Shown: piece by piece, positions 1 through 64,000 of the stretch
How positions within the stretch are numbered: the stretch's first letter is position 1
Layout: each line of letters starts with the position of its first letter
NCBI GenBank assembly: GCA_938074205.1
Contig: CALJES010000006.1
Coordinates: 186,001-250,000, forward strand
DNA length: 64,000 bases
Reading direction: 5' to 3'
DNA from: an uncultured bacterium
GTDB taxonomy: Bacteria; Armatimonadota; UBA5829
Position numbers and translations under genes: made by a program
The notes under the pieces: generated by a model
Told to the model about the DNA's origin: nothing
What the model saw: only the letters and a program-made list of their open reading frames with translations
The model's database searches: none

Positions 1-785
1 TCGTGATCGGGAGTCATCAACACATATTTAACATGCCCGTCGCAGAAAACTACTGGCGACCTAGGTGCGTCTTTATCGTGGTTTGCAAATCTATGCTTGG
101 CAGCTTCTTGTTCGCTTTCTCCTGGATATGCACCCCATATCGTATGAGGATCGGCAAAATACGCGTGCATACAGCGGTCGCCCAGCAGGATCATACGACG
201 CGTAGACTTCACCGTAGAGGTCTTCCTTCCGGGCCTAACCTTAATGCCTGACCCAGTTGCCTCGTTGTAGCCTCCGAGCGTAGCAACTACCATACCATTG
301 ACCATCCAGGCCGCATTCATTGGGTAGCTGGTTCCCCACCACTCAAAGTCGGTCTTCCGAAGTGACGGATCAACATTCATGCTCGGATTTATCTTAGGTT
401 CGCTTGGGCACCGCCACATGTTGAAATTCTTGGTGTAAGCGTACAAAGGTCTCTCCTGAGCTTTTGGCTGGCCTGGATCCGGACTTTGACCGGTTTGTCC
501 TCCCACACCCTGTCCAACTGGATAAGGAAGCAAATATTGTGGGGTATGTACAGGACCGGAAAACCAAGGAGCCCAGGGAAAGCAATCATCATAATCGGAT
601 TGGTACCTATGAATGGCAGCTCCCACCTGACGCATATTGGCTATACAAGACGCTAAAACGGCACTCTCTCTGGCACGGACAAATACAGGAAAAAGTATCG
701 CTGCCAAGATTGCGATTATGGCTATGACGACTAGCAGTTCGATCAGGGTAAAGCCAATTCGTGTTTTATGTAGCCTCGCTTTCAT
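1..785 (-). CDS. Prepilin-type DUF1559-like protein, 3' end outside window
   Basis: Reading the minus strand from ATG at 785 gives an uninterrupted frame of 261 codons that runs off the left edge. Residues 11-20 are [10 protein letters not shown], the type IV prepilin / type II pseudopilin cleavage and methylation site, followed by a hydrophobic helix ending in FPVF. Further on there are pairs of Cys, and near the edge comes a His-rich stretch followed by CDGHVKY, the 'H-X9-DG' type end seen in planctomycete and armatimonad prepilin-like families. A GGGAGGG Shine-Dalgarno lies just upstream. The protein is probably assembled into, or exported through, a pilus-like system. Its exact role is unknown. 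A second member of the family lies at 8730-9533. Confidence 0.88.
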
Positions 786-983
786 CTCGTTCCCTCCCGT
801 TCTCTCCAGTCTTGCGCCCACCAAATCCTGTTATCAACACACTGAAGGGGTTAGCAAGTCTGTTGCCTTACTAACTTTATATTGCTCTTCAAAACTCTTG
901 TCAAGCACCGTCCCACAGCCGTTTTCAAGTTATTCTAATTATCGGCCTAATTTGTTAACTCTAAGAGGAATTTATAAAACACG

Positions 984-3089
984 TTACCTGATTACAACAA
1001 TATCTGACTCAGATCTTGCCACAACTATTGGCAATACCTTTCCGTTCTCCAGTTCGGTCACGCTCCAACCAGTTACTATGACAAAACTGCCCGCTGCCGG
1101 TTTTGCGAAGGAACCGCATCTTACCTTGAGCTTCGTGACCGTTCCAACATCGACCGCTAGAGATCCGTCCTCAACATAGAAGTAATCGGATCCACCAGCA
1201 GACACCTTGCCAGCTACGGTCACCAGAACACCAACATTATAGGCACCCGTTCCTAAGTACACCCCTGGTGTAACGCTATTCAGACTGCCGCCGCCTACGC
1301 TGCGTATAGTCATAAAGAACGGCTTCACAGACGCCACTGCATCATAGAGAGACATCGACGTGCAACTTAGATAACGGCTGCCATTGCTGGAAGCAATGGT
1401 GCCCTGCAAGAAAAGTCTTTGTCCTGAAGACAGCAAAGGTAAGTTGGAACCGTAATTGACGCGTATCGCTGGCAGTCCGCGCTCAGAGCTAACAAAGAAC
1501 ACATTGCTTCCGAGCACGCCTGCAGTGCCTGTATACACAACTGGTCCCATAGCAACCGCTGTGCCGTTGGTCAGCTTCAAAGCGGCGCCAATGGGATCAC
1601 TTCTGTGCAGAATTATGTTGCGGGATATGCTGGTTTCGTTGAGCATACGGTCGTAGATTGTGTAAGTAATAGTGTGCGGTCCGTCCACCTCGTGCGTAGG
1701 TATCCAAATAGTGCTGTAATCAGTGTTGTTAGAATCTACCAGCACTCCGTCCACTCGAAGCTCTGCTTTGCAAACTCCGGATCCAGTATCCGTAGGAGTA
1801 CTTGTAGGCTTCACTACCAGGCCTCCGCACACGTAAGTACCATTCGGCACGTTAATGTTCGCAAGCGTTGGCCCTGTTCTATCGGGGTCGGGTTGGGCAC
1901 ACCCCCACTGGACAAACGTTCGTCTGAGGCTTGCCACGTGCACGCCACGGACCTCGATCTGTCCAGGGTCATTCGTTCCTAATCCTGCGTCCCTGGCAAT
2001 CTGAAGGGATGGTATACTGCTGATCTTGTAACCGCAAAGGAGAGCATGAATAGTGTCGATCGCTACAGGATCTTTGCTGGCGAGAATGCAGTGCATTTTT
2101 CCCTCTGGCGGCAGCACTGTCCAACCTCCACCTCCGCCTCCGCCATCGGGACCTCCCACTGGTCCGTTCATTATGCCTACCAGTCCGTCGGTAACTACCA
2201 AGTCCGGAGGACGGCACAGAGTCATGTCCACCATTCCCCTGGCGTTGGTTTCAAGCTCGTTGTAACCCCAGGAAGTTTGGTGAAGCAGAGCCCATTTATA
2301 GCACTCTAACCCTGGGTAGTGGTAAATGTCAGTGGGAGCCAACCCAAACGCCAGCTTAAGCGCGCCCGTAATTCCCGCCAGGTTGTGATTCTTTAGCACT
2401 GGAACACGTATTAGTACGTCGCACTCCAGCACTGGGTTGGGAAGCACGTACACTCGGTCGATCAGGAATCCCTGCTTCAGAACGCGTGTAACCCTTGCGG
2501 GATTATATGGCCCGCTATATGCAGGGTAGTTTGGGTACACTGAGCCAGTTCCGCAGTCATTTGCATCCACAAGCCTGACGCCATATACATCTTCAACCAT
2601 GTATGGTGGCACGGCATCCAATCCGCAGTCTCGGTAGGCTTTTTGGGTCATGGCTCTCGAACTCCAAGAACCTTGTGTACCATCTAAAAATGAAGCTGAC
2701 CCTTCGCAGATAGTTATGTCGCTTGCAGAGACTCCTGCTTCCAAACACATCGCAATAATCGTGCGCACAACTTGCGGATGAGTAGTGACACCGCTATTCA
2801 TCGGATGGCCTGCCTGGACCAGGTTTGGTTGAATAACCACTTTCTTACCAGGACCTACATTGTCCGGTAGCCCCCCAGCGAGCTCTATAGCCTGTCTAAC
2901 TGCGGCATCGATTTCATCGTTCGTGGGATTAACCGATGGTGTCTGCGTAATTGCTACGACGGCTGTTGCGTCACCCAGTTGAGCCTTCGTGAATTGGTTC
3001 TCCAGAAGACTCAGAGAACCCAGAATGATCGACGCCAGAACAACAAAAACAAGCCTACGTCTTTTTAACACGTATTTGCATATACTCAA
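984..3089 (-). CDS. Exported DUF362-domain protein with Ig-like and OB-like C-terminal domains
   Basis: The 701-residue protein starts at TTG 3089, placed 9 nt after a perfect AGGAGG. It has a basic N-terminus and one hydrophobic segment (about residues 13-30), so it is exported or membrane-anchored. Residues about 60-385 match the DUF362 family in pattern (VVIQPNLV, SGVTTHPQVV, CEGSASF, IRVPVLKNHN, TDGLVG). The family often carries iron-sulfur domains, but none is seen here. Residues about 400-490 look like a bacterial Ig-like domain (LRVDGVLVDS, GPHTITYTIYD). Residues about 500-700 look like two beta-rich, OB-fold-like repeats. The biochemical function is unknown. It sits alone between a prepilin gene on the same strand and a divergent small gene. 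Confidence 0.8.
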   Translation of the reverse strand: MSICKYVLKRRRLVFVVLASIILGSLSLLENQFTKAQLGDATAVVAITQTPSVNPTNDEIDAAVRQAIELAGGLPDNVGPGKKVVIQPNLVQAGHPMNSGVTTHPQVVRTIIAMCLEAGVSASDITICEGSASFLDGTQGSWSSRAMTQKAYRDCGLDAVPPYMVEDVYGVRLVDANDCGTGSVYPNYPAYSGPYNPARVTRVLKQGFLIDRVYVLPNPVLECDVLIRVPVLKNHNLAGITGALKLAFGLAPTDIYHYPGLECYKWALLHQTSWGYNELETNARGMVDMTLCRPPDLVVTDGLVGIMNGPVGGPDGGGGGGGWTVLPPEGKMHCILASKDPVAIDTIHALLCGYKISSIPSLQIARDAGLGTNDPGQIEVRGVHVASLRRTFVQWGCAQPDPDRTGPTLANINVPNGTYVCGGLVVKPTSTPTDTGSGVCKAELRVDGVLVDSNNTDYSTIWIPTHEVDGPHTITYTIYDRMLNETSISRNIILHRSDPIGAALKLTNGTAVAMGPVVYTGTAGVLGSNVFFVSSERGLPAIRVNYGSNLPLLSSGQRLFLQGTIASSNGSRYLSCTSMSLYDAVASVKPFFMTIRSVGGGSLNSVTPGVYLGTGAYNVGVLVTVAGKVSAGGSDYFYVEDGSLAVDVGTVTKLKVRCGSFAKPAAGSFVIVTGWSVTELENGKVLPIVVARSESDIVVIR

Positions 3090-3196
3090 ACCGTAAATCC
3101 TCCTGCATCAGGCACAAATACTTGACGTAGTTGATAGCCAATGACATTGTCAATATACCCCCGTTACCAAAGTAGGTCAAGGTCTTTGACAGGCAA

Positions 3197-3227
3197 TTGA
3201 CAGAAGTGAATCATGCTTTTATATAAT
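3197..3227 (+). promoter_or_regulatory. Sigma-70 type promoter for the small gene at 3308
   Basis: A consensus TTGACA lies at 3197-3202. It is followed after 17 bases by TATATA (3220-3225), or after 19 bases by TATAAT (3222-3227). A second TTGACA is at 3186-3191. The arrangement faces the short membrane-protein gene and the tld genes. Confidence 0.6.
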
Positions 3228-3307
3228 CGCGCTTCCAAAGTCTCACACGCCGGAAGAGATTTGACATCAGCTCTCTGAGGGAATATTATGCAGCAGGGTA
3301 TGCGGAG

Positions 3308-3559
3308 ATGGCGGACGCACTGCAGATACTCCTGATAACATTCTCAATTCCACTTATCATAGCTCTGATAGTCCACACCGTGCGCCACGCACGCGAACTC
3401 GACCGTCGGATAGCAGAGTACCGAGAAGAACAAGAATCGCAGACCGGTCCAGTCAACCCATACGAACAAATGGCAGAGCTTTACAGAATCGAGGGAAATG
3501 ACCTGGATAAGACGAATTATCCGAAACGAGTGGGTCCCGAAGACCAATCCGAACGCTAG
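3308..3559 (+). CDS. Small single-pass membrane protein, unknown function
   Basis: This 83-residue frame begins at ATG 3308 behind a good promoter, with a weak AGGG some ten bases upstream. Residues 5-24 form one hydrophobic helix. The rest is charged and soluble (RRIAEYREEQ, NPYEQMAELY), probably cytoplasmic. No family is recognised. Its size and topology resemble small regulatory or adaptor membrane proteins. It ends 90 bases before the tldD start, so the two could be co-transcribed. Gene status rests on the promoter, the coherent membrane topology and the absence of a competing frame. Confidence 0.6.
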   Translation: MADALQILLITFSIPLIIALIVHTVRHARELDRRIAEYREEQESQTGPVNPYEQMAELYRIEGNDLDKTNYPKRVGPEDQSER

Positions 3560-3649
3560 AGAGCAATCGGATGCAGCACTTTTTGAAGCATTTGAAAGAT
3601 GACACTTATATATGCGTCGGAATATGTGGTCCGATCAAGGAGGCAAGAC

Positions 3650-5107
3650 TTGATAGAAGGATTTGATATAGGGAAGTTCTGCGATGCAGTCCTAGAGGCA
3701 GCCAGACTCGCAGGGGCAGAGTATGCAGATGTTCGAATTGTGCACCGCGAGTCGGAGAGTGTCGACCTGCGAATAGGAAAAGTAGAGAGCTTGTGCCAAA
3801 GCTCAACCATCGGGTTCGGTGTACGGGTAATAGCAGCCGGTGCGTGGGGGTTTGCGGCGAGTCCCAAACTCACTGTTGAAGAAGGAAAATCTATCGCCCA
3901 AGAAGCCGTTCGCATCGCTCGGGCTTCTGCTTCTGCAAAACGACGCAATGTAAGACTGGCGCCTGTCGAGCCAGCGGAAGGTTCGTTTTCTAACGATTGG
4001 GAAATTGACCCATTCGAAGTGCCGCTGGAGGAAAAGATAGATTTGCTGAGAGATGCCGATAGATTGATGCGCCAAGCGGAGAAGGTCAAAGTCACAGACT
4101 GCAATATGGACTTTTGGAAGACTTACCAAGTACTTGCTAGCACCGACGGATCCTATATAGAGCAAACCAAGATCGAGAGCGGCGCGGGAATAGCCGCAAC
4201 GGCAATAGATGGAAACGAGGTTCAGAAGCGCTCCTATCCAGCATTAGGCGGCGATTTTGCCGCTGCGGGATATGAGTTCGTTGAATCTCTAAAGGTAATC
4301 GAGCATGCCGAGGAAATAGCACGACAGGCTGTGCAGCTCCTAGATGCACCGCCGTGCCCGTCAGGCGAGTTCACACTCGTCCTGGAAGGCAGCATGCTTG
4401 CGCTGCAAGTGCACGAATCCTGCGGGCATCCGATTGAGCTGGACCGAGTACTAGGAATGGAATCATCGTTCGCCGGTACTAGTTTTTTAACTACCGACAA
4501 GCTAGGTTCATTCAGATATGGTTCTGAGATTGTTAACATAACAGCCGATGCCACAATACCAGGGGCATTGGGCAGCTTCTTCTACGACGACGAGGGAGTA
4601 CCAGCTCAGTGCGTGGAAATTGTAAAGAACGGGGTATTTTCGGGTTACCTCAGTTCTCGTGAGACTGCTGCCGAACTCGGAATCTCCAGCGGAGGTGCAA
4701 TGCGTGCTGATGGCTGGGATCGAATACCACTCATAAGGATGACAAACATCAACCTCCTACCTGGAGACTGGAATCTGGACGAGCTTATCGCGGATACGAT
4801 CGACGGCATATATGCAGCCACGGTCAAGTGCTGGTCTATTGATGACAAACGGCTCAACTTCCAATTTGGCACAGAGGTAGCATGGGAAATCAAAGACGGT
4901 GCTTTGGGCCGAATGTTCCGGAACCTCACCTATAACGATATGACACCACGCTTTTGGAATTCTTGCGATGCAATATGTGGTGAAGACGAGTGGCACGTGT
5001 GGGGTGTGCCCAACTGTGGAAAAGGAGAACCTATGCAAATTGCCCACGTGGGACACGGCGTGGCTCCAGCTCGTTTCAGAGGCGTAAGAATGGAGGCTGC
5101 AAAGTGA
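3650..5107 (+). CDS. tldD: Metalloprotease TldD
   Basis: TldD is one half of the TldD/TldE heterodimeric zinc protease, which threads unfolded peptides and degrades them. In Escherichia coli it matures microcin B17 and processes the CcdA antitoxin. The zinc motif HESCGH is at residues 255-260, with the usual GG-rich C-terminal barrel elements. The reading frame is open back to ATG 3599, but TTG 3650 is the likely start: a perfect AAGGAGG (3637-3643) lies 6 nt before it, and the extra 17 residues have no counterpart in the family. The resulting length is 485 residues, normal for TldD. The stop overlaps the start of tldE by 4 bases (GTGA), so the subunits are probably translationally coupled. 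Confidence 0.93.
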   Translation: MIEGFDIGKFCDAVLEAARLAGAEYADVRIVHRESESVDLRIGKVESLCQSSTIGFGVRVIAAGAWGFAASPKLTVEEGKSIAQEAVRIARASASAKRRNVRLAPVEPAEGSFSNDWEIDPFEVPLEEKIDLLRDADRLMRQAEKVKVTDCNMDFWKTYQVLASTDGSYIEQTKIESGAGIAATAIDGNEVQKRSYPALGGDFAAAGYEFVESLKVIEHAEEIARQAVQLLDAPPCPSGEFTLVLEGSMLALQVHESCGHPIELDRVLGMESSFAGTSFLTTDKLGSFRYGSEIVNITADATIPGALGSFFYDDEGVPAQCVEIVKNGVFSGYLSSRETAAELGISSGGAMRADGWDRIPLIRMTNINLLPGDWNLDELIADTIDGIYAATVKCWSIDDKRLNFQFGTEVAWEIKDGALGRMFRNLTYNDMTPRFWNSCDAICGEDEWHVWGVPNCGKGEPMQIAHVGHGVAPARFRGVRMEAAK

Positions 5108-6429
5108 ATTCGCATTGGATGGGAGAAGACAGAATACGTGCTATGCTGGAAACGGCTCTCGCGGTTTCGCCTGCAGACCAAACAGAGGTAGGGTTCTCAG
5201 TTGGCAGTTGGGCGCTCACGCGCTTTGCTAATTCGTACATCCATCAGAATATGGCGGGTTACAAGGTCAACGCACGAGTTCGAGTAGTATTCGGCAAGAA
5301 AGTGGCCACGACATACGCTAGTGTTGGCAGCGACGATGATTTAAAATCACTAGTGCATCGCGCTGTTGAAATGGCAAAGCACCAAGATGACAACCCAGAC
5401 TTTGTTTCCTTACCTGAACCATCTGACATTCAATCTGCTCCACAATTGCCCAAAAGCTACTCCGATGCTACCGCTGCTTGCTCAGCGCAACAGCGAGCAC
5501 ATTTGGTTCGCGCAGTAATATCGGAAAGCGACCGACTGTCGACGTCCGCAGCGGGTTCTTTGGCCACTTGGGCGTTCGAGCACGCAGTTGCCAACTCTCT
5601 TGGCATACGAAGCTACTACCGAACCACGGCTGCGAGGTTGATTACAGTAGCGACCGGGCCAGACGGAGGATTTGGTTATGCATCTGCAACTTCGATCGAC
5701 ATAGAAGGCATTGATGCATCTGCTGTCGGACGCGAGGCGTCGGAAACCGCACTGGCGAGCTCAAATCCCATCGAGATAGAACCAGACGAATATGAATGCG
5801 TATTGTCGCCGTACGCCACGGCAGCAATAATCGAACACTTTGTCCATATGGGTTTCTGGGCACGCGCGTTTCAAGAGGGCAGGAGCTTCATCTGCGGACG
5901 AATGGGGGAGGGCATTGTCGCACAAAATATAAGTATTTGGGATGATGCGCTGGATCCTCAAACATTAGTGACACCGTACGACGCAGAAGGAGTCAGCAAG
6001 CAGCGAGTGAATATGGTAGACAACGGTGTGGCTAAAGGGCTCCTCTATGATTCGTACGCAGCACACCGCGAAGGGAGAAAGTCGACGGGACACTCAGGCA
6101 GCATCAACCCAATCATGAATCCAGGCGATGCAACACTCAATGATATGATCGCATCAACGGAACGAGGACTCTTAGTAACTCGATTCCATTATACAAACGT
6201 GGCACACTTAATGAGTGCCTCCATAACAGGAATGACTCGCGATGGAACGTTTCTGATCGAGGACGGAAAAATAACAAGACCGGTAAAGAACATGCGCTTT
6301 ACACAGAGTCTGATCGAAGCTCTGTCCAACGTCGAGATGATTGGCCGTGAACTGAAGTTGGTAGATTCGACCCTTGCGCCAGCAATCAAAGTGAGAAAAT
6401 GGCGATTCGTGAGTTCAACTGAGTTTTAG
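5104..6429 (+). CDS. tldE: TldE/PmbA, partner subunit of TldD
   Basis: This is the non-catalytic partner of TldD. It lacks the HExxxH zinc motif, as expected, and keeps the family's C-terminal features (HSGSINPIMNPGD, ERGLLVTRFHYTN, MTRDGTFLIEDG). The frame is open upstream within tldD, but GTG 5104 is the likely start: GGAGG lies 8 nt before it, it overlaps the tldD stop as GTGA, and the resulting 441 residues match the usual PmbA/TldE size. No microcin-like precursor or toxin-antitoxin pair is evident next to the genes, so the cellular substrate cannot be inferred from context. Confidence 0.92.
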   Translation: MNSHWMGEDRIRAMLETALAVSPADQTEVGFSVGSWALTRFANSYIHQNMAGYKVNARVRVVFGKKVATTYASVGSDDDLKSLVHRAVEMAKHQDDNPDFVSLPEPSDIQSAPQLPKSYSDATAACSAQQRAHLVRAVISESDRLSTSAAGSLATWAFEHAVANSLGIRSYYRTTAARLITVATGPDGGFGYASATSIDIEGIDASAVGREASETALASSNPIEIEPDEYECVLSPYATAAIIEHFVHMGFWARAFQEGRSFICGRMGEGIVAQNISIWDDALDPQTLVTPYDAEGVSKQRVNMVDNGVAKGLLYDSYAAHREGRKSTGHSGSINPIMNPGDATLNDMIASTERGLLVTRFHYTNVAHLMSASITGMTRDGTFLIEDGKITRPVKNMRFTQSLIEALSNVEMIGRELKLVDSTLAPAIKVRKWRFVSSTEF

Positions 6430-6726
6430 CCAGGAACTTCACGTGCGAGGGCCTGATTGTAGAATTAATCGATGGTAATCACTTGGCTCCAGACTTCACT
6501 CGAGCCGACTTTATCCCACGTTTCTCAAAGGACATACTCTAGATAAACTATGTGAGAAACAAATAGCTAACCGACGCAGTTCAGGAACCGACTGCTCAGC
6601 ACAAGCGTAGAAAACATAGAATTGGAATCTAATACTTTGCTTCACTGATCTATGCGTGCTGATGACTTCTGGCAAGGCTATAATATACTAACCTAAACGA
6701 AACTTCCCGCCGAGGAGGTAACAGAT
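6430..6726. other. Non-coding gap between tldE and htpX
   Basis: About 300 bases without a plausible gene. All frames are broken by stops. The only recognisable signals are a perfect TATAAT at 6679-6684, with no good -35 box, and a GAGGAGGT Shine-Dalgarno directly before htpX at 6727. A weak GGCTC/GAGCC inverted pair near 6485-6510 could be a remnant terminator for the tld pair, but it has no U-tract. Confidence 0.5.
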
Positions 6727-7560
6727 ATGAACTGGGCAAAGACGTTTCTTTTAATGGGTGTGCTTACAGCTTTGTTGGTGTTGATAGGCGACTTGGTAGC
6801 AGGCCAGAGCGGTATGATAACGGCTCTGGTATTCGCTGGACTGATGAACTTCTTCAGTTACTGGTACAGCGATAAGATAGTCCTGATGATGTACGGAGCA
6901 CGAGAAGTAGATGAATCAGAGGCTCCACGTCTGTACTCTATTGTTCGCAAATTGACAATGCAAGCCGGCTTACCAATGCCTAGGGTTTATATCGTTCCTG
7001 CTGATCAACCCAATGCATTTGCTACGGGGCGCGATCCGAGTCACGCCGCTGTGGCAGTCACTGAAGGTATCCTCCAGCTGCTCGATGACGAAGAATTGGA
7101 AGGGGTAATCGCTCACGAATTGGCTCACGTGAAGCACCGTGATATACTCGTGGGAACCATAGCAGCGACAATTGCAGGAGCAATAATGATGATCAGCCGT
7201 ATGGCACTTTGGTTTGGCGGACGAGCTGATGATAGAGACCGCAACGGCAATGCGCTGGCACTACTAGTGGCAATGATAATAGCGCCAATCGCAGCTCTCT
7301 TGATTCAGATGGCTATTTCTCGGTCGCGCGAGTTCGGTGCCGACGAAGGAGGAGCTAGAATCTGTGGAAAGCCACTGGCGCTAGCAAGGGCGCTAGCAAA
7401 GCTTGAGCGTAGCGCTCGGATGATGCCAATGGATGCCAATCCTGCTACTGCACATATGTTCATAGTAAATCCGTTTTCTGCAAGGGGCATAGCAAATCTT
7501 TTCAGCACGCACCCTCCCATAGAGGAACGCATTGCAAGACTCCGAGAGATGGCGGCCTAG
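6727..7560 (+). CDS. htpX: Protease HtpX homologue (M48 membrane metallopeptidase)
   Basis: HtpX is an inner-membrane zinc endopeptidase involved in quality control of membrane proteins. The 277-residue length is typical. Residues 6-45 contain two hydrophobic segments, HELAH at 130-134 is the HExxH zinc motif, further hydrophobic segments follow (about 143-170 and 182-200), and [11 protein letters not shown] carries the third zinc ligand. The start is fixed by GAGGAGG a few bases upstream. The stop codon overlaps the GTG start of the next gene by one base, so the dehydrogenase is probably co-transcribed. Confidence 0.93.
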
Positions 7561-8627
7561 TGAAAGCAGTCGTCCTTCGGTCTACAAACGACCTGGCAGT
7601 TCTTGATGTCCCACTCCCAAAACTAAGACCCGGATGGGCACTGGTCAAGGTAACTCACTGTGGAATCTGCGGCAGCGACATCCGATACCTGCGCGGCGAT
7701 AACCCCTGGGCCAAACAAACCCTCGGCATTCATATACCGAATCCCAAGAACATTATTCTTGGCCACGAAGTTACAGGAATTGTAGCCGAGGTAGGACCCG
7801 AAGTACCTTCTGATCTACTTGGCAAACGAGTTGCCGTTTTAGCATTCGGGACGTGTAGGGCTTGCGTACACTGTCGCCGCGGCGACGAGCACTTGTGCGA
7901 GAACACTCGGCATCTTGGACACGGCGCAGGCTGGGAGCAGCTAGACTATTACTATGGCGGTATGGCTGAATTTGTGCCTGTCGAGTCGGAATGGCTGGTG
8001 CCGCTGTCCGATCAAGTCTCGAACGAGGCCGGCGTTCTTTTGGACCCTCTGGGAGTAGCAGTGCACGCTGTACGGAAGACATGTATCCAAGATGAAGACA
8101 CAGTTCTCATAATCGGCGGCGGAGCTGTCGGGCAACTTGTCATACAAGTGATAAAAGCTATTGCAAAAGTTCGCGTAGTACTAGTCGATCTGTGTGAGCA
8201 GATTCTGCGGATTGCTGTAAGGATGGGTTCGGATGCCGCCTTCGTTCCGACATCCCCTCAGTTGCGCACAGCCACTTTGGAGCTTTCGAATGGATACGGG
8301 TGCCGTGCGATTATCGACACGGTCGGTGCTCCTTTGCAGCAATATTTACCGCTTCTTGGCAGGGGTGGAACTTACGTAACCATGACTGTGACAGAGGAAC
8401 CGCAACAGCTCAGGACCATCCACTTAGCAGGCGAAAGATCCTTGGCGTCCTCTTGCAATTTCCGCTTCGCTGAATACTACGAAGGATTGTCACTACTACA
8501 ACGTGGAAAGATCGACGTAACGCCTATTATCACTCATCGGTTCCATTTGGAAGAAGCAGTGAAGGCTTTCCGAACAGCCGAAAACAAGCTCGAAACCGGC
8601 GCAGTGAAGGTCATACTTCACACTTAG
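7560..8627 (+). CDS. Zinc-dependent alcohol/polyol dehydrogenase (MDR family)
   Basis: This medium-chain dehydrogenase has 355 residues. Near the N-terminus, HCGICGSD carries the catalytic Cys. GHEVTGIVAEVG contains the zinc-ligand His-Glu pair. CRACVHCRRGDEHLC supplies the four Cys of the structural zinc site. IIGGGAVGQLVIQ is the nucleotide-binding Rossmann turn. The closest families are sorbitol, threonine and other polyol or amino-alcohol dehydrogenases using NAD(P). The exact substrate cannot be told from sequence. GTG at 7560 overlaps the htpX stop by one base. Given the many sugar genes in the window, a polyol or sugar-acid substrate is plausible. Confidence 0.85.
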   Translation: MKAVVLRSTNDLAVLDVPLPKLRPGWALVKVTHCGICGSDIRYLRGDNPWAKQTLGIHIPNPKNIILGHEVTGIVAEVGPEVPSDLLGKRVAVLAFGTCRACVHCRRGDEHLCENTRHLGHGAGWEQLDYYYGGMAEFVPVESEWLVPLSDQVSNEAGVLLDPLGVAVHAVRKTCIQDEDTVLIIGGGAVGQLVIQVIKAIAKVRVVLVDLCEQILRIAVRMGSDAAFVPTSPQLRTATLELSNGYGCRAIIDTVGAPLQQYLPLLGRGGTYVTMTVTEEPQQLRTIHLAGERSLASSCNFRFAEYYEGLSLLQRGKIDVTPIITHRFHLEEAVKAFRTAENKLETGAVKVILHT

Positions 8628-8678
8628 TAAGCTATATTTCCGCCTCATTGAAGTTCTTGATCTATTCCTTGGATCTAG

Positions 8679-8708
8679 TTGACGTATCACATATCCCCAA
8701 GGTATACT
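8679..8708 (+). promoter_or_regulatory. Promoter of the prepilin-like gene at 8730
   Basis: TTGACG at 8679-8684 is followed after 18 bases by TATACT at 8703-8708. It lies 21 bases before the TTG start, so the 5' leader would be very short. Confidence 0.6.
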
Positions 8709-8729
8709 ACCAACTGGGGGTGATGAAAA

Positions 8730-9533
8730 TTGAAGAGGGGGACTAGAGGGTTTACTCTTATTGAACTTCTGGTCGTAATCGCGATCATTGCGATACTTGC
8801 GGCAATACTTTTCCCCGTTTTCCTTACAGTCCGTGAATCTGGTCGGCACTCGGTCTGCCAAAACAATGTAAAAACGCTCCTTCAGGCGTGCATTCTTTAT
8901 GAAAACGACTATTCGAAAATCCTGCCGGGTTCTATGGGTGGCTGGACTAACATGTCCGTTATGTGGTGTGCCAAGGTGGATCCCTATCTGAAGCAACTCA
9001 AGAAGGCAGCCACAGCCGGCGATTTTGATATGGGCGGTGTTTTTGTCTGTCCCAGCAGGTACCAGTCCAGAAACCGTACATATCCCCAAGATCCCATTTC
9101 TGGAACCCTTGTTCGCACTTACGGTTACAACTATTACTACCTTGGTGGAGATCCGAATAACCCGAGTAATCCTGGCTACCACAGCCTCAGCGAGGTTGTT
9201 AAACCGACGAAGACTATTCGCCTGCTCGAGAGCTGGCGGTTCGATTCCAGCGGCTCTAACTCGGCATGGGGACTTTTTACAATGGGCTGTGGATCGATGA
9301 TGTGCTATCCGCCGTCCACAAGCATATGCAGACCAGACTATGTGTGGCCTCCTGGCTGGCACAGCGGCAAGAGTGTTGTAGGCTGGTTTGACGGCCATGT
9401 GACGAGCGCAGAACTGCCTCCACCTGAACCTCCTGGGGCACCTCATACGCCAAATCCCTACGTGGGCATACTCGTGAAATCCTTGTCCGGTGCGGTAGAT
9501 CCCTATTTCCGACTTGCCCCACCTAAGCCGTGA
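8730..9533 (+). CDS. Prepilin-type DUF1559-like protein with H-X9-DG C-terminus
   Basis: This 267-residue protein starts at TTG 8730 behind a GGGGGTGA Shine-Dalgarno; the nearby ATG 8723 leads to a stop within eight codons. Residues 6-16 ([11 protein letters not shown]) form the prepilin peptidase cleavage site and start of the pilin helix, continuing to FPVF. Later pairs of Cys (MWCAK, VFVCPSR) and WHSGKSVVGWFDGHV near the C-terminus fit the H-X9-DG class. It is related to the partial gene at 1-785, but the two differ in their middle parts. Such proteins are numerous in Planctomycetes and Armatimonadota. They are predicted pseudopilins or surface proteins of unknown role. Confidence 0.87.
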   Translation: MKRGTRGFTLIELLVVIAIIAILAAILFPVFLTVRESGRHSVCQNNVKTLLQACILYENDYSKILPGSMGGWTNMSVMWCAKVDPYLKQLKKAATAGDFDMGGVFVCPSRYQSRNRTYPQDPISGTLVRTYGYNYYYLGGDPNNPSNPGYHSLSEVVKPTKTIRLLESWRFDSSGSNSAWGLFTMGCGSMMCYPPSTSICRPDYVWPPGWHSGKSVVGWFDGHVTSAELPPPEPPGAPHTPNPYVGILVKSLSGAVDPYFRLAPPKP

Positions 9534-9628
9534 CAGTTCCCGTAGCCCATTTAGCGGAGATAGAGGCTTTCCAGAACAAGGCCCGGCAGCCAGCATAGGT
9601 TTATACACGCACCTCAATTATACTGAAC

Positions 9629-9658
9629 TTGACCAAGTGCGTTAGGCTGACGTATACT
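9629..9658 (+). promoter_or_regulatory. Promoter of transketolase gene
   Basis: TTGACC at 9629-9634, an 18-base spacer and TATACT at 9653-9658 closely match the promoter at 8679-8708. About 50 bases of leader precede the TTG start at 9715. Confidence 0.6.
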
Positions 9659-9714
9659 ATCCGCCGTGTGAAACCGTTTCCAAATCCTCTATATGCACAG
9701 GCAGGAGGTTACAA

Positions 9715-11712
9715 TTGTCCATAGCTGAGTCAACTCGACGAAAATTGTCCATCCGCGAACTCGAAGATGCTGCGCGCGAGATGCGTGCTTATGCGCTTGT
9801 GTCTATCCATGCCGCCGGAACTGGGCATCCCGGCGGATCGCTTTCCATTATGGATATCACCGCTGCACTGTTTCTAAACGAAGTAAACATTAAGCCGATT
9901 GATCCTCGCTGGGAATGCCGAGACCGAGTCATTTTCTCAGCAGGTCACAAAGCCCCCGCACTTTATGTAGGCCTCGCCAAAGCTGGTTACTACGATCTGG
10001 ATGACGTCGTAACGCTGCGCAAGTGCGGTAGTCCATTCCAGGGGCATCCCCACTGCTTGAAGTTGGCCGGTATCGAGGTATCGACCGGCTCTCTGGGGCA
10101 AGGTCTGGGCGTTGGAGTTGGAATTGCGTTAGCTTGCCGACTTGACAACTGCCCCGCGCGCGTATACGTGGTGATGGGCGACGGCGAGCAGCAAGAAGGA
10201 AGCATATGGGAAGCTGCTATGAGCGCCGGACACTATAAGCTTGACAATTTGTGCGGTATTGTAGATGTGAACCGGCTTCAGATAGACGGCTGGGTCAAGG
10301 ATGTAATGAACATTGAACCGATTGCCGATAAATACCGAGCGTTTGGCTGGCACGTGATAGAGATAGATGGTCACAATATGGAACAAATCCTCGACGCTTT
10401 CGACGAAGCCCGAAACACAAAAGGGAAGCCGTCGGTCATAATTGCCCACACTGTAAAGGGCAAGGGTGTATCCTTTATGGAAGACCAAGCCGGATGGCAC
10501 GGTATAGCTACGAAGACGCGCGAAGAGCTAGACAAAGCCCTGGCCGACATTGGTTGCCCTACTCTGACGCCTGAAAAAGTTGACGAACTCTTGGAGAAAG
10601 CACGAGCATACGCCGAGGCCATATCAAAAGAAATTGACGCGCGACATCCGAAGTTTCGTGACAACTACTGGTGGAACGAAAAAACCGACATGAAGGTCGA
10701 AATGGACCCCACCCGAATGGGGTTCGGTCGCGCACTAAGGGACATTGGCGACGACGAGCGCGTTTGCACACTTCACGCCGATATTTCAAAGTCAATTTGC
10801 ATCACTGACTTTGAAGACGGCCATCCCGAAAGGTTGAAGCGGGTGTTCTCCGTGGGAATTGCGGAGCAAAACATGATGCAGGTTGCCGCAGGTCTGGCCC
10901 TGAACGGAAAGATACCGATCACTGGAACGTACGGTGTGTTTGCTGCAGGACGTCCATGGGATCAGATCAGAACCACCATTTGTTACGGCAATCTAAACGT
11001 AAAGATAGCTGGTGCGCACGGCGGGATCAGCGTGGGACCAGACGGTGCAACTCACCAAGCACTCGAGGAAATAGCCCTTATGAGCATCCTACCCAACATG
11101 CATGTCGAAGTCCCCTGCGACTCCGTTGAGACAGAGAAGGCAACAAAAGCTTGCGTGTTAGAGGTAGTTGGTCCCGCTTACATTCGGTTCGCTCGCGAAG
11201 CCACGCCGATAGTCACAACAGCGGACACACCATATAAGTTCGGAGTAGCGAATATCATCAGGTTTCGCCATGAAGCACCGAGGTTTATCGATGCATTTGA
11301 GCAGGTACTGTCAACGGATTACTCGAGCGAATGCGAGGACTTAGCAATTATTGCCTGCGGACCCATGGTCCCAGAAGCTATGCGTGCTGCCTGGATATTG
11401 AAGCGTGAGTATGACATTGAAACGAGGGTAATAAACGCTCATACAGTAAAGCCCATCGACGAACAGGCAATACTCGCAGCAGCCAACGAGATCGGCACTA
11501 TCGTAACCGCTGAAGAGCACCAGGTGGGCGGCTTTGGAAACATCGTTGCAGGCATTGCAGCCAAGCGGTCCGATCATGGTAAGCCTCTCAAGATCGCCCA
11601 GGTGGGCGTCCAGGACACCTTTGGCGAATCCGGACAGCCTTGGGAGCTTATGAAGTTGTTTGGGCTGACCGCTGAACACATCGCCAAAAAGGCCCTAGAG
11701 CTGTTGAGATAG
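9715..11712 (+). CDS. tkt: Transketolase
   Basis: Transketolase moves two-carbon ketol units between sugar phosphates in the pentose phosphate pathway, using thiamine diphosphate. This is a full-length single chain of 665 residues, not the split form of some thermophiles. The N-terminal pyrophosphate domain has AGTGHPGGSLS and the GDGEQQEGSIWEA thiamine-binding segment. The central pyrimidine domain has GIAEQNMMQ and HGGISVGPDGATHQ. The C-terminal domain ends around 665. The start is TTG with AGGAGG 6 nt upstream. The gene stands alone behind its own promoter and ends at a strong hairpin. Confidence 0.95.
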   Translation: MSIAESTRRKLSIRELEDAAREMRAYALVSIHAAGTGHPGGSLSIMDITAALFLNEVNIKPIDPRWECRDRVIFSAGHKAPALYVGLAKAGYYDLDDVVTLRKCGSPFQGHPHCLKLAGIEVSTGSLGQGLGVGVGIALACRLDNCPARVYVVMGDGEQQEGSIWEAAMSAGHYKLDNLCGIVDVNRLQIDGWVKDVMNIEPIADKYRAFGWHVIEIDGHNMEQILDAFDEARNTKGKPSVIIAHTVKGKGVSFMEDQAGWHGIATKTREELDKALADIGCPTLTPEKVDELLEKARAYAEAISKEIDARHPKFRDNYWWNEKTDMKVEMDPTRMGFGRALRDIGDDERVCTLHADISKSICITDFEDGHPERLKRVFSVGIAEQNMMQVAAGLALNGKIPITGTYGVFAAGRPWDQIRTTICYGNLNVKIAGAHGGISVGPDGATHQALEEIALMSILPNMHVEVPCDSVETEKATKACVLEVVGPAYIRFAREATPIVTTADTPYKFGVANIIRFRHEAPRFIDAFEQVLSTDYSSECEDLAIIACGPMVPEAMRAAWILKREYDIETRVINAHTVKPIDEQAILAAANEIGTIVTAEEHQVGGFGNIVAGIAAKRSDHGKPLKIAQVGVQDTFGESGQPWELMKLFGLTAEHIAKKALELLR

Positions 11713-11744
11713 GTAGACCTTGCTAACAATTGTGCGTCGCCAGG

Positions 11745-11780
11745 AGGCCGTTCTCAGCATGAACGAGAATGGCCTTTCTG
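11745..11780. terminator. Hairpin terminator between tkt and the convergent glycosidase gene
   Basis: AGGCCGTTCTC (11745-11755) pairs with GAGAATGGCCT (11765-11775). This gives an 11-bp stem with one G-U pair and a 9-base loop, followed by TTCTG on the plus strand. It lies between convergent genes and probably serves both. Confidence 0.65.
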
Positions 11781-11783
11781 CAC

Positions 11784-12986
11784 CTATTTCTGGCACGAAT
11801 CCCACAACCTCGCCATTGCAATCAGGGGGTTATGGCCCAGGTAGTCAGGACACGGACGGTTGTAGTTTGTTTGCGGCTTCCGTGCAAGCGCGAGTGGATC
11901 GCCGCCATCCGGGTGGTAGAACTCCCAGATCGTACCTGATCTTATAAACTGACGGGCGGAGTCATCAAGAGCTTTTTCAACGAGAAGTCGTGCAGCGTCC
12001 CTATATCCATACGCAATGCAACCTCGCGTAGCCCAGTACGTCATGCTGTTCCACGCCGGGCCTCTCCAGCATCTCAACTCAAACTTGGGATCGCAAATTG
12101 CCACGCTCGATATAGGATGCTCCGTAAAAAAGCGCTCAGGGTTGAGCAGATTGTCGTTTACTACCCGTTCCGCCTGTTCCGCCACTGCAGCACCTACTAC
12201 AACAGGCCACATTCCCTCAAACGTTAGATGCCTCTGCTTAGGATCACGAACTGCCCACACGTCATGAAAGAAGCCAGTATTCGAGTCGAAGAGTTCATTC
12301 TGAATAAAACTTGCCAGAGTTCTGGCCCGACGTCTAAATTGATCGGCACGTTTTCCTAAAAGCTCCGCCCATTTGGATGCGTGATCGTATAGCCAATAGA
12401 CGTGGGAGGTCGCATCAATGCAAGCGAATGGACCCTGTTGCGTATTATCGAACCTTACGCCCTCATCGACCCCACTTTCCCAGCTTCTGTTGATGAGGAT
12501 ATCCAAGTAGTAGTATCCCTCTGGCTCGGCCTTACGAGCATTCTCAAACCATTCTATCTGTCGCAGCAGACGATCAAAGCTGTGACCAACAAGATCCAAG
12601 GAACCAGTGAGTTGATAATGCTCTTGGACAGCTACAGGCCAGACCGGTGGGTGGCTGCGAGTCTTACTCCACCTTGGAGGATCGCTTTTCATCCAAATTG
12701 AACCCGGGATCAAGCCGTCCTCTGTCTGATTTGCAAGATCGTTGATTATCTGGTTAGCAGCATGCTCAGGCTCGCTAGGCAGGACATCCAGTATCTGATG
12801 GACTATGTCCCAATGCCCAAATGCAGGACTGGCAAAGTAACCTGGACCGATTTCCTCCCAAGGTAACGCAAATGGATAAACAGGGTCATGGACGCTTCGT
12901 TCATGTAAGTCGGAAACATAGGCAAGCATTGAGCGCCATTCGGGCTTGCCCAATCGTGTTACCTCATCTTTCAATCGATCAAGCAT
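11784..12986 (-). CDS. GH63-like / trehalase-type (alpha/alpha)6 glycoside hydrolase
   Basis: This 400-residue protein has no signal peptide, so it is probably cytoplasmic. The segment RSWESGVDEGVRF resembles the SWESGMDNSPR-type motif of GH63/mannosylglycerate-hydrolase-like enzymes. CWRGPAWNSMTYW corresponds to the conserved WRGPxW motif, and TIWEFYHPDGG to the C-terminal WE motif with the second acidic residue. The repeated alpha-helical pattern fits an (alpha/alpha)6 barrel. Likely substrates are alpha-linked disaccharides or glycosylglycerate-type compounds, but no specificity can be assigned. ATG 12986 has no visible Shine-Dalgarno. It faces transketolase tail to tail and is divergent from the phosphatase at 13091. 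Confidence 0.78.
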   Translation of the reverse strand: MLDRLKDEVTRLGKPEWRSMLAYVSDLHERSVHDPVYPFALPWEEIGPGYFASPAFGHWDIVHQILDVLPSEPEHAANQIINDLANQTEDGLIPGSIWMKSDPPRWSKTRSHPPVWPVAVQEHYQLTGSLDLVGHSFDRLLRQIEWFENARKAEPEGYYYLDILINRSWESGVDEGVRFDNTQQGPFACIDATSHVYWLYDHASKWAELLGKRADQFRRRARTLASFIQNELFDSNTGFFHDVWAVRDPKQRHLTFEGMWPVVVGAAVAEQAERVVNDNLLNPERFFTEHPISSVAICDPKFELRCWRGPAWNSMTYWATRGCIAYGYRDAARLLVEKALDDSARQFIRSGTIWEFYHPDGGDPLALARKPQTNYNRPCPDYLGHNPLIAMARLWDSCQK

Positions 12987-13027
12987 AGCGACTAAAACTT
13001 TAACACGCGATTCGTTCTGAAATCAAG

Positions 13028-13056
13028 TTGCGATCACTGCGTTAGGCTGGTATGAT
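13028..13056 (+). promoter_or_regulatory. Promoter of the SpoIIE-type phosphatase gene
   Basis: TTGCGA at 13028-13033, a 17-base spacer and TATGAT at 13051-13056. The spacer shares the 11-mer gcgttaggctg with the region just upstream of the transketolase -10 box. Confidence 0.5.
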
Positions 13057-13090
13057 TCAAAACAGAATTAGTTTGAGGTAGACCATCCAA

Positions 13091-14251
13091 ATGCCGTATT
13101 CTAGCGATATCGACGCTGAGTTTTTTCAATGTAAACTGGTGCACAATTTGTGGCTGCGAAGTGCTGCCCGAGCCGGCTACGCGGTGCCTGCAGATGACGC
13201 GCAGTTGGTATGGGAACTGCTAACTGTTTACGCGGACGCCCAGGACCGTTCGAGCCGAATAGTGGAATATGCATACAAGACTGCTTACGAACTGGCAGGT
13301 AGCGTGTTGACAAGACTGTCGACGCAGGAAGCTATGGGTATTTATCGAGATTTGTTACTCGAGGCTATCCTGGACCAGTGCTGTCCGCAGGGCGGTCGAA
13401 ATGACGCCTTGGAAAAAGCCGTCTGTAGAAAACTCATCACGTTTGCTAACGTCATATCCGACGCTTTTTGTGAGGCAAACTCTGACCTGCTTAAAAGAAC
13501 AATTCGCCACGAACGTGCGGAACGCCTCGCGGACGAACTAAGAATGGCAAAGCGTATCCAGTTGCACTTGCTTCCGAAGGTGATACCCAACGTTCCCGGC
13601 TTTCAATTTGCCGGAAGGCTGATACCGGCTGAAGAAGTCGGTGGCGACTATTGGAGCGTCAAACATAAGAAAGATGGCAATATCATCACCTTGAAATTGG
13701 CCGACATAACGGGCCACGGACTAGCGGCTGCCACTCTCGTTGCGGCGGTCAAATTCATCTCGGGCGGTTTTTATCAGGGATCGTCGAGTGCGGCGGAAGT
13801 GATGAAGAAGACGAACCGAGTGCTCACTATCGAAACACCACGCGATATCATGGTAACGATGGTCTACGGATGGCTGAAGCCAGAAACCTCGGAGCTGAGC
13901 ATTGTCAATGCAGGGCATTCTCCTGTGTTTTTGTGCTCTGGTGATTACTGCCAAGATATCCCGCCGACTGGACCTGTTTTGGGAGTTATCGAAGATGCTG
14001 AGTTCGAAGAGCTACACATAGTCATGAAGTCCGGCGATATTCTTTTTTTGGGCTCGGACGGCATTACAGAAGCTGGTGCCCCTCAACCGTTCGGAATAGA
14101 CAGACTCAAATCTATCGTCAAACAGAGGTCGGCGCGATCTGCAGATGAGATTGCCGACGCAGTAGTGAAACAGGTAACCGACTACGCAGGAAAGCCCCAC
14201 GACGACATATCCCTGCTCGTGGTGAAAGCCATAGATGAGCAGAACTCGTAA
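13091..14251 (+). CDS. SpoIIE/RsbU-type PP2C serine phosphatase
   Basis: The 386-residue protein combines an all-helical N-terminal region (about 1-155) with a PP2C-like phosphatase domain (about 160-383). The domain starts at the RsbU-type junction MAKRIQLHLLPK and carries VGGDYW, LADITGHGLAAAT, VNAGHSPVFL, LGSDGITEA and PHDDISLLVV, which supply the metal-binding Asp residues. Enzymes of this class dephosphorylate STAS-domain anti-anti-sigma factors in partner-switching pathways. No STAS or HPK-type partner gene is adjacent. The N-terminal region matches no sensor domain I recognise. The downstream peptidase gene begins 27 bases later and may be co-transcribed. Confidence 0.88.
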   Translation: MPYSSDIDAEFFQCKLVHNLWLRSAARAGYAVPADDAQLVWELLTVYADAQDRSSRIVEYAYKTAYELAGSVLTRLSTQEAMGIYRDLLLEAILDQCCPQGGRNDALEKAVCRKLITFANVISDAFCEANSDLLKRTIRHERAERLADELRMAKRIQLHLLPKVIPNVPGFQFAGRLIPAEEVGGDYWSVKHKKDGNIITLKLADITGHGLAAATLVAAVKFISGGFYQGSSSAAEVMKKTNRVLTIETPRDIMVTMVYGWLKPETSELSIVNAGHSPVFLCSGDYCQDIPPTGPVLGVIEDAEFEELHIVMKSGDILFLGSDGITEAGAPQPFGIDRLKSIVKQRSARSADEIADAVVKQVTDYAGKPHDDISLLVVKAIDEQNS

Positions 14252-14277
14252 CAATCAAGAGCTGGTATTCACGAGGA

Positions 14278-15267
14278 ATGAGAAGTACTGTGCTAATAAG
14301 ACCACCTCAGAGCCCCAGGCTCATAGCTGCGCTAGAGATTATGCTTGTCCTGCTTTTCTACGGCCACGCAGCAAACGCTAGGAGAACAGCAACCGGCCTG
14401 CTTAATAAGCTTTCCGCCACGACGCGCACATCGAACTTCGTCGTAATGCACGAACCTGAAGATCCTTTTCTCGCCCGCTTGCTTGCAAGAACAGCAGAAG
14501 CTGAGCTAAAGCGCATAGCTGCCAACCTTGGATACAAGATCACCAATAGCAAGCCTTTCAGGCTTTATGTTTTTAGCAGCCATGCGGATTTTCTAGAGGC
14601 AGGAGGTTTAGAAATAGGAAAACTGACAGTAGGAACAGCTTCGCTGAGTACAGAGGAGATCTCAGTAGACGCAAGTGGGGTGTTCGATCTGCCGGAACGC
14701 ATACTTGCCCACGAGATAACACACGCTGTAATCTTTCGCTTGCTAGGTGCACTTGCCGTAGAAATGCCGCTCTGGATGCACGAGGGTTTGGCAAAGTATG
14801 AATCGCGCGAACCTGCTGCCTATGACGATGAAATGATTGCTACTGCTGCGGCCGAGGGTTCTGTTATACCGCTTTCCAAGTTACGGAATTCGTTTCCGAA
14901 GTCCAGAACTGGACTCGCTTATGCGGAGTCTGCATCTGTGGTTAGGTTTCTCGTGGCTCGGTTTGGTCGCAACGCACCCAGAAAACTCATAGAAAACCTG
15001 AACAAGACAGGCTCATTCGACCAGGCAATGATTAACGTAACCGGATACAGCACAACTGCTTTTGAGCGAGAATGGCACAAAGAGATATCAAAGCGATATG
15101 AAGGTCTTCGTCGGATTCGTTTGGCGACAGCATTCTTCTCCGTCCTAATGGCCGCGTTGGCGGTAATGGCGTATTTGGCAAGACGCATCCAAAAGGCTGA
15201 CGGTGCCAATTCCTACGACGGAGACGCAAGTAGCTGCGAACCTGATGAGGCCGACAACAATTATTGA
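14278..15267 (+). CDS. Membrane-anchored gluzincin (peptidase MA-like) protein
   Basis: The 329-residue protein has a hydrophobic N-terminal segment (about 15-30, signal-like) and a C-terminal transmembrane helix (about 284-303) with a short charged tail. HEITH at 145-149 is an HExxH zinc motif, and WMHEGLA places a second Glu at 169, about 20 residues on, as in gluzincins of the peptidase MA-like family. The catalytic domain should lie outside the cytoplasmic membrane. The true start is uncertain: GAGG sits almost against ATG 14278, so GTG 14290 is possible. It follows the SpoIIE-type phosphatase by 27 bases, which suggests a shared envelope-stress role. Confidence 0.75.
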   Translation: MRSTVLIRPPQSPRLIAALEIMLVLLFYGHAANARRTATGLLNKLSATTRTSNFVVMHEPEDPFLARLLARTAEAELKRIAANLGYKITNSKPFRLYVFSSHADFLEAGGLEIGKLTVGTASLSTEEISVDASGVFDLPERILAHEITHAVIFRLLGALAVEMPLWMHEGLAKYESREPAAYDDEMIATAAAEGSVIPLSKLRNSFPKSRTGLAYAESASVVRFLVARFGRNAPRKLIENLNKTGSFDQAMINVTGYSTTAFEREWHKEISKRYEGLRRIRLATAFFSVLMAALAVMAYLARRIQKADGANSYDGDASSCEPDEADNNY

Positions 15268-15348
15268 TCATCAAAGGCGCAGCACGTTAGCAATACACCG
15301 CGCCCACAATTACAATCGACTCGAGCTAGCTCAAGGCTATTGATCTGC

Positions 15349-16308
15349 TCATCGTCCACCAGGTCCAGGCGAGACCATTGGAGGAATTTCGACGGGAGTC
15401 TTGAGGACGTACACCAGGTTCTTGTACTGCTTCATATTCACCTCGATTTTCGCATCTCTCAGTCGTTTGTTGAGTTTTCTAAGGAATGCTGGATCGCTCT
15501 GCGATTTTTGTAACGCGACGTACGTCTTGACTTCCTCCTTCGCATCTTTGAACAACTTGTTCATCTTTGCCTGCTCTTGAACAACTTTGAAAATTGCATA
15601 CTGTGCCGCGCCTGTCTGGCTTCCGAACGACAGTACCTCGCTAACTTGGCCCACTTTCGTTTCTCTAGCCGCATTAACTATAGGGGCCGGCATAGCACCG
15701 GGATTATCGAGGTCCACCCAGACTCTTATGGGCTCACCCATTGAGAAACGCCGATCCGCGTACTTTGCCGCGATCTCGCGGAAGTCGCCGCCTTCCTTAA
15801 GTTCCTTCAGAGCGTCCTCGAGTTTCGCTGCGTCGGTGCTTAACACAACTAATATCTGCCTTCGCTTGCCGTGCACAAACCGTGGCTTCATGGCCTCGTA
15901 TGCTTCTTTGAGCTCTTCTTCGGTTATCTTAGTCAGCTTCGAAGCCAGATTGATCCTTGCTTGAACAGCTTCTATCTCCGACCACAGGTTCTCCTCGCCC
16001 ATTATCCTGACTTGGTCTTCATAATTGCCGTCGCGCTTCAGTCTTTCTATCTGCTCCTGAATCTGCCGGCGAGTGGGAGGAACCCTTTCCTCATGCGCCC
16101 ACTGTATTATGATGCGCTGTTCAATAAGGCTTCGCAGAACATCCTCACCGAAGCGACGACTAACCTGGTCGAGGTACACAACCGCGTGTATAGGCTCCCC
16201 GTTGACTCTTGCGACTGTACGTGGAACTCCGGGTACCTTCGTGCCGCAGCCCGACAAAGCTGCAGCTACAACAAAGAGAACTAAAAGCGTTGATAGTGTT
16301 TTTTTCAT
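15349..16308 (-). CDS. SurA/PrsA-like peptidyl-prolyl isomerase lipoprotein
   Basis: The protein begins at ATG 16308 (319 residues) with a lipoprotein signal peptide ending in LSGC (Cys about 21). The frame is open back to TTG 16344, but that codon overlaps the -35 box. Residues about 30-140 resemble a SurA_N/PrsA N-lobe. Residues about 145-255 resemble a parvulin-type domain (RQILVVLST, GGDFREIAAKYADR, GQVSEVLSFG). The canonical parvulin active-site residues are not clearly kept, so it may be a chaperone only. It probably folds exported proteins at the outer face of the inner membrane. Confidence 0.8.
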   Translation of the reverse strand: MKKTLSTLLVLFVVAAALSGCGTKVPGVPRTVARVNGEPIHAVVYLDQVSRRFGEDVLRSLIEQRIIIQWAHEERVPPTRRQIQEQIERLKRDGNYEDQVRIMGEENLWSEIEAVQARINLASKLTKITEEELKEAYEAMKPRFVHGKRRQILVVLSTDAAKLEDALKELKEGGDFREIAAKYADRRFSMGEPIRVWVDLDNPGAMPAPIVNAARETKVGQVSEVLSFGSQTGAAQYAIFKVVQEQAKMNKLFKDAKEEVKTYVALQKSQSDPAFLRKLNKRLRDAKIEVNMKQYKNLVYVLKTPVEIPPMVSPGPGGR

Positions 16309-16315
16309 GGCTCGA

Positions 16316-16344
16316 ACTATACTCCATTCACTGTGACTTTGCAA
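16316..16344 (-). promoter_or_regulatory. Probable leaderless promoter of the foldase gene
   Basis: On the minus strand TTGCAA (16344-16339), a 17-base spacer and TATAGT (16321-16316) are followed by only 7 bases before ATG 16308. Transcription would start at or within a few bases of the start codon. No usable Shine-Dalgarno fits this start. Confidence 0.55.
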
Positions 16345-16573
16345 ACAAGGGATTATTTCACGGAAACGCTCGCAGGTCCTTCTAACCAGCTCAATTTATT
16401 GTTAGCGGAACTTATGCACTTCTATTAGGTTTGAAGGGACACCTGTCCGGTTGTCTAAGTGATTGTTGGTGCAGAAAAATTACGAAACAGCGTAGACGAG
16501 AGAGCATATACTCGCCAATCAACTATCAACTATTCACACTTCCACTTGTGATCTCGTTGGAGGTACCGAACCA

Positions 16574-17575
16574 ATGAAACGCTTCGGACTAGGGTTTGTC
16601 GGATGCGGCGGTTACGGCAGATCACTAGCTGATGCTGCCGCTCGGAGTGAGAAACTTGCTCTGGTAGCGTGTTGGGATCCAAATGATGAAAATGCTGCTG
16701 CTCTAGCAGAAAAACATGGTATTCGTCAATGTTCCACACTAGACGAGCTGTTGAACATATCGGATGTCGAAGGGGTAGTCATTACAAGCCCCAATAACGC
16801 ACACAGAGAAAATGCAGTGGCGGCCGCTTCTGCTGGCAAACACGTATTTGTGGATAAACCTATAGCCAACACAATGGACGACGCTTGGTCTATAGTGGAT
16901 GCTGCGTCACAGGCCGGTGTCGTACTAGCCGTGGGGCATAACACCCGACGGAGTGCTGGGCATCGAAAGATGAAAGAGATGATAGACACTGGTGCTGTTG
17001 GCACTCCCATCACTGTAGAAGCAAACTTCTCACATTCAGGTGGTTTAGGTTTAAAACCAGATCATTGGCGCTACACCCGTGAAGGCTGCCCTGCTCTACC
17101 GCTGATGCAGTTAGGAGTTCACTTTGCGGATACCATTCAGTACTTACTGGGAGACGTTCTGGAAGTAGCATCATTCATGTCGCACGTGGTTATTCCTGCC
17201 GATAACGTGGATACTACAGTGAGCGTGCTGCGATTTAGGGGCGGGTTTCTGGGCTATCTGGGATCGAACTACGCAACACCTTCGGTATTCTACGTCAACG
17301 TATACGGCACAGGCGGGAACCTTTACTGCGAAGGCGGCAGCCAGCTCCATTACAAGAAAGCCGGAAGCTCAAGCAAGGAACCAGTCAGCGTTACGCCAAC
17401 CGATACACAACTCGAGCAACTGGAGGAATTCGCCAATTGCGCCCTCACAGGTGCAAGGCCGGAGGTGGACGGTATTGCTGCAATCAAGGCCTTGGCAATA
17501 GTCAGAGCTGCTATCAAATCCGACGCTGAGAGAAGACCGATACCTACTGCCGAAGTAATTGGTAGGAAGCTCTAA
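16574..17575 (+). CDS. Gfo/Idh/MocA family oxidoreductase
   Basis: The 333-residue protein starts with the Rossmann motif GFVGCGGYGRS. VFVDKPIANT matches the EKP-type catalytic segment, with Asp in place of Glu. The C-terminal alpha/beta domain is of the GFO_IDH_MocA_C type. The family oxidises or interconverts sugars, inositols and sugar acids with NAD(P). No specificity can be assigned. A GGAGG lies about 10 nt before the ATG. It is convergent with the sugar transferase, with only five bases between the stops and no terminator hairpin. Confidence 0.9.
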   Translation: MKRFGLGFVGCGGYGRSLADAAARSEKLALVACWDPNDENAAALAEKHGIRQCSTLDELLNISDVEGVVITSPNNAHRENAVAAASAGKHVFVDKPIANTMDDAWSIVDAASQAGVVLAVGHNTRRSAGHRKMKEMIDTGAVGTPITVEANFSHSGGLGLKPDHWRYTREGCPALPLMQLGVHFADTIQYLLGDVLEVASFMSHVVIPADNVDTTVSVLRFRGGFLGYLGSNYATPSVFYVNVYGTGGNLYCEGGSQLHYKKAGSSSKEPVSVTPTDTQLEQLEEFANCALTGARPEVDGIAAIKALAIVRAAIKSDAERRPIPTAEVIGRKL

Positions 17576-17580
17576 AGACT

Positions 17581-18438
17581 CTAGCGGGCTCCGCGTTTAA
17601 GTAGAACGGCGGGCACTGTCGAAACTATGATCCATAGGTCGAGTAAAATACTTCGCTGGTCGATATACATCATGTCCATCTCGACCCGCTTTTCGTAAGG
17701 CAGATCGCTCCGCCCACATATTTGCCAAAGCCCTGTGATTCCCGGCTTGACGGTCTTGAACCTTTCGAAGGCCGGACCATACTTTGGAATTTCATCCGGC
17801 GCAATAGGTCGGGGGCCTACGAACGTCATATGGCCCAGAAAGACGTTAATGAGCTGAGGTAATTCGTCAAGGCTGGTAATGCGGAGGAACTTTCCTACCC
17901 TCGTTATCCTAGGGTCCTGTTCCAGCTTGCAATTAACGTAGTACTCTCGCCTGAGTTGCTCATCGGACTGCAGGATCTGTTCAGCATTCTCCACCATAGA
18001 TCGGAACTTATACATATCGAACTCTTTGCCTTCCATACCGACGACCCTGCGCCTGTAAACAATACAACCTGGGCTATCGAGCCTAATAGCCAGCGCTATA
18101 AGGGCAAACAGAGGTGAGAAAACCAATAATGTAATAGTAGAGAGAACCAAGTCAACAAGTCGTTTAACGAAAAAGTAAGCTTTGCCAACGCCTTGCTTGA
18201 CGTTGGGCAGTCTCCGGCGTCGACGTTCAGCAGCTGCGATCGCAGCTATCCCTGCAGGAGCCAATACGAAAGCGGCAACCTCTGGAACAGTTCGAGAGTT
18301 GTCCTCTGAGGCCTGCGCCGAACCGAACGCGACTAACAGCAGAAAGGCTGAAATGCACGTGATCCACGGGTTTCTACTCAACAGAATGCCCCCAATAAAC
18401 ACGCAAATCCACGCGATGGATGGCGATCGTTTCACCAT
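17581..18438 (-). CDS. Undecaprenyl-phosphate sugar phosphotransferase with PEP-CTERM-like N-terminal stretch
   Basis: Residues about 90-285 form a bacterial sugar transferase: an entry helix (90-115), YKFRSM, DELPQL, FVGPRP and KPGITGLWQ. Such enzymes transfer a sugar phosphate to the lipid carrier and start exopolysaccharide or O-antigen synthesis. The N-terminus is odd. A hydrophobic, signal-like segment ends at AQA (41-43), and after seven residues VPE (51-53) is followed by a hydrophobic run to about 70 and then ERRRRR (71-76). This copies the layout of a PEP-CTERM/exosortase sorting signal. No other glycosyltransferase or exosortase is in the window. Confidence 0.87.
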   Translation of the reverse strand: MVKRSPSIAWICVFIGGILLSRNPWITCISAFLLLVAFGSAQASEDNSRTVPEVAAFVLAPAGIAAIAAAERRRRRLPNVKQGVGKAYFFVKRLVDLVLSTITLLVFSPLFALIALAIRLDSPGCIVYRRRVVGMEGKEFDMYKFRSMVENAEQILQSDEQLRREYYVNCKLEQDPRITRVGKFLRITSLDELPQLINVFLGHMTFVGPRPIAPDEIPKYGPAFERFKTVKPGITGLWQICGRSDLPYEKRVEMDMMYIDQRSILLDLWIIVSTVPAVLLKRGAR

Positions 18439-18658
18439 TATCCATCCGTGGACTCCTTTGGTTCAGCGTATGGATTCTATCACGAGAACTAGCCATCGTC
18501 AACGGAGCGTAAGAGTTTTCGAGATTACGATCCCTCAAGTAGTTTTTCCATACCACAAGGCTGCCCTGGCAAACTTACTAGTGAAAGGATTCAGTAGCTT
18601 ATACAGCTCACTGCTTCACAGTTCTGAAATAATAAAAGGATTATAAATGCATTATTAC

Positions 18659-18687
18659 TTGACATGGCGAATTGCGGGAATTAAAAT
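18659..18687 (+). promoter_or_regulatory. Promoter of the LacI-type regulator gene
   Basis: A perfect TTGACA (18659-18664) with a 17-base spacer and TAAAAT (18682-18687), 35 bases before ATG 18723. AGGAG at 18710-18714 is the ribosome binding site. I see no clear operator palindrome. Confidence 0.65.
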
Positions 18688-18722
18688 GTTTTTAGTAAAT
18701 CGACTTAATAGGAGCAGCATGC

Positions 18723-19790
18723 ATGGCCCCGACAATCAAAGAAGTTGCCGAAATGGCAGGTGTTTCAATCACTACGGTCTCGTTTGTTTTGAACGATAAA
18801 CACCCTCAAGTTGACGGACTTTCTGAATCCACCAAACAGCGTGTAAGGGCGTGCGCTGCCGCACTGGGCTATCGTCGGAATCCTGCTGCAGCATCTCTGA
18901 GATCCGGCAAATCACTCTGGATAGGTGTCGTAATTCAACCCGTAAGAGATGAAAAAGAGGCACAGGCGTGGGCTCCGTACGAATTGGCATTGATCTCGGG
19001 GATTGAAAACGCGCTTCTCGGACTGGGCTATTACCCTGTGCTTGGTTCCAAATCGACCACAGGAGACGTCACCGGTTTAGACACTCTCGCGTACTCTGGT
19101 GTAGCAGGACTCATATACCGTCGTCCTCTCAGACAAGAAGTGAAACGACTTGACGAACTTCGCCAGGAAGGCATTCCATCCGTTGTAGTATTTCCTGCTC
19201 GAAAGGAAGACTTGTATCCATACAGCATTGATCTCGACAACGTAGCCGCTGGAAAGCTTGCGGCACATCTGATGTGCACAGCAGGTAGCAAACGACCGGC
19301 AGTAACAGTCAGCGGGTTCTTTGGTCACATAGAGGAAGATAGAATAGCTGGGTTCGTCGATGGTGTTCGAAGTGCGCTTGGCTATGAACCGATGATCTGT
19401 AACACATCAGGTATACGTGACGAGGCCGCGAGAATAAAAATAATGGAAGATTTCCTCCGATCAAACAGACCGGATGCGATACTTGCAACAGAAGCTTGGG
19501 GAGCGTATCTTATTACGTTCGCAGCTGAGAACGTGCAGCTCAGGTTCCCACAGGATTTGATGATAATCGGTTTTGACTGCTACTCTTTTCGTAGTGCGCG
19601 GAACGCAGTAGTCTCGGCAATTACAACCTCTTGGTGGGAGGCGGGCCACGTGGCCGCCCAGTCGCTGGTCGACATAGTTAAGAACGGTACGGTTTGGACA
19701 GAGCCTAAGAAACTTGAGCCTCGGTTTATCCCTGGTGACACCACGCCGCCGGAACTCGTTGAAGAAGGCAGAACTGGCTGGATGGTTTAG
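18723..19790 (+). CDS. LacI/GalR family transcriptional regulator
   Basis: The 355-residue protein opens with a canonical LacI helix-turn-helix (TIKEVAEMAGVSITTVSFVLN) and hinge region (YRRNPAAASLRSGKS), followed by a periplasmic-binding-like effector domain ending near 340. The C-terminus has the dimer-type pattern and no tetramerisation helix is obvious. The heparinase-type lyase gene starts 66 bases after its stop on the same strand, so the likely regulon is polysaccharide or uronic-acid-containing glycan use. The effector is unknown. Confidence 0.9.
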   Translation: MAPTIKEVAEMAGVSITTVSFVLNDKHPQVDGLSESTKQRVRACAAALGYRRNPAAASLRSGKSLWIGVVIQPVRDEKEAQAWAPYELALISGIENALLGLGYYPVLGSKSTTGDVTGLDTLAYSGVAGLIYRRPLRQEVKRLDELRQEGIPSVVVFPARKEDLYPYSIDLDNVAAGKLAAHLMCTAGSKRPAVTVSGFFGHIEEDRIAGFVDGVRSALGYEPMICNTSGIRDEAARIKIMEDFLRSNRPDAILATEAWGAYLITFAAENVQLRFPQDLMIIGFDCYSFRSARNAVVSAITTSWWEAGHVAAQSLVDIVKNGTVWTEPKKLEPRFIPGDTTPPELVEEGRTGWMV

Positions 19791-19856
19791 GCGACGTCTC
19801 CGCACTCTCATCACTCGTATAGCTTCAAACAATACCTCGACAAATGGAGGATCAGA

Positions 19857-22631
19857 TTGCGTAGCTTTACTGTCTTTGCATTTGCAGCACTGACGCTTAT
19901 ATCGCTGGGCGCTTCAGCAGGTCCTGTGTTGGATGATCTACTGAATTACCCAGTTGTCGATCAGCGTTGCCCGGAAGAAACCATTAAAGAAGAGGCGATG
20001 GGACTTATCAAACAGGGAAAAGCAGCTTTTATTACGCTCTCTAAGGAAAACCCTTTAGGACAAACCTTTCGAGTAGGCAAAAACGCGAATGTTTTGTGGC
20101 GCATATGCCTTGGCATATGTCACTGGCCAGATAGCTGGCAACAAGGCGAAGAGGTTACCCTTACACTATACGACAGTCCTGAGAAACGCGAGAAACTCTA
20201 CAGTCGGACGATTGATTTTGAACATAAGTGGTTCAAATGGGATGTTGTGTTTGATGTGCACCTGCCCACAAGCCCAAATGCTGATTACTATTTCGAGCTC
20301 ACCCACAACGGAGGAGCTGATAATTCTATAAATGTCGCCTACATAGACCAAGATGCATATCCCCACGGCACAGCTTACGTTGGAAACCAACCGAGAACAA
20401 ATATAGACCTATACTTTGTCGTTATTTCGAAACCGAAAGGTGATCGCGAAAAAAACCTAGACCGATTCCTGGATCGTTTCGACATGACCCGTCCAGAGCT
20501 GCATCAAGCCAGGCAAGCAATCACGAGAGGCGATCGTGAAGGAGCCTGTGCTGCTATCCTTGACTGGTTCAATGGCTATATGAAGTCTGCCGACTGGGTT
20601 TGGAGGTTGGACTCGAACAAGAACTTCGATACTACGCGAATCGATCAGGTCTGCGATTTAGGCAGACTATACAGAGACGATCCGAAGCACTCGGAAGAGT
20701 GGATTCCTATGGGAACAGAAACTACTTGGCGAGAGGTCTGGCCTGAAAGTTCAGAGTATGTGCGGATGAACGATTTGTTCGCATCTCTCGGTCACGCCTA
20801 TGCTGCAACGCGCGACGAAAAATACGCGCGTAAGCTGGACGAATTGATGGCTGACTATATGCAAGACAACGCATCGCCATTCGAAGGCGGCATGCGCGGA
20901 GGCAGATGGGTTGCGATGTTCCAGGCGTGGCGATTGGGCGATGCCTGGGACGGAGTTGCTAATGCAATAGAGTCCACGGCTCTTACTGGAGACGTTAGAC
21001 TGGCTTGGTTGGATTACTGGGCAAGAATGGCCGACTTCGCTATGAGAGAACCCTCAGGCGGCAATCACGCGAACGCTGTTGCTGAGGCACTCATGAAATT
21101 TGCGTCGCGATTCCCCGTCTTCAAGGACTCGAAAAAATGGTTCGAATTCGGCTGGCAGAAGCTGGTAAATAACTCGCTGAGCCTGTTCTACGATGACGGC
21201 GGATGCGTTGAACCAGCAATGAACTACCACGGTTTCTCGCTTGCGAATCTAATAGCTGGGATTGATACCGCCAAGGGCTTCGGTATAGAACCCCCAGCTG
21301 AGCTCACAGCCAAAGTGGAAAAGGCCCTATCGTATACAGCCTATATGCTCAAACCGGACGGTCAGATACCCAGCTACGGCGATACAGACTGTGAAGACTT
21401 CCGACCCAATGCTCGAAAATGGGAAGGCTGGAGAAAGGGCGAAGCAATGATGGGAGCTCGGCTATTCAACCGCGGGGATCTACTTTATATCGCCACAGCA
21501 GGTAGGGAAGGTACAAGGCCGCTCCATAACTCGTACTGCTTCCCTCAAACAGGTCATTATGTGCTCAGGAGTGATTGGGGCGGCGAACGTGGTGAAGGTT
21601 TTGAAGACTCTAGATACCTTTTCCTCCGAGCAGGGAGATTCGGCAGCCATGGACATGATGACCTCAATAGTATAACGCTATATGCTTATGGGCGTCCCTT
21701 AATTATAGATCCAGGCCGCACTACTTATGGCACACCGCTGATGTTTGAGCTGTCCAAAAATATTTCCCACAATGTACTGTTAGTCGACAACCTCGATATG
21801 AATCACCCGCATCCGTCACTAGGAGCTTGGCATACCACATCTCTCGCTGACTTCGTAGAAAACACCTACTCAGACCTGTATCCGGGAGTTGATCACACAA
21901 GAGCAGTGGTATTTGTCCGCCCTGATTACTACGTGCTGTTCGACAGAGCGAGGTCAGAAAATCCGCACTGCTACGGATTGAATTTCTGGCTTACACCGCC
22001 GCAGGTCACAGTCAATGATAAGGAACTTTGGGTGCACACAAACGAGCCGAATGGATCAAACATTCTACTGCGGGCTATATCGAAGGAGAACACGCATATA
22101 AGTACCCGAGACGGAACTGTAGATCTGGCAGGAAGCAAGCGCAACGATGTTCCGGTAGTCACGTTTCGTCGCTACGGTATAGCAACAACAAGCTTCGCTA
22201 CGTTGCTATATCCGTTCCCGAATCAAGTGTGGCCTCAAAAAGTTCAAACCCAAGAGTTCTCTGTGAAGGACGGCATAGGCTGCATAGTAAGCACGCCCGA
22301 GAAAACCAACATAATCGTATACTGCTGGAATACGGGAAGCGCAAAACTCCCGCGCGACGCTTTTGAGTTTCAAGGAAAGGCTTGTGTAGTAGACGTGCAG
22401 CATAAGAGCTTTGCAGCGATACGCTGCACTTCCTTGCGGCTACAAGGCGAACAACTTGTACGCTCTGCTCGTCCTGTCGAGGAGTTATGCGTAGAATATA
22501 CCCCTCAAGCCGTATTGGTTCAGTACAGCACCCATGAGCCAACGCTTGAAATAAATGCCCGTGGGCGTAAGACTGCATTCATAAATGGAAGACAAATACA
22601 AATAACAGGGGATTTCTTCAGAACTTACTAG
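19857..22631 (+). CDS. Secreted heparinase II/III-family polysaccharide lyase
   Basis: The 924-residue protein starts at TTG 19857, with GGAGG 6 nt upstream. A signal peptide ends around ASA (residues 19-21). Residues about 30-180 form a beta-rich module, likely carbohydrate-binding. Residues about 200-540 form an alpha/alpha toroid typical of PL lyases (EGGMRGGRWVAM, PAMNYHGFSLANL). Residues about 560-800 carry the heparinase II/III C-terminal beta-sheet domain, with SHGHDDLNSITLYA and DPGRTTYG. The family cleaves uronic-acid polysaccharides by beta-elimination. The specific substrate (alginate, heparan-like or other) is not determinable. It follows the LacI regulator and ends before a strong hairpin. 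Confidence 0.85.
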   Translation: MRSFTVFAFAALTLISLGASAGPVLDDLLNYPVVDQRCPEETIKEEAMGLIKQGKAAFITLSKENPLGQTFRVGKNANVLWRICLGICHWPDSWQQGEEVTLTLYDSPEKREKLYSRTIDFEHKWFKWDVVFDVHLPTSPNADYYFELTHNGGADNSINVAYIDQDAYPHGTAYVGNQPRTNIDLYFVVISKPKGDREKNLDRFLDRFDMTRPELHQARQAITRGDREGACAAILDWFNGYMKSADWVWRLDSNKNFDTTRIDQVCDLGRLYRDDPKHSEEWIPMGTETTWREVWPESSEYVRMNDLFASLGHAYAATRDEKYARKLDELMADYMQDNASPFEGGMRGGRWVAMFQAWRLGDAWDGVANAIESTALTGDVRLAWLDYWARMADFAMREPSGGNHANAVAEALMKFASRFPVFKDSKKWFEFGWQKLVNNSLSLFYDDGGCVEPAMNYHGFSLANLIAGIDTAKGFGIEPPAELTAKVEKALSYTAYMLKPDGQIPSYGDTDCEDFRPNARKWEGWRKGEAMMGARLFNRGDLLYIATAGREGTRPLHNSYCFPQTGHYVLRSDWGGERGEGFEDSRYLFLRAGRFGSHGHDDLNSITLYAYGRPLIIDPGRTTYGTPLMFELSKNISHNVLLVDNLDMNHPHPSLGAWHTTSLADFVENTYSDLYPGVDHTRAVVFVRPDYYVLFDRARSENPHCYGLNFWLTPPQVTVNDKELWVHTNEPNGSNILLRAISKENTHISTRDGTVDLAGSKRNDVPVVTFRRYGIATTSFATLLYPFPNQVWPQKVQTQEFSVKDGIGCIVSTPEKTNIIVYCWNTGSAKLPRDAFEFQGKACVVDVQHKSFAAIRCTSLRLQGEQLVRSARPVEELCVEYTPQAVLVQYSTHEPTLEINARGRKTAFINGRQIQITGDFFRTY

Positions 22632-22717
22632 ATAGCGTAGTTGCTGACTTGAGGATCCGACTCCCTTATAAATTAAGACTCCCTGAGCCGCAGGATGCTA
22701 AGTAGCAATCAATGAAA

Positions 22718-22743
22718 GGGCCGGACTGTTTACGATCCGGCCC
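22718..22743. terminator. Perfect hairpin between convergent genes
   Basis: GGGCCGGA (22718-22725) pairs exactly with TCCGGCCC (22736-22743) around a 10-base loop. The U-tract is weak in both directions (ATAATCGTTT on plus, TTTCATT on minus). It lies between the lyase stop and the stop of the Spy-like gene. Confidence 0.6.
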
Positions 22744-22772
22744 ATAATCGTTTCTCTCGATCGACAAGAACT

Positions 22773-23432
22773 CTATCTAGTCAAAGGGCAGAACGGCGTA
22801 CCACCGCGGGGACCTGTGCCGTTGCCCCAACCAGGTCCCATGCCTCGTCCGCCGCGCGGTCCAGCACCGGGTCCCGGCCCCAAACCCAAGCCGCCCCCTG
22901 GTCCAAGGCCTAAACCGCAGCCGGCACACCACCAGCACATTGGCCATCTGGATTTGATGATAGACTTCAGCTTATCACGCTGCTCAGGTGTAAGTATGCT
23001 CAGAGCACTTGCTGCGCGGTCAATCGCCGCATCTCGAATCCGCGCACGTATCTCGTCAATATCGGCAGCCAGTTGCCTGATTGCACCCACGTTTGGCTCA
23101 TCGGCAGACCACAGTTGGATCATCTGCTTTATCTTGGCGAGCAGCTCTGTTCTGTCTGCCAGGGTCGCCGTTAGAAAGTCCTGCTGAATTTGTCTGAGCT
23201 GAGCTAATTGCTGATCGGTCAGACCAAGCTCTGCTGCCAAGCGACCGAGCCATGGGCCACAGCCCCAGAAACCCACCCCCCAAGCCTCGTCAGATGCTGG
23301 CGGTGTCGATGGAGCCACCTGGACAGGTTGGACTCTGGCAGCTTGTTGCCCTCGCGGAGCCGCGTTTAGCATCACACTTGCCAAAACAGCTGCCGCAGCG
23401 ACGATAGCCAATAAGATCCATTTTGCCTTCAT
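22773..23432 (-). CDS. Spy/CpxP-like periplasmic protein with Cys cluster and Gly/Pro-rich tail
   Basis: The 219-residue protein has a signal peptide (about 1-25) and two LTxxQ-type repeats: LTDQQ (71-75) and LTPEQ (147-151). These characterise the Spy/CpxP/zinc-resistance-associated superfamily of periplasmic chaperones and metal sensors. It then has CWWCAGC at 166-172 and a low-complexity tail built from GLGLGPG/GPGWGNG-type repeats, with a last Cys near the end. The Cys group suggests metal binding or redox sensing. It is the last gene of the ECF sigma / anti-sigma / Spy-like operon, 97 bases after the previous gene. Confidence 0.8.
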   Translation of the reverse strand: MKAKWILLAIVAAAAVLASVMLNAAPRGQQAARVQPVQVAPSTPPASDEAWGVGFWGCGPWLGRLAAELGLTDQQLAQLRQIQQDFLTATLADRTELLAKIKQMIQLWSADEPNVGAIRQLAADIDEIRARIRDAAIDRAASALSILTPEQRDKLKSIIKSRWPMCWWCAGCGLGLGPGGGLGLGPGPGAGPRGGRGMGPGWGNGTGPRGGTPFCPLTR

Positions 23433-23529
23433 TTGTTGAGCCCTCCTTAGGCTTAGTTTGTTTACCCTGCCACCCTCTTTAGACGTTAGATGTGTACTCG
23501 TCGTTGCACCTATTCTTTGATCACTGTAT

Positions 23530-24051
23530 TTAGGGCGCCGTGGTCCTGAGGCGGATACGGTTACCCCAACCGCCGAGTATACCTAGACCACACGCTCCGC
23601 CTCCTGGCCGTCCGCATGCTTCGTCAAGTGAGCACATGCCGCGCTCAACGAGTGCAGTTAGCTTGTCTTGCTGCGCGGGTGTCAAGCAATCCCGTAAGGC
23701 AAGCAAATACTCAACGGTGTTTTTCGCCATCTCCTCGCGCGCACGGCTTAGCTCGTGCAAGGCTAACAAAACATCGTTCTTGTCCGCTCTCGGGTCACGC
23801 ATCAACGCAACAAATCGATCCCGCGCCTGCCATACTTGCTGACGCAATACAGGCCTCGATGCAGCAAATTCTTGAGTTAAGTCGGCCACTACACGCCTCT
23901 GTTCTGCCGTAAGGTTGAGATAGTCTTGCACGGCCATAATGCCTGGTTCGTCAGTTGAATTCGATCTGCTGCTGACGAATCTTGCAGCTCCATATGAACC
24001 GACCGCTAGTAAAACCAGCATGAGAATAAATGTGAACCACTTAGCAATCAT
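23530..24051 (-). CDS. Spy/CnrX-like periplasmic sensor-type protein
   Basis: The 173-residue protein has one N-terminal hydrophobic anchor (about 5-25) and a helical domain with LTAEQ at 47-51 and a second LTPAQ near residue 124. The C-terminal tail contains several Cys (MCSLDEACG, GGACGLG). This is the layout of CnrX/ZraP/Spy-type proteins. Its start overlaps the stop of the anti-sigma gene by 4 bases (ATGA), which indicates close functional linkage. By analogy with CnrY-CnrX-CnrH it could sense a metal or envelope stress and control the anti-sigma factor. The analogy is inference. Confidence 0.78.
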   Translation of the reverse strand: MIAKWFTFILMLVLLAVGSYGAARFVSSRSNSTDEPGIMAVQDYLNLTAEQRRVVADLTQEFAASRPVLRQQVWQARDRFVALMRDPRADKNDVLLALHELSRAREEMAKNTVEYLLALRDCLTPAQQDKLTALVERGMCSLDEACGRPGGGACGLGILGGWGNRIRLRTTAP

Positions 24052-24509
24052 CTCTTAGCTCCGCTCTTCTCAGATATCACATTTCGGAACCCTGTAAGGA
24101 TCGCTGCTTCGACTAAGTCATCATGTTGAGAAAGTCCAATGATACTTGCCACTTGGTTTACAGACGCTGTATGGGGCCTTACAGGACGTTCCGACCTAAT
24201 GCCGGCGGTGAAACCAATTCCAATGCTAATCAGCGACAGAATAGCCGCCGCCCATCTGGGTACAGGCAGTGCTGAGATACTCCTCACGCGTTCTCGCTGC
24301 CGTATCCGCTCGCGAAGCGCCTCGTAACCCAGAGCTGGTCTGGTGGGTTCCCATTGAGCAATGAGTTTTGATAAACGCTTGAACTCCTCATACTTCAGTC
24401 GACACGGCGAACAAGCAGATAAATGTACTTCCAGTCTGTCCACCAAGGGTGAACTAAGTTCTCCATCAACGTAGCGCACAATTAACCGTTCAGCCTTTTT
24501 ACAATTCAT
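24048..24509 (-). CDS. Anti-sigma factor with zf-HC2 domain
   Basis: This 153-residue protein begins with a zinc-binding anti-sigma domain: Cys3, His29, Cys33 and Cys36 in the HxxxCxxC arrangement (VHLSACSPC). A single transmembrane helix lies at about 86-104, followed by a periplasmic part of about 50 residues. It should hold the ECF sigma factor encoded 126 bases upstream at the membrane and release it on a signal. The overlapping downstream Spy/CnrX-like gene is a natural candidate for the periplasmic signal input. Confidence 0.88.
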   Translation of the reverse strand: MNCKKAERLIVRYVDGELSSPLVDRLEVHLSACSPCRLKYEEFKRLSKLIAQWEPTRPALGYEALRERIRQRERVRSISALPVPRWAAAILSLISIGIGFTAGIRSERPVRPHTASVNQVASIIGLSQHDDLVEAAILTGFRNVISEKSGAKR

Positions 24510-24635
24510 GCTGCTCGACCTTCCGATTTATATGACAATTCTCAGCTCCCAAACCTGCGGCTTTGCAGAAACAAAAACCTCTGGCCATGGCAAAAAAGCG
24601 AAGTAGCTGCAACGTGATGCTCTACCTAATTGCGT

Positions 24636-25178
24636 TCAACCCATGTAATCAGCGAGTGCCTTGCGAAGATTAGTCTTGGCGCGATGTAGGAGAGATTCTA
24701 ACGCCTTGACCGATATCCCCATTGCTTCCGCAGCAGCCTTGTAGCTAAGTTCCTCGTATGTTATAAGAACAATTGCAAGCCTTTGATTTGCAGGCAACCT
24801 AAGAATAGCATCTCTAACCAGAGTCGAGATCTCTTTACTTTGAGCGCGAGCGGCCAGATCCACCTGTGAGTCAGACTCATGTTGATCGGACAATGCCTCC
24901 TCACGAACTACAGATCTCCGTTTGGCAGCATTTAGACAAAGGTTTATTACGACGCGATACAGATAAGTCGAAAACTTGCTGGCAGCTCGGAATGCGCAGC
25001 GTCCCTCGTAGATACGCGCAAAGGCATCCATAGCAATGTCTTCCGCGGCATCTCGATTGCCCAAAAAGCGATATGCAACGTTCACAGCCCTAGCGTAGTA
25101 GCGGTTGAACAGTGTTGCAAACGCATCCTCGTCGCCTAGGGCAGCACGCTTCATCAGCTCGGCATCGTAATCAGCCAT
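24636..25178 (-). CDS. ECF-family RNA polymerase sigma factor
   Basis: ATG 25178 gives a 180-residue protein with sigma region 2 (FATLFNRYYARAVNVAYRFLG, then RDAAEDIAMDAFARIYEG) and region 4 (LPANQRLAIVLITYEELSYKAAAEAMGISVKALESLLHRAK). The frame is open to TTG 25214, but that lies inside the upstream terminator loop. The neighbours are a zf-HC2 anti-sigma factor and two Spy-like proteins. ECF factors commonly control their own operon, so the promoter before it may be its own target. Confidence 0.9.
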   Translation of the reverse strand: MADYDAELMKRAALGDEDAFATLFNRYYARAVNVAYRFLGNRDAAEDIAMDAFARIYEGRCAFRAASKFSTYLYRVVINLCLNAAKRRSVVREEALSDQHESDSQVDLAARAQSKEISTLVRDAILRLPANQRLAIVLITYEELSYKAAAEAMGISVKALESLLHRAKTNLRKALADYMG

Positions 25179-25187
25179 AGGTTGCCT

Positions 25188-25193
25188 ATTATA
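25188..25193 (-). promoter_or_regulatory. -10 box close to the ECF sigma start codon
   Basis: A perfect TATAAT on the minus strand (25193-25188) lies 9 bases before ATG 25178, so the transcript would be leaderless or nearly so. No good -35 is seen; the expected position falls inside the terminator hairpin at 25201-25226. Confidence 0.4.
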
Positions 25194-25200
25194 TGACAAA

Positions 25201-25226
25201 CGAGAGCGCAGCAACCTGCGCTCTCG
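25201..25226 (-). terminator. Strong hairpin terminator after the NlpC/P60 gene
   Basis: CGAGAGCGCAG (25201-25211) and CTGCGCTCTCG (25216-25226) form a perfect 11-bp stem with a 4-base loop. On the minus strand it is followed by TTTGTC. It separates the NlpC/P60 gene from the ECF sigma operon. Confidence 0.7.
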
Positions 25227-25256
25227 GCAAAGCTTAGCTATCGTTTAGTCCAACCA

Positions 25257-26099
25257 CTATCTTCTAGCAACTACGAGGGAGCGCCAGTAGAAATCAGACA
25301 CTAGGCTATCAACAGCAACCCCGTTCCTTGACGCAGAACAGTGAACGAAATAGCCGTCACCGGCATATATACCACAGTGGTCTATATAGGGATTCTTGCA
25401 CTGAAAGTACAAACGATCCCCCGGCTGAAGCTGATCGAGCGGCACGTTTATGCCCACTTGAGCTTGTTCTCGCGCGGTGCGCGGCAACTTGATGCCATAT
25501 TGTGCAAACACCATTTGGACAAAAGCTGAACAATCCATTCCCGTAGACGGATCGGTGCCCCCAAAAACGTAAGGCACGCCCGAGTATCTCAGAGCAGTTC
25601 GGACAATGGCTTCTCCAAGTGCCTCAGTGCGCGAGGCATAACCTCCACGGGATGTGTATCTCGACCCAGCATACGCCGGCTTATCCGCAACCACCGCGTA
25701 ATCAGTCAATCTGACTAAGTGCTTTGAAATCCAGCCTACAGCTCCATTTGACATCAGAACCCCATACCACTGCCCCACATCGTCAACTATGGCAAGTGGC
25801 GTTTCCTGTTTCACCGTGGAGTACTTGGCAGATTTGGGAGTTCGCGCCTGGTAGATATCCGCTTTGGCAGCTATTACGATGCCGACCTTGCCCAATTTTA
25901 CATACTGCGGGTTTGTTTGTTCTTTCGAAGAATTCTCCCTACCCATTCCGGTCGCGCAACCAGCTTTGTTGCCTTGACTACTCAATCCCGGAGAGTCCAG
26001 CGACAAAGTGAGCATTTCGCCTGTTGCTGTTGCGCCGATGGATGCACAGAACACCAACAAGATTGTTCCCAGGCCTAATAATGTAAGATGCTTCGACAT
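25257..26099 (-). CDS. Secreted NlpC/P60 endopeptidase with SH3-like domain
   Basis: The 280-residue protein has a signal peptide (about 1-27), an SH3b-type domain (about 70-132, with WYGVLMSNGAVGWI) and a C-terminal NlpC/P60 domain. Its catalytic Cys190 is in GMDCSAFVQ, His241 in IDHCGIYAG and a further His253 in YFVHCSAS. The family cuts the gamma-D-Glu to diaminopimelate bond in peptidoglycan stems. This agrees with the mDAP-type MurE encoded in the window. GGGAG lies 9 nt before the ATG. It acts in the envelope on wall remodelling. Confidence 0.9.
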   Translation of the reverse strand: MSKHLTLLGLGTILLVFCASIGATATGEMLTLSLDSPGLSSQGNKAGCATGMGRENSSKEQTNPQYVKLGKVGIVIAAKADIYQARTPKSAKYSTVKQETPLAIVDDVGQWYGVLMSNGAVGWISKHLVRLTDYAVVADKPAYAGSRYTSRGGYASRTEALGEAIVRTALRYSGVPYVFGGTDPSTGMDCSAFVQMVFAQYGIKLPRTAREQAQVGINVPLDQLQPGDRLYFQCKNPYIDHCGIYAGDGYFVHCSASRNGVAVDSLVSDFYWRSLVVARR

Positions 26100-26190
26100 T
26101 TATCGTAACTCCCCTACTGCTCGAGAACCGACATCCGTAATTATTGGCACACCACGGAGATGATTAGACGGTGCCAATAACGACAGTGTT

Positions 26191-27309
26191 TCAAGGCAAC
26201 CCAGGTATAGCACGCCGTGCGTTTTCGTAGTAGACCTTACGTAAGACCTCATCCGGCAAATGCAAACCATAGATTCTCCACCTTGAATAGCCCCATCTTC
26301 CGATATAGTCAGGGTACTCAAAGTACTCATCTCGTGTCTCTAGGAACCGATAATATGCGCGATAGATATCTGGCGACATAGGCATGTCGGTTCCGAAAAG
26401 AATTCGGTCCTGGTATCTGATAAAGAAATCGCGAGCAGTGTACGGCTGACGTCCCAGCTCGTCGATTCGAGCAGAGAAGTCGATGTAAACATTCGGAAAC
26501 CAATCCAACAGCTGTGCAACGGAATCCAAATCTTCAGGGTTGTTAGCAACATGAGGCAGTATAAATGTAGTCTGTGGGTGAGCTGCAATTACTCGATTCC
26601 GTTGCTCAAGCAATTCCCACTTAGAATAAAAGGATCCATAAAAACTCCACCCCGGAAACTCTTGGAGCGTAGTGTAGTGTTCGTTTGTTTCATCTATCGG
26701 TAAGAAGAAAGCGACAGGGTCAGATACGTGAATCAACACGGGCTTGCCTAATTCCCCTGCTCGCTTCCAGATAGGAAACAACCTATCATCGTCGACCGGA
26801 ATGACCTTGCCAGTCGCATCAGTAAACTTGAGGCCTAGCTCTTTCGTGATCTTCAGCCCTAACGCACCCTTCGCCACATCCTCCTCGAAGTGCTGAATCG
26901 CGAGATCGGTGAAGCGCTCATTCTTTATTAGTGTGAAATCATCCCATTGAGCAAAGTCCGACATAGTAAATGCAGCAAACCTGTCGGGATAAGGCTTAAT
27001 GTAGTTGTCGACGAACCACTCAAAACTAACTCGCCTGAGCACGTAACCTTGTTCATCAAATGGCACTGTCACGTTGCCCGACAAGTTTACAAAGACTGAG
27101 ACACCTACCTCGTCCATGATTCTCACCATTTGATCGGCCGAAATCTGACCGAAAAGATGGTTATGGGCATCTATCGCAGGAAACTTCGCCTTCTGCGGCG
27201 TGTTGTCAGGCCTTTTAAGCATTGGTTTCGGCTTAAAATTTCGAAGCAGAAGATCTCCAGGTTTCATGTTTGTTCCCACGTGCGTGTTATTGACGTTCCA
27301 GTCGTACAC
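26191..27309 (-). CDS. Amidohydrolase-2 family metal-dependent hydrolase
   Basis: This TIM-barrel protein (372 residues from GTG 27309, or 358 from ATG 27267) begins the barrel with DAHNHLFG, the HxH metal site. HVSDPVAFF and ILPHVANN supply later His ligands, and LFGTDMPMSP the terminal Asp. The family includes gamma-resorcylate and ACMS-type decarboxylases and sugar-lactone hydrolases. Beside sugar isomerase and kinase genes on the same strand, a lactonase or sugar-acid role is plausible but unproven. Neither start has a strong Shine-Dalgarno. Confidence 0.83.
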   Translation of the reverse strand: MYDWNVNNTHVGTNMKPGDLLLRNFKPKPMLKRPDNTPQKAKFPAIDAHNHLFGQISADQMVRIMDEVGVSVFVNLSGNVTVPFDEQGYVLRRVSFEWFVDNYIKPYPDRFAAFTMSDFAQWDDFTLIKNERFTDLAIQHFEEDVAKGALGLKITKELGLKFTDATGKVIPVDDDRLFPIWKRAGELGKPVLIHVSDPVAFFLPIDETNEHYTTLQEFPGWSFYGSFYSKWELLEQRNRVIAAHPQTTFILPHVANNPEDLDSVAQLLDWFPNVYIDFSARIDELGRQPYTARDFFIRYQDRILFGTDMPMSPDIYRAYYRFLETRDEYFEYPDYIGRWGYSRWRIYGLHLPDEVLRKVYYENARRAIPGLP

Positions 27310-27408
27310 CTCGCGCGTTAACCGGTCAATCTTTATAGCAGCAGGTTAGCATATCACCTGAGCTTGAATGTCTCCACACTGTTCCTTCCCCTGAAACAGC
27401 GCCTAAGC

Positions 27409-28791
27409 CTAAGGCAAAATTGGTTCTATTCCAGTCATCTCACAGAAGTCGATCAATGCGGGATATAGGTGCTCGCCATACCCCAAGCATGCATATTCGT
27501 TTGTCCAGTTCTGGAGCAACTTTTCGATGTCGCAATGTGCGGTTACGAACCCGTGCGGCCAGAAAGGTATACCACACTCTGCCCTTCTTTGATCAATTTG
27601 ATCAGCAGGCGGCTCAAAGATGGAACATCGAGTGATGACCATAGTAAACCGACCGTCTACACGGCCAAGCCTGGCAAGCACACCCTCCCCAACCTTGCAT
27701 ACAAGTTTCACAGACAACCCGCCGGCCTCTCCCTCCGTTGGAATCCCGTGCTCTGCAAACCCCGCTGGACCAACTTTGCCTGCGAGTGACGGCGGACATG
27801 CTCCGTCACCTATTATCTTGACCTCTTTGGTATTTTTGTCGATATGCTGAAGGTCTCCGTAGTAAACCGGCTCCGTGGAGAGCTTCTGCAACAACAGAAC
27901 CGTTAGTGCAGTGTTAAAATCACCAAGAGTTGATGTGCCCCACCCATCCTCAAGCATCATCGACTGGGCGAAACAGGTGGCCGAGTAATCGTCGCCCAAC
28001 CCGGGAAAACTCTGTATGGTGTAGAAATCCCATTTCTCCCTCTCGACAATCTTCTTAATTGCCAGCCAGAGCCGTATCGATCGCTCATTGACCACGGTCA
28101 TTTCCGGCATCTCGCCGAAAAGTTCCTTTATTCGAGGCTCGACCGCTTTTATTTCTTCGGGACTGATGCTCTGAGCTGTTCTGATAAGTTCCGTCGTATC
28201 ACGAGAGTCTATATCTATTCCGAACATTTTCATCCACTGCGATGGATCTGCTACGCCACACGTTTGTCCCATACCACGTCCACCAAATGTCCCAATAGTG
28301 GACATGTTCAACCACTGCTTGATGTGTGCTGCTCGACAAAAGCTGACAATTTTTGTGATTTCGTCGGGATCGTCTGCTGCACCGTAGACAAACTTGTGGT
28401 GCAAACCGATTTCCATCAGAGCACCATGGAGCACGAGGCCACCAACCGGTCTCCAACCTTGAGAGCCTGGATGAGTCCATATCAAGACTTGTTTGCCAGT
28501 CATCGCGAAATCTCGAATAGCCCCCACTAGATGTGCAGCCCACACCCAGGTCCCCGTAAACAGAATGACAGACGAAACCTCGTCATCGTGTTTCATTCGC
28601 TTAAGCGCAGCTTTGGCTTCGTCCTTGCTGGCTACGACTACCTCGTGCTCAACAAGCTTCAGCCCTGCATTCCTTAGGGCCTGTTTTGACCTAGCGACTA
28701 TTGTATCGTCAATGAAGGGTTGACCCATAGGGTCCTTAAGACCGTCTTTATGAACTCCATAAACAATGAATCCGACCGTTGGTGTTATCAT
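27409..28791 (-). CDS. L-fucose/L-arabinose isomerase-like protein
   Basis: The 460-residue protein fits the FucI/AraA superfamily: an N-terminal Rossmann-like domain (TPTVGFIVYG, VILFTGTWVWA), a middle domain, and a C-terminal part with GDFNTALTVLLLQ, ILYTR-like TMVITRCS and a late PHGFVTAHCD. It would interconvert an aldose and a ketose using a divalent metal. ATG follows AGGAGG directly upstream. Only 95 bases separate it from the FGGY kinase gene upstream, so isomerase and kinase probably act in sequence. The sugar is unknown. Confidence 0.85.
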   Translation of the reverse strand: MITPTVGFIVYGVHKDGLKDPMGQPFIDDTIVARSKQALRNAGLKLVEHEVVVASKDEAKAALKRMKHDDEVSSVILFTGTWVWAAHLVGAIRDFAMTGKQVLIWTHPGSQGWRPVGGLVLHGALMEIGLHHKFVYGAADDPDEITKIVSFCRAAHIKQWLNMSTIGTFGGRGMGQTCGVADPSQWMKMFGIDIDSRDTTELIRTAQSISPEEIKAVEPRIKELFGEMPEMTVVNERSIRLWLAIKKIVEREKWDFYTIQSFPGLGDDYSATCFAQSMMLEDGWGTSTLGDFNTALTVLLLQKLSTEPVYYGDLQHIDKNTKEVKIIGDGACPPSLAGKVGPAGFAEHGIPTEGEAGGLSVKLVCKVGEGVLARLGRVDGRFTMVITRCSIFEPPADQIDQRRAECGIPFWPHGFVTAHCDIEKLLQNWTNEYACLGYGEHLYPALIDFCEMTGIEPILP

Positions 28792-28886
28792 GTTTTTCTC
28801 CTCCTCTCGCCAAGCGCTGAAGGATTACACGTGGTGGTCACTACTTATTAATTAATAGTTGACTTGCCTAACATACGCGCTACAAG

Positions 28887-30383
28887 CTACACATCAAGCG
28901 AACTGACTGCCAGATACAAGTCCAAGTATTTTGCAAACCTCTCATTGTAGAACTCAGCATTAGAAGGATCTGGCCTTATCTCACCTGTCACACGAACCCA
29001 TTTAGACGCCAAGTTACGAACGTCCTCTTTCGTGTGTGCCGCACAAGCTAGCATCGCCGCGCCAAGACAACCAGCCTCCGTGACTGCCACCGTCTTGATA
29101 CGGGCACCGAGAATATCAGCTTTCAGTTGTATCCACTTATTGCTCCTTGCCCCACCGCCTATAGCCACTAGTTCGCTAACTCTTATCCCGGATTCGCTGA
29201 GTATTTTGAGATTGAGGCGCATCTCGAAAGTCACACCTTCAAGTAGTGCACGAAGCATTTCGCCACGCGTTGTCGTGAGGCGCAATCCTACGATTGCCCC
29301 TTTTGTGCGAGTATCGAAGCGCGGCGTGCCAGACGGTGTGAAATACGGCAGCACTAGCAATGATGTCGGTTTAGCAGACATATTTTGAAGTAGAAGCGTA
29401 TATGCGCTTTCGCCAACCTGCTCTGCAAGTTTAGACTCCGCTTGGCCGAATTCATCTCGAAACCACTTCAGCAAGTTCCCACCAGTAAGACTAAAGGCTA
29501 CCGTGGTATACATTCCAGGCAAAGTATAGTCATACGTGCACAGATTGTTCGTAAACAGCTGCGGACTGAATATACGCTCCGTGAAAGCAGGAGTAATACA
29601 CTCCACTGTACCGATACTGTATACGGCTGTCCCAGCACTAGTAACCCCCGCACCCAAGGCTCCACACGGTTGATCGTGTCCCCCCGCTACTACTATCGCA
29701 CCAGAAGCCAACCCCAATCTGCTGGAAATGTTATCAGGGATTATACCCACGATGGCACCTGATGGTAGTGTACGGGGCAGCCTTGAGCGCTCCAAATCCA
29801 ACGCGTCCAGGATACAGTCGCTCCAGTCGTGGCGCCGCAAGTCAAACAGCATAGTCCTACCGGCTAATGGCCAACTCATCGCCGGCGTAACTCCAAGCTG
29901 CGTGTGGATAAGATCCTCAAAACAGTGAAAGCTTGCTGCCTGAGACCAGATTTCTGGGTAGTTGTCTCGAAGCCACAGGAGTTTGAACAACGTGAACATA
30001 GGATGAGCCGTGTGCCCAGTAATTTCGTAGAGGCGTTCTCTCCCGAACTTCTCACTCCACTTATCGACAAGAACTGCTGCCCGAGTGTCGGAAGAAACCA
30101 TCGCGTTGTAGAGAAAGTTGCCGTTCTTGTCAACAGGAGTGAATGCCTCACCCTGACTCGATATACCAATTCCCCTAACAGGATCATCAGCGCAAGCAGA
30201 TGCTGTTTCCCGAATGACCGAAAGACATGAATCGCAGACAACTCTAGAGTCCAGTTCGGCCCAACCTTCCTGTGTCGACAAGACGGGATACTCGCGATAA
30301 GAAACAGCCAACTGGCGACCACTGGAGTCAAACACAACTGCTTTGCACCCGGTTGTACCAATGTCGAGACCTAAGTAACTCAC
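28887..30383 (-). CDS. FGGY-family carbohydrate kinase (xylulokinase/gluconokinase-like)
   Basis: The FGGY kinase phosphorylates a ketose or sugar acid using ATP. The N-terminal phosphate loop is YLGLDIGTTGCKAVVFD, the catalytic Asp is in GGHDQPCGALGAG, and the C-terminal adenine-binding GGGARS follows. GTG 30383 is chosen (498 residues): GGAGGG is 6 nt upstream and the protein then begins exactly at the family's first strand. The frame runs upstream for 68 more codons, but that part is antisense of the tRNA-Leu region and not protein. The isomerase-like gene downstream suggests a two-step entry of a sugar into central metabolism. Confidence 0.9.
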   Translation of the reverse strand: MSYLGLDIGTTGCKAVVFDSSGRQLAVSYREYPVLSTQEGWAELDSRVVCDSCLSVIRETASACADDPVRGIGISSQGEAFTPVDKNGNFLYNAMVSSDTRAAVLVDKWSEKFGRERLYEITGHTAHPMFTLFKLLWLRDNYPEIWSQAASFHCFEDLIHTQLGVTPAMSWPLAGRTMLFDLRRHDWSDCILDALDLERSRLPRTLPSGAIVGIIPDNISSRLGLASGAIVVAGGHDQPCGALGAGVTSAGTAVYSIGTVECITPAFTERIFSPQLFTNNLCTYDYTLPGMYTTVAFSLTGGNLLKWFRDEFGQAESKLAEQVGESAYTLLLQNMSAKPTSLLVLPYFTPSGTPRFDTRTKGAIVGLRLTTTRGEMLRALLEGVTFEMRLNLKILSESGIRVSELVAIGGGARSNKWIQLKADILGARIKTVAVTEAGCLGAAMLACAAHTKEDVRNLASKWVRVTGEIRPDPSNAEFYNERFAKYLDLYLAVSSLDV

Positions 30384-30557
30384 CGGCTTCCCTCCAATAA
30401 AAAATACCTTATTAACAGCGGAAAGCTTTCCCTGCCCCAAAACGCGCTGAGCCCGCCTTTCGAAGGGAAGAAAACTCAGAGCTTCAGGATGTGCACATCG
30501 AGAACATGGAGAGGAAAATCGCGAACTGAGCGGTAGTGTTCTCAGATGACAAGCAAA

Positions 30558-30641
<84 letters not shown>

Positions 30642-30737
30642 ACTATTCTGTCCGGGACTAGTGTACCAGAGCGTCGCTGAGTAGTCAATTTGGTCGATTG
30701 CTCAAATCTAATGACTAGTCTTCACAGCATCCGTGAA

Positions 30738-31541
30738 CTAACCTCTCAGCTTCGACACGATAGATGAGGCAAGAAGCAAAATTCCGGAAAACACAACGAT
30801 CGTTGGGCCCGTCGGCAGATCCAGCTTGTACGATAGAAGTAGACCTGAGACTGTAGATACCGCTGCCGAAACGATTGCAAACGCATAGATACCAACAAAG
30901 CGCTGGCTTAACAAAAGCGCAGTTACAGCAGGTAATACCAAAAAAGCAAATACGAGGAGCATACCAACCACGCGGATCGAAAAGGAAATCACTATGCCCA
31001 AAATGACATAGAAAAGAAGATCCCAAAATGCAACCCGTATCCCATGTGCCTTTGCAGTTTCGGGGTCAAAAGCTGAAAACATAAACTGTTTTTGAAACAA
31101 CGACCACATTAACACTGTAACAGCGAACAAAAACACTGTGAGATAAACTTGTCCTGGGGTTATTGTCAGAATATTCCCTGAAAGGAGATTCAGCATATAC
31201 GCTTCCGCGTGAGCACTCTTAGCCACAAACAATACGGCAATCGCCGATGCCAACGCGTATGCCACTCCGATTATGCTTTCCTGCGTAATCCGACGGTTTC
31301 CAAACCTCACAGCGAACGCTGCAACTCCTCCCAAGGTTAAAGCCAGAGAAACAGTCGCAGGATTCGCACCTGTGCACAAAGCCAACCCAACGCCAGCACT
31401 GGACACCTGAGCAAGTGCCGCTCCAACAAAAACAATGCGACGCAAAACCACGTGCACGCCTAGGAATGCACAGAGACTACCCACTATCAATCCACCGGCA
31501 AAAGCAACCCGGAGAAACGGTACTGTGAACACTTCGCTCAC
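30738..31541 (-). CDS. znuB: Metal (Zn/Mn) ABC transporter permease
   Basis: This 267-residue protein has about eight hydrophobic segments and the pattern of the ABC-3 family (ZnuB/MntB). It starts LRVAFAGGLIVGSLCAFLG and includes ALAQVSSAGVGLAL. GTG 31541 has GGGAGGTAAG upstream and begins 5 bases after the ATPase stop. It forms the channel for zinc or manganese import across the inner membrane. Zinc and manganese cannot be told apart by sequence alone, so the gene symbol is by family. Confidence 0.88.
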   Translation of the reverse strand: MSEVFTVPFLRVAFAGGLIVGSLCAFLGVHVVLRRIVFVGAALAQVSSAGVGLALCTGANPATVSLALTLGGVAAFAVRFGNRRITQESIIGVAYALASAIAVLFVAKSAHAEAYMLNLLSGNILTITPGQVYLTVFLFAVTVLMWSLFQKQFMFSAFDPETAKAHGIRVAFWDLLFYVILGIVISFSIRVVGMLLVFAFLVLPAVTALLLSQRFVGIYAFAIVSAAVSTVSGLLLSYKLDLPTGPTIVVFSGILLLASSIVSKLRG

Positions 31542-31546
31542 TTGTC

Positions 31547-32332
31547 TTACCTCCCAGCCAGCACAACGCGCCTAGTGCCGCATTCTACCAGCTCCACGGG
31601 AATCCCATACACCCTAAACAGATTCTCCGACGAAACGAGTTCGGAAACCGGGCCAATGGTCTTTAGCCCGCCGTCTACAAGAGCTATCGTCTTTGCGTAG
31701 TTCACAACGACATTTAGTAAATGACTAACCATCACAATCGTGATCTTCTGCGAATCGTACAAATCTCTTAGTAGTTCCATAATGGCATACTCGCTCGCGA
31801 CGTCCATGTCGTTGGTCGGCTCATCAAGAGCAATCAGATCAGGCTCGGCAGCCAGAGCACGTGCAATAAGCGTTTTCTGCTTCTGACCCCCACTGAGCTC
31901 CCTAAACTGTCGATCTGCCAAGTCTTCTATCCCGACTCTTTCCATACACGACAATACAAAGGCAAGATCTGATCTGGAAGGTTTACCGATCGGGCTCATC
32001 AATGAGTATCTGCCCATCAAAGCGACTTCAAGAGCGGTAAGAGGGTATACCTCGTCCATCGACTGCCGCTGTGGGACATACGAAAAGCGGACTCCTGGAG
32101 CTTTCGCGACATTTCCCCTGAGCGGTCTTATAATACCCAACATTGTCTTTAGAATAGTGGTCTTGCCCGCACCGTTGGGTCCGACAATAGCGAGAAAATC
32201 TCCTTTACTGACTGAGAGATTGACGTCCGAAAGCACTCTCCATTTGCCGTATCCCAAGTCTGCATGCTCCATCACCACAAGAAAGCCGCGATCGGCGGAT
32301 TCGTCGCCAGCAAGCTGAGAGCTCTGGTTCAT
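31547..32332 (-). CDS. znuC: Metal ABC transporter ATP-binding protein
   Basis: The 261-residue ATPase has Walker A GPNGAGKTT, Q-loop YVPQRQ, ABC signature LSGGQKQK, Walker B LIALDEPTND and the H-loop MVSHLL. It belongs to the ZnuC/MntB group of metal importers. The N-terminus has about 25 extra residues before the ABC domain. It is placed between the binding protein (45 bases upstream) and the permease (5 bases downstream). Confidence 0.92.
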   Translation of the reverse strand: MNQSSQLAGDESADRGFLVVMEHADLGYGKWRVLSDVNLSVSKGDFLAIVGPNGAGKTTILKTMLGIIRPLRGNVAKAPGVRFSYVPQRQSMDEVYPLTALEVALMGRYSLMSPIGKPSRSDLAFVLSCMERVGIEDLADRQFRELSGGQKQKTLIARALAAEPDLIALDEPTNDMDVASEYAIMELLRDLYDSQKITIVMVSHLLNVVVNYAKTIALVDGGLKTIGPVSELVSSENLFRVYGIPVELVECGTRRVVLAGR

Positions 32333-32377
32333 CTGTGCTGTCCTCCAATCAGGATTTCACTGCATACCAAAAAACGT

Positions 32378-33298
32378 TCAGTCCAACGCATTGACGAACT
32401 TGTCTACCCATGTCTCAATTAGATCAAAATAAGTCTTCGTCCCCATGGATCCCACGGAATACGGTACTACCTGATACTTGATGCCCACCTCCCGCGCCAC
32501 CAGATCGGGAAAGCGCTTAGGGTATATAGATTCAACTACAAGCGCCTTCACATTCTCCTCTTTCATTCGCCTTATGAGCTGCGAAATGTGTGAGGGCGAC
32601 GGCGGGATACCAGGATTCGGCTCAAGTTGGTCAAAGTACCTGAGTCCAAAGCGCCGGATGAAATAGCTAGCACTTTTGTGGTACGTCACAACCGGCTTGC
32701 CTTTGTGCGGTGCCAATTTCTGCTGCCAGGCTTTCATATGCCGATCGATCTCGTCTACGAAGTTGTTGTAGTTCTTCTGGAAATACTCTTTGTCCCCCTC
32801 CAATACACGCGTGAGGCCCTCGTAAATGTTTCTGGCTATGATTTTCGCATTTAGGGGATCGTAGTAGTAATGCGGGTTACCGTAAATGTGAATGTCGCCC
32901 GAAGCCCCTGTGACCTTTCCTTTCGGAACCTCCATTCTGTCAATTCCGCGTGAGGCATCGACATAGCCGGCACTACCTCGGCGCACTTTTGGATTCGCAG
33001 CTGCATTAAGCAGAGCGTCAAGCCACAGATCAAGATCCAAACCGACCCGCACAACAAGATCTGCTCTTGCAATGCGGGAAACATCACTTGGTCTGGGTTC
33101 GACAAGGTGGTAGTCCTGGTCGGGTCTGGCAATAGAATAGACAGAAACTTTGCTTCCGCCAACATACCTTACTATGCTGGCAAGCTCCGGCGTAGACGTA
33201 ACTACGTTGACAGCGCCATCAGCAGCAGAACCCATAACTGCAAGTACATGCAAGCACACAAAAACCACGGTCAAGACTCGGACAAACGTATTCGTCAT
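32378..33298 (-). CDS. znuA: Metal ABC transporter solute-binding protein (ZnuA/TroA-like)
   Basis: The 306-residue protein has a signal peptide (about 1-27) and the cluster A-I two-lobed fold. Candidate metal ligands are His in DYHLVEPRP, His in GNPHYYYDP, His in VTYHKSASYF and an acidic residue in VVESIYP. The His-rich loop common in zinc-specific ZnuA is absent, so zinc versus manganese is open. It delivers metal to the membrane permease. It follows the barrel gene by 62 bases. Confidence 0.9.
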   Translation of the reverse strand: MTNTFVRVLTVVFVCLHVLAVMGSAADGAVNVVTSTPELASIVRYVGGSKVSVYSIARPDQDYHLVEPRPSDVSRIARADLVVRVGLDLDLWLDALLNAAANPKVRRGSAGYVDASRGIDRMEVPKGKVTGASGDIHIYGNPHYYYDPLNAKIIARNIYEGLTRVLEGDKEYFQKNYNNFVDEIDRHMKAWQQKLAPHKGKPVVTYHKSASYFIRRFGLRYFDQLEPNPGIPPSPSHISQLIRRMKEENVKALVVESIYPKRFPDLVAREVGIKYQVVPYSVGSMGTKTYFDLIETWVDKFVNALD

Positions 33299-33360
33299 TT
33301 CGGCTAACCTCCCGTATTCCGTTAAGACTTCTAAACTACGAATTTAACATCACCACCTGT

Positions 33361-34569
33361 TCACTCCAGGTTGTGGGTGTGAGGACCGATCCCCCACGCC
33401 CAGTGTAGCCACAGTTCGTTGTAAGAGTCAGCGTTTGGTCTATAACCGTGAGTTGCTTGGAGTCGAACGTAGTACTGCTCCGAAAACTGGCGCGTTAAAA
33501 TAAGAGATACTGCCGATTCGTGTCGGGACACATCCTGTGGAAACTCAGACCAGTCGTAGAGGAAGCCTACGGAGTTATACCTATTCCATCGATAGTCCGC
33601 CAACAAATAATACCCCTTTGCCCTGACTCCATCCGAATCTAGCGTTCCTTTTCGCCAAATGTACTCGCCTCGAAGCAAAAGTCTCCGCGCGCCTCTACCG
33701 AACACTCTGTAGCTCAAGTCAAGTCCGCCCAGATGGACATAGTTTCTGACAAGTGTCGCAGCATCCTCTTCCGAGCTTCCCCCAGCCCAAGACCAACCGA
33801 TCTCAATTTCAGTTATATCCCCCAGTGACTTGGCAAGCCACAGGCGAATCGTTCGAAATCGATCCGTCACTCCGGCACCAGGGCCAACCATTATGTTTGG
33901 AAGGTTGGACTCCTCGCCCTCCGAACCATTAGCCCAGAACCCAACATCCAGTCTAGCGAAAAGTTCGGCACTCACCGGCAGGTTGTAATCAAACAGTATC
34001 CCTTGTCCTGCCAGACTTTCGGGTGAGACAAGATTGCTCAACGCCAGCGGTTGACGAGCGTATAGCCACGAGTGGTTGTGAAGTTGATTGACCCTACCGA
34101 ATGGAACAAACTTCTGACCAATCACGACGTTGAGATTCCGTATTAAGGCCAGATAGGTAATGAACGCTTCGTGTATACCAAAATGCGAGTGGCCAGATTC
34201 TGCCGGACTGCCCGCGATAAACGCGTCGAGTCTCACATTGGGATACACGTAACTCTGTAGCGCCAACTCAGCATCTGTTAGCCTCAACTTCTGCTTTTCC
34301 GGATCCGCTTTGTCGTCAGCAAACTTAGACTTAGCTTGCAGAATAAAGCTGATGTCAGGAAGCTGCTGGAATCTACCTCCAACTTCGCTGGTTGTTTGCG
34401 GTTGCTCTGAAAAATTTCGGTCGGGCTGCAGCAATTCGAGTCTTTGTTCTAGGTCGTAAAGTTTTTGTTTCAGCTCCTCAACGTCTGAAACTCCTGCAGA
34501 GGTATCATTGGCAAATAAAACATCTCCTGCCAAAAGTATACATACTAGCACGAAGAATATTCGTTTCAT
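33361..34569 (-). CDS. Outer-membrane beta-barrel porin-like protein
   Basis: The 402-residue protein has a signal peptide (about 1-24), a short coiled coil (VEELKQKLYDLEQRLELL) and then a long run of alternating amphipathic strands ending in an aromatic-rich tail (WLHWAWGIGPHTHNLE). NVVIGQKFVPFGRVNQ resembles phosphate-selective-porin-like barrels. It is evidence for an outer membrane. As the first large gene before the metal ABC transporter it probably lets the metal or a metal complex into the periplasm. It is not a TonB-dependent receptor, since no plug or TonB box is visible. Confidence 0.82.
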   Translation of the reverse strand: MKRIFFVLVCILLAGDVLFANDTSAGVSDVEELKQKLYDLEQRLELLQPDRNFSEQPQTTSEVGGRFQQLPDISFILQAKSKFADDKADPEKQKLRLTDAELALQSYVYPNVRLDAFIAGSPAESGHSHFGIHEAFITYLALIRNLNVVIGQKFVPFGRVNQLHNHSWLYARQPLALSNLVSPESLAGQGILFDYNLPVSAELFARLDVGFWANGSEGEESNLPNIMVGPGAGVTDRFRTIRLWLAKSLGDITEIEIGWSWAGGSSEEDAATLVRNYVHLGGLDLSYRVFGRGARRLLLRGEYIWRKGTLDSDGVRAKGYYLLADYRWNRYNSVGFLYDWSEFPQDVSRHESAVSLILTRQFSEQYYVRLQATHGYRPNADSYNELWLHWAWGIGPHTHNLE

Positions 34570-34594
34570 TGAAAATCCCCCTCAGTGTGAGACA

Positions 34595-34610
34595 AGATAA
34601 CGCATAATCT
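34595..34610. promoter_or_regulatory. Candidate Zur/Fur-like operator
   Basis: AGATAACGCATAATCT is an imperfect palindrome (12 of 16 positions symmetric), AT-rich, 26 bases before the porin start and next to a TATCTT -10-like sequence. Position and form fit a metal-responsive repressor site, but no consensus was tested. Confidence 0.3.
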
Positions 34611-34678
34611 GAGCGTAGCCAGAAAGACGAACTGCGGCGCGCAATAAAAACGCAGGTAAGAGTTGGTTACCTTAGCAA

Positions 34679-34990
34679 CTAAGAGGAGTAGCTATATGGT
34701 GGAGCGCGGGGTTCTTCGCCGTGGGGCAAATCGACAGGATAAGGCCAGTCTTGCGTAACAAGAGGGCCGTCGCGCAAGATTTCGGTATGAGCGTAACTCG
34801 GCCCGCTGGAATCTAAACCTGATTGAAGGCCAAGCCAGACACAAGCCGGACACGTATGAAGCCTTTCGTGCAAACCATCCCCGTGACCGCCGCACGTGTG
34901 TGCGAACGCAGCCCCCAGGAGTAGTACCATATAGGGCAGCAGGCCTAGCAGAATCAGTTTTCTTACGCACATGACTCTGCTCTGCTTCAT
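34679..34990 (-). CDS. Small secreted Cys/His-rich protein heading the metal-uptake operon
   Basis: The 103-residue frame has a signal peptide ending at about Ala30. The mature N-terminus is dense in metal ligands: His31, Cys33, His36, His41, His45, Cys47 and Cys50 (HTCGGHGDG, then HERLHTCPAC). The C-terminus is Pro-rich and ends near RAPP. It is reminiscent of DUF2946-type small proteins, with low certainty. It lies 109 bases before the porin gene on the same strand, so a role as a periplasmic metal chaperone or sensor is plausible. No strong Shine-Dalgarno was found. ATG 34970 is an alternative start. Confidence 0.6.
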   Translation of the reverse strand: MKQSRVMCVRKLILLGLLPYMVLLLGAAFAHTCGGHGDGLHERLHTCPACVWLGLQSGLDSSGPSYAHTEILRDGPLVTQDWPYPVDLPHGEEPRAPPYSYSS

Positions 34991-35130
34991 ATCATCAATA
35001 AGTGTACTTCGGAAAATTGAACCAAGTCAACCGTTCTGCGCGGAAATGCCGCGATTGTCTTGCGCTGGTTAGAAAGCCTTGAGTAAACTAAGAGTCGTAG
35101 CATCAAGGTTGCCCACTGTCCTTTTCCTAG

Positions 35131-35159
35131 TCCAAACTGGTCCTCTATGAGTATAAAAA
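35131..35159 (+). repeat. 29-base near-repeat, copy 1 (covers the PIG-L start codon)
   Basis: These 29 bases match 45548-45576 at 26 positions by hand alignment. The other copy is antisense within the MscS channel gene. Read on the minus strand this copy would encode FILIEDQFGLG, against FILIEDQYGVG in MscS. Confidence 0.45.
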
Positions 35160-36673
35160 AGACAAGGCTATCCAAGGCAGCGAAACTCATTCAAGCTGTG
35201 GTAATTACAACAGCCACGAGTTTCATCGTTCTAGCGCTGCTTTTTCAGTACCGTATACGCATCGCTAACGACTGGCAGCGCTACGCTAAGCTTCCGACCC
35301 TTCGACAACCCGGCAAAAATGATACGGTGGTAGTGTTCGCACCGCACTGCGATGACGAAACTTTGGGCTGCGGGGGTTTGCTTGCGACAGCAAAATCAAA
35401 CGGAGCCAAGGTACGAGTAGTACTAATTACGAACGGAGACGGTTACCGAATTGGAGTAGCCAGAGCATACGGCACAATCCGTGTTACACCTGAAATGTGC
35501 ATCAGGTATGCATACCATAGGCAAAAAGAGACGCTTCTGGCGTTATCAAAGTTGGGAATCAAGGCAGACGAAATAACATTTCTGGGTTATCCGGATCGGG
35601 GCATCTCAGCACTATGGACCGAATTTTGGAGCAGCGACACCCTCTATGTGTCCAATGCGACCAAGACCAGCCGCTCACCCTATGCAAATTCACTTACACC
35701 GAACGCACCTTACTGCGGGGAGAGTCTGTCACGTGATATCGAACGCATTCTGATCACGGAGAAGCCGACAATCGTCTACGCACCTCATCCATTCGACGAT
35801 CATCCCGATCATTATGCTAGCTACTGCTTCGTCGCAGCTGCAATCGCCCAGCTAAGCCTGGAAAAGCCTGATCTCGCCTCGAGAATAAGACTGCTTACAT
35901 ATTTAGTACACAGAGGAGACTGGCCTGTGCCGAGGGGAGATCATATCAATGAACCCCTGGCTCCGCCTCATGCGCTCTCAAGAGGTGAAACCAAATGGTT
36001 TTCATTTCCACTGAGTCCGGCTATTGTGCAAGCAAAGAGAGCAGCAATTAAGAGCTATAGATCACAAACGTCAATAGAAAAGGGGTTCTTGACTAGCTTC
36101 GCTCGACGCAACGAGATCTTCGGCGAGCTTCAAAGACGTACTATGCAACGAGTTCAGGTAGGAAGGATTTCCATTGACGGTTCGCCAGCTGACTGGCGAG
36201 GAATTCACCCTGCATTGATTGATCCAACGGGAGATCATCTGCTTCGTGAGATCAGCAAGGGAGGCGACGTTAGAGCCGTGTACGTATGCGCAGATGATCA
36301 TTACATGTACATCAGGATTGATTGTGCTCGGCCCCTCTCTAAGCGCATTACCTACACGACCTACATCCGTATAGTCTCTGAGGACCGTCCCATCACGCAC
36401 TCCAAGACACAACGCAAAAAAAGTGTCCCCGTTCCGCCATCCCCCGAAGGGACCAAGTACAACGTGGCCATCAAGCCCAGCTACTTCCATAGGCCTTTAG
36501 GGACAATTACCTGCGTTCGAAAGAACGTAATAGAGATCGCACTGCCGGGTGTTATCTTAGAACCGAATGCAGTGGTTTTCTTGCAAGTTCGAACGCGACT
36601 CGCGAAGCTCACAATTGACAAAACAGGTTGGGTAGACATTCACGTTCGCGCCCAAGGAACCAATGACAAGTAA
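35147..36673 (+). CDS. Membrane-anchored PIG-L/LmbE-type deacetylase with C-terminal beta domain
   Basis: The 508-residue protein has a basic N-terminus and one hydrophobic anchor (about 14-35). The PIG-L domain begins at VVVFAPHCDDETLG (PHxDDE at 66-71), and the second metal segment is APHPFDDHPDH (about residues 207-216). This family removes acetyl groups from N-acetylglucosamine-type substrates using zinc. After about 340 the sequence changes to a beta-rich domain (ISIDGSPADWRG, GGDVRAVYVCADDHYMYIRID) resembling family 9 carbohydrate-binding modules. The domain probably faces the periplasm. No clear Shine-Dalgarno precedes the ATG. Confidence 0.82.
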   Translation: MSIKKTRLSKAAKLIQAVVITTATSFIVLALLFQYRIRIANDWQRYAKLPTLRQPGKNDTVVVFAPHCDDETLGCGGLLATAKSNGAKVRVVLITNGDGYRIGVARAYGTIRVTPEMCIRYAYHRQKETLLALSKLGIKADEITFLGYPDRGISALWTEFWSSDTLYVSNATKTSRSPYANSLTPNAPYCGESLSRDIERILITEKPTIVYAPHPFDDHPDHYASYCFVAAAIAQLSLEKPDLASRIRLLTYLVHRGDWPVPRGDHINEPLAPPHALSRGETKWFSFPLSPAIVQAKRAAIKSYRSQTSIEKGFLTSFARRNEIFGELQRRTMQRVQVGRISIDGSPADWRGIHPALIDPTGDHLLREISKGGDVRAVYVCADDHYMYIRIDCARPLSKRITYTTYIRIVSEDRPITHSKTQRKKSVPVPPSPEGTKYNVAIKPSYFHRPLGTITCVRKNVIEIALPGVILEPNAVVFLQVRTRLAKLTIDKTGWVDIHVRAQGTNDK

Positions 36674-36720
36674 GTGACCACGGCAACCAAACAGCGAGAC
36701 CGACAATAGGTAGGTGTAAG

Positions 36721-36749
36721 TCTGCCCTACTCGTTAATCTGTGGGCAGA
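36721..36749. terminator. Weak hairpin between convergent PIG-L and slipin genes
   Basis: TCTGCCC (36721-36727) and GGGCAGA (36743-36749) form a 7-bp stem with a 15-base loop. No clear U-tract follows on either strand, so termination is only suggested by position. Confidence 0.35.
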
Positions 36750-36764
36750 ATCGGTGGGCTAAGT

Positions 36765-37550
36765 CTATGAGTCTGGTCCGAAGCCCTTTTCGAGCTTGTC
36801 CAATGCCTTCCGGAATGATTCTATGAGGTCTATCGGCATCGGGAAAACTATCGTTGTATTGTGCTCGGTTCCTATTTCGCGCAGGGTCTGCAGGTACCGC
36901 AGCTGCAGCGCTTGGGGATTGGCACTAATCGTATCGGCCGCTTCTCTCAACTTCTGAGCTGCCTGAGCCTCGCCTTCTGCATTAATGATCTTGGCACGCC
37001 GCTCTCGCTCTGTCTCAGCTTGGTTCGCCATTGCGCGCTTCATACTTTCGGGAAGCGTAACATCTCTAACTTCCACGGCAAGGACTTTGATTCCCCAGGG
37101 CTCTGTAACCTCATCAATTATGCTTTGAAGCTTGGAATTGATCTTATCTCGCTCAGCCAGCAATTCGTCCAGTTCTGCCTGGCCTATCACACTTCGCAAC
37201 GTCGTTTGAGCCTGCAAAGAAGTAGCTCTGACCCAGTTCTCCACCTTCGTGACAGCGTACTCCGCATTGATAACCTGAAAGAACACCACTGCATCAACCA
37301 TTACCGAGACGTTGTCTCGCGTGATAATCTCCTGTTTCGGAACGTCCATGGTCACGACGCGAGTGTCGATTACGATCAGCTTGTCAATAACCGGCCACAC
37401 AAAACGAATCCCGGGCATCTTGACGTGATCGAAACGACCAAAACGCAACAGCACGCCCCTTTCCCATTCCCGGATTATCCTCACTGAGTTAGCGACGACA
37501 ATAACCACGAAAAAGATTAGAATCCCTATCGCACCGTATAACTCTCCCAT
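36765..37550 (-). CDS. Slipin (SPFH/Band 7 membrane protein)
   Basis: The 261-residue protein has one N-terminal membrane helix (about 5-25) and an SPFH domain typical of bacterial slipins (REWERGVLLRFG, GIRFVWPVID, VVTMDVPKQE, VDAVVFFQV, RAMANQAETERERRAKIINAEGE), with a coiled C-terminal helix. Slipins form oligomers at the inner membrane. They are commonly paired with an NfeD-type protease, and such a gene lies 84 bases upstream here, in the expected order for a two-gene operon. Confidence 0.92.
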   Translation of the reverse strand: MGELYGAIGILIFFVVIVVANSVRIIREWERGVLLRFGRFDHVKMPGIRFVWPVIDKLIVIDTRVVTMDVPKQEIITRDNVSVMVDAVVFFQVINAEYAVTKVENWVRATSLQAQTTLRSVIGQAELDELLAERDKINSKLQSIIDEVTEPWGIKVLAVEVRDVTLPESMKRAMANQAETERERRAKIINAEGEAQAAQKLREAADTISANPQALQLRYLQTLREIGTEHNTTIVFPMPIDLIESFRKALDKLEKGFGPDS

Positions 37551-37634
37551 AATACCCTCCTTGAAATTTACTTAAATTGTCTACTGAACACTGCAAAGCA
37601 GTTTAGTTGCCACACTCACAGCCGAAATTCGCAC

Positions 37635-38933
37635 TCACTCACCTGCGTGCCTGCGAACCTTTAGCTTGAGACCTTGCATCTCCACAACTTCAACCAGCTC
37701 ACCCTTTGAAATCTTACCATCGATGCTGGTAGCAGTCCAAAGAGAACCGTCGACGAACACCTTGCCTATCGGGTCAAGGTCAGTTTTAGCCTCGCCGATG
37801 TGTCCAACCACACCTTCCCGACCCGACAAATAAGGGTTCTTGAGTGCTCGAACTCCCAAACTCACCACAAAGGCAAAAAAGCCAGTAGTAAGCAACGTCA
37901 CGAACGCAAGAAGCCATATAGGCAGCATGAATCCCTCCGCAGCCCTGAAAAGCATAATCAGCCCCAGGAACAGACTTATTGCGCCGCCGACTGTGAGGAC
38001 CCCATGTGTCGGCGTAAAGAGCTCAATCAAGAACATTGCTATTCCAAGAGCTATAAACACAAAGCCAGCCACATTAACGGGCAGTACGCTATAAGAATAG
38101 AGCAAGAGTACAATGGAAATGGCACCAATTACGCCCGGAAATATCGATCCCGGATTGGCGAGTTCGTAAATCAGGCCGTATGTTGCTGCAAGTGTTAGAA
38201 ACAGCACCACCATCGGATTGCTCAGGTAGTGCAAGAACTTTTCCCATGGGCTCATGGGTTGGTCTTCGATAGGGGCAGACTTGGTTCTGAGCACTATAAT
38301 TTTGTCGCCAGCTACCTTCACACGGCGGCCGTCGAGCTTATGCATTAAATCCGCTACGTTCTTAGCGATAAGATCGATAACGTTTTTTGCAAGAGCCTCT
38401 TTGGACGTCAGATTCGATGCCTCGCGCACAGCCTTTTCAGCCCACTCTACGTTCCGCCCACGTTCTTTAGCAATAGACCTGGCCTTGGCAGCAAGATCGT
38501 TTATTATCTTGCGTTCCATGGACTTGCCAATTTTCTCAACCTCACCGGACGGACTCAGTGCCACAGGTGTAGCAGATCCGATATTCGACACCGGCGACAT
38601 AGCTGCCACGTGAGCAACCATTGTAATTAGCGCGCCGGCAGAAGCTGCAGTCGCTCCGTCCGGCGATACATACACTATGACGGGAATCTTAGATGCCAGA
38701 ATAGATTGGATTATCTTCTGCGTGGAACTAAGCAGCCCACCCGGCGTGTCCATAACAATTAAGACCGCTTGAGCCCGTTCTTGGGCGCGAGCTATTCCCG
38801 CGGTGATGTAGTCTGCCGTTACCGGGTCTATCTGATCGACTATATAAAGCTGGACTACCGGTAGTGGTTCCTCAGCGTGTAACGGCAATAGAATCAGGAT
38901 TAGAAGTAAAAGCAAAACGATTCTAGGTATCAT
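37635..38933 (-). CDS. NfeD-family membrane serine protease (ClpP-class)
   Basis: The 432-residue long-form NfeD has a signal peptide (about 1-20) and a ClpP-class protease domain (about 25-230), with MDTPGGLLSS and ATAASAGALI carrying the nucleophile Ser. A Lys in the following helical segment would serve as general base. Four or five membrane helices follow (about 245-370), then a C-terminal OB-fold NfeD domain (about 375-430). Archaeal relatives cleave the C-terminus of the partner stomatin. The adjacent slipin gene is the expected partner. Confidence 0.92.
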   Translation of the reverse strand: MIPRIVLLLLLILILLPLHAEEPLPVVQLYIVDQIDPVTADYITAGIARAQERAQAVLIVMDTPGGLLSSTQKIIQSILASKIPVIVYVSPDGATAASAGALITMVAHVAAMSPVSNIGSATPVALSPSGEVEKIGKSMERKIINDLAAKARSIAKERGRNVEWAEKAVREASNLTSKEALAKNVIDLIAKNVADLMHKLDGRRVKVAGDKIIVLRTKSAPIEDQPMSPWEKFLHYLSNPMVVLFLTLAATYGLIYELANPGSIFPGVIGAISIVLLLYSYSVLPVNVAGFVFIALGIAMFLIELFTPTHGVLTVGGAISLFLGLIMLFRAAEGFMLPIWLLAFVTLLTTGFFAFVVSLGVRALKNPYLSGREGVVGHIGEAKTDLDPIGKVFVDGSLWTATSIDGKISKGELVEVVEMQGLKLKVRRHAGE

Positions 38934-38993
38934 CTCGACACCGAATCCTACATTTAGATATTACTTCCTTCCCTCCCTATGGCACTCATTCCT

Positions 38994-39023
38994 TTGACGA
39001 AATACCTCCGGCTGTGTTATAGT
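38994..39023 (+). promoter_or_regulatory. Promoter of the HAD-thiD-pyrG run, probably leaderless
   Basis: TTGACG (38994-38999), an 18-base spacer and TATAGT (39018-39023). The GTG/ATG start codons at 39032/39035 follow after only 8 or 11 bases and no Shine-Dalgarno is present. Confidence 0.6.
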
Positions 39024-39031
39024 TTATACCC

Positions 39032-39843
39032 GTGATGCACCTCGGAAGTCCCTCTAGTATACCACGCCTTTGGATTTTGGACCTCGACGGCGTAATATAC
39101 CGCGGCAAAGAGCGGCAACCTTACGCAAGGGAGTTTGTCCTGCACGTTCGGTCGCAAGGCGATATGGTCCGTTTCCTCACCAACAAGGCTGCTCATTCAC
39201 GCGATGAATACGCCGGGTTATTGACTTCTCTTGGCATACCAACATCGTCGAGCGAAGTAATGACTTCAGGCTATGCCACAGCACTTTACTTGGCGGAGAA
39301 CGGTGCAGAGGGGAAAACCGTATACTGTATCGGCGAGAGCGGTATAGAGCGGGAATTGGCAGCATTTGGGATCAATGTGATAAGAGATGGAGAGTTGCCG
39401 AACGCTCAAATCGAGTACGTAATTGTCGGGATGGACAGGCGGTTCACCTACGACAAGCTTGCTCGAGCACAGAAGGCAATCCTTAAAGGTGCAAGATTTA
39501 TAGCTACTAATGAGGATCCTACTCTCCCAGTCGAGAACGGTGGTTTGTTGCCTGGTGCCGGGTGCATGGTCGCCGCAGTTAGGGTGGCAACGTCTGTTGA
39601 GCCTTTAGTTGTGGGAAAGCCTCACACCTACGCTCTAGAAAAGCTGATGGATTCGACTGACACTGTTCCAGAACGAACAATTGTCGTAGGTGATCGATTG
39701 GATACCGACATACTTGCTGGTAAGAGAGTAGGTGCAAGGACAGTGCTAGTACTCACGGGAGTCACTACCAGGGAGCAGGCTGAAAAAGCCTCCGACGAAC
39801 TCAAACCGGATTTGATTGTTGAAACCCTGGGGGATCTTCTACA

Positions 39844-39853
<10 letters not shown>
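39032..39853 (+). CDS. HAD-superfamily IIA phosphatase (NagD-like)
   Basis: The 273-residue protein has the HAD motif I LWILDLDGVIYRG, motif II near MTSGYATA, a C2A-type cap, and motif III/IV in GDRLDTDILAGKRVGA. Relatives dephosphorylate phosphoglycolate, p-nitrophenyl phosphate or nucleotides. Its true substrate is unknown. The start is either GTG 39032 or ATG 39035. Its last codons overlap thiD by 10 bases, so it is part of a tight operon with thiD and pyrG. Confidence 0.88.
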
Positions 39854-42260
<2,407 letters not shown>

Positions 42261-42265
42261 CCGAA

Positions 42266-43183
42266 GTGCAGGGTGGCCAGATACTAGCAACAACTGCCTC
42301 AATATTTCTGCTCCTATTGGCGGGATACGCAGCCAAAAGGTTTGGCGTACTGAAAGCAAGCGATGCAAGTGTTGTAAATGCTCTCGTTATCTACCTTACA
42401 ATGCCTGCCTTCATATTCGTTTCGATACACAACAAACCCATAACGCCGGAGATGGTCAAGGCGCCGGTCGCCGGTTTCGCAATGGAAATGGCGGTCATAG
42501 GAATTGCCTATGTTGTAGCACGAGCACTGCAACTAGACAGGCGGACGACAGGAGCATTTATGCTTGTTTCAGCCTTTGGAAACACAGGATTTCTAGGATA
42601 TCCAGTCGTCACAGCTGCGTTCAATCATAACAAAAGCGCCTTGTTGTCCGCTGTTATGTTCGATGAGTTTGCGATGGCCCTGGCGCTCAATAGCATCGGA
42701 GTTGCCGTGGCTCTAACATTTTCCGGGGCAGGACTCGACTGGAAGTGTGTGCTGGAATTTCTCAAGACGCCTCTTTTTCCGGCGACAGTAATATCGCTGC
42801 TGCTCAGGAGTACGGATCTGCCCAGATTCTTAACAACAGCGCTTGACCATCTTGCTGCCGGAACCATACCGTTGGCAATGATCTCTATAGGATTGAGCTT
42901 GAGTGCTGGAGCGATAAGAAATCATCCCACAGCCATAGCTGCATCACTTGTCCTGAAGATGGCAATTCTGCCAGCGCTCGTGTGGCTTGCGGTTACAGCA
43001 CTCGGCATAGAGGGAACAGTCAAGCAGGTTGCCATTTTAGAATCCGCTATGCCGTCGGCAGTTTTTTCTGGCGTCGTAGCTTCACGATTCGGTGCCAACG
43101 GGACATTCGCAGCCGCGGCAATATTCGTTTTGACCCTATGCAGCATTGTACTGATACCACTTACTCTAGTTCTAATCACCTAG
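42266..43183 (+). CDS. AEC-family transporter
   Basis: The 305-residue protein has about ten hydrophobic helices and AEC (auxin efflux carrier) features: LLLLAGYAAKRFGVL, LTMPAFIFVSI, SAFGNTGFLGYPV and ESAMPSAVFSGVVA. Family members move malate, malonate or other small carboxylates and some unknown solutes. GTG 42266 is five bases after pyrG, so it could be co-transcribed. No substrate can be inferred. Confidence 0.88.
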   Translation: MQGGQILATTASIFLLLLAGYAAKRFGVLKASDASVVNALVIYLTMPAFIFVSIHNKPITPEMVKAPVAGFAMEMAVIGIAYVVARALQLDRRTTGAFMLVSAFGNTGFLGYPVVTAAFNHNKSALLSAVMFDEFAMALALNSIGVAVALTFSGAGLDWKCVLEFLKTPLFPATVISLLLRSTDLPRFLTTALDHLAAGTIPLAMISIGLSLSAGAIRNHPTAIAASLVLKMAILPALVWLAVTALGIEGTVKQVAILESAMPSAVFSGVVASRFGANGTFAAAAIFVLTLCSIVLIPLTLVLIT

Positions 43184-43191
43184 CAACAGAT

Positions 43192-43200
43192 TGCTATAAT
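43192..43200 (+). promoter_or_regulatory. Extended -10 promoter before the UvrD/PcrA gene
   Basis: TGC-TATAAT is an extended -10 element. It ends 9 bases before ATG 43210, so the transcript would be leaderless or nearly so. No -35 match and no Shine-Dalgarno are visible. Confidence 0.45.
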
Positions 43201-43209
43201 TGAGTAGCT

Positions 43210-45369
43210 ATGACTGACAGAATCCTTGAAGAACTGAATGAAGAGCAGCAAGCAGCAGTGCTGCACACGGAAGGTCCTGTACTTGTGTTTGCCGGTGCAG
43301 GCAGTGGAAAAACTCGTGTGCTTACCTACAGAATCGCCTACTTGATTAAGGAAAAAAGCGTGCGGCCCCATGAGATTTTGGCGGTCACATTCACAAACAA
43401 AGCTGCAAACGAAATGAAGGAGCGCATAGAACAGCTCCTTGGACAAAGGGCAGCCGGCCTGTGGGCAGGCACCTTCCACGGTATTTGTGCTCGCATACTA
43501 CGAGAGAGAGGCAACGAAATTGGGATCGATCGCAACTTCACGATATTTGACGATTACGACCAGTTGTCCCTTGTGCGCGAGTGTATGGATAACTTGAATT
43601 TAGACCAGAAGCGATATCCTCCGCGGGCAATCCTCGATCTCATTTCCAGAGCCAAGGAAAGATTGATCGAGCCACACGAGTTCGGCATCCATTTTTCTGG
43701 ACAGAACGAAGCAATTGCGAAACACGTTTATCCCTTGTACCAGCAGAAGTTAGCCGAAAACCGCGCTACCGATTTCGATGATCTGATAATGCAGACAGTC
43801 AAGCTGCTTAGAACAAGCGATTCCGCGCGTGAGCATTACCAACGTAGGTTTAGGTACATCTTAGTAGATGAGTACCAGGATATCAACTACGCCCAATACG
43901 TGCTCGTAAAGCTCCTAGCAGCTAAACACCGAAACGTATTCTGTGTAGGCGATGACGATCAGTCGATTTATCGCTGGCGTGGTGCAGACGTCGGCATCAT
44001 TCTGCAGTTTGAATCAGACTACCCAGATGCAACGGTTTACAAGCTTGAACGAAACTACCGCTCTACTAAGAAGATCCTGGAAGCTGCAAACAGAGTAGTT
44101 TCGCTCAACCGCAGCAGAGCCCAGAAGAAGCTGTGGACAGAAAATCCCGAAGGCTGCGACATCGAGATCATCGAAGCTGGCAACGAAATTGACGAGGCAG
44201 AACGTATCGCCTATTCAATCCAACAGAAGATCTCTTCCGAAAAGCGCGAGTACCGCGATATTGCAGTGCTCTATAGAATAAATGCGCAATCACGCGTACT
44301 CGAGGACACATTTATGCGCCATAGGATCCCCCACAAACTGGTAGGGGCGGTCAGATTCTATGAACGCAAGGAAGTAAAGGACATTATTGCCTATCTGCGT
44401 CTTGCAGCGAACCCATTTGAAAGTGTCAGCTTGAGGCGAGTCATCAACGTTCCTCACCGAGGAATAGGTGCGGCTTCCTTCGCTAAACTGGAAGAGTTCG
44501 CCTTGGAAAGAGGCATAACGCTGTATGAAGCTCTTCACAGGTTGGAAGAGGCAAAAGACATAGCTAAACGCACAAGAACCGCTATGGAGTCCTTCGCAGC
44601 AATCATAGACCACCTGCACGAACTCAGCATGCAACTACCTGTAAATCGCCTCGCCGAGGAAGCAGTAGCAGTATCTGGCTATATTGACGCTCTCTCCCAG
44701 GAACACACAGTAGAAGCTCAATCAAGGATTGAGAACGTAAAAGAACTCCTAACCGTTACCCATCAGTTTGTTGAAAGTAGCGAGAACCCGAGTCTTGCAG
44801 CCTTCCTGGAGCAAGTATCACTGATATCCGATGTGGACACGTACGACCCCTCTGGAAATGCGGTCACGTTGATGACGCTGCATTCCGCAAAGGGACTTGA
44901 GTTCCCAGTAGTTTACATAGCAGGAATGGAAGAAGGTATCTTGCCGCATAGGCGTTCGGCAACCGACAACGAAGAACTGGAGGAAGAAAGACGGCTGTGC
45001 TACGTAGGAATGACGCGTGCGAAAGAGGAGCTCATATTTTCCCATGCGTACAAGCGCACGCTAATGGGCCAAACACAGCTATGCGAGGTCTCACGCTTCT
45101 TGCGCGACATCCCGAGCGAGCTATTCACAGGCACCTTGCCCGACATGCGCAGAACCCAAGACACTCAATGGAAGCGAGATTTTGTACCGCGCATTACCCC
45201 TGCAACTGCAAGTTTCAAACCGGCTACAAAGGTGGAGCATCCGCATTTCGGGAAGGGAATTGTTCTCAACTGCACCGGATCAGGCGATGATGAACGGGTG
45301 ACTGTTGCATTCGACGAATTTGGTGTCAAGGTTCTAGCAGTAAGCGTCGCAAAGCTTAGAAAAATCTAA
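43210..45369 (+). CDS. pcrA: UvrD/PcrA-type DNA helicase
   Basis: This 719-residue superfamily 1A 3'-5' helicase acts in nucleotide excision repair, mismatch repair and removal of stalled replication intermediates. Motifs seen in order: Q-motif LNEEQQAAV, Walker A GAGSGKT (29-35), motif Ia AVTFTNKAANEM, motif II VDEYQDIN, motif III GDDDQSIYRWRGAD, motif IV YRSTKKI, motif V VTLMTLHSAKGLEF and motif VI RLCYVGMTRAKEEL. The C-terminal tail has a Tudor-like segment (HPHFGKGIVL). PcrA-type versus UvrD-type naming is uncertain. Confidence 0.94.
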   Translation: MTDRILEELNEEQQAAVLHTEGPVLVFAGAGSGKTRVLTYRIAYLIKEKSVRPHEILAVTFTNKAANEMKERIEQLLGQRAAGLWAGTFHGICARILRERGNEIGIDRNFTIFDDYDQLSLVRECMDNLNLDQKRYPPRAILDLISRAKERLIEPHEFGIHFSGQNEAIAKHVYPLYQQKLAENRATDFDDLIMQTVKLLRTSDSAREHYQRRFRYILVDEYQDINYAQYVLVKLLAAKHRNVFCVGDDDQSIYRWRGADVGIILQFESDYPDATVYKLERNYRSTKKILEAANRVVSLNRSRAQKKLWTENPEGCDIEIIEAGNEIDEAERIAYSIQQKISSEKREYRDIAVLYRINAQSRVLEDTFMRHRIPHKLVGAVRFYERKEVKDIIAYLRLAANPFESVSLRRVINVPHRGIGAASFAKLEEFALERGITLYEALHRLEEAKDIAKRTRTAMESFAAIIDHLHELSMQLPVNRLAEEAVAVSGYIDALSQEHTVEAQSRIENVKELLTVTHQFVESSENPSLAAFLEQVSLISDVDTYDPSGNAVTLMTLHSAKGLEFPVVYIAGMEEGILPHRRSATDNEELEEERRLCYVGMTRAKEELIFSHAYKRTLMGQTQLCEVSRFLRDIPSELFTGTLPDMRRTQDTQWKRDFVPRITPATASFKPATKVEHPHFGKGIVLNCTGSGDDERVTVAFDEFGVKVLAVSVAKLRKI

Positions 45370-45394
45370 GAGTTACCAGTGCGCTCCCACCGCT

Positions 45395-45982
45395 TTATTC
45401 GATCGGACGCGAGCGGTTGCACACCTGAGATATGTCACCATTCGGTATTATGTAGAGGCTGCCATCCTCTCCGCGAATTCGCGTGGTTCGCATGCCAAGT
45501 TCTTCTACGGTACCGGTAACAGCACCTATCGTAACGACGTCGCCCACTCCATACTGATCCTCTATAAGTATAAAAAGCCCCGCAATCCAGTCTCGAACCA
45601 GCTTTTGTGCACCGAATCCCACAGCTATACCTGCCACGCTTGCAGTAGTCAACACGGGAACAATGTTTATGCCTGCGGCCTGGAGTATCATTACAACCGC
45701 CACGAAACCCAGAACAAAAGATATCGTACTTCCAAGGAGAGTTTGCAGAGACTTTATGCGAGCTTCGCGCGCAACAAGCCGGTCTTTGGCCACCTTAGCG
45801 AGCATTGATTGAGCGAACCTCGCCAGAATCCTAAGCAAGATGAAACGGACAAGAAAATATGCCACGATGATCACAATGATCCTCGTGGCTGCACTGACGG
45901 CACCCTCTAGGTGCCTGATCAGAACTTCAGACCAATATTCAGTGTCCCACAGGTTCTGCGCAGTCTTAAGATTCACAGGCAA
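45395..45982 (-). CDS. Short MscS-family mechanosensitive channel
   Basis: The 195-residue protein has an N-terminal amphipathic part, hydrophobic helices (about 30-50 and 80-105), the pore-lining TM3 (VAGIAVGFGAQKLVRD) and a beta domain (FILIEDQYGVGDVVTIG, VEELGMRTTRIRGEDG, IIPNGDI). It ends right after IIPNGDISQVCNRSRP, so it lacks the C-terminal alpha/beta vestibule of full MscS. No frameshift continuation is seen. The gene starts 17 bases after ftsZ and may be the last gene of the division operon. The start is TTG 45982 or GTG 45976. Confidence 0.8.
   Translation of the reverse strand: MPVNLKTAQNLWDTEYWSEVLIRHLEGAVSAATRIIVIIVAYFLVRFILLRILARFAQSMLAKVAKDRLVAREARIKSLQTLLGSTISFVLGFVAVVMILQAAGINIVPVLTTASVAGIAVGFGAQKLVRDWIAGLFILIEDQYGVGDVVTIGAVTGTVEELGMRTTRIRGEDGSLYIIPNGDISQVCNRSRPIE
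45548..45576 (+). repeat. 29-base near-repeat, copy 2 (antisense within the MscS gene)
   Basis: It matches 35131-35159 at 26 of 29 bases. The differences fall at a silent position in Leu, a silent position in Asp and a Tyr/Phe change when read in the MscS frame. Confidence 0.45.
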
Positions 45983-45999
45983 ACGTATTACGCAACGAC

Positions 46000-47109
46000 C
46001 TAGCGCCGGCGCAAGAATGCAGGGATATCCAACTCGCTTTCGGGAATCAACTCTTCCATCTGCGTGTCAAACGGCAATCCCGAACCCGATTCGCCTTCTT
46101 GACTAGTTACCGTAGCAGCACCTGCTTTGGCTGGGACAAGTTGTCGTCGTTCAGCATCAAATCCTGTTGCCACAACTGTGACCCTGACCTCATTCGACAT
46201 CGAGTCGTCCAGCACCACGCCGAATCGCATGAATACGTCGTCGCAGCCGCAGGCCTTCTGCACCAAATCGGCTGCTTCATTAACCTCAGTAAGCTTCAAG
46301 TCAGGAGCACCCACGAAGTGCATCAGAACATTCTGCGCTCCATCTATTGTAGTCTCTACTAGAGGATTGGAGCAGGCTAACTCTGCAGCACGCACTGCTC
46401 GTTGGTCACCGCTAGCCTGGCCAATACCTATGAGGGCAGTGCCCTTGTTCTCCATAACGGTTCTCACATCGCGAAAGTCAATGTTTATTACCCCAGCTAA
46501 GGTTATTATGTCGGAAATACCCTGAACGCCCTGGCGCAAGACGTCATCGGCTATCTTGAACGCCTCAATAAGAGTTGCATTCTTGTCGACAACGGTAAGT
46601 AGTCTCTCGTTTGGAATGACTAAAAGAGCATCCACAACGTTTCTGAGCCGATCGATTCCTTGATCAGCTATATCCGCACGCCGGGGACCTTCGAACGCGA
46701 ACGGCTTGGTGACTACCGCTACTGTGAGCGAACCAAGCTCTTTTGATATCTCCGCGACAATCGGTGCTGCACCGGTGCCTGTGCCACCACCCATTCCCGC
46801 TGTTACGAAGACCATGTCGGCCCCTTCGAGAAGCCTTCTAATTTCCGGTCGGCTTTCTTCAGCTGCCTCACGTCCAACTTCTGGGTTTCCACCGGCTCCC
46901 AAGCCGCGTGCCACGTTCTCGCCTAGCTGCAGCTTTTGTTTTGCACTTGACAATTCCAATGCCTGGCTATCCGTATTCATAGAAATAAACTCGACGCTGG
47001 ACACCCTGGCGTCGATCATCCGGTTGACCGCATTGGTCCCTCCACCGCCAACACCTACCACCTTGATTTTCGCGCGCTTGTCGACATCGCCACTCCCCAT
47101 AAGCTCCAT
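46000..47109 (-). CDS. ftsZ: Cell division protein FtsZ
   Basis: FtsZ is the tubulin-like GTPase that forms the Z ring. The 369-residue protein has the nucleotide-binding [13 protein letters not shown], the tubulin signature GGGTGTG at 107-113 and the T7 loop NIDFRDV with the catalytic acidic residues. The C-terminal conserved peptide [11 protein letters not shown] binds FtsA and other membrane tethers. ATG 47109 and the internal ATG three codons later both have nearby GGAG sites. It follows ftsA by 97 bases, the standard order. Confidence 0.97.
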
Positions 47110-47206
47110 ACTCCTCTCCCATACTCGTATCAGGCTTACAAATGTAAACGCTCTGTATTAAGGCAACTGCTGCATACAACTCGTTTAGAAAACAAATTAA
47201 TGCGCT

Positions 47207-48436
47207 CTAGCCAAAAAGTCTCCGGAAGAAGTTGACTACGGTCTGCTTTAGTGTACCGGTTTTTTCCTGTTCCCGCAAGCCCATCTGCTCCTTCGCAGCG
47301 TATTTAATAAGGCCCACTGCAGCCGAGTATATGGGGCTAGCCACGGTATCGCTAAGTGCTCCCACGTCTTTAGGTACCCCTATTCTAACCGACGGATTCA
47401 GAGTCTTCTGAGCGAGTTCGACGGTGCCCGGCATCAACGCACCACCTCCAGTTAGAACTACGCCTGCCGGGAGCATATCTAGCTGACCCGACTTAGCGAT
47501 CTCCATGCGCACCATTTGTAAGATTTCTTGCATTCTGGGCTCAGTTATCTCAACCAAGACCTTTCTCGGCAACTCTATTGGACTTTCGGTGCCAAGCTGG
47601 GTTACTTCAAACGTATCGTCTGGACTTATTAGACTTTTGTCTGCCGCACCGAATGCGATTTTTACTCTTTCCGCTTCTTCTCGGGAGGCGCGCAAACCCA
47701 CCGCGATATCGTTAGTAACGTGATTGCCGCCTACTGGAAGAACGGATGTATAGTAAACTTCCCCACCCACGAACACAGCAATGTCGGTAGTTCCACCCCC
47801 AATGTCGACCAGCGCAACACCCAACTGCTTTTCCGCCTCTAGCACGACTGCCTCGCTGGCTGCAATAGACTCCAGAACGGTTCCATCTATCGAAAGACCA
47901 GCACGATGAACGCACTTGACAATGTTGTCCAGGAACACGCTAGAGCCTGTCACTATATGGGTTTCGACTTCCAGACGCGTAGCCGACATACCCACTGGAT
48001 CGCTTATACCGTCCTGGCCATCAACGACGAAACCTCGAGGAATAGCGTGTATAATCTCGCGCTCTGGGGGCAGCACGATCACTTTAGAGGCTTCGATAAC
48101 TCGCTCGACATCAGCCACTCTTATCTCGTGGTCTGGATTAGTTATTGCAACCACGCCGCGGCTGTTTAGCGATGATATATGCTCGCCAGTAACACTCACC
48201 ACTGCAGACTTTATAGTTACACTACCTGCCATACGCTGGGTTTTTTCTACAGCAGTGTGGATAGCTTCGGTAGTTGCATCCAGATCTACAACGACACCTT
48301 TCTTGAGCCCATCTGACGGCGTTAAGCCGACACCTATTATGTCTATCGCTCCTGTATCTGCATCGACTTCCGCAAGAGCACAACAGGTCTTCGTCGTTCC
48401 TATGTCCAGTCCCGCTACGTAATCTTTTCGACTCAA
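47207..48436 (-). CDS. ftsA: Cell division protein FtsA
   Basis: This actin-like ATPase anchors FtsZ to the membrane. The N-terminal phosphate-binding segment is YVAGLDIGTTKTCCA, the 1C domain follows, and the adenosine motif GVVLTGGGALMPG lies near the end. The last residues, VVNFFRRLFG, form the membrane-targeting amphipathic helix. TTG 48436 is chosen (409 residues): it overlaps the sbp stop as TTGA and has GGAGGAGA just upstream, whereas GTG 48451 would start inside that ribosome binding site. Confidence 0.96.
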   Translation of the reverse strand: MSRKDYVAGLDIGTTKTCCALAEVDADTGAIDIIGVGLTPSDGLKKGVVVDLDATTEAIHTAVEKTQRMAGSVTIKSAVVSVTGEHISSLNSRGVVAITNPDHEIRVADVERVIEASKVIVLPPEREIIHAIPRGFVVDGQDGISDPVGMSATRLEVETHIVTGSSVFLDNIVKCVHRAGLSIDGTVLESIAASEAVVLEAEKQLGVALVDIGGGTTDIAVFVGGEVYYTSVLPVGGNHVTNDIAVGLRASREEAERVKIAFGAADKSLISPDDTFEVTQLGTESPIELPRKVLVEITEPRMQEILQMVRMEIAKSGQLDMLPAGVVLTGGGALMPGTVELAQKTLNPSVRIGVPKDVGALSDTVASPIYSAAVGLIKYAAKEQMGLREQEKTGTLKQTVVNFFRRLFG

Positions 48437-48792
48437 CCCTCTCTCCTCCACCTCAATCTCGTTTCAGTCAGCAAATATCGCCGAATTAACGAAAGATTTA
48501 GGAAGATTCTGCCACCCAGAGCGACTACGGCTGCCAAGAACAAATCGACACCTATCTGATCGCCCAGATATGCCAACGCAGCGGCAAGCAGAGTATTTAC
48601 CACGAAACCTGAAAAGAAAATATCGTCGTGGAACTTGCCTTCTATTCCAGCCCTGATACCGCCGAATATTGAATCAAGCCCAGCTAGGGTAGCCAAAGAC
48701 AAGTATGCCGCCACGCTGGAGGGCAGACTCAAGCCAGGCAGCCAATATATCTGGAAACCGATCGCCAGACCAACTAGAGGAAGCCAAATCAT
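48433..48792 (-). CDS. sbp: Small basic protein Sbp (DUF1290)
   Basis: This 119-residue membrane protein has several hydrophobic segments and the DUF1290 signature LDSIFGGIRAGIEGKFHDDIF, then LGDQIGVDLFLAAVVALGGRIF. Sbp genes sit beside ftsA/ftsZ in Bacillus and other Terrabacteria. Their function is not established. GGAAGG lies just before the ATG. The gene starts nine bases after the DUF881 stop and its stop overlaps ftsA, so the three are translated together. Confidence 0.9.
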   Translation of the reverse strand: MIWLPLVGLAIGFQIYWLPGLSLPSSVAAYLSLATLAGLDSIFGGIRAGIEGKFHDDIFFSGFVVNTLLAAALAYLGDQIGVDLFLAAVVALGGRIFLNLSLIRRYLLTETRLRWRREG

Positions 48793-48801
48793 CTACCTTC
48801 C

Positions 48802-49566
48802 TTACCTCGACTTTTCCTTGGGTTGAGGAAGCGGCTTTGCCCAATAGAAGCGCATGCTTCCGGAATAAGCGGGCACCGTGATATCAGGCTGCTGCTTTAC
48901 TTCGATCATATCAAGCAAGAACAAGCCATCTGCTGCTCCGCCCGGCAATTCAAGTGCCTTCTGAAGAACGTCAGGTTTGCCGATAGCTTTTATCACATAA
49001 GGCGCAGCCACCTGCACTGAATTGACCAATATCACTGGGCCCACACATCGAATCGACGATGTGGCTATTAACCGCTGACCATTAACGGAAATAGCTTCGG
49101 CGCCAGCGGCAAAGAGTTCGTTAACGACAGCGCGTATGTCATAGTCGTGAACTATGTAATTCTCGATTACCTCAGGGCGCGTTTCGTTCACATCGCGCTT
49201 AGGGCTATCGTGTAGGGTGACGATTATTCCGGGCCCGTGGACCGCAATCTGTCCCGCCAGCATCTTAGCTTCCTGCAAAACAGACTCCAATCCTAATGTT
49301 GCCGCCTGACCAGTTGCTTGCTTTCTTAACAGCTCTTCATAGCGTTCTTTGTATTCGGCAAGGTCTTTTTGTAAACTCGCATTCTGTTGCTTTAGGTTGA
49401 TGAACTCAGCTCGAAGTGCAGGCCAACGATTCGGAATCCCCTCAGAAACGGCACGCCGCTGCGTTCTCAGCGACAGAGCTAACAGCATTCCAAGCACTAT
49501 GCACAGTGCCGTAACTTGGAACACCCAACCCTTGCCCCGTGAAGGCGGAGACGCAATTGTCGACAT
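48802..49566 (-). CDS. DUF881 family membrane-anchored protein
   Basis: The 254-residue protein has one N-terminal transmembrane helix (about 15-30), a coiled coil (about 45-75, ending EELLRKQ) and a periplasmic DUF881 domain: GPGIIVTLHDSP, DIRAVVNELFAAGAEAISVNGQRL and RCVGPVILVN. DUF881 genes occur between ftsQ/divIB and sbp in many Gram-positive-type clusters. The role is unknown, with a link to division or septum inferred from context only. It is 93 bases from ftsQ and 9 from sbp. Confidence 0.88.
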   Translation of the reverse strand: MSTIASPPSRGKGWVFQVTALCIVLGMLLALSLRTQRRAVSEGIPNRWPALRAEFINLKQQNASLQKDLAEYKERYEELLRKQATGQAATLGLESVLQEAKMLAGQIAVHGPGIIVTLHDSPKRDVNETRPEVIENYIVHDYDIRAVVNELFAAGAEAISVNGQRLIATSSIRCVGPVILVNSVQVAAPYVIKAIGKPDVLQKALELPGGAADGLFLLDMIEVKQQPDITVPAYSGSMRFYWAKPLPQPKEKSR

Positions 49567-49659
49567 AGGAATTTCTGTATAACCCCTCTTCTACTCAGGC
49601 AACACACCTTTGAAAATGTAAATTGTCGGCAAAGCTTTACTCATCAACTCGAGAGGAAA

Positions 49660-50466
49660 TCAGACGCCGCCCGACTTAGGACGATAGACCGGGAATTTGG
49701 GGCATGTCACGTCGATATACACAGCCTCCTGAGCCAACGCGGGCTTGCAGATAAGCGCGCTCCGCAACACTGCGATTTTCTCCCCCAGGCTATCCGGCTG
49801 ACCAAGCTTGACGCGCAAGCCGCCGCACATATTTAAACACATATCGCCCATGCGGTCAATTGATATTCCAGCAACTTGCAGTTCGTTTTCAGAAGCAGTC
49901 TTAACAGCCTTAATTGCCGCGACGATTTCTTTAGACTTACACCTAGCACCCACGTAAACTTCGGTTGGACGGTCGACCCGTATCAATGGCAAGTCGCGAA
50001 TGGATTCCGTGGTCACGTGAAAAACATAGCCATCAGACTGAACCAGGTATACCTTCCCATTGATAAGAATTGCCGCCAGCGGTTTGTGCTCGACCACTTT
50101 AATCATAAGGCATGAAGGAAAATGGCGCTCTAATCGAACTGTTGAAACCTCGGGGATCGCTGAAATGGAACGGCAAATCTGCTGACTCGGAATAAGGAAT
50201 ATGTTCCGGCCTAATGCTAATCCAGCTGATTGTTCAACCCTATTCTTGCTGGCAAATCTTACACCTCTCACTCTCACTTCTCGTACTGCCAGCAGCGGTG
50301 TCTGAACTACAAATGCCACACATGAGGAAAGCAGCATTGCACATAGAAAAAGCGCTGCCAGTGCTTTGTTGTTTGGTCTTATACGGTTGGAGGGCTTGAT
50401 TAATACACGTGATCCATTACACACTCTGGCTCTACCAAACCGGCCGGCAGTATAGGACTTCATCAT
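49660..50466 (-). CDS. ftsQ: Cell division protein FtsQ/DivIB
   Basis: This bitopic divisome protein connects FtsL-FtsB to FtsW-FtsI. The 268-residue sequence has a basic cytoplasmic N-terminus, one transmembrane helix (about 37-55), a POTRA domain (VREVRVRGVRFASKNRVEQSAGLALGRN split across strands) and the FtsQ-type beta domain with RHFPSCLMIKVVEHKPLA. The ATG overlaps the ddl stop as ATGA. No DivIB-type C-terminal extension is seen. Confidence 0.9.
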   Translation of the reverse strand: MMKSYTAGRFGRARVCNGSRVLIKPSNRIRPNNKALAALFLCAMLLSSCVAFVVQTPLLAVREVRVRGVRFASKNRVEQSAGLALGRNIFLIPSQQICRSISAIPEVSTVRLERHFPSCLMIKVVEHKPLAAILINGKVYLVQSDGYVFHVTTESIRDLPLIRVDRPTEVYVGARCKSKEIVAAIKAVKTASENELQVAGISIDRMGDMCLNMCGGLRVKLGQPDSLGEKIAVLRSALICKPALAQEAVYIDVTCPKFPVYRPKSGGV

Positions 50467-51554
50467 CGCCTTCCACCCTCGAGAGCAAACTCTATGAGCA
50501 TATCCAAGAGGCGACTGAATGAAATGCCAGCCGCCTCAGCCGCACGCGGCAATAAGCTGGTTGGGGTCATGCCTGGTATAGTATTGACTTCGAGCACGTA
50601 TAATTCATGATGGTGGTGTGACTCGGAAACGTTCTCCCTGCAGCCGTGCACATACACAATATCCGTACGAGACATCCCACTGCAGCCAAGAGATGTGTGA
50701 GCTGCAATGGCTAATCTCTGTGCTTCAGATGTAATCTCCGGCGGTATTCGAGCTGGCACGATCTCTTCCGTAGCACCAGGAGTATATTTTGCTTCGTAGT
50801 CGTAGAATCCTTTGGCGGGCACAATTTCTATAACTGGCAACGCGATTGGAGCATCATTTCCTAAGACGCTGACAGTAAGCTCAATACCTTCTAAGAACTC
50901 TTCCACAAGAATACGGTTGTCATATTTGCGAGCCTTTTCGATTGCTTCTTCCAAAACACCCGGATCAACTACCTTTGTCATGCCTATAGTCGAACCTTGG
51001 CGGCTTGGTTTGACGATGACCGGGTAGCCGAGCCTTGCTGCACGACATGCAACCCAACCACGATCCCAACCCGAATCGTGGCATGTGAAATCGACAGAGC
51101 GAGGAACCGGGATTCCGTCTGCAGCCATAACCTTTTTTGCCATCACCTTGTCCATAGCAAGCGCACTCGCAAGCACGCCTGAGCCTGTATATGGAATGTC
51201 AAACAGTTCAAGCAAACCCTGGATAGTACCATCTTCGCCATACCTGCCGTGAAGGGCTATTACAGCTACATCGGGCCTAAAACGAGAATCCAAAAGGCAA
51301 TCAAGCGGTAATAGTTTATGAGTATTGAGCACCGACTCTCTAGCCGCGACGACTGCTTCTACCTCTTGTTCAGCTCCTGGCAGAGACACCGCGCTGCGAT
51401 TTGAGGTCGTCCCGACATCAACGCCGAATACGTCGTACTTCGAACGATCCAGAGCATCTAAGATCTGTTTTCCACTTGAGAGAGACACATCACGCTCACT
51501 TGATACGCCGCCCATAAGGACAGCAACCTTCAGCTTGGTATTTCGTCCGACCAT
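50463..51554 (-). CDS. ddl: D-alanine--D-alanine ligase
   Basis: Ddl joins two D-alanines with ATP for the peptidoglycan stem. The 363-residue ATP-grasp enzyme has the N-terminal VAVLMGGVSSERDVSL, IALHGRYGEDGTIQG, YTGSGVLASALAMDK, PVIVKPSRQGSTIGM and the C-terminal LEVNTIPGMT. It overlaps murB by 25 bases at its start and ftsQ by 4 bases at its stop. Confidence 0.95.
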   Translation of the reverse strand: MVGRNTKLKVAVLMGGVSSERDVSLSSGKQILDALDRSKYDVFGVDVGTTSNRSAVSLPGAEQEVEAVVAARESVLNTHKLLPLDCLLDSRFRPDVAVIALHGRYGEDGTIQGLLELFDIPYTGSGVLASALAMDKVMAKKVMAADGIPVPRSVDFTCHDSGWDRGWVACRAARLGYPVIVKPSRQGSTIGMTKVVDPGVLEEAIEKARKYDNRILVEEFLEGIELTVSVLGNDAPIALPVIEIVPAKGFYDYEAKYTPGATEEIVPARIPPEITSEAQRLAIAAHTSLGCSGMSRTDIVYVHGCRENVSESHHHHELYVLEVNTIPGMTPTSLLPRAAEAAGISFSRLLDMLIEFALEGGRR

Positions 51555-52501
51555 TCTCCTACTATTCTGACCTCGTATTCCAGCTCCACACCAGTTTTTT
51601 CTTTTACTATGCGCCGTACTTCCTCGGCAAGAAGGCGAATATCAGTAGCTGATGCGTTTCCTCGGTTTATTATGAAATTTGCATGTACATCGCTAACAAC
51701 TGCGTCACCTCTGGAGAGCCCCTTACAGCCTGCTTGCTCTATCAACTTACCGGCACTCATACAGGACAACAGTCCCGATTGATTCACGTCCTCCGCTGCC
51801 AAAGGATTCTTGAAAAAACAACCTGCACTCTTGCCGCGAGGCTGTGATTCTGCTCTGTGTCGACGAACCCTATCCAGAAGTTTGCGTATCTCTATTCCGT
51901 CGCCTGGGCAAAGACGAAAAACCGCCTTGGTAATGATCAGCGAATGGTCACGTTGGAAACGGCTGCTCCGATAGGAAAACTCGCACTCTTCGCGGGAGAG
52001 CACAAACTTTCTGCCAACCTCGTCAACTACTTGTACCGCACTAACAACTCGGTCAATGTAGCCAGCGTGCGTACCCGCGTTCATAACTAGAGCCCCACCT
52101 ACAGTTCCTGGCACCACACCGACTGCTTCAAAACCCGACAAGTTATTGTCGGCTGCCAGATCGGCCACTGTCGACAGCCTTGCACCGGCACCAGCCTCAA
52201 TATAGGGCTCCACAACACTTACGCGCTGAAAATCATCCATCAGCAACAATACCACGCCGCGAATGCCTAAATCAGAAACCAACAGGTTTGCCCCATCGCC
52301 TATAACCATCCACGGGAGGTTGTGTGCAGAGACGTATTTCATAAGAGAAATCAGGCTGCGTTCATTATGAACCTTTACAAATACGTCGGCAGGCCCACCT
52401 ACGGCAAGCGTGGTGTGTGCGGACATCGGTTCGTGTTGATAGACTTGAACACCGTCAATACGTGCAATGTCCCTTGCTACAACTGATGCGTCGAAGCTCA
52501 A
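51530..52501 (-). CDS. murB: UDP-N-acetylenolpyruvoylglucosamine reductase
   Basis: MurB reduces UDP-GlcNAc-enolpyruvate to UDP-MurNAc with FAD and NADPH. Motifs include HTTLAVGGPADVFV, VIGDGANLLVSD, GVVPGTVGGALVMNAG, YRSSRF and GKSAGCFFKNP. TTG 52501 is the likely start (323 residues): it overlaps the murC stop as TTGA, with GGGG about 10 nt before, whereas TTG 52507 would lie too close to that site. The length fits type II MurB (no C-terminal extension). Confidence 0.93.
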   Translation of the reverse strand: MSFDASVVARDIARIDGVQVYQHEPMSAHTTLAVGGPADVFVKVHNERSLISLMKYVSAHNLPWMVIGDGANLLVSDLGIRGVVLLLMDDFQRVSVVEPYIEAGAGARLSTVADLAADNNLSGFEAVGVVPGTVGGALVMNAGTHAGYIDRVVSAVQVVDEVGRKFVLSREECEFSYRSSRFQRDHSLIITKAVFRLCPGDGIEIRKLLDRVRRHRAESQPRGKSAGCFFKNPLAAEDVNQSGLLSCMSAGKLIEQAGCKGLSRGDAVVSDVHANFIINRGNASATDIRLLAEEVRRIVKEKTGVELEYEVRIVGEWSDEIPS

Positions 52502-53883
52502 GAGCAATTACCCCGCAGGTACGCAGCTAGTTCTTCGGCAACGGTACGGATATCGCCGGCTCCCATAACCAACACAATATCGCCGGACGAAAGCTCGCCC
52601 ACGAGTTCTCTGGCAACGTCACTAAGATCAGGGGCGTACCGACCACCTGCAAACCCCAGCTCTATCATGCGCTCCACAATTCGTTCACTCGAAACGCCTG
52701 GTATCGGTTCTTCTCGTGCCGGATAAATAGGTACAACTACAACCTTGTCAGCTGCAGACAATACTTTTGCAAAGTCCTCTAGCAGAAAATTCGTTCGAGA
52801 ATACAAATGAGGCTGGAACACCACTACCAGCCGACCGTTGTACGCAGAACGAGCAGCTTTGATAGTGGCCTCGATTTCAGACGGGTGATGCGCATAATCA
52901 TCAATCACAACTACATCTCCCTCGTAGACTATCTCGAACCTACGAGGAGCACCACAGTAATTCTTCAAAGCACTCCTAACCGATCGAAAAGGCACACCAA
53001 GCTCGAGCGTAACTGCTGCAGCGGCGAGCGAATCTATTATGTTCTGCTCCCCAGGCACCCCTAGAACCAAGCGGCCGAGGGTCTTACCTTTTCCGACAAG
53101 CGTATACTGAGACCTAAGACCATCAATCGAAATATTCTCTGCACGGTAGTCAGCACCCTGATCACGTCCAAACCACACGACCTTCGTTTCTGACGAATCG
53201 GTTAATTGGGACTCGACCAGAGGCTGCAATGCTCGACGGATTCTAGCGTCATCCGCACACGCAACGATGAGGCCGTCCGGTTCGACCTTGGAAGCAAATT
53301 GATAGAAGGCTGCCTCGACCTGTTCGATCGTGCCGTAATAATCCAGGTGGTCCGCATCTATATTGAGCACAACCGCAATATTAGGGTTGAGATGGAGAAA
53401 TGATCCGAATGCCTCGCAGGCTTCAGTTACTATGACTTGATTTCCGCCAAGTCTCAGATTATCCCGATCAGTACCCAACAGTGCCGTCGGATCCCAACCG
53501 CCATGCTCCAGTACGGCTGCGATCATCGCAACAGTTGTCGTCTTTCCGTGCGCTCCAGCCACTGCTATCTTGTGCTTGTAGTTGTTCATAATCTCTGCCA
53601 GGATTAATGGGCGCTCCATCGTTGGTATGCCGCGCCGGCGTGCCTCAACGAGTTCTGGATTATCGTCTGTGACAGCAGCGGTGTACACGACCACGTCTGC
53701 TTCGTCGATGTTTTTTGTATCGTGCCCTACAAATACATCTATTCCGAGATCCCGCAATCTCTGGACAGTCTCACTCTCTTGTCGGTCAGAACCAGTGACC
53801 CTATGCCCAAAGCTATGGAGTAACACCGCGATGGCGCTCATACTGACGCCACCTATTCCTATCAGATGGTAATGCTTGACCAC
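52498..53883 (-). CDS. murC: UDP-N-acetylmuramate--L-alanine ligase
   Basis: MurC adds the first amino acid, L-Ala, to UDP-MurNAc. The 461-residue Mur ligase has HLIGIGGVSMSAIA, the P-loop AGAHGKTTTVAM, NIDADHLDYYG and DDYAHHPSEIEAT, and a C-terminal domain with VVFQPHLYSRT. GTG 53883 follows AAGGATAAGGG. It begins 12 bases after murG. Confidence 0.96.
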   Translation of the reverse strand: MVKHYHLIGIGGVSMSAIAVLLHSFGHRVTGSDRQESETVQRLRDLGIDVFVGHDTKNIDEADVVVYTAAVTDDNPELVEARRRGIPTMERPLILAEIMNNYKHKIAVAGAHGKTTTVAMIAAVLEHGGWDPTALLGTDRDNLRLGGNQVIVTEACEAFGSFLHLNPNIAVVLNIDADHLDYYGTIEQVEAAFYQFASKVEPDGLIVACADDARIRRALQPLVESQLTDSSETKVVWFGRDQGADYRAENISIDGLRSQYTLVGKGKTLGRLVLGVPGEQNIIDSLAAAAVTLELGVPFRSVRSALKNYCGAPRRFEIVYEGDVVVIDDYAHHPSEIEATIKAARSAYNGRLVVVFQPHLYSRTNFLLEDFAKVLSAADKVVVVPIYPAREEPIPGVSSERIVERMIELGFAGGRYAPDLSDVARELVGELSSGDIVLVMGAGDIRTVAEELAAYLRGNCS

Positions 53884-53895
53884 AATCCCTTATCC

Positions 53896-55008
53896 TTAAA
53901 CTTTGTCTTTGGCGCAAACCAGTCCGGAGATTATCTGCGCTACCTTCTGAGCCGCATCCGGTTTGCCCAATGAACGGCTGGCTTCGGACATTGTGCGAAG
54001 ACGATCGTTGTGCGTCCGCAGTTCAATTATTGCGTCTGCCAGTTTTCGGGGCGTAAGCTCGCTTTCGCGAAAGACCAGGGCTGCCCCTTGATCTGCAAGA
54101 TACCGAGCATTTGCGCTCTGCTCATCCGCAACCGCGTGCGGATACGGAATCAGTATACACGGCAGACCTGCTGCTGTGGCTTCAGCCAAGGTTGACGCAC
54201 CGCTGCGCCCAACAAGCAAATCTGCAGCTGCCATGGCCAATGGCATATCAATGAACGGCTCGACTCGGTAAGAATCTTCAAACCTCTCAAAACCCGTAGA
54301 CTTAAGCTGCTCAACCTGATCCATATTGTTAGTCCCCAACTGGTGAAGGACCTGAGTGGCATCATCATTTAAGCTAGGCCAAGCAGCAAACATCAACTCG
54401 TTAATTCGCCGAGCCCCAAGGCTACCGCCAACAACAAGCACTGTGAAGCGGTCTTTCTCAAGACCTAACGCCGCGCGCGCCTCTGTCTTCGTCGGCAAGT
54501 GCAAAAATCTCTTCCGAATAGGTAAACCTGTAACCACAACTTTATCCCTTGGAAAGGAGCTCACCGTCGCAGGAAATGTTACGCACACACTCGTGGCATA
54601 TCGAGCAAGCCATCGATTCGCGCGTCCCGGGATGGCATTTTGTTCGTGTATGATTAAGGGTTTCCGCAGTACACGCTGCGCAATAAGAACGGGTACGGTC
54701 GTATATCCTCCCATTCCAACTACCACGTCAGGGCGAAATGTTCTGAGAATGCTCAGTGCTATAGCAAATCCTGTTATTATCTTGGCAAGTCCGACAAACT
54801 CGGAAACGGCGAACGATTTAGGAAACGGCGCGCAGGGAACCGATCTAAACGTTATATCTGCCTCTGATGCTATTTGCTTCTCGGGACCAGCGGCACTACC
54901 AACGAACAGCAACTCGACGGTCGGATCGAGTTCTCGCAAAGCCTCCGCGACAGCCACGGCTGGGTACGCGTGCCCTCCCGTGCCTCCTCCGGTTAACACT
55001 ATCCTCAT
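53896..55008 (-). CDS. murG: UDP-GlcNAc--lipid I transferase MurG
   Basis: MurG adds GlcNAc to lipid I to make lipid II at the inner face of the membrane. The 370-residue GT-B enzyme opens with IVLTGGGTGGHAYPAV and contains VGMGGYTTVPV, IHEQNAIPGRAN, VVGGSLGARRINE, GRSGASTLAEATAAG and PCILIPYPHA. ATG 55008 is fixed by the family's N-terminus. It lies 113 bases inside the end of ftsW, a long overlap for this pair. Confidence 0.96.
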   Translation of the reverse strand: MRIVLTGGGTGGHAYPAVAVAEALRELDPTVELLFVGSAAGPEKQIASEADITFRSVPCAPFPKSFAVSEFVGLAKIITGFAIALSILRTFRPDVVVGMGGYTTVPVLIAQRVLRKPLIIHEQNAIPGRANRWLARYATSVCVTFPATVSSFPRDKVVVTGLPIRKRFLHLPTKTEARAALGLEKDRFTVLVVGGSLGARRINELMFAAWPSLNDDATQVLHQLGTNNMDQVEQLKSTGFERFEDSYRVEPFIDMPLAMAAADLLVGRSGASTLAEATAAGLPCILIPYPHAVADEQSANARYLADQGAALVFRESELTPRKLADAIIELRTHNDRLRTMSEASRSLGKPDAAQKVAQIISGLVCAKDKV

Positions 55009-56143
55009 TTGCTTCCTCGCCCTCGACCTCTACTTCGATATTCCTGGAAACAGACAAAACTAATCCCAACCCGAGCAAAGTAGTCACAAGCGACGAGCCG
55101 CCGTAGCTGATAAGTGGAAGTGGAATACCGGTGGCAGGAATCGAGTTTGTAGCCACGGCCATGTTGATCAGAGCTTGCGTGCTGACTGCGCTTCCCACGC
55201 CGGCGGCAAGCAAGGCGCCGTATAGGCTCTTACTTTTCTGAGCTATGACGAAATTGAGAACTGCTAAAAGCGAGAACAATAATACTAGTACCAAGCTGCC
55301 CACCAATCCTAGCTCTTCGGCTAGAGTTGCGTATATGTAGTCCGTGTAAGCAGCCGGTATGTAACACTTTACGCGCCCTTCGCCTAAACCCACCCCGGTT
55401 AAACCACCGGTTCCAAAACCTATTAGGGAATGCACTATTTGATAGCCCGCGTGATGGTAATGCCCCCAAGGGTCCATGAAAGCAGCCACTCTCGCCCGGC
55501 AGTGAGGTAAATAGGTCATAGCCACAACCACCGCGGCAATCCCTAAAACGGCTGCAAGGACAAGATATCTTTTCTTTGCGCCAGCCAGCGCGAACATAGC
55601 GAACATTACTGCGAAAAGGACAGCGGCAGTGCCGAAATCCCGTTGAGCAACAACCAGCAAGGTAATCAGTCCCGACCATCCAAGCGGCACCAACCAGCGT
55701 TTTTCTCTACCTTTCGAGAAGATCCCCGGTCTGCCAAGAGCTCGTGCCAAGTACACGATAATCGCCAATTTTGCCAGCTCTGACGGCTGAAACATAAACG
55801 GTCCGAGTCTAACCCAACTCGTCGAACCATTGATGGTGACTCCCCGCACTAATACATAAACCAGCAGCACGATCGCCGCTAACAAGATAACTATACTTAG
55901 TCTTCGAATCCATTCAAGAGGAATAAGTGAAACGAGCAGCATAAGACACACGCCCACGCCGGCATATGTTATTTGCCGCTTGGCAAAGTACCACGCGTCA
56001 TTTCCATATCGCGATTGGTCGGCGCTCGTGGGATAGCTGGCATCGAAAACAAGAAGCACCCCAGAAACCACCAGAAATAGGACGATACCTAACAGAATCA
56101 GGTCGGGCGAGTTTATTCTTGCATTCCTTTGCACTGCTGACAT
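54896..56143 (-). CDS. ftsW: Peptidoglycan glycosyltransferase FtsW
   Basis: This 415-residue SEDS protein has about ten transmembrane helices. It has the SEDS features QPSELAKLAIIVYLAR and GHYHHAGYQIVHSLIGFGTGG (read in parts), and the C-terminal GIPLPLISYGGSS. It polymerises septal glycan with its partner FtsI. The last 37 or so residues are an Arg-rich tail read in another frame over the first 113 bases of murG. This tail has no membrane helix and is not a usual FtsW feature. AGGAAGAG precedes the ATG. Confidence 0.93.
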   Translation of the reverse strand: MSAVQRNARINSPDLILLGIVLFLVVSGVLLVFDASYPTSADQSRYGNDAWYFAKRQITYAGVGVCLMLLVSLIPLEWIRRLSIVILLAAIVLLVYVLVRGVTINGSTSWVRLGPFMFQPSELAKLAIIVYLARALGRPGIFSKGREKRWLVPLGWSGLITLLVVAQRDFGTAAVLFAVMFAMFALAGAKKRYLVLAAVLGIAAVVVAMTYLPHCRARVAAFMDPWGHYHHAGYQIVHSLIGFGTGGLTGVGLGEGRVKCYIPAAYTDYIYATLAEELGLVGSLVLVLLFSLLAVLNFVIAQKSKSLYGALLAAGVGSAVSTQALINMAVATNSIPATGIPLPLISYGGSSLVTTLLGLGLVLSVSRNIEVEVEGEEANEDSVNRRRHGRARVPSRGCRGGFARTRSDRRVAVRW

Positions 56144-56187
56144 CTCTTCCTGATCTCCTTATCCAGCTTTCACTTTCAGTTCGAATG

Positions 56188-57612
56188 TCATTTGTGATCG
56201 GATACAGAATCCTTGTATCTAAGAACTATATCCTTGAAAACCTGACCGCGATGCTCGAATGACTCAAACATATCAAAGCTTGCGCAAGCCGGATTAAGTA
56301 TGACCACGTCGCCGGGTTCAGCCAGAGACCTAGCCAGGGCCACTGCATCCTCAAGGCTAGAGGCTTGCGAAACACGTCTGAACCCCCCGCTCAAAGCTGC
56401 GGACATTATCACCCCGGCGTCAGAACCAATTAGAATAACGTATTTGGCTCTCCGCTTAAATGCCTTGACTAAAGGGCTGAAGTCGGAGCCTTTATCCTTG
56501 CCTCCGGCTATAACGATTTGCGGTGCGTCAATCGCTTCGGTAGATCTTATCGCTGCTTCGACATTTGTGCACATAGAGTTGTTGATGTAGCGAACGCCAT
56601 CGATTATCGCTACTGTTTCCAAACGATGTTCTGCACCCTCAAAACTCCGGACCGCCCGAGCAACACTTTCGGACCTTGCCCCAAACGCGACGGACGCGCA
56701 TGATGCAGCAAGAACGTTTTCTAGGTTATGAGCGCCTGGGATTCCAATCTCGGATCGCAAACATACAACTTTCTCCTGCCCTGCCAGACGAACTACCAAT
56801 TTGTCCCCCCGAACAAAAGCACCCTCAGAAACTTCTGCAAGCCGCGAAAAGAACAGAACATGAGACTTCAAAGAAGAAGCTATCTCTGTGGTGAATGCAT
56901 TGTCGGCGTTCAGTACGGCGTAGTCGGTCGGTCCTTGATTCTCGAAAACGCGTGCTTTTAAGGCTGCATACTCACTCAAATCCTTATGTCTATCCAAATG
57001 ATCGCACGCAATGTTTAGAAGCGCAGCTATTACAGGTCGGAATGAGTCAATCCATTCCAGTTGAAATGTGCTAACTTCGGCTACTATGACACTGTCGGAA
57101 TCGGCTATAGTTGCAGCAGTAACCAAGGGCATGGGGCCCTGGCACATACCCTCAGGCGATTCAACCCTTGTACCGGCGACATTTCCGGCGACATAAGTCT
57201 TTTTGCCGTCTGCCGCTAGTATAAGAGCAGTGAGTATTGTGGTGGTAGTCTTGCCATTCGTTCCAGTGACAGCGATTATGGGACACCTAGCAATGCGGTA
57301 TGCAAGCTCAATCTCCGATATAATCTCGATGCCTACGCTCTGCGCTTTAAGCAAAGTCGGATGGTCCTTAGGAACGCCGGGACTAGGAATAAGCAAGTCG
57401 ATTCCGTGAAGATCCGCTTCATTTGTTCCAAGATGCACCTCGACACCTGCCGACTCAATTTTTCTTACTGCATCCAGGAGTTCTTCACGTGGCTTGAGAT
57501 CATACGCGTGTACAAACGCACCAAGCCCGCACAGTGCTTCGGCAACAGCAATACCCGTGCGGCCTAGTCCAATAACGACTATTTTCTTACCTCTGTACTC
57601 AGACGCATCCAC
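56188..57612 (-). CDS. murD: UDP-MurNAc-L-alanine--D-glutamate ligase
   Basis: MurD adds D-Glu. The 474-residue ligase has KKIVVIGLGRTGIAVA, IPSPGVPKDHP, the P-loop VTGTNGKTTTT, NIACDHLDRHK, the MurNAc-binding HRLETVAIIDGVRYINNSM (in parts) and NPACASFDMFESFEHRG. It is slightly longer than the Escherichia coli enzyme. GTG 57612 starts three bases after mraY. Confidence 0.95.
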   Translation of the reverse strand: MDASEYRGKKIVVIGLGRTGIAVAEALCGLGAFVHAYDLKPREELLDAVRKIESAGVEVHLGTNEADLHGIDLLIPSPGVPKDHPTLLKAQSVGIEIISEIELAYRIARCPIIAVTGTNGKTTTTILTALILAADGKKTYVAGNVAGTRVESPEGMCQGPMPLVTAATIADSDSVIVAEVSTFQLEWIDSFRPVIAALLNIACDHLDRHKDLSEYAALKARVFENQGPTDYAVLNADNAFTTEIASSLKSHVLFFSRLAEVSEGAFVRGDKLVVRLAGQEKVVCLRSEIGIPGAHNLENVLAASCASVAFGARSESVARAVRSFEGAEHRLETVAIIDGVRYINNSMCTNVEAAIRSTEAIDAPQIVIAGGKDKGSDFSPLVKAFKRRAKYVILIGSDAGVIMSAALSGGFRRVSQASSLEDAVALARSLAEPGDVVILNPACASFDMFESFEHRGQVFKDIVLRYKDSVSDHK

Positions 57613-57615
57613 AGT

Positions 57616-58689
57616 CTACCAAACTCTCCATACTGCTCCAGCAAAGCCCACAGCAGTTGCCAGCACGCCAAGTATCCAGAATCGGACTACGACCATAGGC
57701 TCAGGCCAACCTGAGAGCTCGAAGTGATGGTGAACAGGACTTTTCCTGAATACGCGCCGACCTGTACCAGTAAAGACTCTCGTGAACTTAAACACTGCCC
57801 ACTGAAGTGCGGTGGATAATCCCTCAAAAACGAATACAAGACCGATTACCGCCAGCAGAACTTCTCTGTGCGACACGACGGCAGTGGACGCGAGTGCCGC
57901 GCCTATTGCTAAGGCGCCTGTGTCTCCCATAAACACCTTGGCAGGATGTGTATTGAACCATAGAAATGCCATACATGCACCGGCGATTGCAGGCAAAATG
58001 CTGTAGAGTGTTAAATCACATTCGGAACGCACCCCCCAAGGAAGAAGAATTGCACAGCAGATGAAAGCTGCCGCGGCCATGCTTGCAAGACCGGATGCCA
58101 AGCCGTCTAGGCCATCCGATATGTTAACGAAGTTTGTCATACCGACAATATAAGCGCCCGCGAACACCCAGTACCAAACCCCAGACAGAATCTGATGACC
58201 ACCAACAAGCAACACTGGCACAAAGCCCTCTGCACGACCCAGCCCAAGCCATGCAAGAAACACAGCAGCAAGCACTGCTTGCAGCGCCGCCTTTGGCTTA
58301 CTCGGGAGCCCTCTGATCCCTCGAATCTGGCGTATTGTAAGATAATCGTCGAGCATTCCTATCAGCGCATATCCCACCATCAGGTAAAGGACGGCCGCCA
58401 AATCTGAGCGCCTGGTGAGTTTGTCTACATCAATAACCCATTTCGGATTGCGCGAAGCCAAAATTGCTGCAAGGCAACCAGCAAGCACTCCGGCTATTAT
58501 GATCAGCCCGCCCATTGACGGCGTGCCCTGTTTTACGCGGTGTGACTCAGGACCATCCTGGCTTATAACTTGGCCCACCCCGCGCCGCCTAAGCATCTCG
58601 ATTAGACCTGGTGCCAATATAGCGGACACGGCAAAAGCCGTCGCAAACGGCAACGCTACCAACACTTCGAGAACAGTTTCAGGTGCCAA
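57616..58689 (-). CDS. mraY: Phospho-N-acetylmuramoyl-pentapeptide transferase MraY
   Basis: MraY makes lipid I from UDP-MurNAc-pentapeptide and undecaprenyl phosphate. The 357-residue protein has about ten membrane helices and the signature KQGTPSMGGL, LIGMLDDYLTIR, NFVNISDGLDGLASG, NTHPAKVFMGDTGAL and SPVHHHFELSGW. TTG 58689 is the start, 6 nt after GGAGG and overlapping murF by 11 bases. Confidence 0.96.
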   Translation of the reverse strand: MAPETVLEVLVALPFATAFAVSAILAPGLIEMLRRRGVGQVISQDGPESHRVKQGTPSMGGLIIIAGVLAGCLAAILASRNPKWVIDVDKLTRRSDLAAVLYLMVGYALIGMLDDYLTIRQIRGIRGLPSKPKAALQAVLAAVFLAWLGLGRAEGFVPVLLVGGHQILSGVWYWVFAGAYIVGMTNFVNISDGLDGLASGLASMAAAAFICCAILLPWGVRSECDLTLYSILPAIAGACMAFLWFNTHPAKVFMGDTGALAIGAALASTAVVSHREVLLAVIGLVFVFEGLSTALQWAVFKFTRVFTGTGRRVFRKSPVHHHFELSGWPEPMVVVRFWILGVLATAVGFAGAVWRVW

Positions 58690-60049
58690 GCAACGCCTCC
58701 ACTATTTTCTCCATTCTCATTGCTCTGGAACCCTTGACCAATACGATATCGCCTTCTCGAACCAGCCCCGGCAAATATTCAGCCGCCTGCTGGCTATTCT
58801 CGAACTCGTGCACTTGTTGTATAGAAAACCCGGAATCGGCAGCACCCTGCGAGATTAGCTTTGCAAGTTTGCCCACGACAACAAGCACGTCTATTCCCAA
58901 GTTGCTAACTACACGACCGATATTCGTGTGCGCATCACGTGCCGCCTCCCCTAGTTCAAGCATATCGCCCAACACGGCAACTTTTCTGCCTCCTTGCATC
59001 ATCCGAAGCGTTCGCAGTGCGCTTGTCACAGAAGCTGGGCTAGCATTATAGGTGTCGTCGATGACGACAAAACCGCCCTTTGTAGCAATTACGCTGCAGC
59101 GCTTCTCGGGAGGCTCAAAATGGGCTAGCGCTTCCTCCATAGCCGGATGGGGTACACCCAAAACCTCGCCTACAGCTACAGCGGCAAGCGCGTCGAGAAC
59201 AATGTGCTCGCCCGGCATCGAAATCCTAGTCCTCACTTCGCCAGTGGGGGTACGCGCTTCAAAAGTGCAACATCCTTGTTCATCCACGTCTACTCGGACA
59301 AGCCGCACGTCCGCCCTTGGAGATTCTCCATACGAAACCAAGCGAATCCTCTTTCGAAGTCGAAAGTGGTCGAAATACGCATCATCTGCATTTAGGATCG
59401 ATACTCCGTCTTCCGGCAACGCATCAAGCAGTTCGGCCTTTGCATCCGCTATCGCATCGAGTGAGCCAAGCAATTCGATATGCGAAAGACCGACGTTGGT
59501 AATCACACCTATCTGCGGCCTGGCTATGTGAGCTAGGTAAGCTATCTGCCCCAGACCGCGCATCGCCATTTCCAAAACTGCAGTTCTATGCTTTCTTGAA
59601 AGCCCAAACAGCGTTAATGGCAGTCCTATCTCATTGTTGAAATTGCCCGAGTTCTTCAACACTGGACCAAGATACGCCGTCACGGCTGCTATCATTTCCT
59701 TTGTCGTTGTCTTGCCCACGCTGCCAGTAACACCGATCACAATTGGTGCAAACTTACTGCGATAGTATCGAGCAAGAGCACCAAGGGCAGCCAATGTATC
59801 CTCAACACGTATGGCAAGTTGCCTGGTCTCCACCTTCCGAGACACGACCACGCCGCTTGCACCTCGCGCAAAAGCATCAGCTAGAAACTTATGACCATCC
59901 GAAACCTGACCTGTCAGAGCAAAGAAAAGGTCGCCAGGTTCAAGTGTGCGCGTATCAGTACTGACCCCGCTGATTTCCGCATTCGGATCGCCGGAAAGCA
60001 ACTCACCATCACATGCTTCTAGTACCTCGCTGGCTGTAATTGGCTCCAT
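58679..60049 (-). CDS. murF: UDP-MurNAc-tripeptide--D-Ala-D-Ala ligase MurF
   Basis: MurF adds the D-Ala-D-Ala made by Ddl. The 456-residue ligase has DTRTLEPGDLFFAL, the P-loop VTGSVGKTTTKEM, NFNNEIGLPLTL, VLEMAMRG and DDTYNASPASV. ATG 60049 precedes by 11 bases of overlap with mraY and follows murE by 74 bases. Confidence 0.96.
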   Translation of the reverse strand: MEPITASEVLEACDGELLSGDPNAEISGVSTDTRTLEPGDLFFALTGQVSDGHKFLADAFARGASGVVVSRKVETRQLAIRVEDTLAALGALARYYRSKFAPIVIGVTGSVGKTTTKEMIAAVTAYLGPVLKNSGNFNNEIGLPLTLFGLSRKHRTAVLEMAMRGLGQIAYLAHIARPQIGVITNVGLSHIELLGSLDAIADAKAELLDALPEDGVSILNADDAYFDHFRLRKRIRLVSYGESPRADVRLVRVDVDEQGCCTFEARTPTGEVRTRISMPGEHIVLDALAAVAVGEVLGVPHPAMEEALAHFEPPEKRCSVIATKGGFVVIDDTYNASPASVTSALRTLRMMQGGRKVAVLGDMLELGEAARDAHTNIGRVVSNLGIDVLVVVGKLAKLISQGAADSGFSIQQVHEFENSQQAAEYLPGLVREGDIVLVKGSRAMRMEKIVEALLGT

Positions 60050-60123
60050 AAGTTACAAACCCTGAAAAACCGAGAAATAAATCCGAAGACCGACCACCGT
60101 GTCTCAATCGCAATTGGTGCGAG

Positions 60124-61635
60124 CTAAACTGACCGAATCACACCAGACGCACGCCTATCTAACACTTTGCTAAGTGCGTTTCTAGCTACTTCGCGGTCAT
60201 CGAAGTGAATAGTGTGGTCGGCAAATATCTGATAGGTTTCGTGACCCTTACCAGCAATCAGAACAAAGTCGCCAGATGTCGCCTGCTCTATGGCAGCTTC
60301 GATGGCATCCTTTCTGTCAACAATAACTTCTACCTGTGCAAGCTTTTCCTTAGGTACACCTGTCAATATCTCCGCTATTATTTCCTCAGGTTTTTCTGAA
60401 CGGGGATTGTCCGACGTTACCACTACCCTGTCCGCCAGCTCAGCCGCAATCCTGCCCATGATAGGTCTTTTGCCCCGGTCACGATCTCCGCCACAACCAA
60501 AGACGACCATCAGCCGCCTCGAAACAATTTGTTTTGCAGCCTTCAGAACATTCTCCAATTCATCAGGTGTGTGAGCATAGTCAACTACGACACCAAAATC
60601 CTGACCGCAATCCACAAACTCAAATCTACCAGGAACTCCTTTTACTGTCTCCAAGCCCACAGCAATCGTATCGACGTCGAGTCCAAACGCGACACCGACC
60701 GCTGTGGCTGCCAAAGCGTTGTAAACATTAAAGAATCCACCTATAGGCATTTCGATGCGTCTAACTGCACCTGCATAAACTAGATCAAATGAGACTCGGC
60801 GGTCAGTAACATTCACGTTGGATGCTGACAGGTCAGAGTTCGATTGGATACCAAAAGTAATAACTCTTCCCGGCGCGGCGGCGATAAATGCTGATGCAGA
60901 ATCGTCGTCCGCGTTAACAATTCCCACAAACTCCTTTGTTGATAAAGCAGGGTAATCGCGAAAGAGTTTGATTTTCGCGTTTAGGTATGCTTCCGGAGTC
61001 TTGTGAAAATCGAGATGGTCACGGGCAATGTTAGTAAATACGCCACAATCGAATTCACATCCGACCACCCGCCCTTGCTCAAGTCCGTGCGAGCTTACTT
61101 CCATCGCAACTACTTGTACGCCGCGGTCGAGCATAGTACTCAAAATTCTCTGAATATCCACGGACTCAGGAGTAGTATGTTCGGTGTCAATTAATTCGTC
61201 ACCAGTTCGCGCACCCAGAGTGCCGATTAACCCAGTCCTTTTGCCGGCCGCAGAAAAGACAGAGCATATGAGGTGAGTAACGGTAGTCTTTCCGCTCGTG
61301 CCGGTCACACCGACCAACGTGAGATCACGAGAAGGATGCCCATAAAAGTGTGCTGCCATTTCGCCCATTGCCCAACGTCCATTTTCTACTACAGCGCATG
61401 GCACCTCACCGTGAACCCCCAAAACACTGCTGTACTCTGCAACAATTGCTGACGCACCAGCTGACAGCGCCTGAGATATGAAGCTATGGCCGTCATAGGT
61501 ACCGCCCTTAATCGCTACAAAAACCGAACCTGGCCTGACGCGACGGCTGTCGTAGCATATGGCCGTGACATCCGCATCGCGGCCGTTCCATTTAAGCAAG
61601 CCCGTAACATGGATAACCAAATCTGAGAACTTCAT
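60124..61635 (-). CDS. murE: UDP-MurNAc-L-Ala-D-Glu--meso-diaminopimelate ligase MurE
   Basis: MurE adds the third amino acid of the stem. The 503-residue ligase has ICYDSRRVRPG, the P-loop GVTGTSGKTTVTH, HTTPESVDIQ, NIARDHLDFHKT and the specificity motif DNPR (in VTSDNPRSEKPEE). DNPR is the hallmark of meso-diaminopimelate-adding enzymes, so the wall should be mDAP type. A TATAAT box ends 10 bases before the ATG and no Shine-Dalgarno is present. Confidence 0.96.
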   Translation of the reverse strand: MKFSDLVIHVTGLLKWNGRDADVTAICYDSRRVRPGSVFVAIKGGTYDGHSFISQALSAGASAIVAEYSSVLGVHGEVPCAVVENGRWAMGEMAAHFYGHPSRDLTLVGVTGTSGKTTVTHLICSVFSAAGKRTGLIGTLGARTGDELIDTEHTTPESVDIQRILSTMLDRGVQVVAMEVSSHGLEQGRVVGCEFDCGVFTNIARDHLDFHKTPEAYLNAKIKLFRDYPALSTKEFVGIVNADDDSASAFIAAAPGRVITFGIQSNSDLSASNVNVTDRRVSFDLVYAGAVRRIEMPIGGFFNVYNALAATAVGVAFGLDVDTIAVGLETVKGVPGRFEFVDCGQDFGVVVDYAHTPDELENVLKAAKQIVSRRLMVVFGCGGDRDRGKRPIMGRIAAELADRVVVTSDNPRSEKPEEIIAEILTGVPKEKLAQVEVIVDRKDAIEAAIEQATSGDFVLIAGKGHETYQIFADHTIHFDDREVARNALSKVLDRRASGVIRSV

Positions 61636-61645
61636 ACTCTAAAGA

Positions 61646-61651
61646 ATTATA
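61646..61651 (-). promoter_or_regulatory. -10 box for murE, probably leaderless
   Basis: TATAAT on the minus strand (61651-61646) ends 10 bases before ATG 61635. It follows directly after the terminator-like hairpin at 61708-61777, consistent with a fresh transcription start for murE and the genes after it. Confidence 0.5.
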
Positions 61652-61707
61652 ACGCTCGCAAGGGCAGGTGTGGATTATAGAATATGCTGGACATCCCTAA
61701 AATACCG

Positions 61708-61777
61708 AAGAAAAAGAAGGGGTTGTGCAATTCGGAACAAGACTCGCCCAGTTATCTTGCCCAGCGTGCACACCCCC
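61708..61777 (-). terminator. Terminator-like long hairpin with U-tract between ftsI and murE
   Basis: On the minus strand GGGGGTGTGCA (61777-61767) pairs with TGCACAACCCC (61729-61719) at 10 of 11 positions, enclosing 37 bases. It is followed by TTCTTTTTCTTC (61718-61707). The loop contains a direct repeat CTGGGC. Confidence 0.6.
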
Positions 61778-61784
61778 TACAGTA

Positions 61785-61913
61785 TGGGTCGGCCTGCCGA
61801 AGCTAACCGACCCACGCTCTAAATAGAGCGATACCTGCCCGTAAGCAGAGAGCCGAGCAGAATGGGATCGCGGAGGACAAGCCTGAACTGCCCAGATCCC
61901 AGGACATTGTCCT
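61785..61913 (-). ncRNA. Candidate structured non-coding RNA between ftsI and murE
   Basis: The gap 61636-61959 has no plausible gene but four strong hairpins on the minus strand. AGGACATTGTCCT (61901-61913) is self-complementary. TGGGATC/GATCCCA (61863-61869 with 61895-61901) follows. CGCTCT-AAAT-AGAGCG (61815-61830) is a perfect 6-bp stem. TGGGTCGG/CCGACCCA (61785-61792 with 61807-61814) encloses a small GC-UUCG-GC tetraloop. They lead into the terminator-like stem at 61708-61777. It matches no riboswitch or housekeeping RNA motif that I recognise. It could be an independent small RNA or the 3' UTR of ftsI. Confidence 0.45.
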
Positions 61914-61959
61914 TTCCGGCGTCGTCCCAAAACTTATATCCACGACCGCAAGATTTCTC

Positions 61960-63864
61960 CTAGGCCAAACTCTTGCTACCACGCTTCTTCTCGTGTACAC
62001 TGCCGCCATTCGAAGGTTGCGGCGGAATGTGGTAGTACCAAAGCAGTTTCTGCGCAATTTCACGGAAGGCGGGCGCAGCCACAGTAGCCCCAAAATGAGA
62101 CCCATGCGGACGATTAACCACAACAGCAATTGTAAATCTAGGATTATCGGCCGGCGCGAAACCAATGAATGAAGCCACAAAGGCATTTGGTAGATAACCG
62201 CGCCCACCGGAATCCGCAACTTGCGCACTACCCGTTTTCCCCGCAATTAGATAGCCCTCAATTTTGGCATTCTTTCCTGTCCCACCTTCAACACACTGGA
62301 TAAGCATCTCTGTCAGTTTCGCAGCAGCCAAACGAGAAATTACCCTCTGAGGTTTTGGTTTCTTGAGGCGTGCCATCATCTTGCCATGAGATCCAGTGCC
62401 GCGAACTATAGTCGGCGGAACGCGCACCCCGCCGTTCGCAATAGTCGCGTATACGCTTGCCATATGCAGCGGAGTTACTGCAATTCCTTGACCGAATCCT
62501 ATGTTTGCCAAGCCGACAGTGCCCCATCGGTCGGCTTTCGGCAGGTAGCCCACTGCCTCCAAGCTAAATCCTGATTTTGGCTTTTCCAGTAGTCCAAATG
62601 CCTCCTCATAATGTCTTAGTTTCTCCGATCCCAAGCGCAGTGCCAAATGCGCTGCTCCTATATTGCACGAGTACTTGATAATTTTCTGCATATCCACCGA
62701 ACCGTGCCCATGCAGGAATGGTTGGTGTAACGAACATCGGAGATTATTTTTTCCTATTTTCTCTCGCCCAGTGCATCGCGCAAGCACACTACTGGGAGAG
62801 ATTCCTTCGTTTAAGCCTGCCGCGACAGTGATAGCTTTTAGAGTACTGCCTGGCTCATACAGACTCGCAACCGCATGATTTACCCAAGTTGACTGCGGAA
62901 ACTTGAGCGCGCTGTTAGGATCAAAGAAAGGAAAGTTAGCCAGCGCCAGGATTTCTCCGGTACGGGGATCCATAACTACGACACATGCGCTTTCAGGTTG
63001 AAATTTCTTGACAACACGTGTCAGAGCTCGTTCAGCGATATGCTGGACATTTAGGTCGATCGTCAAGAACAAGTCTTTCCCGTCTCTCGGCTCGATAAGT
63101 ACCCGTCTTTCGGCTTCTGGGATAATCCTTCCTCGAGCGTCGACCTCAGCAAGGATCTCGCCGTCTTGATTTGCCAATATGTCGTTAAATTTCCACTCGA
63201 TCCCGGCAAGAGGTCGGCCATTTATGTTTGTGAAACCCAAGACTTGAGCAGCCGCCGGCCCGGCGGGATATACTCGTTTTCTGTGAAACCATACCCCGAT
63301 TCCGGGGATTCTTTCATACCTCTTTCGGCCATCTTTTTCCACCAGCCATCCTCGCTTTACCTGGTCACCGAGTCTGGGATCAATCTTTTTTGCTAGCCAA
63401 ACGATACCTCGACCCTCGCTTATCTTTTTCCGGTAATTCTTCGGATCTCCGCCAATTAACGCAGAAAGACGATGGGCTGTAAGGCTTACATTCTGCACTT
63501 CGCGAGTGTTGGCGAAAATTGAGCACGTTCTAATGCTCACTGCTAGAGGATGACCATTGCTATCATAGATACTACCCCTAGCAGTAAGAGTTCTGATTTT
63601 GGCCCAGCGTATCTTCTCTGCCCATTTGGCATATTCATCGGCCCTACACAACTGAATGAAAACAAGCCTGCCACTTATAGCCGCGAACAGGCACAAAAAA
63701 CCCAACATCAACCACGCCGATCTTTTTTTGACAACTTCCCTAGTCCGTGACCCCATAAGACATCCCGCTCTCGACGCAGATCGGAACTCGCGTAGATCGG
63801 CAGACAACTTCTCGTCGCTACTACCTCGCGCTTGCAACGGACTGCGGCGGCTGGAGGTATTCAT
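61960..63864 (-). CDS. ftsI: Septal peptidoglycan transpeptidase FtsI (PBP3-type, class B)
   Basis: This 634-residue class B penicillin-binding protein has a cytoplasmic N-terminus of about 45 residues, one membrane helix (about 47-70), a pedestal domain (ARGSIYDSNGHPLAVS) and a transpeptidase domain with nucleophile Ser340 in STLK, SCN at 399-401 and KTGS from Lys543. No PASTA domain follows. It cross-links septal wall made by FtsW. ATG 63864 overlaps ftsL by 44 bases. ATG 63756 (MGSRTREVV), with GGGA upstream, is an alternative start. Confidence 0.94.
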   Translation of the reverse strand: MNTSSRRSPLQARGSSDEKLSADLREFRSASRAGCLMGSRTREVVKKRSAWLMLGFLCLFAAISGRLVFIQLCRADEYAKWAEKIRWAKIRTLTARGSIYDSNGHPLAVSIRTCSIFANTREVQNVSLTAHRLSALIGGDPKNYRKKISEGRGIVWLAKKIDPRLGDQVKRGWLVEKDGRKRYERIPGIGVWFHRKRVYPAGPAAAQVLGFTNINGRPLAGIEWKFNDILANQDGEILAEVDARGRIIPEAERRVLIEPRDGKDLFLTIDLNVQHIAERALTRVVKKFQPESACVVVMDPRTGEILALANFPFFDPNSALKFPQSTWVNHAVASLYEPGSTLKAITVAAGLNEGISPSSVLARCTGREKIGKNNLRCSLHQPFLHGHGSVDMQKIIKYSCNIGAAHLALRLGSEKLRHYEEAFGLLEKPKSGFSLEAVGYLPKADRWGTVGLANIGFGQGIAVTPLHMASVYATIANGGVRVPPTIVRGTGSHGKMMARLKKPKPQRVISRLAAAKLTEMLIQCVEGGTGKNAKIEGYLIAGKTGSAQVADSGGRGYLPNAFVASFIGFAPADNPRFTIAVVVNRPHGSHFGATVAAPAFREIAQKLLWYYHIPPQPSNGGSVHEKKRGSKSLA

Positions 63865-64000
63865 AGTTGGTCGCCCAGATCATACCTGTTTTCTCCGCAG
63901 CCGCAGCAATCTGCTCTGGACTTGAACAACGAGTTATGGCTACGCGTAAACGTTCGTTCTCAATCTCTTGGATTCTACAAAGACTAGAAAGCTCAACATT
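63821..64000 (-). CDS. ftsL: C-terminal part of FtsL-like division protein (5' end outside window)
   Basis: Reading the minus strand from the right edge gives 59 codons in frame and a TAG at 63823-63821. The encoded end reads IQEIENERLRVAIT, SSPEQIAAAAEKTGMIW, then NYEYLQPP. This is the usual FtsL ending: coiled coil, a segment with a Ser-Pro and the G-M pair. FtsL is a small bitopic protein of the FtsQ-FtsL-FtsB divisome complex. Placement directly before ftsI is the standard order. The last 44 bases overlap the start of ftsI in another frame. Confidence 0.75.
   Translation of the reverse strand, partial: NVELSSLCRIQEIENERLRVAITRCSSPEQIAAAAEKTGMIWATNYEYLQPPQSVASAR

Follow-up and report, generated by a model that had tools for sequence, protein, structure and literature searches.

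We have found an operon for metal uptake whose first gene is probably a CruR/DUF2946-type uORF coding for an arrest peptide, which would place a porin and a ZnuACB importer under zinc-responsive control in cis. The operon lies in the analyzed window, a stretch of 64,000 nucleotides from an uncultured bacterium of the Armatimonadota, and its features are listed in Table 1. The mechanism that we propose has its basis in the gene order, the conservation of spacing, the purifying selection on the uORF and a predicted RNA pairing compared with controls. All the frames were confirmed and, as the earlier note had described, the five genes are on one strand.

Table 1. Genes and sequence elements of the operon (positions in the window).
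Feature	Position	Strand	Remarks
uORF, 103 aa, CruR-like	34679..34990	-	Start ATG 34990 or ATG 34972; predicted exported, His/Cys cluster, CxxC, C-terminal RAPP
CPAC codons (C47, C50)	34841..34852	-	Proposed metal ligands with H31/C33/H36/H41/H45
RAPP codons (R95-P98)	34697..34708	-	Proposed ribosome arrest motif; five residues and stop after it
Last uORF codons and stop	34678..34686	-	Predicted pairing arm for the barrel Shine-Dalgarno
Barrel Shine-Dalgarno, GAGGGGGA	34577..34586	-	Predicted pairing partner of 34678-34686
Barrel gene, 402 aa	33361..34569	-	Predicted 16-strand outer-membrane porin, N-terminal helix; LHxH and C-terminal GPHxH conserved
ZnuA-type solute-binding protein, 306 aa	32378..33298	-	Presumed ligands H64, H143, H207
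ZnuC/AztA-type ATPase, 261 aa	31547..32332	-	Family matches
ZnuB/AztB-type permease (ABC-3), 267 aa	30738..31541	-	Family matches

In 35 of the 38 Armatimonadota loci (a set from which L088 and L090 were dropped, as tblastn gave no barrel there) znuA comes after the barrel gene, and in 31 the whole series znuA, znuC and znuB does. Two of the three loci without a following znuA are contig ends. A uORF precedes the barrel in 34 of the 38, and the order uORF, barrel and znuA was the same in Candidatus Anammoxibacter and in all 20 loci examined of a second set, made of relatives of the anammox genome (20 of the best 23 places, from 79 genomes, leaving out the anammox genome itself, L151, as well as G117 and G210). 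By gene position, the uORF is the first gene of the metal operon in these 34/38 and 20/20 loci. The small frame is thus conserved in relatives, and the linkage of barrel and importer suggested earlier holds, the barrel not being mostly found apart. These data support that a plug-less outer-membrane porin and a Znu-type importer form a conserved operon.

TonB-dependent receptors have a plug domain and a 22-strand barrel. The protein coded by the barrel gene of the window had no Pfam or NCBIfam match, the Pfam matches of 14 barrel relatives were weak and scattered, and by sequence no credible solved relative was found. The AlphaFold2 model (14 sequences, pLDDT 79, pTM 0.74) predicts an N-terminal helix (27-47) followed by 16 strands, and the solved structures that match the model are 16-strand porins. 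With 16 strands in the model, no plug and no Pfam match, the protein departs from the TonB-dependent receptors, in line with the non-TonB outer-membrane barrel anticipated before. The predicted fold is like that of OprO/OprP, with VIA-align Z values of 26.8 (rmsd 10.0 over 314) and 26.7 (rmsd 4.8 over 299), but identity to the barrel is 12–17%, OprP is titled phosphate-specific, and the LHxH and C-terminal GPHxH motifs are conserved in the barrels of the window type.

A single-protein search with the small frame gave E-values near chance outside the genus (0.006 and up), so relatives were sought by position and motif. We identified in this way 36 uORFs in the 34 Armatimonadota loci; none was found by pattern in the other four (L066, L074, L087 and L091). 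The distance from CxxC to RxPP was 42–45 residues (mean 43.6, SD 0.72; 44 in the window) and the RxPP motif was RAPP in 31 of the 36, although the invariance of CxxC and RxPP proves nothing, because both motifs served to choose the frames. The spacer between them is variable in sequence and nearly constant in length. A scan for motifs plus spacing gave 36 matches within 1.5 kb upstream of the barrel versus one elsewhere (487 kb, 3807 frames); leaving CxxC out, it gave 35 versus six. With the motif scrambled in four ways, again leaving CxxC out, three versions had 1 or 2 matches upstream and PR[AG]P had 17, a high value because it overlaps PRAPP. All 36 uORFs have a hydrophobic N-terminal segment (best 15-residue Kyte-Doolittle mean 1.6–2.9), and from this hydrophobicity we predict that their product is exported. 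H31 is common to the 25 members of the uORF profile A1. The uORF dN/dS averaged 0.29 between eight congeneric genomes (27 of the 28 pairs could be computed), indicating purifying selection. In a profile search of 101 genomes, 36 of 55 matches had a ZnuA gene no more than 3 kb downstream; 16 rows that were short, weak or second fragments were set aside, leaving 85 of 101. Profile A1 missed the Anammoxibacter uORF, which the pattern search recovered. Some members of the family head TonB-receptor operons.

The end of the uORF is also predicted to act as RNA. In the first pairing test, with the arm starting after the A site, the mean z was -0.83 (31 loci) and the mean arm pairing 0.33; the later tests take in the Pro-Pro codons. 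When the sequence started at the P site, the Shine-Dalgarno of the barrel was paired at 0.92 versus 0.76 in shuffled sequences (31 loci, p 7e-5), with L053, L056 and L089 below their own shuffles. As the P-site start is an edge effect, the test was rerun with 60 nt more upstream and a control junction. The probability of pairing between the Shine-Dalgarno and the uORF end was 0.70 versus 0.07 shuffled in the first, Armatimonadota set (n=27, p 5e-6), 0.63 versus 0.07 (n=20) after thinning one genus, and 0.54 versus 0.06 (n=15, p 0.003) in the second set. Control junctions were flat, with 0.09 versus 0.06 (n=15) and 0.12 versus 0.14 (n=14). These tests omit loci without an assigned start, loci that were too short and those with long gaps (>160 nt in the first set, >300 or 400 nt in the second). 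In the window the pairing probability was 0.95–0.99, dropping to 0.23–0.55 once at least 45 nt upstream of the stop were folded too; in the first-set test the window gave 0.02 and its congener L053 0.07. The total fold energy of the window leader was no stronger than that of its shuffles (z -0.08). Within the Pro-Pro codons, CCTCC was found in 21 of 36 Armatimonadota uORFs versus 133 of 764 in the background, an excess that was not clear in the second set (11/25 versus 98/313). Our analysis predicts that the barrel Shine-Dalgarno is masked by RNA structure in the two sets.

Freeing this Shine-Dalgarno may not be the sole route, given that CruR works through Rho in Bordetella. A RAPP uORF acting there by Rho-dependent termination is a demonstrated case, and the peptide motifs and their spacing are here as in CruR. 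Against the same route replacing Shine-Dalgarno release stands the specific pairing found in two sets with negative controls, and we consider that replacement rather unlikely, while both routes could act together.

With an arrest-peptide uORF at its head, the operon would work as follows. Zinc would bind the His/Cys cluster and the CxxC during the synthesis and export of the uORF chain. Without zinc, the ribosome would stall with both Pro codons of RAPP in the P and A sites, on or near the RNA arm otherwise paired with the porin Shine-Dalgarno, so that the ribosome-binding site would become free and the uptake operon would be made. With zinc, folding driven by the metal would pull on the chain and release the arrest, the RNA would pair again and expression would fall. 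The porin would then pass zinc across the outer membrane and ZnuACB would import it. That the ribosome arrests at RAPP, that CxxC senses the metal and that a masked Shine-Dalgarno is released are proposed by analogy, from papers on relatives. The chances seem to us evenly divided for a more specific formulation, in which a nascent chain would sense zinc in nature. A group of His/Cys and CxxC resembling a zinc finger would fold on zinc when leaving the ribosome-translocon and so pull the chain out of its arrest at RAPP, while the last codons would both encode the arrest and mask the porin Shine-Dalgarno, making a post-transcriptional zinc switch present in two bacterial phyla.

The case for zinc draws on the importer, on the neighbors of other family members and on the His/Cys residues before CxxC described below. 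The importer genes matched PF01297 (1.8e-57), ABC_tran (2.8e-26) and ABC-3 (1.2e-50), so that solute-binding protein, ATPase and permease are together, a complete ZnuA-C-B-type importer as first described. Their best NCBIfam matches were AztC, AztA and AztB, with scores below the curated cut-offs (125.5/350, 185/220 and 117.6/280). In ZnuABC and AztABC the ligands are three His, with no Glu at the third place. Like them, the operon has a three-His binding protein, the difference being that here a porin precedes the importer. The HHH set was present in every one of the 55 barrel loci where znuA could be read, window included, and also in 17 of the 20 unlinked binding proteins compared, out of 51 unlinked places; the ones not reading HHH were L203, L219 and L220, the first two apparently badly aligned. 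The 55 loci include L066, L074 and L091, without a uORF by pattern. The three-His site, being common in unlinked proteins and found in uORF-less barrel loci, does not set the operon apart. Another member of the uORF family is located directly upstream of a gene of the all3515 family of Zur-repressed proteins (E 6.5e-79), and another adjoins a FUR-family gene. That zinc is the ligand is an inference, like the direction of response and the transport through the porin given above.

It is improbable, in our opinion, that the uORF is a copper sensor of the CruR type, or a multi-metal one, tuning metal import upon copper change. CruR and CutF are both copper-responsive, CxxC is a recognised copper-binding motif, and DUF2946 (PF11162) was matched by 7 of 25 uORF members at E<=10 (best 3.4e-6), the 103-aa protein of the window itself giving no match. 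A copper sensor is nevertheless at odds with an importer of the three-His Znu/Azt type, with the family member found upstream of the Zur-repressed all3515 gene, and with the extra His/Cys before CxxC in 61 of 61 uORFs (at least one His and at least two His/Cys in each).

The earlier note saw in the small secreted protein a metal carrier that acts together with the porin. Its description stands as to the Cys/His richness (seven Cys/His within residues 31–50) and, by prediction, the export, and an exported Cys/His-rich protein conserved beside porin and importer would suit a carrier. A role as zinc carrier or chaperone is very unlikely, however, and we have rejected it as the main reading: the RAPP tail, the fixed CxxC-RAPP spacing, the constant position directly ahead of the structural genes and the predicted pairing all characterise a uORF that acts in cis through an arrest peptide. 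Between CxxC and RAPP the residues differ from uORF to uORF but their number is nearly constant, and the 3' end of the uORF is predicted to pair with the Shine-Dalgarno of the next gene. CutF is reported to be undetectable as a protein and to act only in cis, and CruR was not detected in earlier proteomics. A secretion monitor like SecM/ApdA, without metal sensing, would have RAPP and an export signal in common with the uORF, but the retention of His/Cys ligands and downstream genes for metal uptake, not Sec or YidC, make it extremely improbable.

The authors of the work on CruR noted that neither copper nor zinc had a described riboswitch, and that for copper protein-based sensing by uORFs may take that place. 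The operon with its putative arrest-peptide uORF is a concrete candidate for sensing of zinc by a switch so far described for copper, and suggests that the metal of such uORF sensors is exchangeable. It would also tie zinc import to a plug-less porin in place of a TonB receptor, and with one short gene and one reporter it offers a ready test system.

Like the uORF of the window, CruR (Bp2923, DUF2946/PF11162) of Bordetella pertussis is a small uORF that heads a metal-uptake operon and is predicted to carry an export signal, and its distance from CXXC to the C-terminal RAPP is 45 residues (within one or two), versus 44 here. Arrest was shown in vitro for CruR, and RAPP arrest has been published for CruR and ApdA/ApdP. 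The differences are that CruR involves copper, Rho and a TonB-receptor operon, whereas the window has a porin with ZnuACB, extra His/Cys before CxxC and a predicted masked Shine-Dalgarno. The CutF-like proteins, among them CutF of Rhodobacter capsulatus, are described as exported uORFs with a metal motif, a C-terminal Pro motif and a stem-loop over the next Shine-Dalgarno; the contexts named for them are Cu, Ni and Co, zinc and Znu being absent from the text of that paper. In CutF, copper strengthens the stall and switches on a detoxification gene, whereas the reverse sign would be expected here. ApdA/ApdP and SecM share the C-terminal RAPP (RAGP in SecM) but are described as monitors of protein export, not as metal sensors; in SecM, stalling uncovers a ribosome-binding site that is otherwise masked. 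In constructs joining the ADR1a zinc finger to SecM, zinc makes a two-His two-Cys domain fold inside the ribosome tunnel, and this folding frees the stalled ribosome. Those constructs were made in the laboratory and had their best effect at 24–26 residues from the arrest point, whereas the uORF of the window would do this in nature, its CxxC lying about 44 residues ahead of RAPP.

The five minus-strand frames that the earlier note described are present in the window, which is part of contig 6 of genome G000. By family matches the last three belong to the zinc/manganese ABC-3 group, as its solute-binding protein, ATPase and permease (top NCBIfam models AztC, AztA and AztB, each below its cut-off). 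A tRNA-Leu (TAA) gene is located directly downstream of the permease, and elsewhere in the window an SPFH/Band 7 protein adjoins an NfeD1b-type protein. Five close barrels, used as queries against named genomes, brought up 13 loci, by title ten Armatimonadota/Armatimonadetes, one Abditibacteriaceae, one 'bacterium' and one Candidatus Anammoxibacter, a member of the Planctomycetota. The barrel was detected in 39 of 101 relatives, and tblastn recovered it in 38 of the 40 stretches fetched. The operon proposed in the earlier note is conserved: the small frame (36 uORFs found by pattern) stands upstream of the barrel in 34 of these 38 loci, znuA follows the barrel in 35 and the complete znuA, znuC, znuB series in 31, several of the remainder being contig ends.

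Features referred to in the text
Feature	Location	Positions	Strand
uORF (103 residues)	window	34679-34990	minus
uORF last codons and stop	window	34678-34686	minus
Barrel Shine-Dalgarno	window	34577-34586	minus
Barrel	window	33361-34569	minus
znuA	window	32378-33298	minus
znuC	window	31547-32332	minus
znuB	window	30738-31541	minus
tRNA-Leu (TAA)	window	30558-30641	minus
SPFH/Band 7 and NfeD1b-type proteins	window	36765-38933	
Second ZnuA-family binding protein (L210)	G000:C3	79219-79992	
uORF and secreted-protein run (L128)	G093:C409	1-5500	
Possible zinc-uptake cluster with two uORFs (L067)	G099:C112		

The same gene order (uORF, barrel, znuA, znuC, znuB) is found in Candidatus Anammoxibacter. 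In a second group, 117 genomes related to the anammox genome, the barrel profile matched 79, many over part of the profile only. The 20 loci fetched from the top 23 all carry an RxPP uORF, or two of them, upstream of the barrel (CxxC-RxPP spacing 41-47) and znuA downstream. In four of these loci (L183, L184, L186 and L187) the barrel is preceded by a tandem of two unlike RxPP uORFs; one of the pair has an HHHH..H.HDP..C..C cluster, and the two may be sensors that act in series.

The uORFs were recognized as frames that lie in the 1.5 kb leading up to the barrel, contain CxxC and have RxPP among their last 16 residues, and the invariance of both motifs in the alignment (25 of the 36 frames) is circular because they were selection criteria. 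Independent of the selection were the closeness to the barrel inside the searched 1.5 kb, the Ala of RAPP (31/36), a His after the hydrophobic segment (H31, all 25 aligned members) and the CxxC-RxPP spacing, 42-45 residues in the 36 frames (mean 43.6, SD 0.72; the CxxC nearest 45 was taken where there were several). The motifs with this spacing occurred once elsewhere in 487 kb (3807 frames), in a frame that is itself a uORF profile match (E 1e-6); with CxxC, the scrambled motifs PPxR and RPxP gave none and one. Searching with the window uORF protein alone retrieved the congeners G002 and G001 at the same position, and dN/dS among eight congeners averaged 0.29 (27 of 28 pairs computable). Before the CxxC there are at least two His/Cys in all 61 uORFs of both groups (36 + 25), and HxH or HxC in 56. 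The first gene of the operon is very likely a uORF with an arrest peptide, and the secreted metal carrier that the earlier note saw in the small protein is unlikely.

In the window, the last codons and stop of the uORF pair with the barrel Shine-Dalgarno in both minimum-energy and centroid folds, within a leader of ordinary overall fold (z -0.08). We tested the pairing of the Shine-Dalgarno with a stretch that starts at the Pro-Pro codons and extends six bases beyond the stop, against upstream RNA shuffled with dinucleotides kept. In Armatimonadota the probability was 0.70 vs 0.07 shuffled (n=27, Wilcoxon p 5e-6), or, once one genus had been thinned from eight loci to one, 0.63 vs 0.07 (n=20, p 1e-4), and in the second group 0.54 vs 0.06 (n=15, p 0.003), ten loci exceeding 0.5; the loci are related, so these p-values are indicative. 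At the control junction (barrel end and znuA Shine-Dalgarno) the same test gave 0.09 vs 0.06 (n=15) and 0.12 vs 0.14 (n=14). The anti-Shine-Dalgarno CCTCC lies in the Pro-Pro codons of 21/36 Armatimonadota uORFs vs a background of 133/764; in the second group (11/25 vs 98/313) an excess is not clear. Support for the predicted masking is good across the family and only moderate in the window genome, because there the pairing varies with folded length: 0.95-0.99 when 15-30 nt ahead of the stop-codon end are folded, 0.23-0.55 with 45-200 nt and 0.02 in the Armatimonadota-wide shuffle test. Shine-Dalgarno release is the likely route of control, with Rho as a possible partner route.

Among 85 ZnuA-family places, 34 are preceded within 3 kb by a uORF that the profile detects, and a barrel lies on the same contig in 33 of these 34 vs 4 of the 51 unlinked ones. 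Conversely, 36 of 55 uORF profile matches are upstream of a ZnuA gene, the remainder including contig ends, TonB-receptor operons and PEP-CTERM-protein operons. At L126, L127 and L130, RxPP uORFs precede what look to be ExbB, TonB and TonB-receptor genes, an assignment backed by a test for the receptor at L126; the ZnuA family had no match in these three genomes. The window genome encodes a second ZnuA-family binding protein, on a contig with no uORF or barrel match.

Zinc is the likely signal of the uORF. At the presumed third ligand place the window ZnuA has His, vs Glu in the three best-aligned manganese proteins, and at the presumed fourth there is no acid. The HHH set is present in 55/55 binding proteins of barrel loci and also in 17/20 unlinked ones, and therefore the importer is zinc-type and not special. 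At L128, a uORF is directly upstream of an all3515-family Zur-repressed protein (264.9 bits vs a cut-off of 75). This RAPP uORF leads a run of secreted proteins, of which the all3515-family member is the first and two have PEP-CTERM tails. At L067, an RGPP uORF has a FUR-family gene on one side and a TonB receptor on the other; these, with a TonB-like protein, directly precede a second uORF-barrel-ZnuA-ZnuC unit, possibly a zinc-uptake cluster with two outer-membrane routes.

The window barrel matched no Pfam or NCBIfam family. Its AlphaFold2 model, from a shallow alignment of 14 sequences (pLDDT 79.2, pTM 0.74), has 16 strands and an N-terminal helix (27-47) that is probably a coiled coil. 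The top Foldseek matches were Vibrio OmpT and then OprP. By VIA-align, OprO (Z 26.8, rmsd 10.0 over 314) and OprP (Z 26.7, rmsd 4.8 over 299) rank before OmpF/OmpC-type porins (Z ~23-24). Across the 14 sequences H164 of an LHxH motif is invariant and H166 nearly so, and a C-terminal GPHxH (H397, H399) is kept. Passage of zinc through the barrel is inferred.

Among the literature matches listed (titles and abstract openings, with figures, supplements and most subscription journals outside the scope) none describes an arrest uORF that responds to zinc. Neither zinc nor znu is used in the main text of PMC9973294, PMC12992588 or PMC10987492, and zinc does not appear in PMC9426467; related work drawn on includes also PMC10951233 and PMC4176598. 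DUF2946 matches 7 of the 25 aligned uORFs and does not match the window protein. In CruR, as its text describes, CXXC and RAPP are separated by 45 residues, give or take one or two, the arrest is relieved by copper and transcription is ended by Rho (PMC9426467); arrest has been demonstrated in vitro, the ribosome stopping with the two Pro codons of the motif at its P and A sites (PMC12992588). In CutF a stem-loop is described as masking the next Shine-Dalgarno (PMC9973294), and a two-His two-Cys finger that folds in the presence of zinc is reported to release SecM arrest in vitro (PMC4571824).

Follow-up and report, generated by a model that had tools for sequence, protein, structure and literature searches.

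What fills the one wide gap in an otherwise compact block of division and cell-wall genes? Among bacterial gene blocks the dcw cluster ranks with the best conserved, and to our knowledge few RNAs have been described within it (UpsM, FtsO and StfZ). In the stretch of DNA analysed here (64,000 nucleotides of an Armatimonadota MAG, hereafter the window), 324 nt separate ftsI from murE, whereas the other neighbouring genes of the cluster overlap or lie 4–74 nt apart. On the minus strand, murE is followed by murF, mraY, murD and ftsW, with overlaps or almost no space between them, while ftsL, rsmH and mraZ lie upstream of ftsI, outside the window, with a TTGACA/TACTAT promoter-like site preceding mraZ. 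A preliminary description of the window had singled out this sole large gap, correctly as it turns out, and had proposed that its stacked hairpins form a new structured RNA. We asked whether the gap indeed holds such an RNA, to which gene it belongs and what it might do.

Fold and parts of the ftsI–murE gap

The coding strand of the gap has a predicted folding energy of −121.8 kcal/mol, compared to −105.0 ± 5.6 kcal/mol for shuffled sequences (z = −3.0). The opposite strand, however, folds about equally well relative to its shuffles (z = −3.15), so that folding energy alone is no proof of an RNA, and the case for the RNA nature of the gap instead rests on conservation and covariation. The stems of the preliminary description are all present (Table 1), two of them with amendments. 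The stem reported to carry a UUCG tetraloop is kept in the relative G002, but the loop differs there and the tetraloop is thus not conserved. The stem with a U-tract was taken to be the end of the gap, but a further ~75 nt, including a promoter-like site, lie downstream of it. In other genera, the variable middle region likewise contains a hairpin, which at times bears a further UGGGCGA loop.

Table 1 Features of the ftsI–murE region in the window
Feature	Position	Strand	Details
ftsI	61960-63864	minus	final gene of the mraZ-rsmH-ftsL-ftsI unit, which the RNA is predicted to terminate
Hairpin 1	61863..61930	minus	closing UUGGGAC...AUCCCA
Small hairpin	61815..61830	minus	CGCUCUAUUUAGAGCG; variable middle region; counterpart in G002, CGCUCCGUUUUGGAGCG
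UUCG stem	61785..61814	minus	UGGGUCGG...GCUUCGGC...GCCGACCCA
Hairpin 3, predicted intrinsic terminator	61710..61777	minus	outer stem GGGGGUGUGC/GCACAACCCC, inner stem CAAGA/UCUUG, then UUCUUUUUC
Apical loop of hairpin 3	61743..61754	minus	12 nt, UAAC-UGGGCGA-G; heptamer UGGGCGA at 61750-61744
murE promoter-like site	61646..61674	minus	TCCACA, 17 nt, TATAAT; 10 nt from the end of the −10 to the murE ATG
murE	60124-61635	minus	opens the next transcription unit

Distribution and covariation

A DNA search found the gap in both congeners, and the element occurs in 19 of the 28 genomes that make up our sample of the class, always between ftsI and murE. Carriers belong to four families, namely f1 (genera g1–g4), f2, f3 and f4. 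Family f5 and the f1 genera g5 and g6 lack the element, their gap being either short or devoid of it. Strong matches of a model of hairpin 3 (R1) all fall between ftsI and murE or adjoin ftsI, and a model of the core hairpin (R2) found no second locus below E ~0.01 in any genome of the class. We therefore rejected a dispersed, REP-like repeat and a multi-locus regulon, as R2 matches this locus alone. A strict pattern search found no copies in viruses. In the rest of the phylum, searches with R1 and the strict pattern returned only generic terminators or near-control matches, except for an element in family f11 (see below), and in many other families, each represented by one genome, the ftsI–murE junction is mostly short and without such an element.

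Relatives preserve the stems and show covariation in them. With the hairpin arms registered by hand on the stems around the motif, which favours pairing counts, 95.3% of the cells of hairpin 3 are standard pairs and 10 of its 16 pairs show double changes, while hairpin 1 reaches 88.9% and 7 of 12, respectively. No shuffle attains the score of hairpin 3, and a slide of a single column cuts its pairing to 43–45%. When the core stems of 25 hairpins are taken together, every one of the six pairs shows double changes, and the register is again lost on a one-column slide. When 12 sequences were aligned with MAFFT and the alignment was left unedited, 7 of 18 pairs still showed double changes. The outer stem of hairpin 3 reads GGGGUUGUGY/RCACAACCCC in f1, GGGCCGUGC/GCACGGCCC in f2, GGGGUCGUGU/GCACGACCCC in f3 and GGGACCGCGC/GCGCGGUCCC in f4, differences that, judged from the aligned sequences, amount to consistent compensatory change.

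Shared ancestry was accounted for by a tree-aware null model, in which substitutions were re-dealt along the MurE tree in 200 simulations. The summed covariation of hairpin 3 (59.6) lies above all 200 simulations (1.2 ± 8.7, maximum 29.4), whereas that of hairpin 1 (22.7) is ~2.9 standard deviations above the mean but inside the simulated range (1.2 ± 7.5, maximum 25.3). The alignments thus point to covariation beyond phylogeny, strongly for hairpin 3 and more weakly for hairpin 1.

Hairpins sharing a UGGGCGA loop

Two to three hairpins per RNA carry a 12-nt loop that contains the nearly invariant heptamer UGGGCGA. Across 25 intact hairpins, the apex conforms to NNNN-UGGGCGA-R, with positions U13, G14, G15, G16, C17 and A19 invariant among the aligned copies, while the closing stem varies freely. 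The loop is found in hairpins 1 and 3 and, in several genomes, in the middle hairpin as well; in G016, hairpin 1 is duplicated and the heptamer loop occurs three times. In the window, the heptamer of hairpin 3 is intact and the loop of hairpin 1 is degenerate (UGGGCAG, 61894-61888). Hairpin 1 has a degenerate heptamer in G000 and G002, compared to an intact UGGGCGA in hairpin 1 of G001, G004, G005, G008, G009 and G013–G018. Hairpin 3 has lost the heptamer in G003, G004 and G008, each of which keeps it elsewhere in its RNA. Taken together, these losses indicate that the RNA can do without any one copy. Distances between hairpins vary freely, and unrelated repeats have been inserted between them in G004, G008 and G014, which suggests that the hairpins are separate modules.

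Two side observations concern individual lineages. A palindromic insert, GGTGTTTCGGGANTTNANTCCCGAAAC, lies between or beside the hairpins in the gaps of G004, G008 and G014 (L011, L088 and L017), recurs near murE in G014 and has a similar counterpart in the gap of G018 (L087); it looks like a small dispersed repeat. In the f4 genomes G021 (L166), G019 and G025 (L094, L095), the UGGGCGA loop is confined to the terminator hairpin, and their upstream hairpins have the string AAGGAUAGGAAC in common, which may be a second conserved loop.

Relation to the neighbouring genes

Hairpin 3 is GC-rich and followed by a U-tract, which at the sequence level predicts intrinsic termination, although a simple terminator scanner misses it, its loop being long. 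The ftsI unit invariably closes with this hairpin. Between this terminator and murE, a TATAAT is present in the 14 genomes listed. In f1, this site (mostly GCGTTATAAT) lies 7–10 nt before the murE ATG in most genomes, so near the start codon that the murE mRNA of this family is probably leaderless or nearly so. In f5, murE has a longer 5′ UTR.

The arrangement in G008 separates the two genes further, since in that genome the RNA still adjoins ftsI but is divided from murE by an open frame of 633 aa. This frame (L217 1769-3667) is inserted inside the dcw cluster and by eye resembles a prolyl-oligopeptidase-type peptidase. The TATAAT downstream of the RNA and the G008 arrangement together argue that the RNA is the 3′ end of the mraZ–ftsI unit and not a leader of murE, and these sequence comparisons give good support to its placement in the 3′ UTR of that operon. 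A promoter of the RNA itself immediately before hairpin 1 was rejected, as inspection by eye showed no conserved −10 there. In position, the RNA agrees with sRNAs derived from 3′ UTRs, being located behind a coding sequence and bounded by the terminator of that unit. A small RNA or a regulated 3′ UTR, as considered at the outset, matches this anatomy more closely than a leader of murE would; any regulatory effect, including the tuning of septal versus precursor synthesis suggested there, is putative.

Searches for known families, targets and partners

Rfam 15, searched with the window and its relatives at gathering thresholds and in a permissive E-value mode, contains no family that matches the RNA; the only Rfam match in the window is a tRNA-Leu, located elsewhere than the gap. 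Our literature search found no paper on the RNA or its motif.

Complements of the loop occur in the genus at chance (control) frequency, and exact complements in G000 and its relatives fall at unrelated places, hence we propose no target. Hfq genes are present in most carriers, with none detected in G017 and G021 (both at least 92% complete). The best-known protein partner of repeated hairpin loops is CsrA, whose signature is GGA. CsrA is found in all 19 carriers and also in five of the nine genomes without the RNA; genus g5 and G024, which both lack the RNA, have no CsrA. A GGA is not a conserved feature of the hairpin loops, as it would be in CsrB/RsmZ, and is absent from most f1 loops of hairpin 3.

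Several known RNAs resemble the element in part. Sequestering RNAs of the CsrB/RsmZ type also combine several hairpins, the same short loop motif and modular spacing, but their loops carry GGA (ANGGA), whereas here UGGGCGA is invariant and GGA is not conserved. Staphylococcal RNAIII likewise presents the same loop in several hairpins, the terminator hairpin included; its C-rich loops base-pair with ribosome-binding sites, in contrast to the G-rich loops described here, for which no target was found. The guanidine-II (mini-ykkC) riboswitch has two similar hairpins with identical loops, but these are kissing hairpins with ACGR loops in a 5′ leader, while the present loops are non-palindromic, lie in a 3′ UTR and have no Rfam match.

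Two sRNAs are closer in genomic location. FtsO, a gammaproteobacterial sRNA located within the ftsI ORF of E. coli, is thought to be processed and sponges RybB via an unstructured region (PMC7815308). Both would be regulatory RNAs from the ftsI message, that role being a candidate one here; however, the present RNA lies downstream of ftsI instead of inside its ORF and is strongly structured, with repeated loops. UpsM of Rhodobacter is a terminator-ended sRNA of the dcw 5′ leader that precedes mraZ (PMC5089854). It shares with the present RNA the terminator, the dcw cluster and the restriction to one lineage, but belongs to the mraZ 5′ UTR rather than the ftsI 3′ UTR and has another structure.

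Interpretation and alternatives

That the gap holds a real, conserved and lineage-restricted structured RNA matching no known RNA family is, in our view, near certain. The proposal of a candidate new structured RNA stands, given the lack of an Rfam match, the covarying stems and the absence of a conserved frame. Concerning its function, we lean, by a modest degree, towards a modular 3′-UTR RNA of the mraZ-rsmH-ftsL-ftsI mRNA whose loops dock a putative trans-acting partner and which may be released as an sRNA. In the window, an RNA of ~200–240 nt would form the 3′ UTR of this operon mRNA, from which processing might release a small RNA. The repeated loops would dock several copies of one trans-acting partner, which could be an RNA-binding protein or a complementary RNA. 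One outside partner common to the loops is suggested because the identical loops are neither self-complementary nor palindromic and cannot kiss, and because the hairpin spacing is free. Such a partner could couple division and cell-wall synthesis to the ftsI message, through its stability or its output, or to the partner's own availability.

A closely related possibility, overlapping with this docking RNA and to be entertained with real reserve, is a trans-acting sRNA processed from the ftsI 3′ UTR that pairs with mRNAs via its UGGGCGA loops, with a redundancy like that of RNAIII. It would account for an unpaired heptamer that is conserved, repeated and present even in the terminator hairpin, and for it speak the Hfq genes of most carriers. 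However, loop complements do not exceed chance, Hfq was not detected in the two nearly complete genomes mentioned above, and a loop of almost constantly 12 nt exceeds the need of a pairing seed. We consider it unlikely that the RNA is a purely cis-acting 3′ end, in which the terminator and stems stop transcription and shield the ftsI mRNA from 3′ exonucleases with no trans partner. In its favour, hairpin 3 and the U-tract make a good intrinsic terminator at the constant end of the ftsI unit, the RNA remains beside ftsI in G008, and family f11 also has a terminator in the gap; yet a terminator requires no invariant heptamer, let alone one repeated in two to three hairpins and kept over four families despite changes in the stems, and terminators elsewhere in these genomes lack it.

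Little probability remains for a riboswitch or attenuator governing readthrough into murE, which the location upstream of murE, the terminator at the end and hairpins reminiscent of tandem aptamers would suggest. We rejected this leader because the promoter-like site lies downstream of the RNA and the 633-aa frame of G008 intervenes, so that the position is not that of a 5′ UTR; moreover, the sequence between the hairpins is unrelated and free in length, and no alternative antiterminator pairing was seen. Least probable by far is a coding or DNA-level feature. The gap does have open frames of 46–78 codons, but a small protein was rejected as these are not conserved: in G001 and G013 the 77-aa frame is interrupted by in-frame stops or changes of frame, in line with the initial judgement that no frame looks coding. 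UGGGC also resembles the TGGGN repeats bound by MraZ, which are closely spaced in double-stranded DNA at the mraZ promoter. Here, the motif occurs once per covarying hairpin, at intervals of at least 100 nt, and UGGGCGA is absent from the mraZ promoters inspected; MraZ boxes were rejected on both grounds.

Family f11 and significance

Only one other family examined outside the class, the separate Armatimonadota family f11, has an element at the ftsI–murE junction. Its gap holds a hairpin with the conserved loop GCUCCGGU(U), in which 5 of 10 predicted pairs show double changes, followed by a terminator (GGGGYCGUGCC...GGCACGRCCCC-UUUUU; L201–L215, e.g. L211, L108, L112). The f11 element may be a divergent homologue or may have arisen in parallel.

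Tentatively, a new class of RNA might begin with this one: a docking RNA of modular build, embedded in the 3′ end of the division operon, that would use its identical loops to recruit a dedicated putative partner or to titrate it. Together with the f11 analogue, it would make the ftsI–murE junction a recurrent site for loop-displaying regulators of division. A structured RNA at this boundary offers a handle on the coordination of septal and precursor synthesis in a poorly studied phylum, and its loop, held almost fixed by selection, provides a direct bait for the partner.
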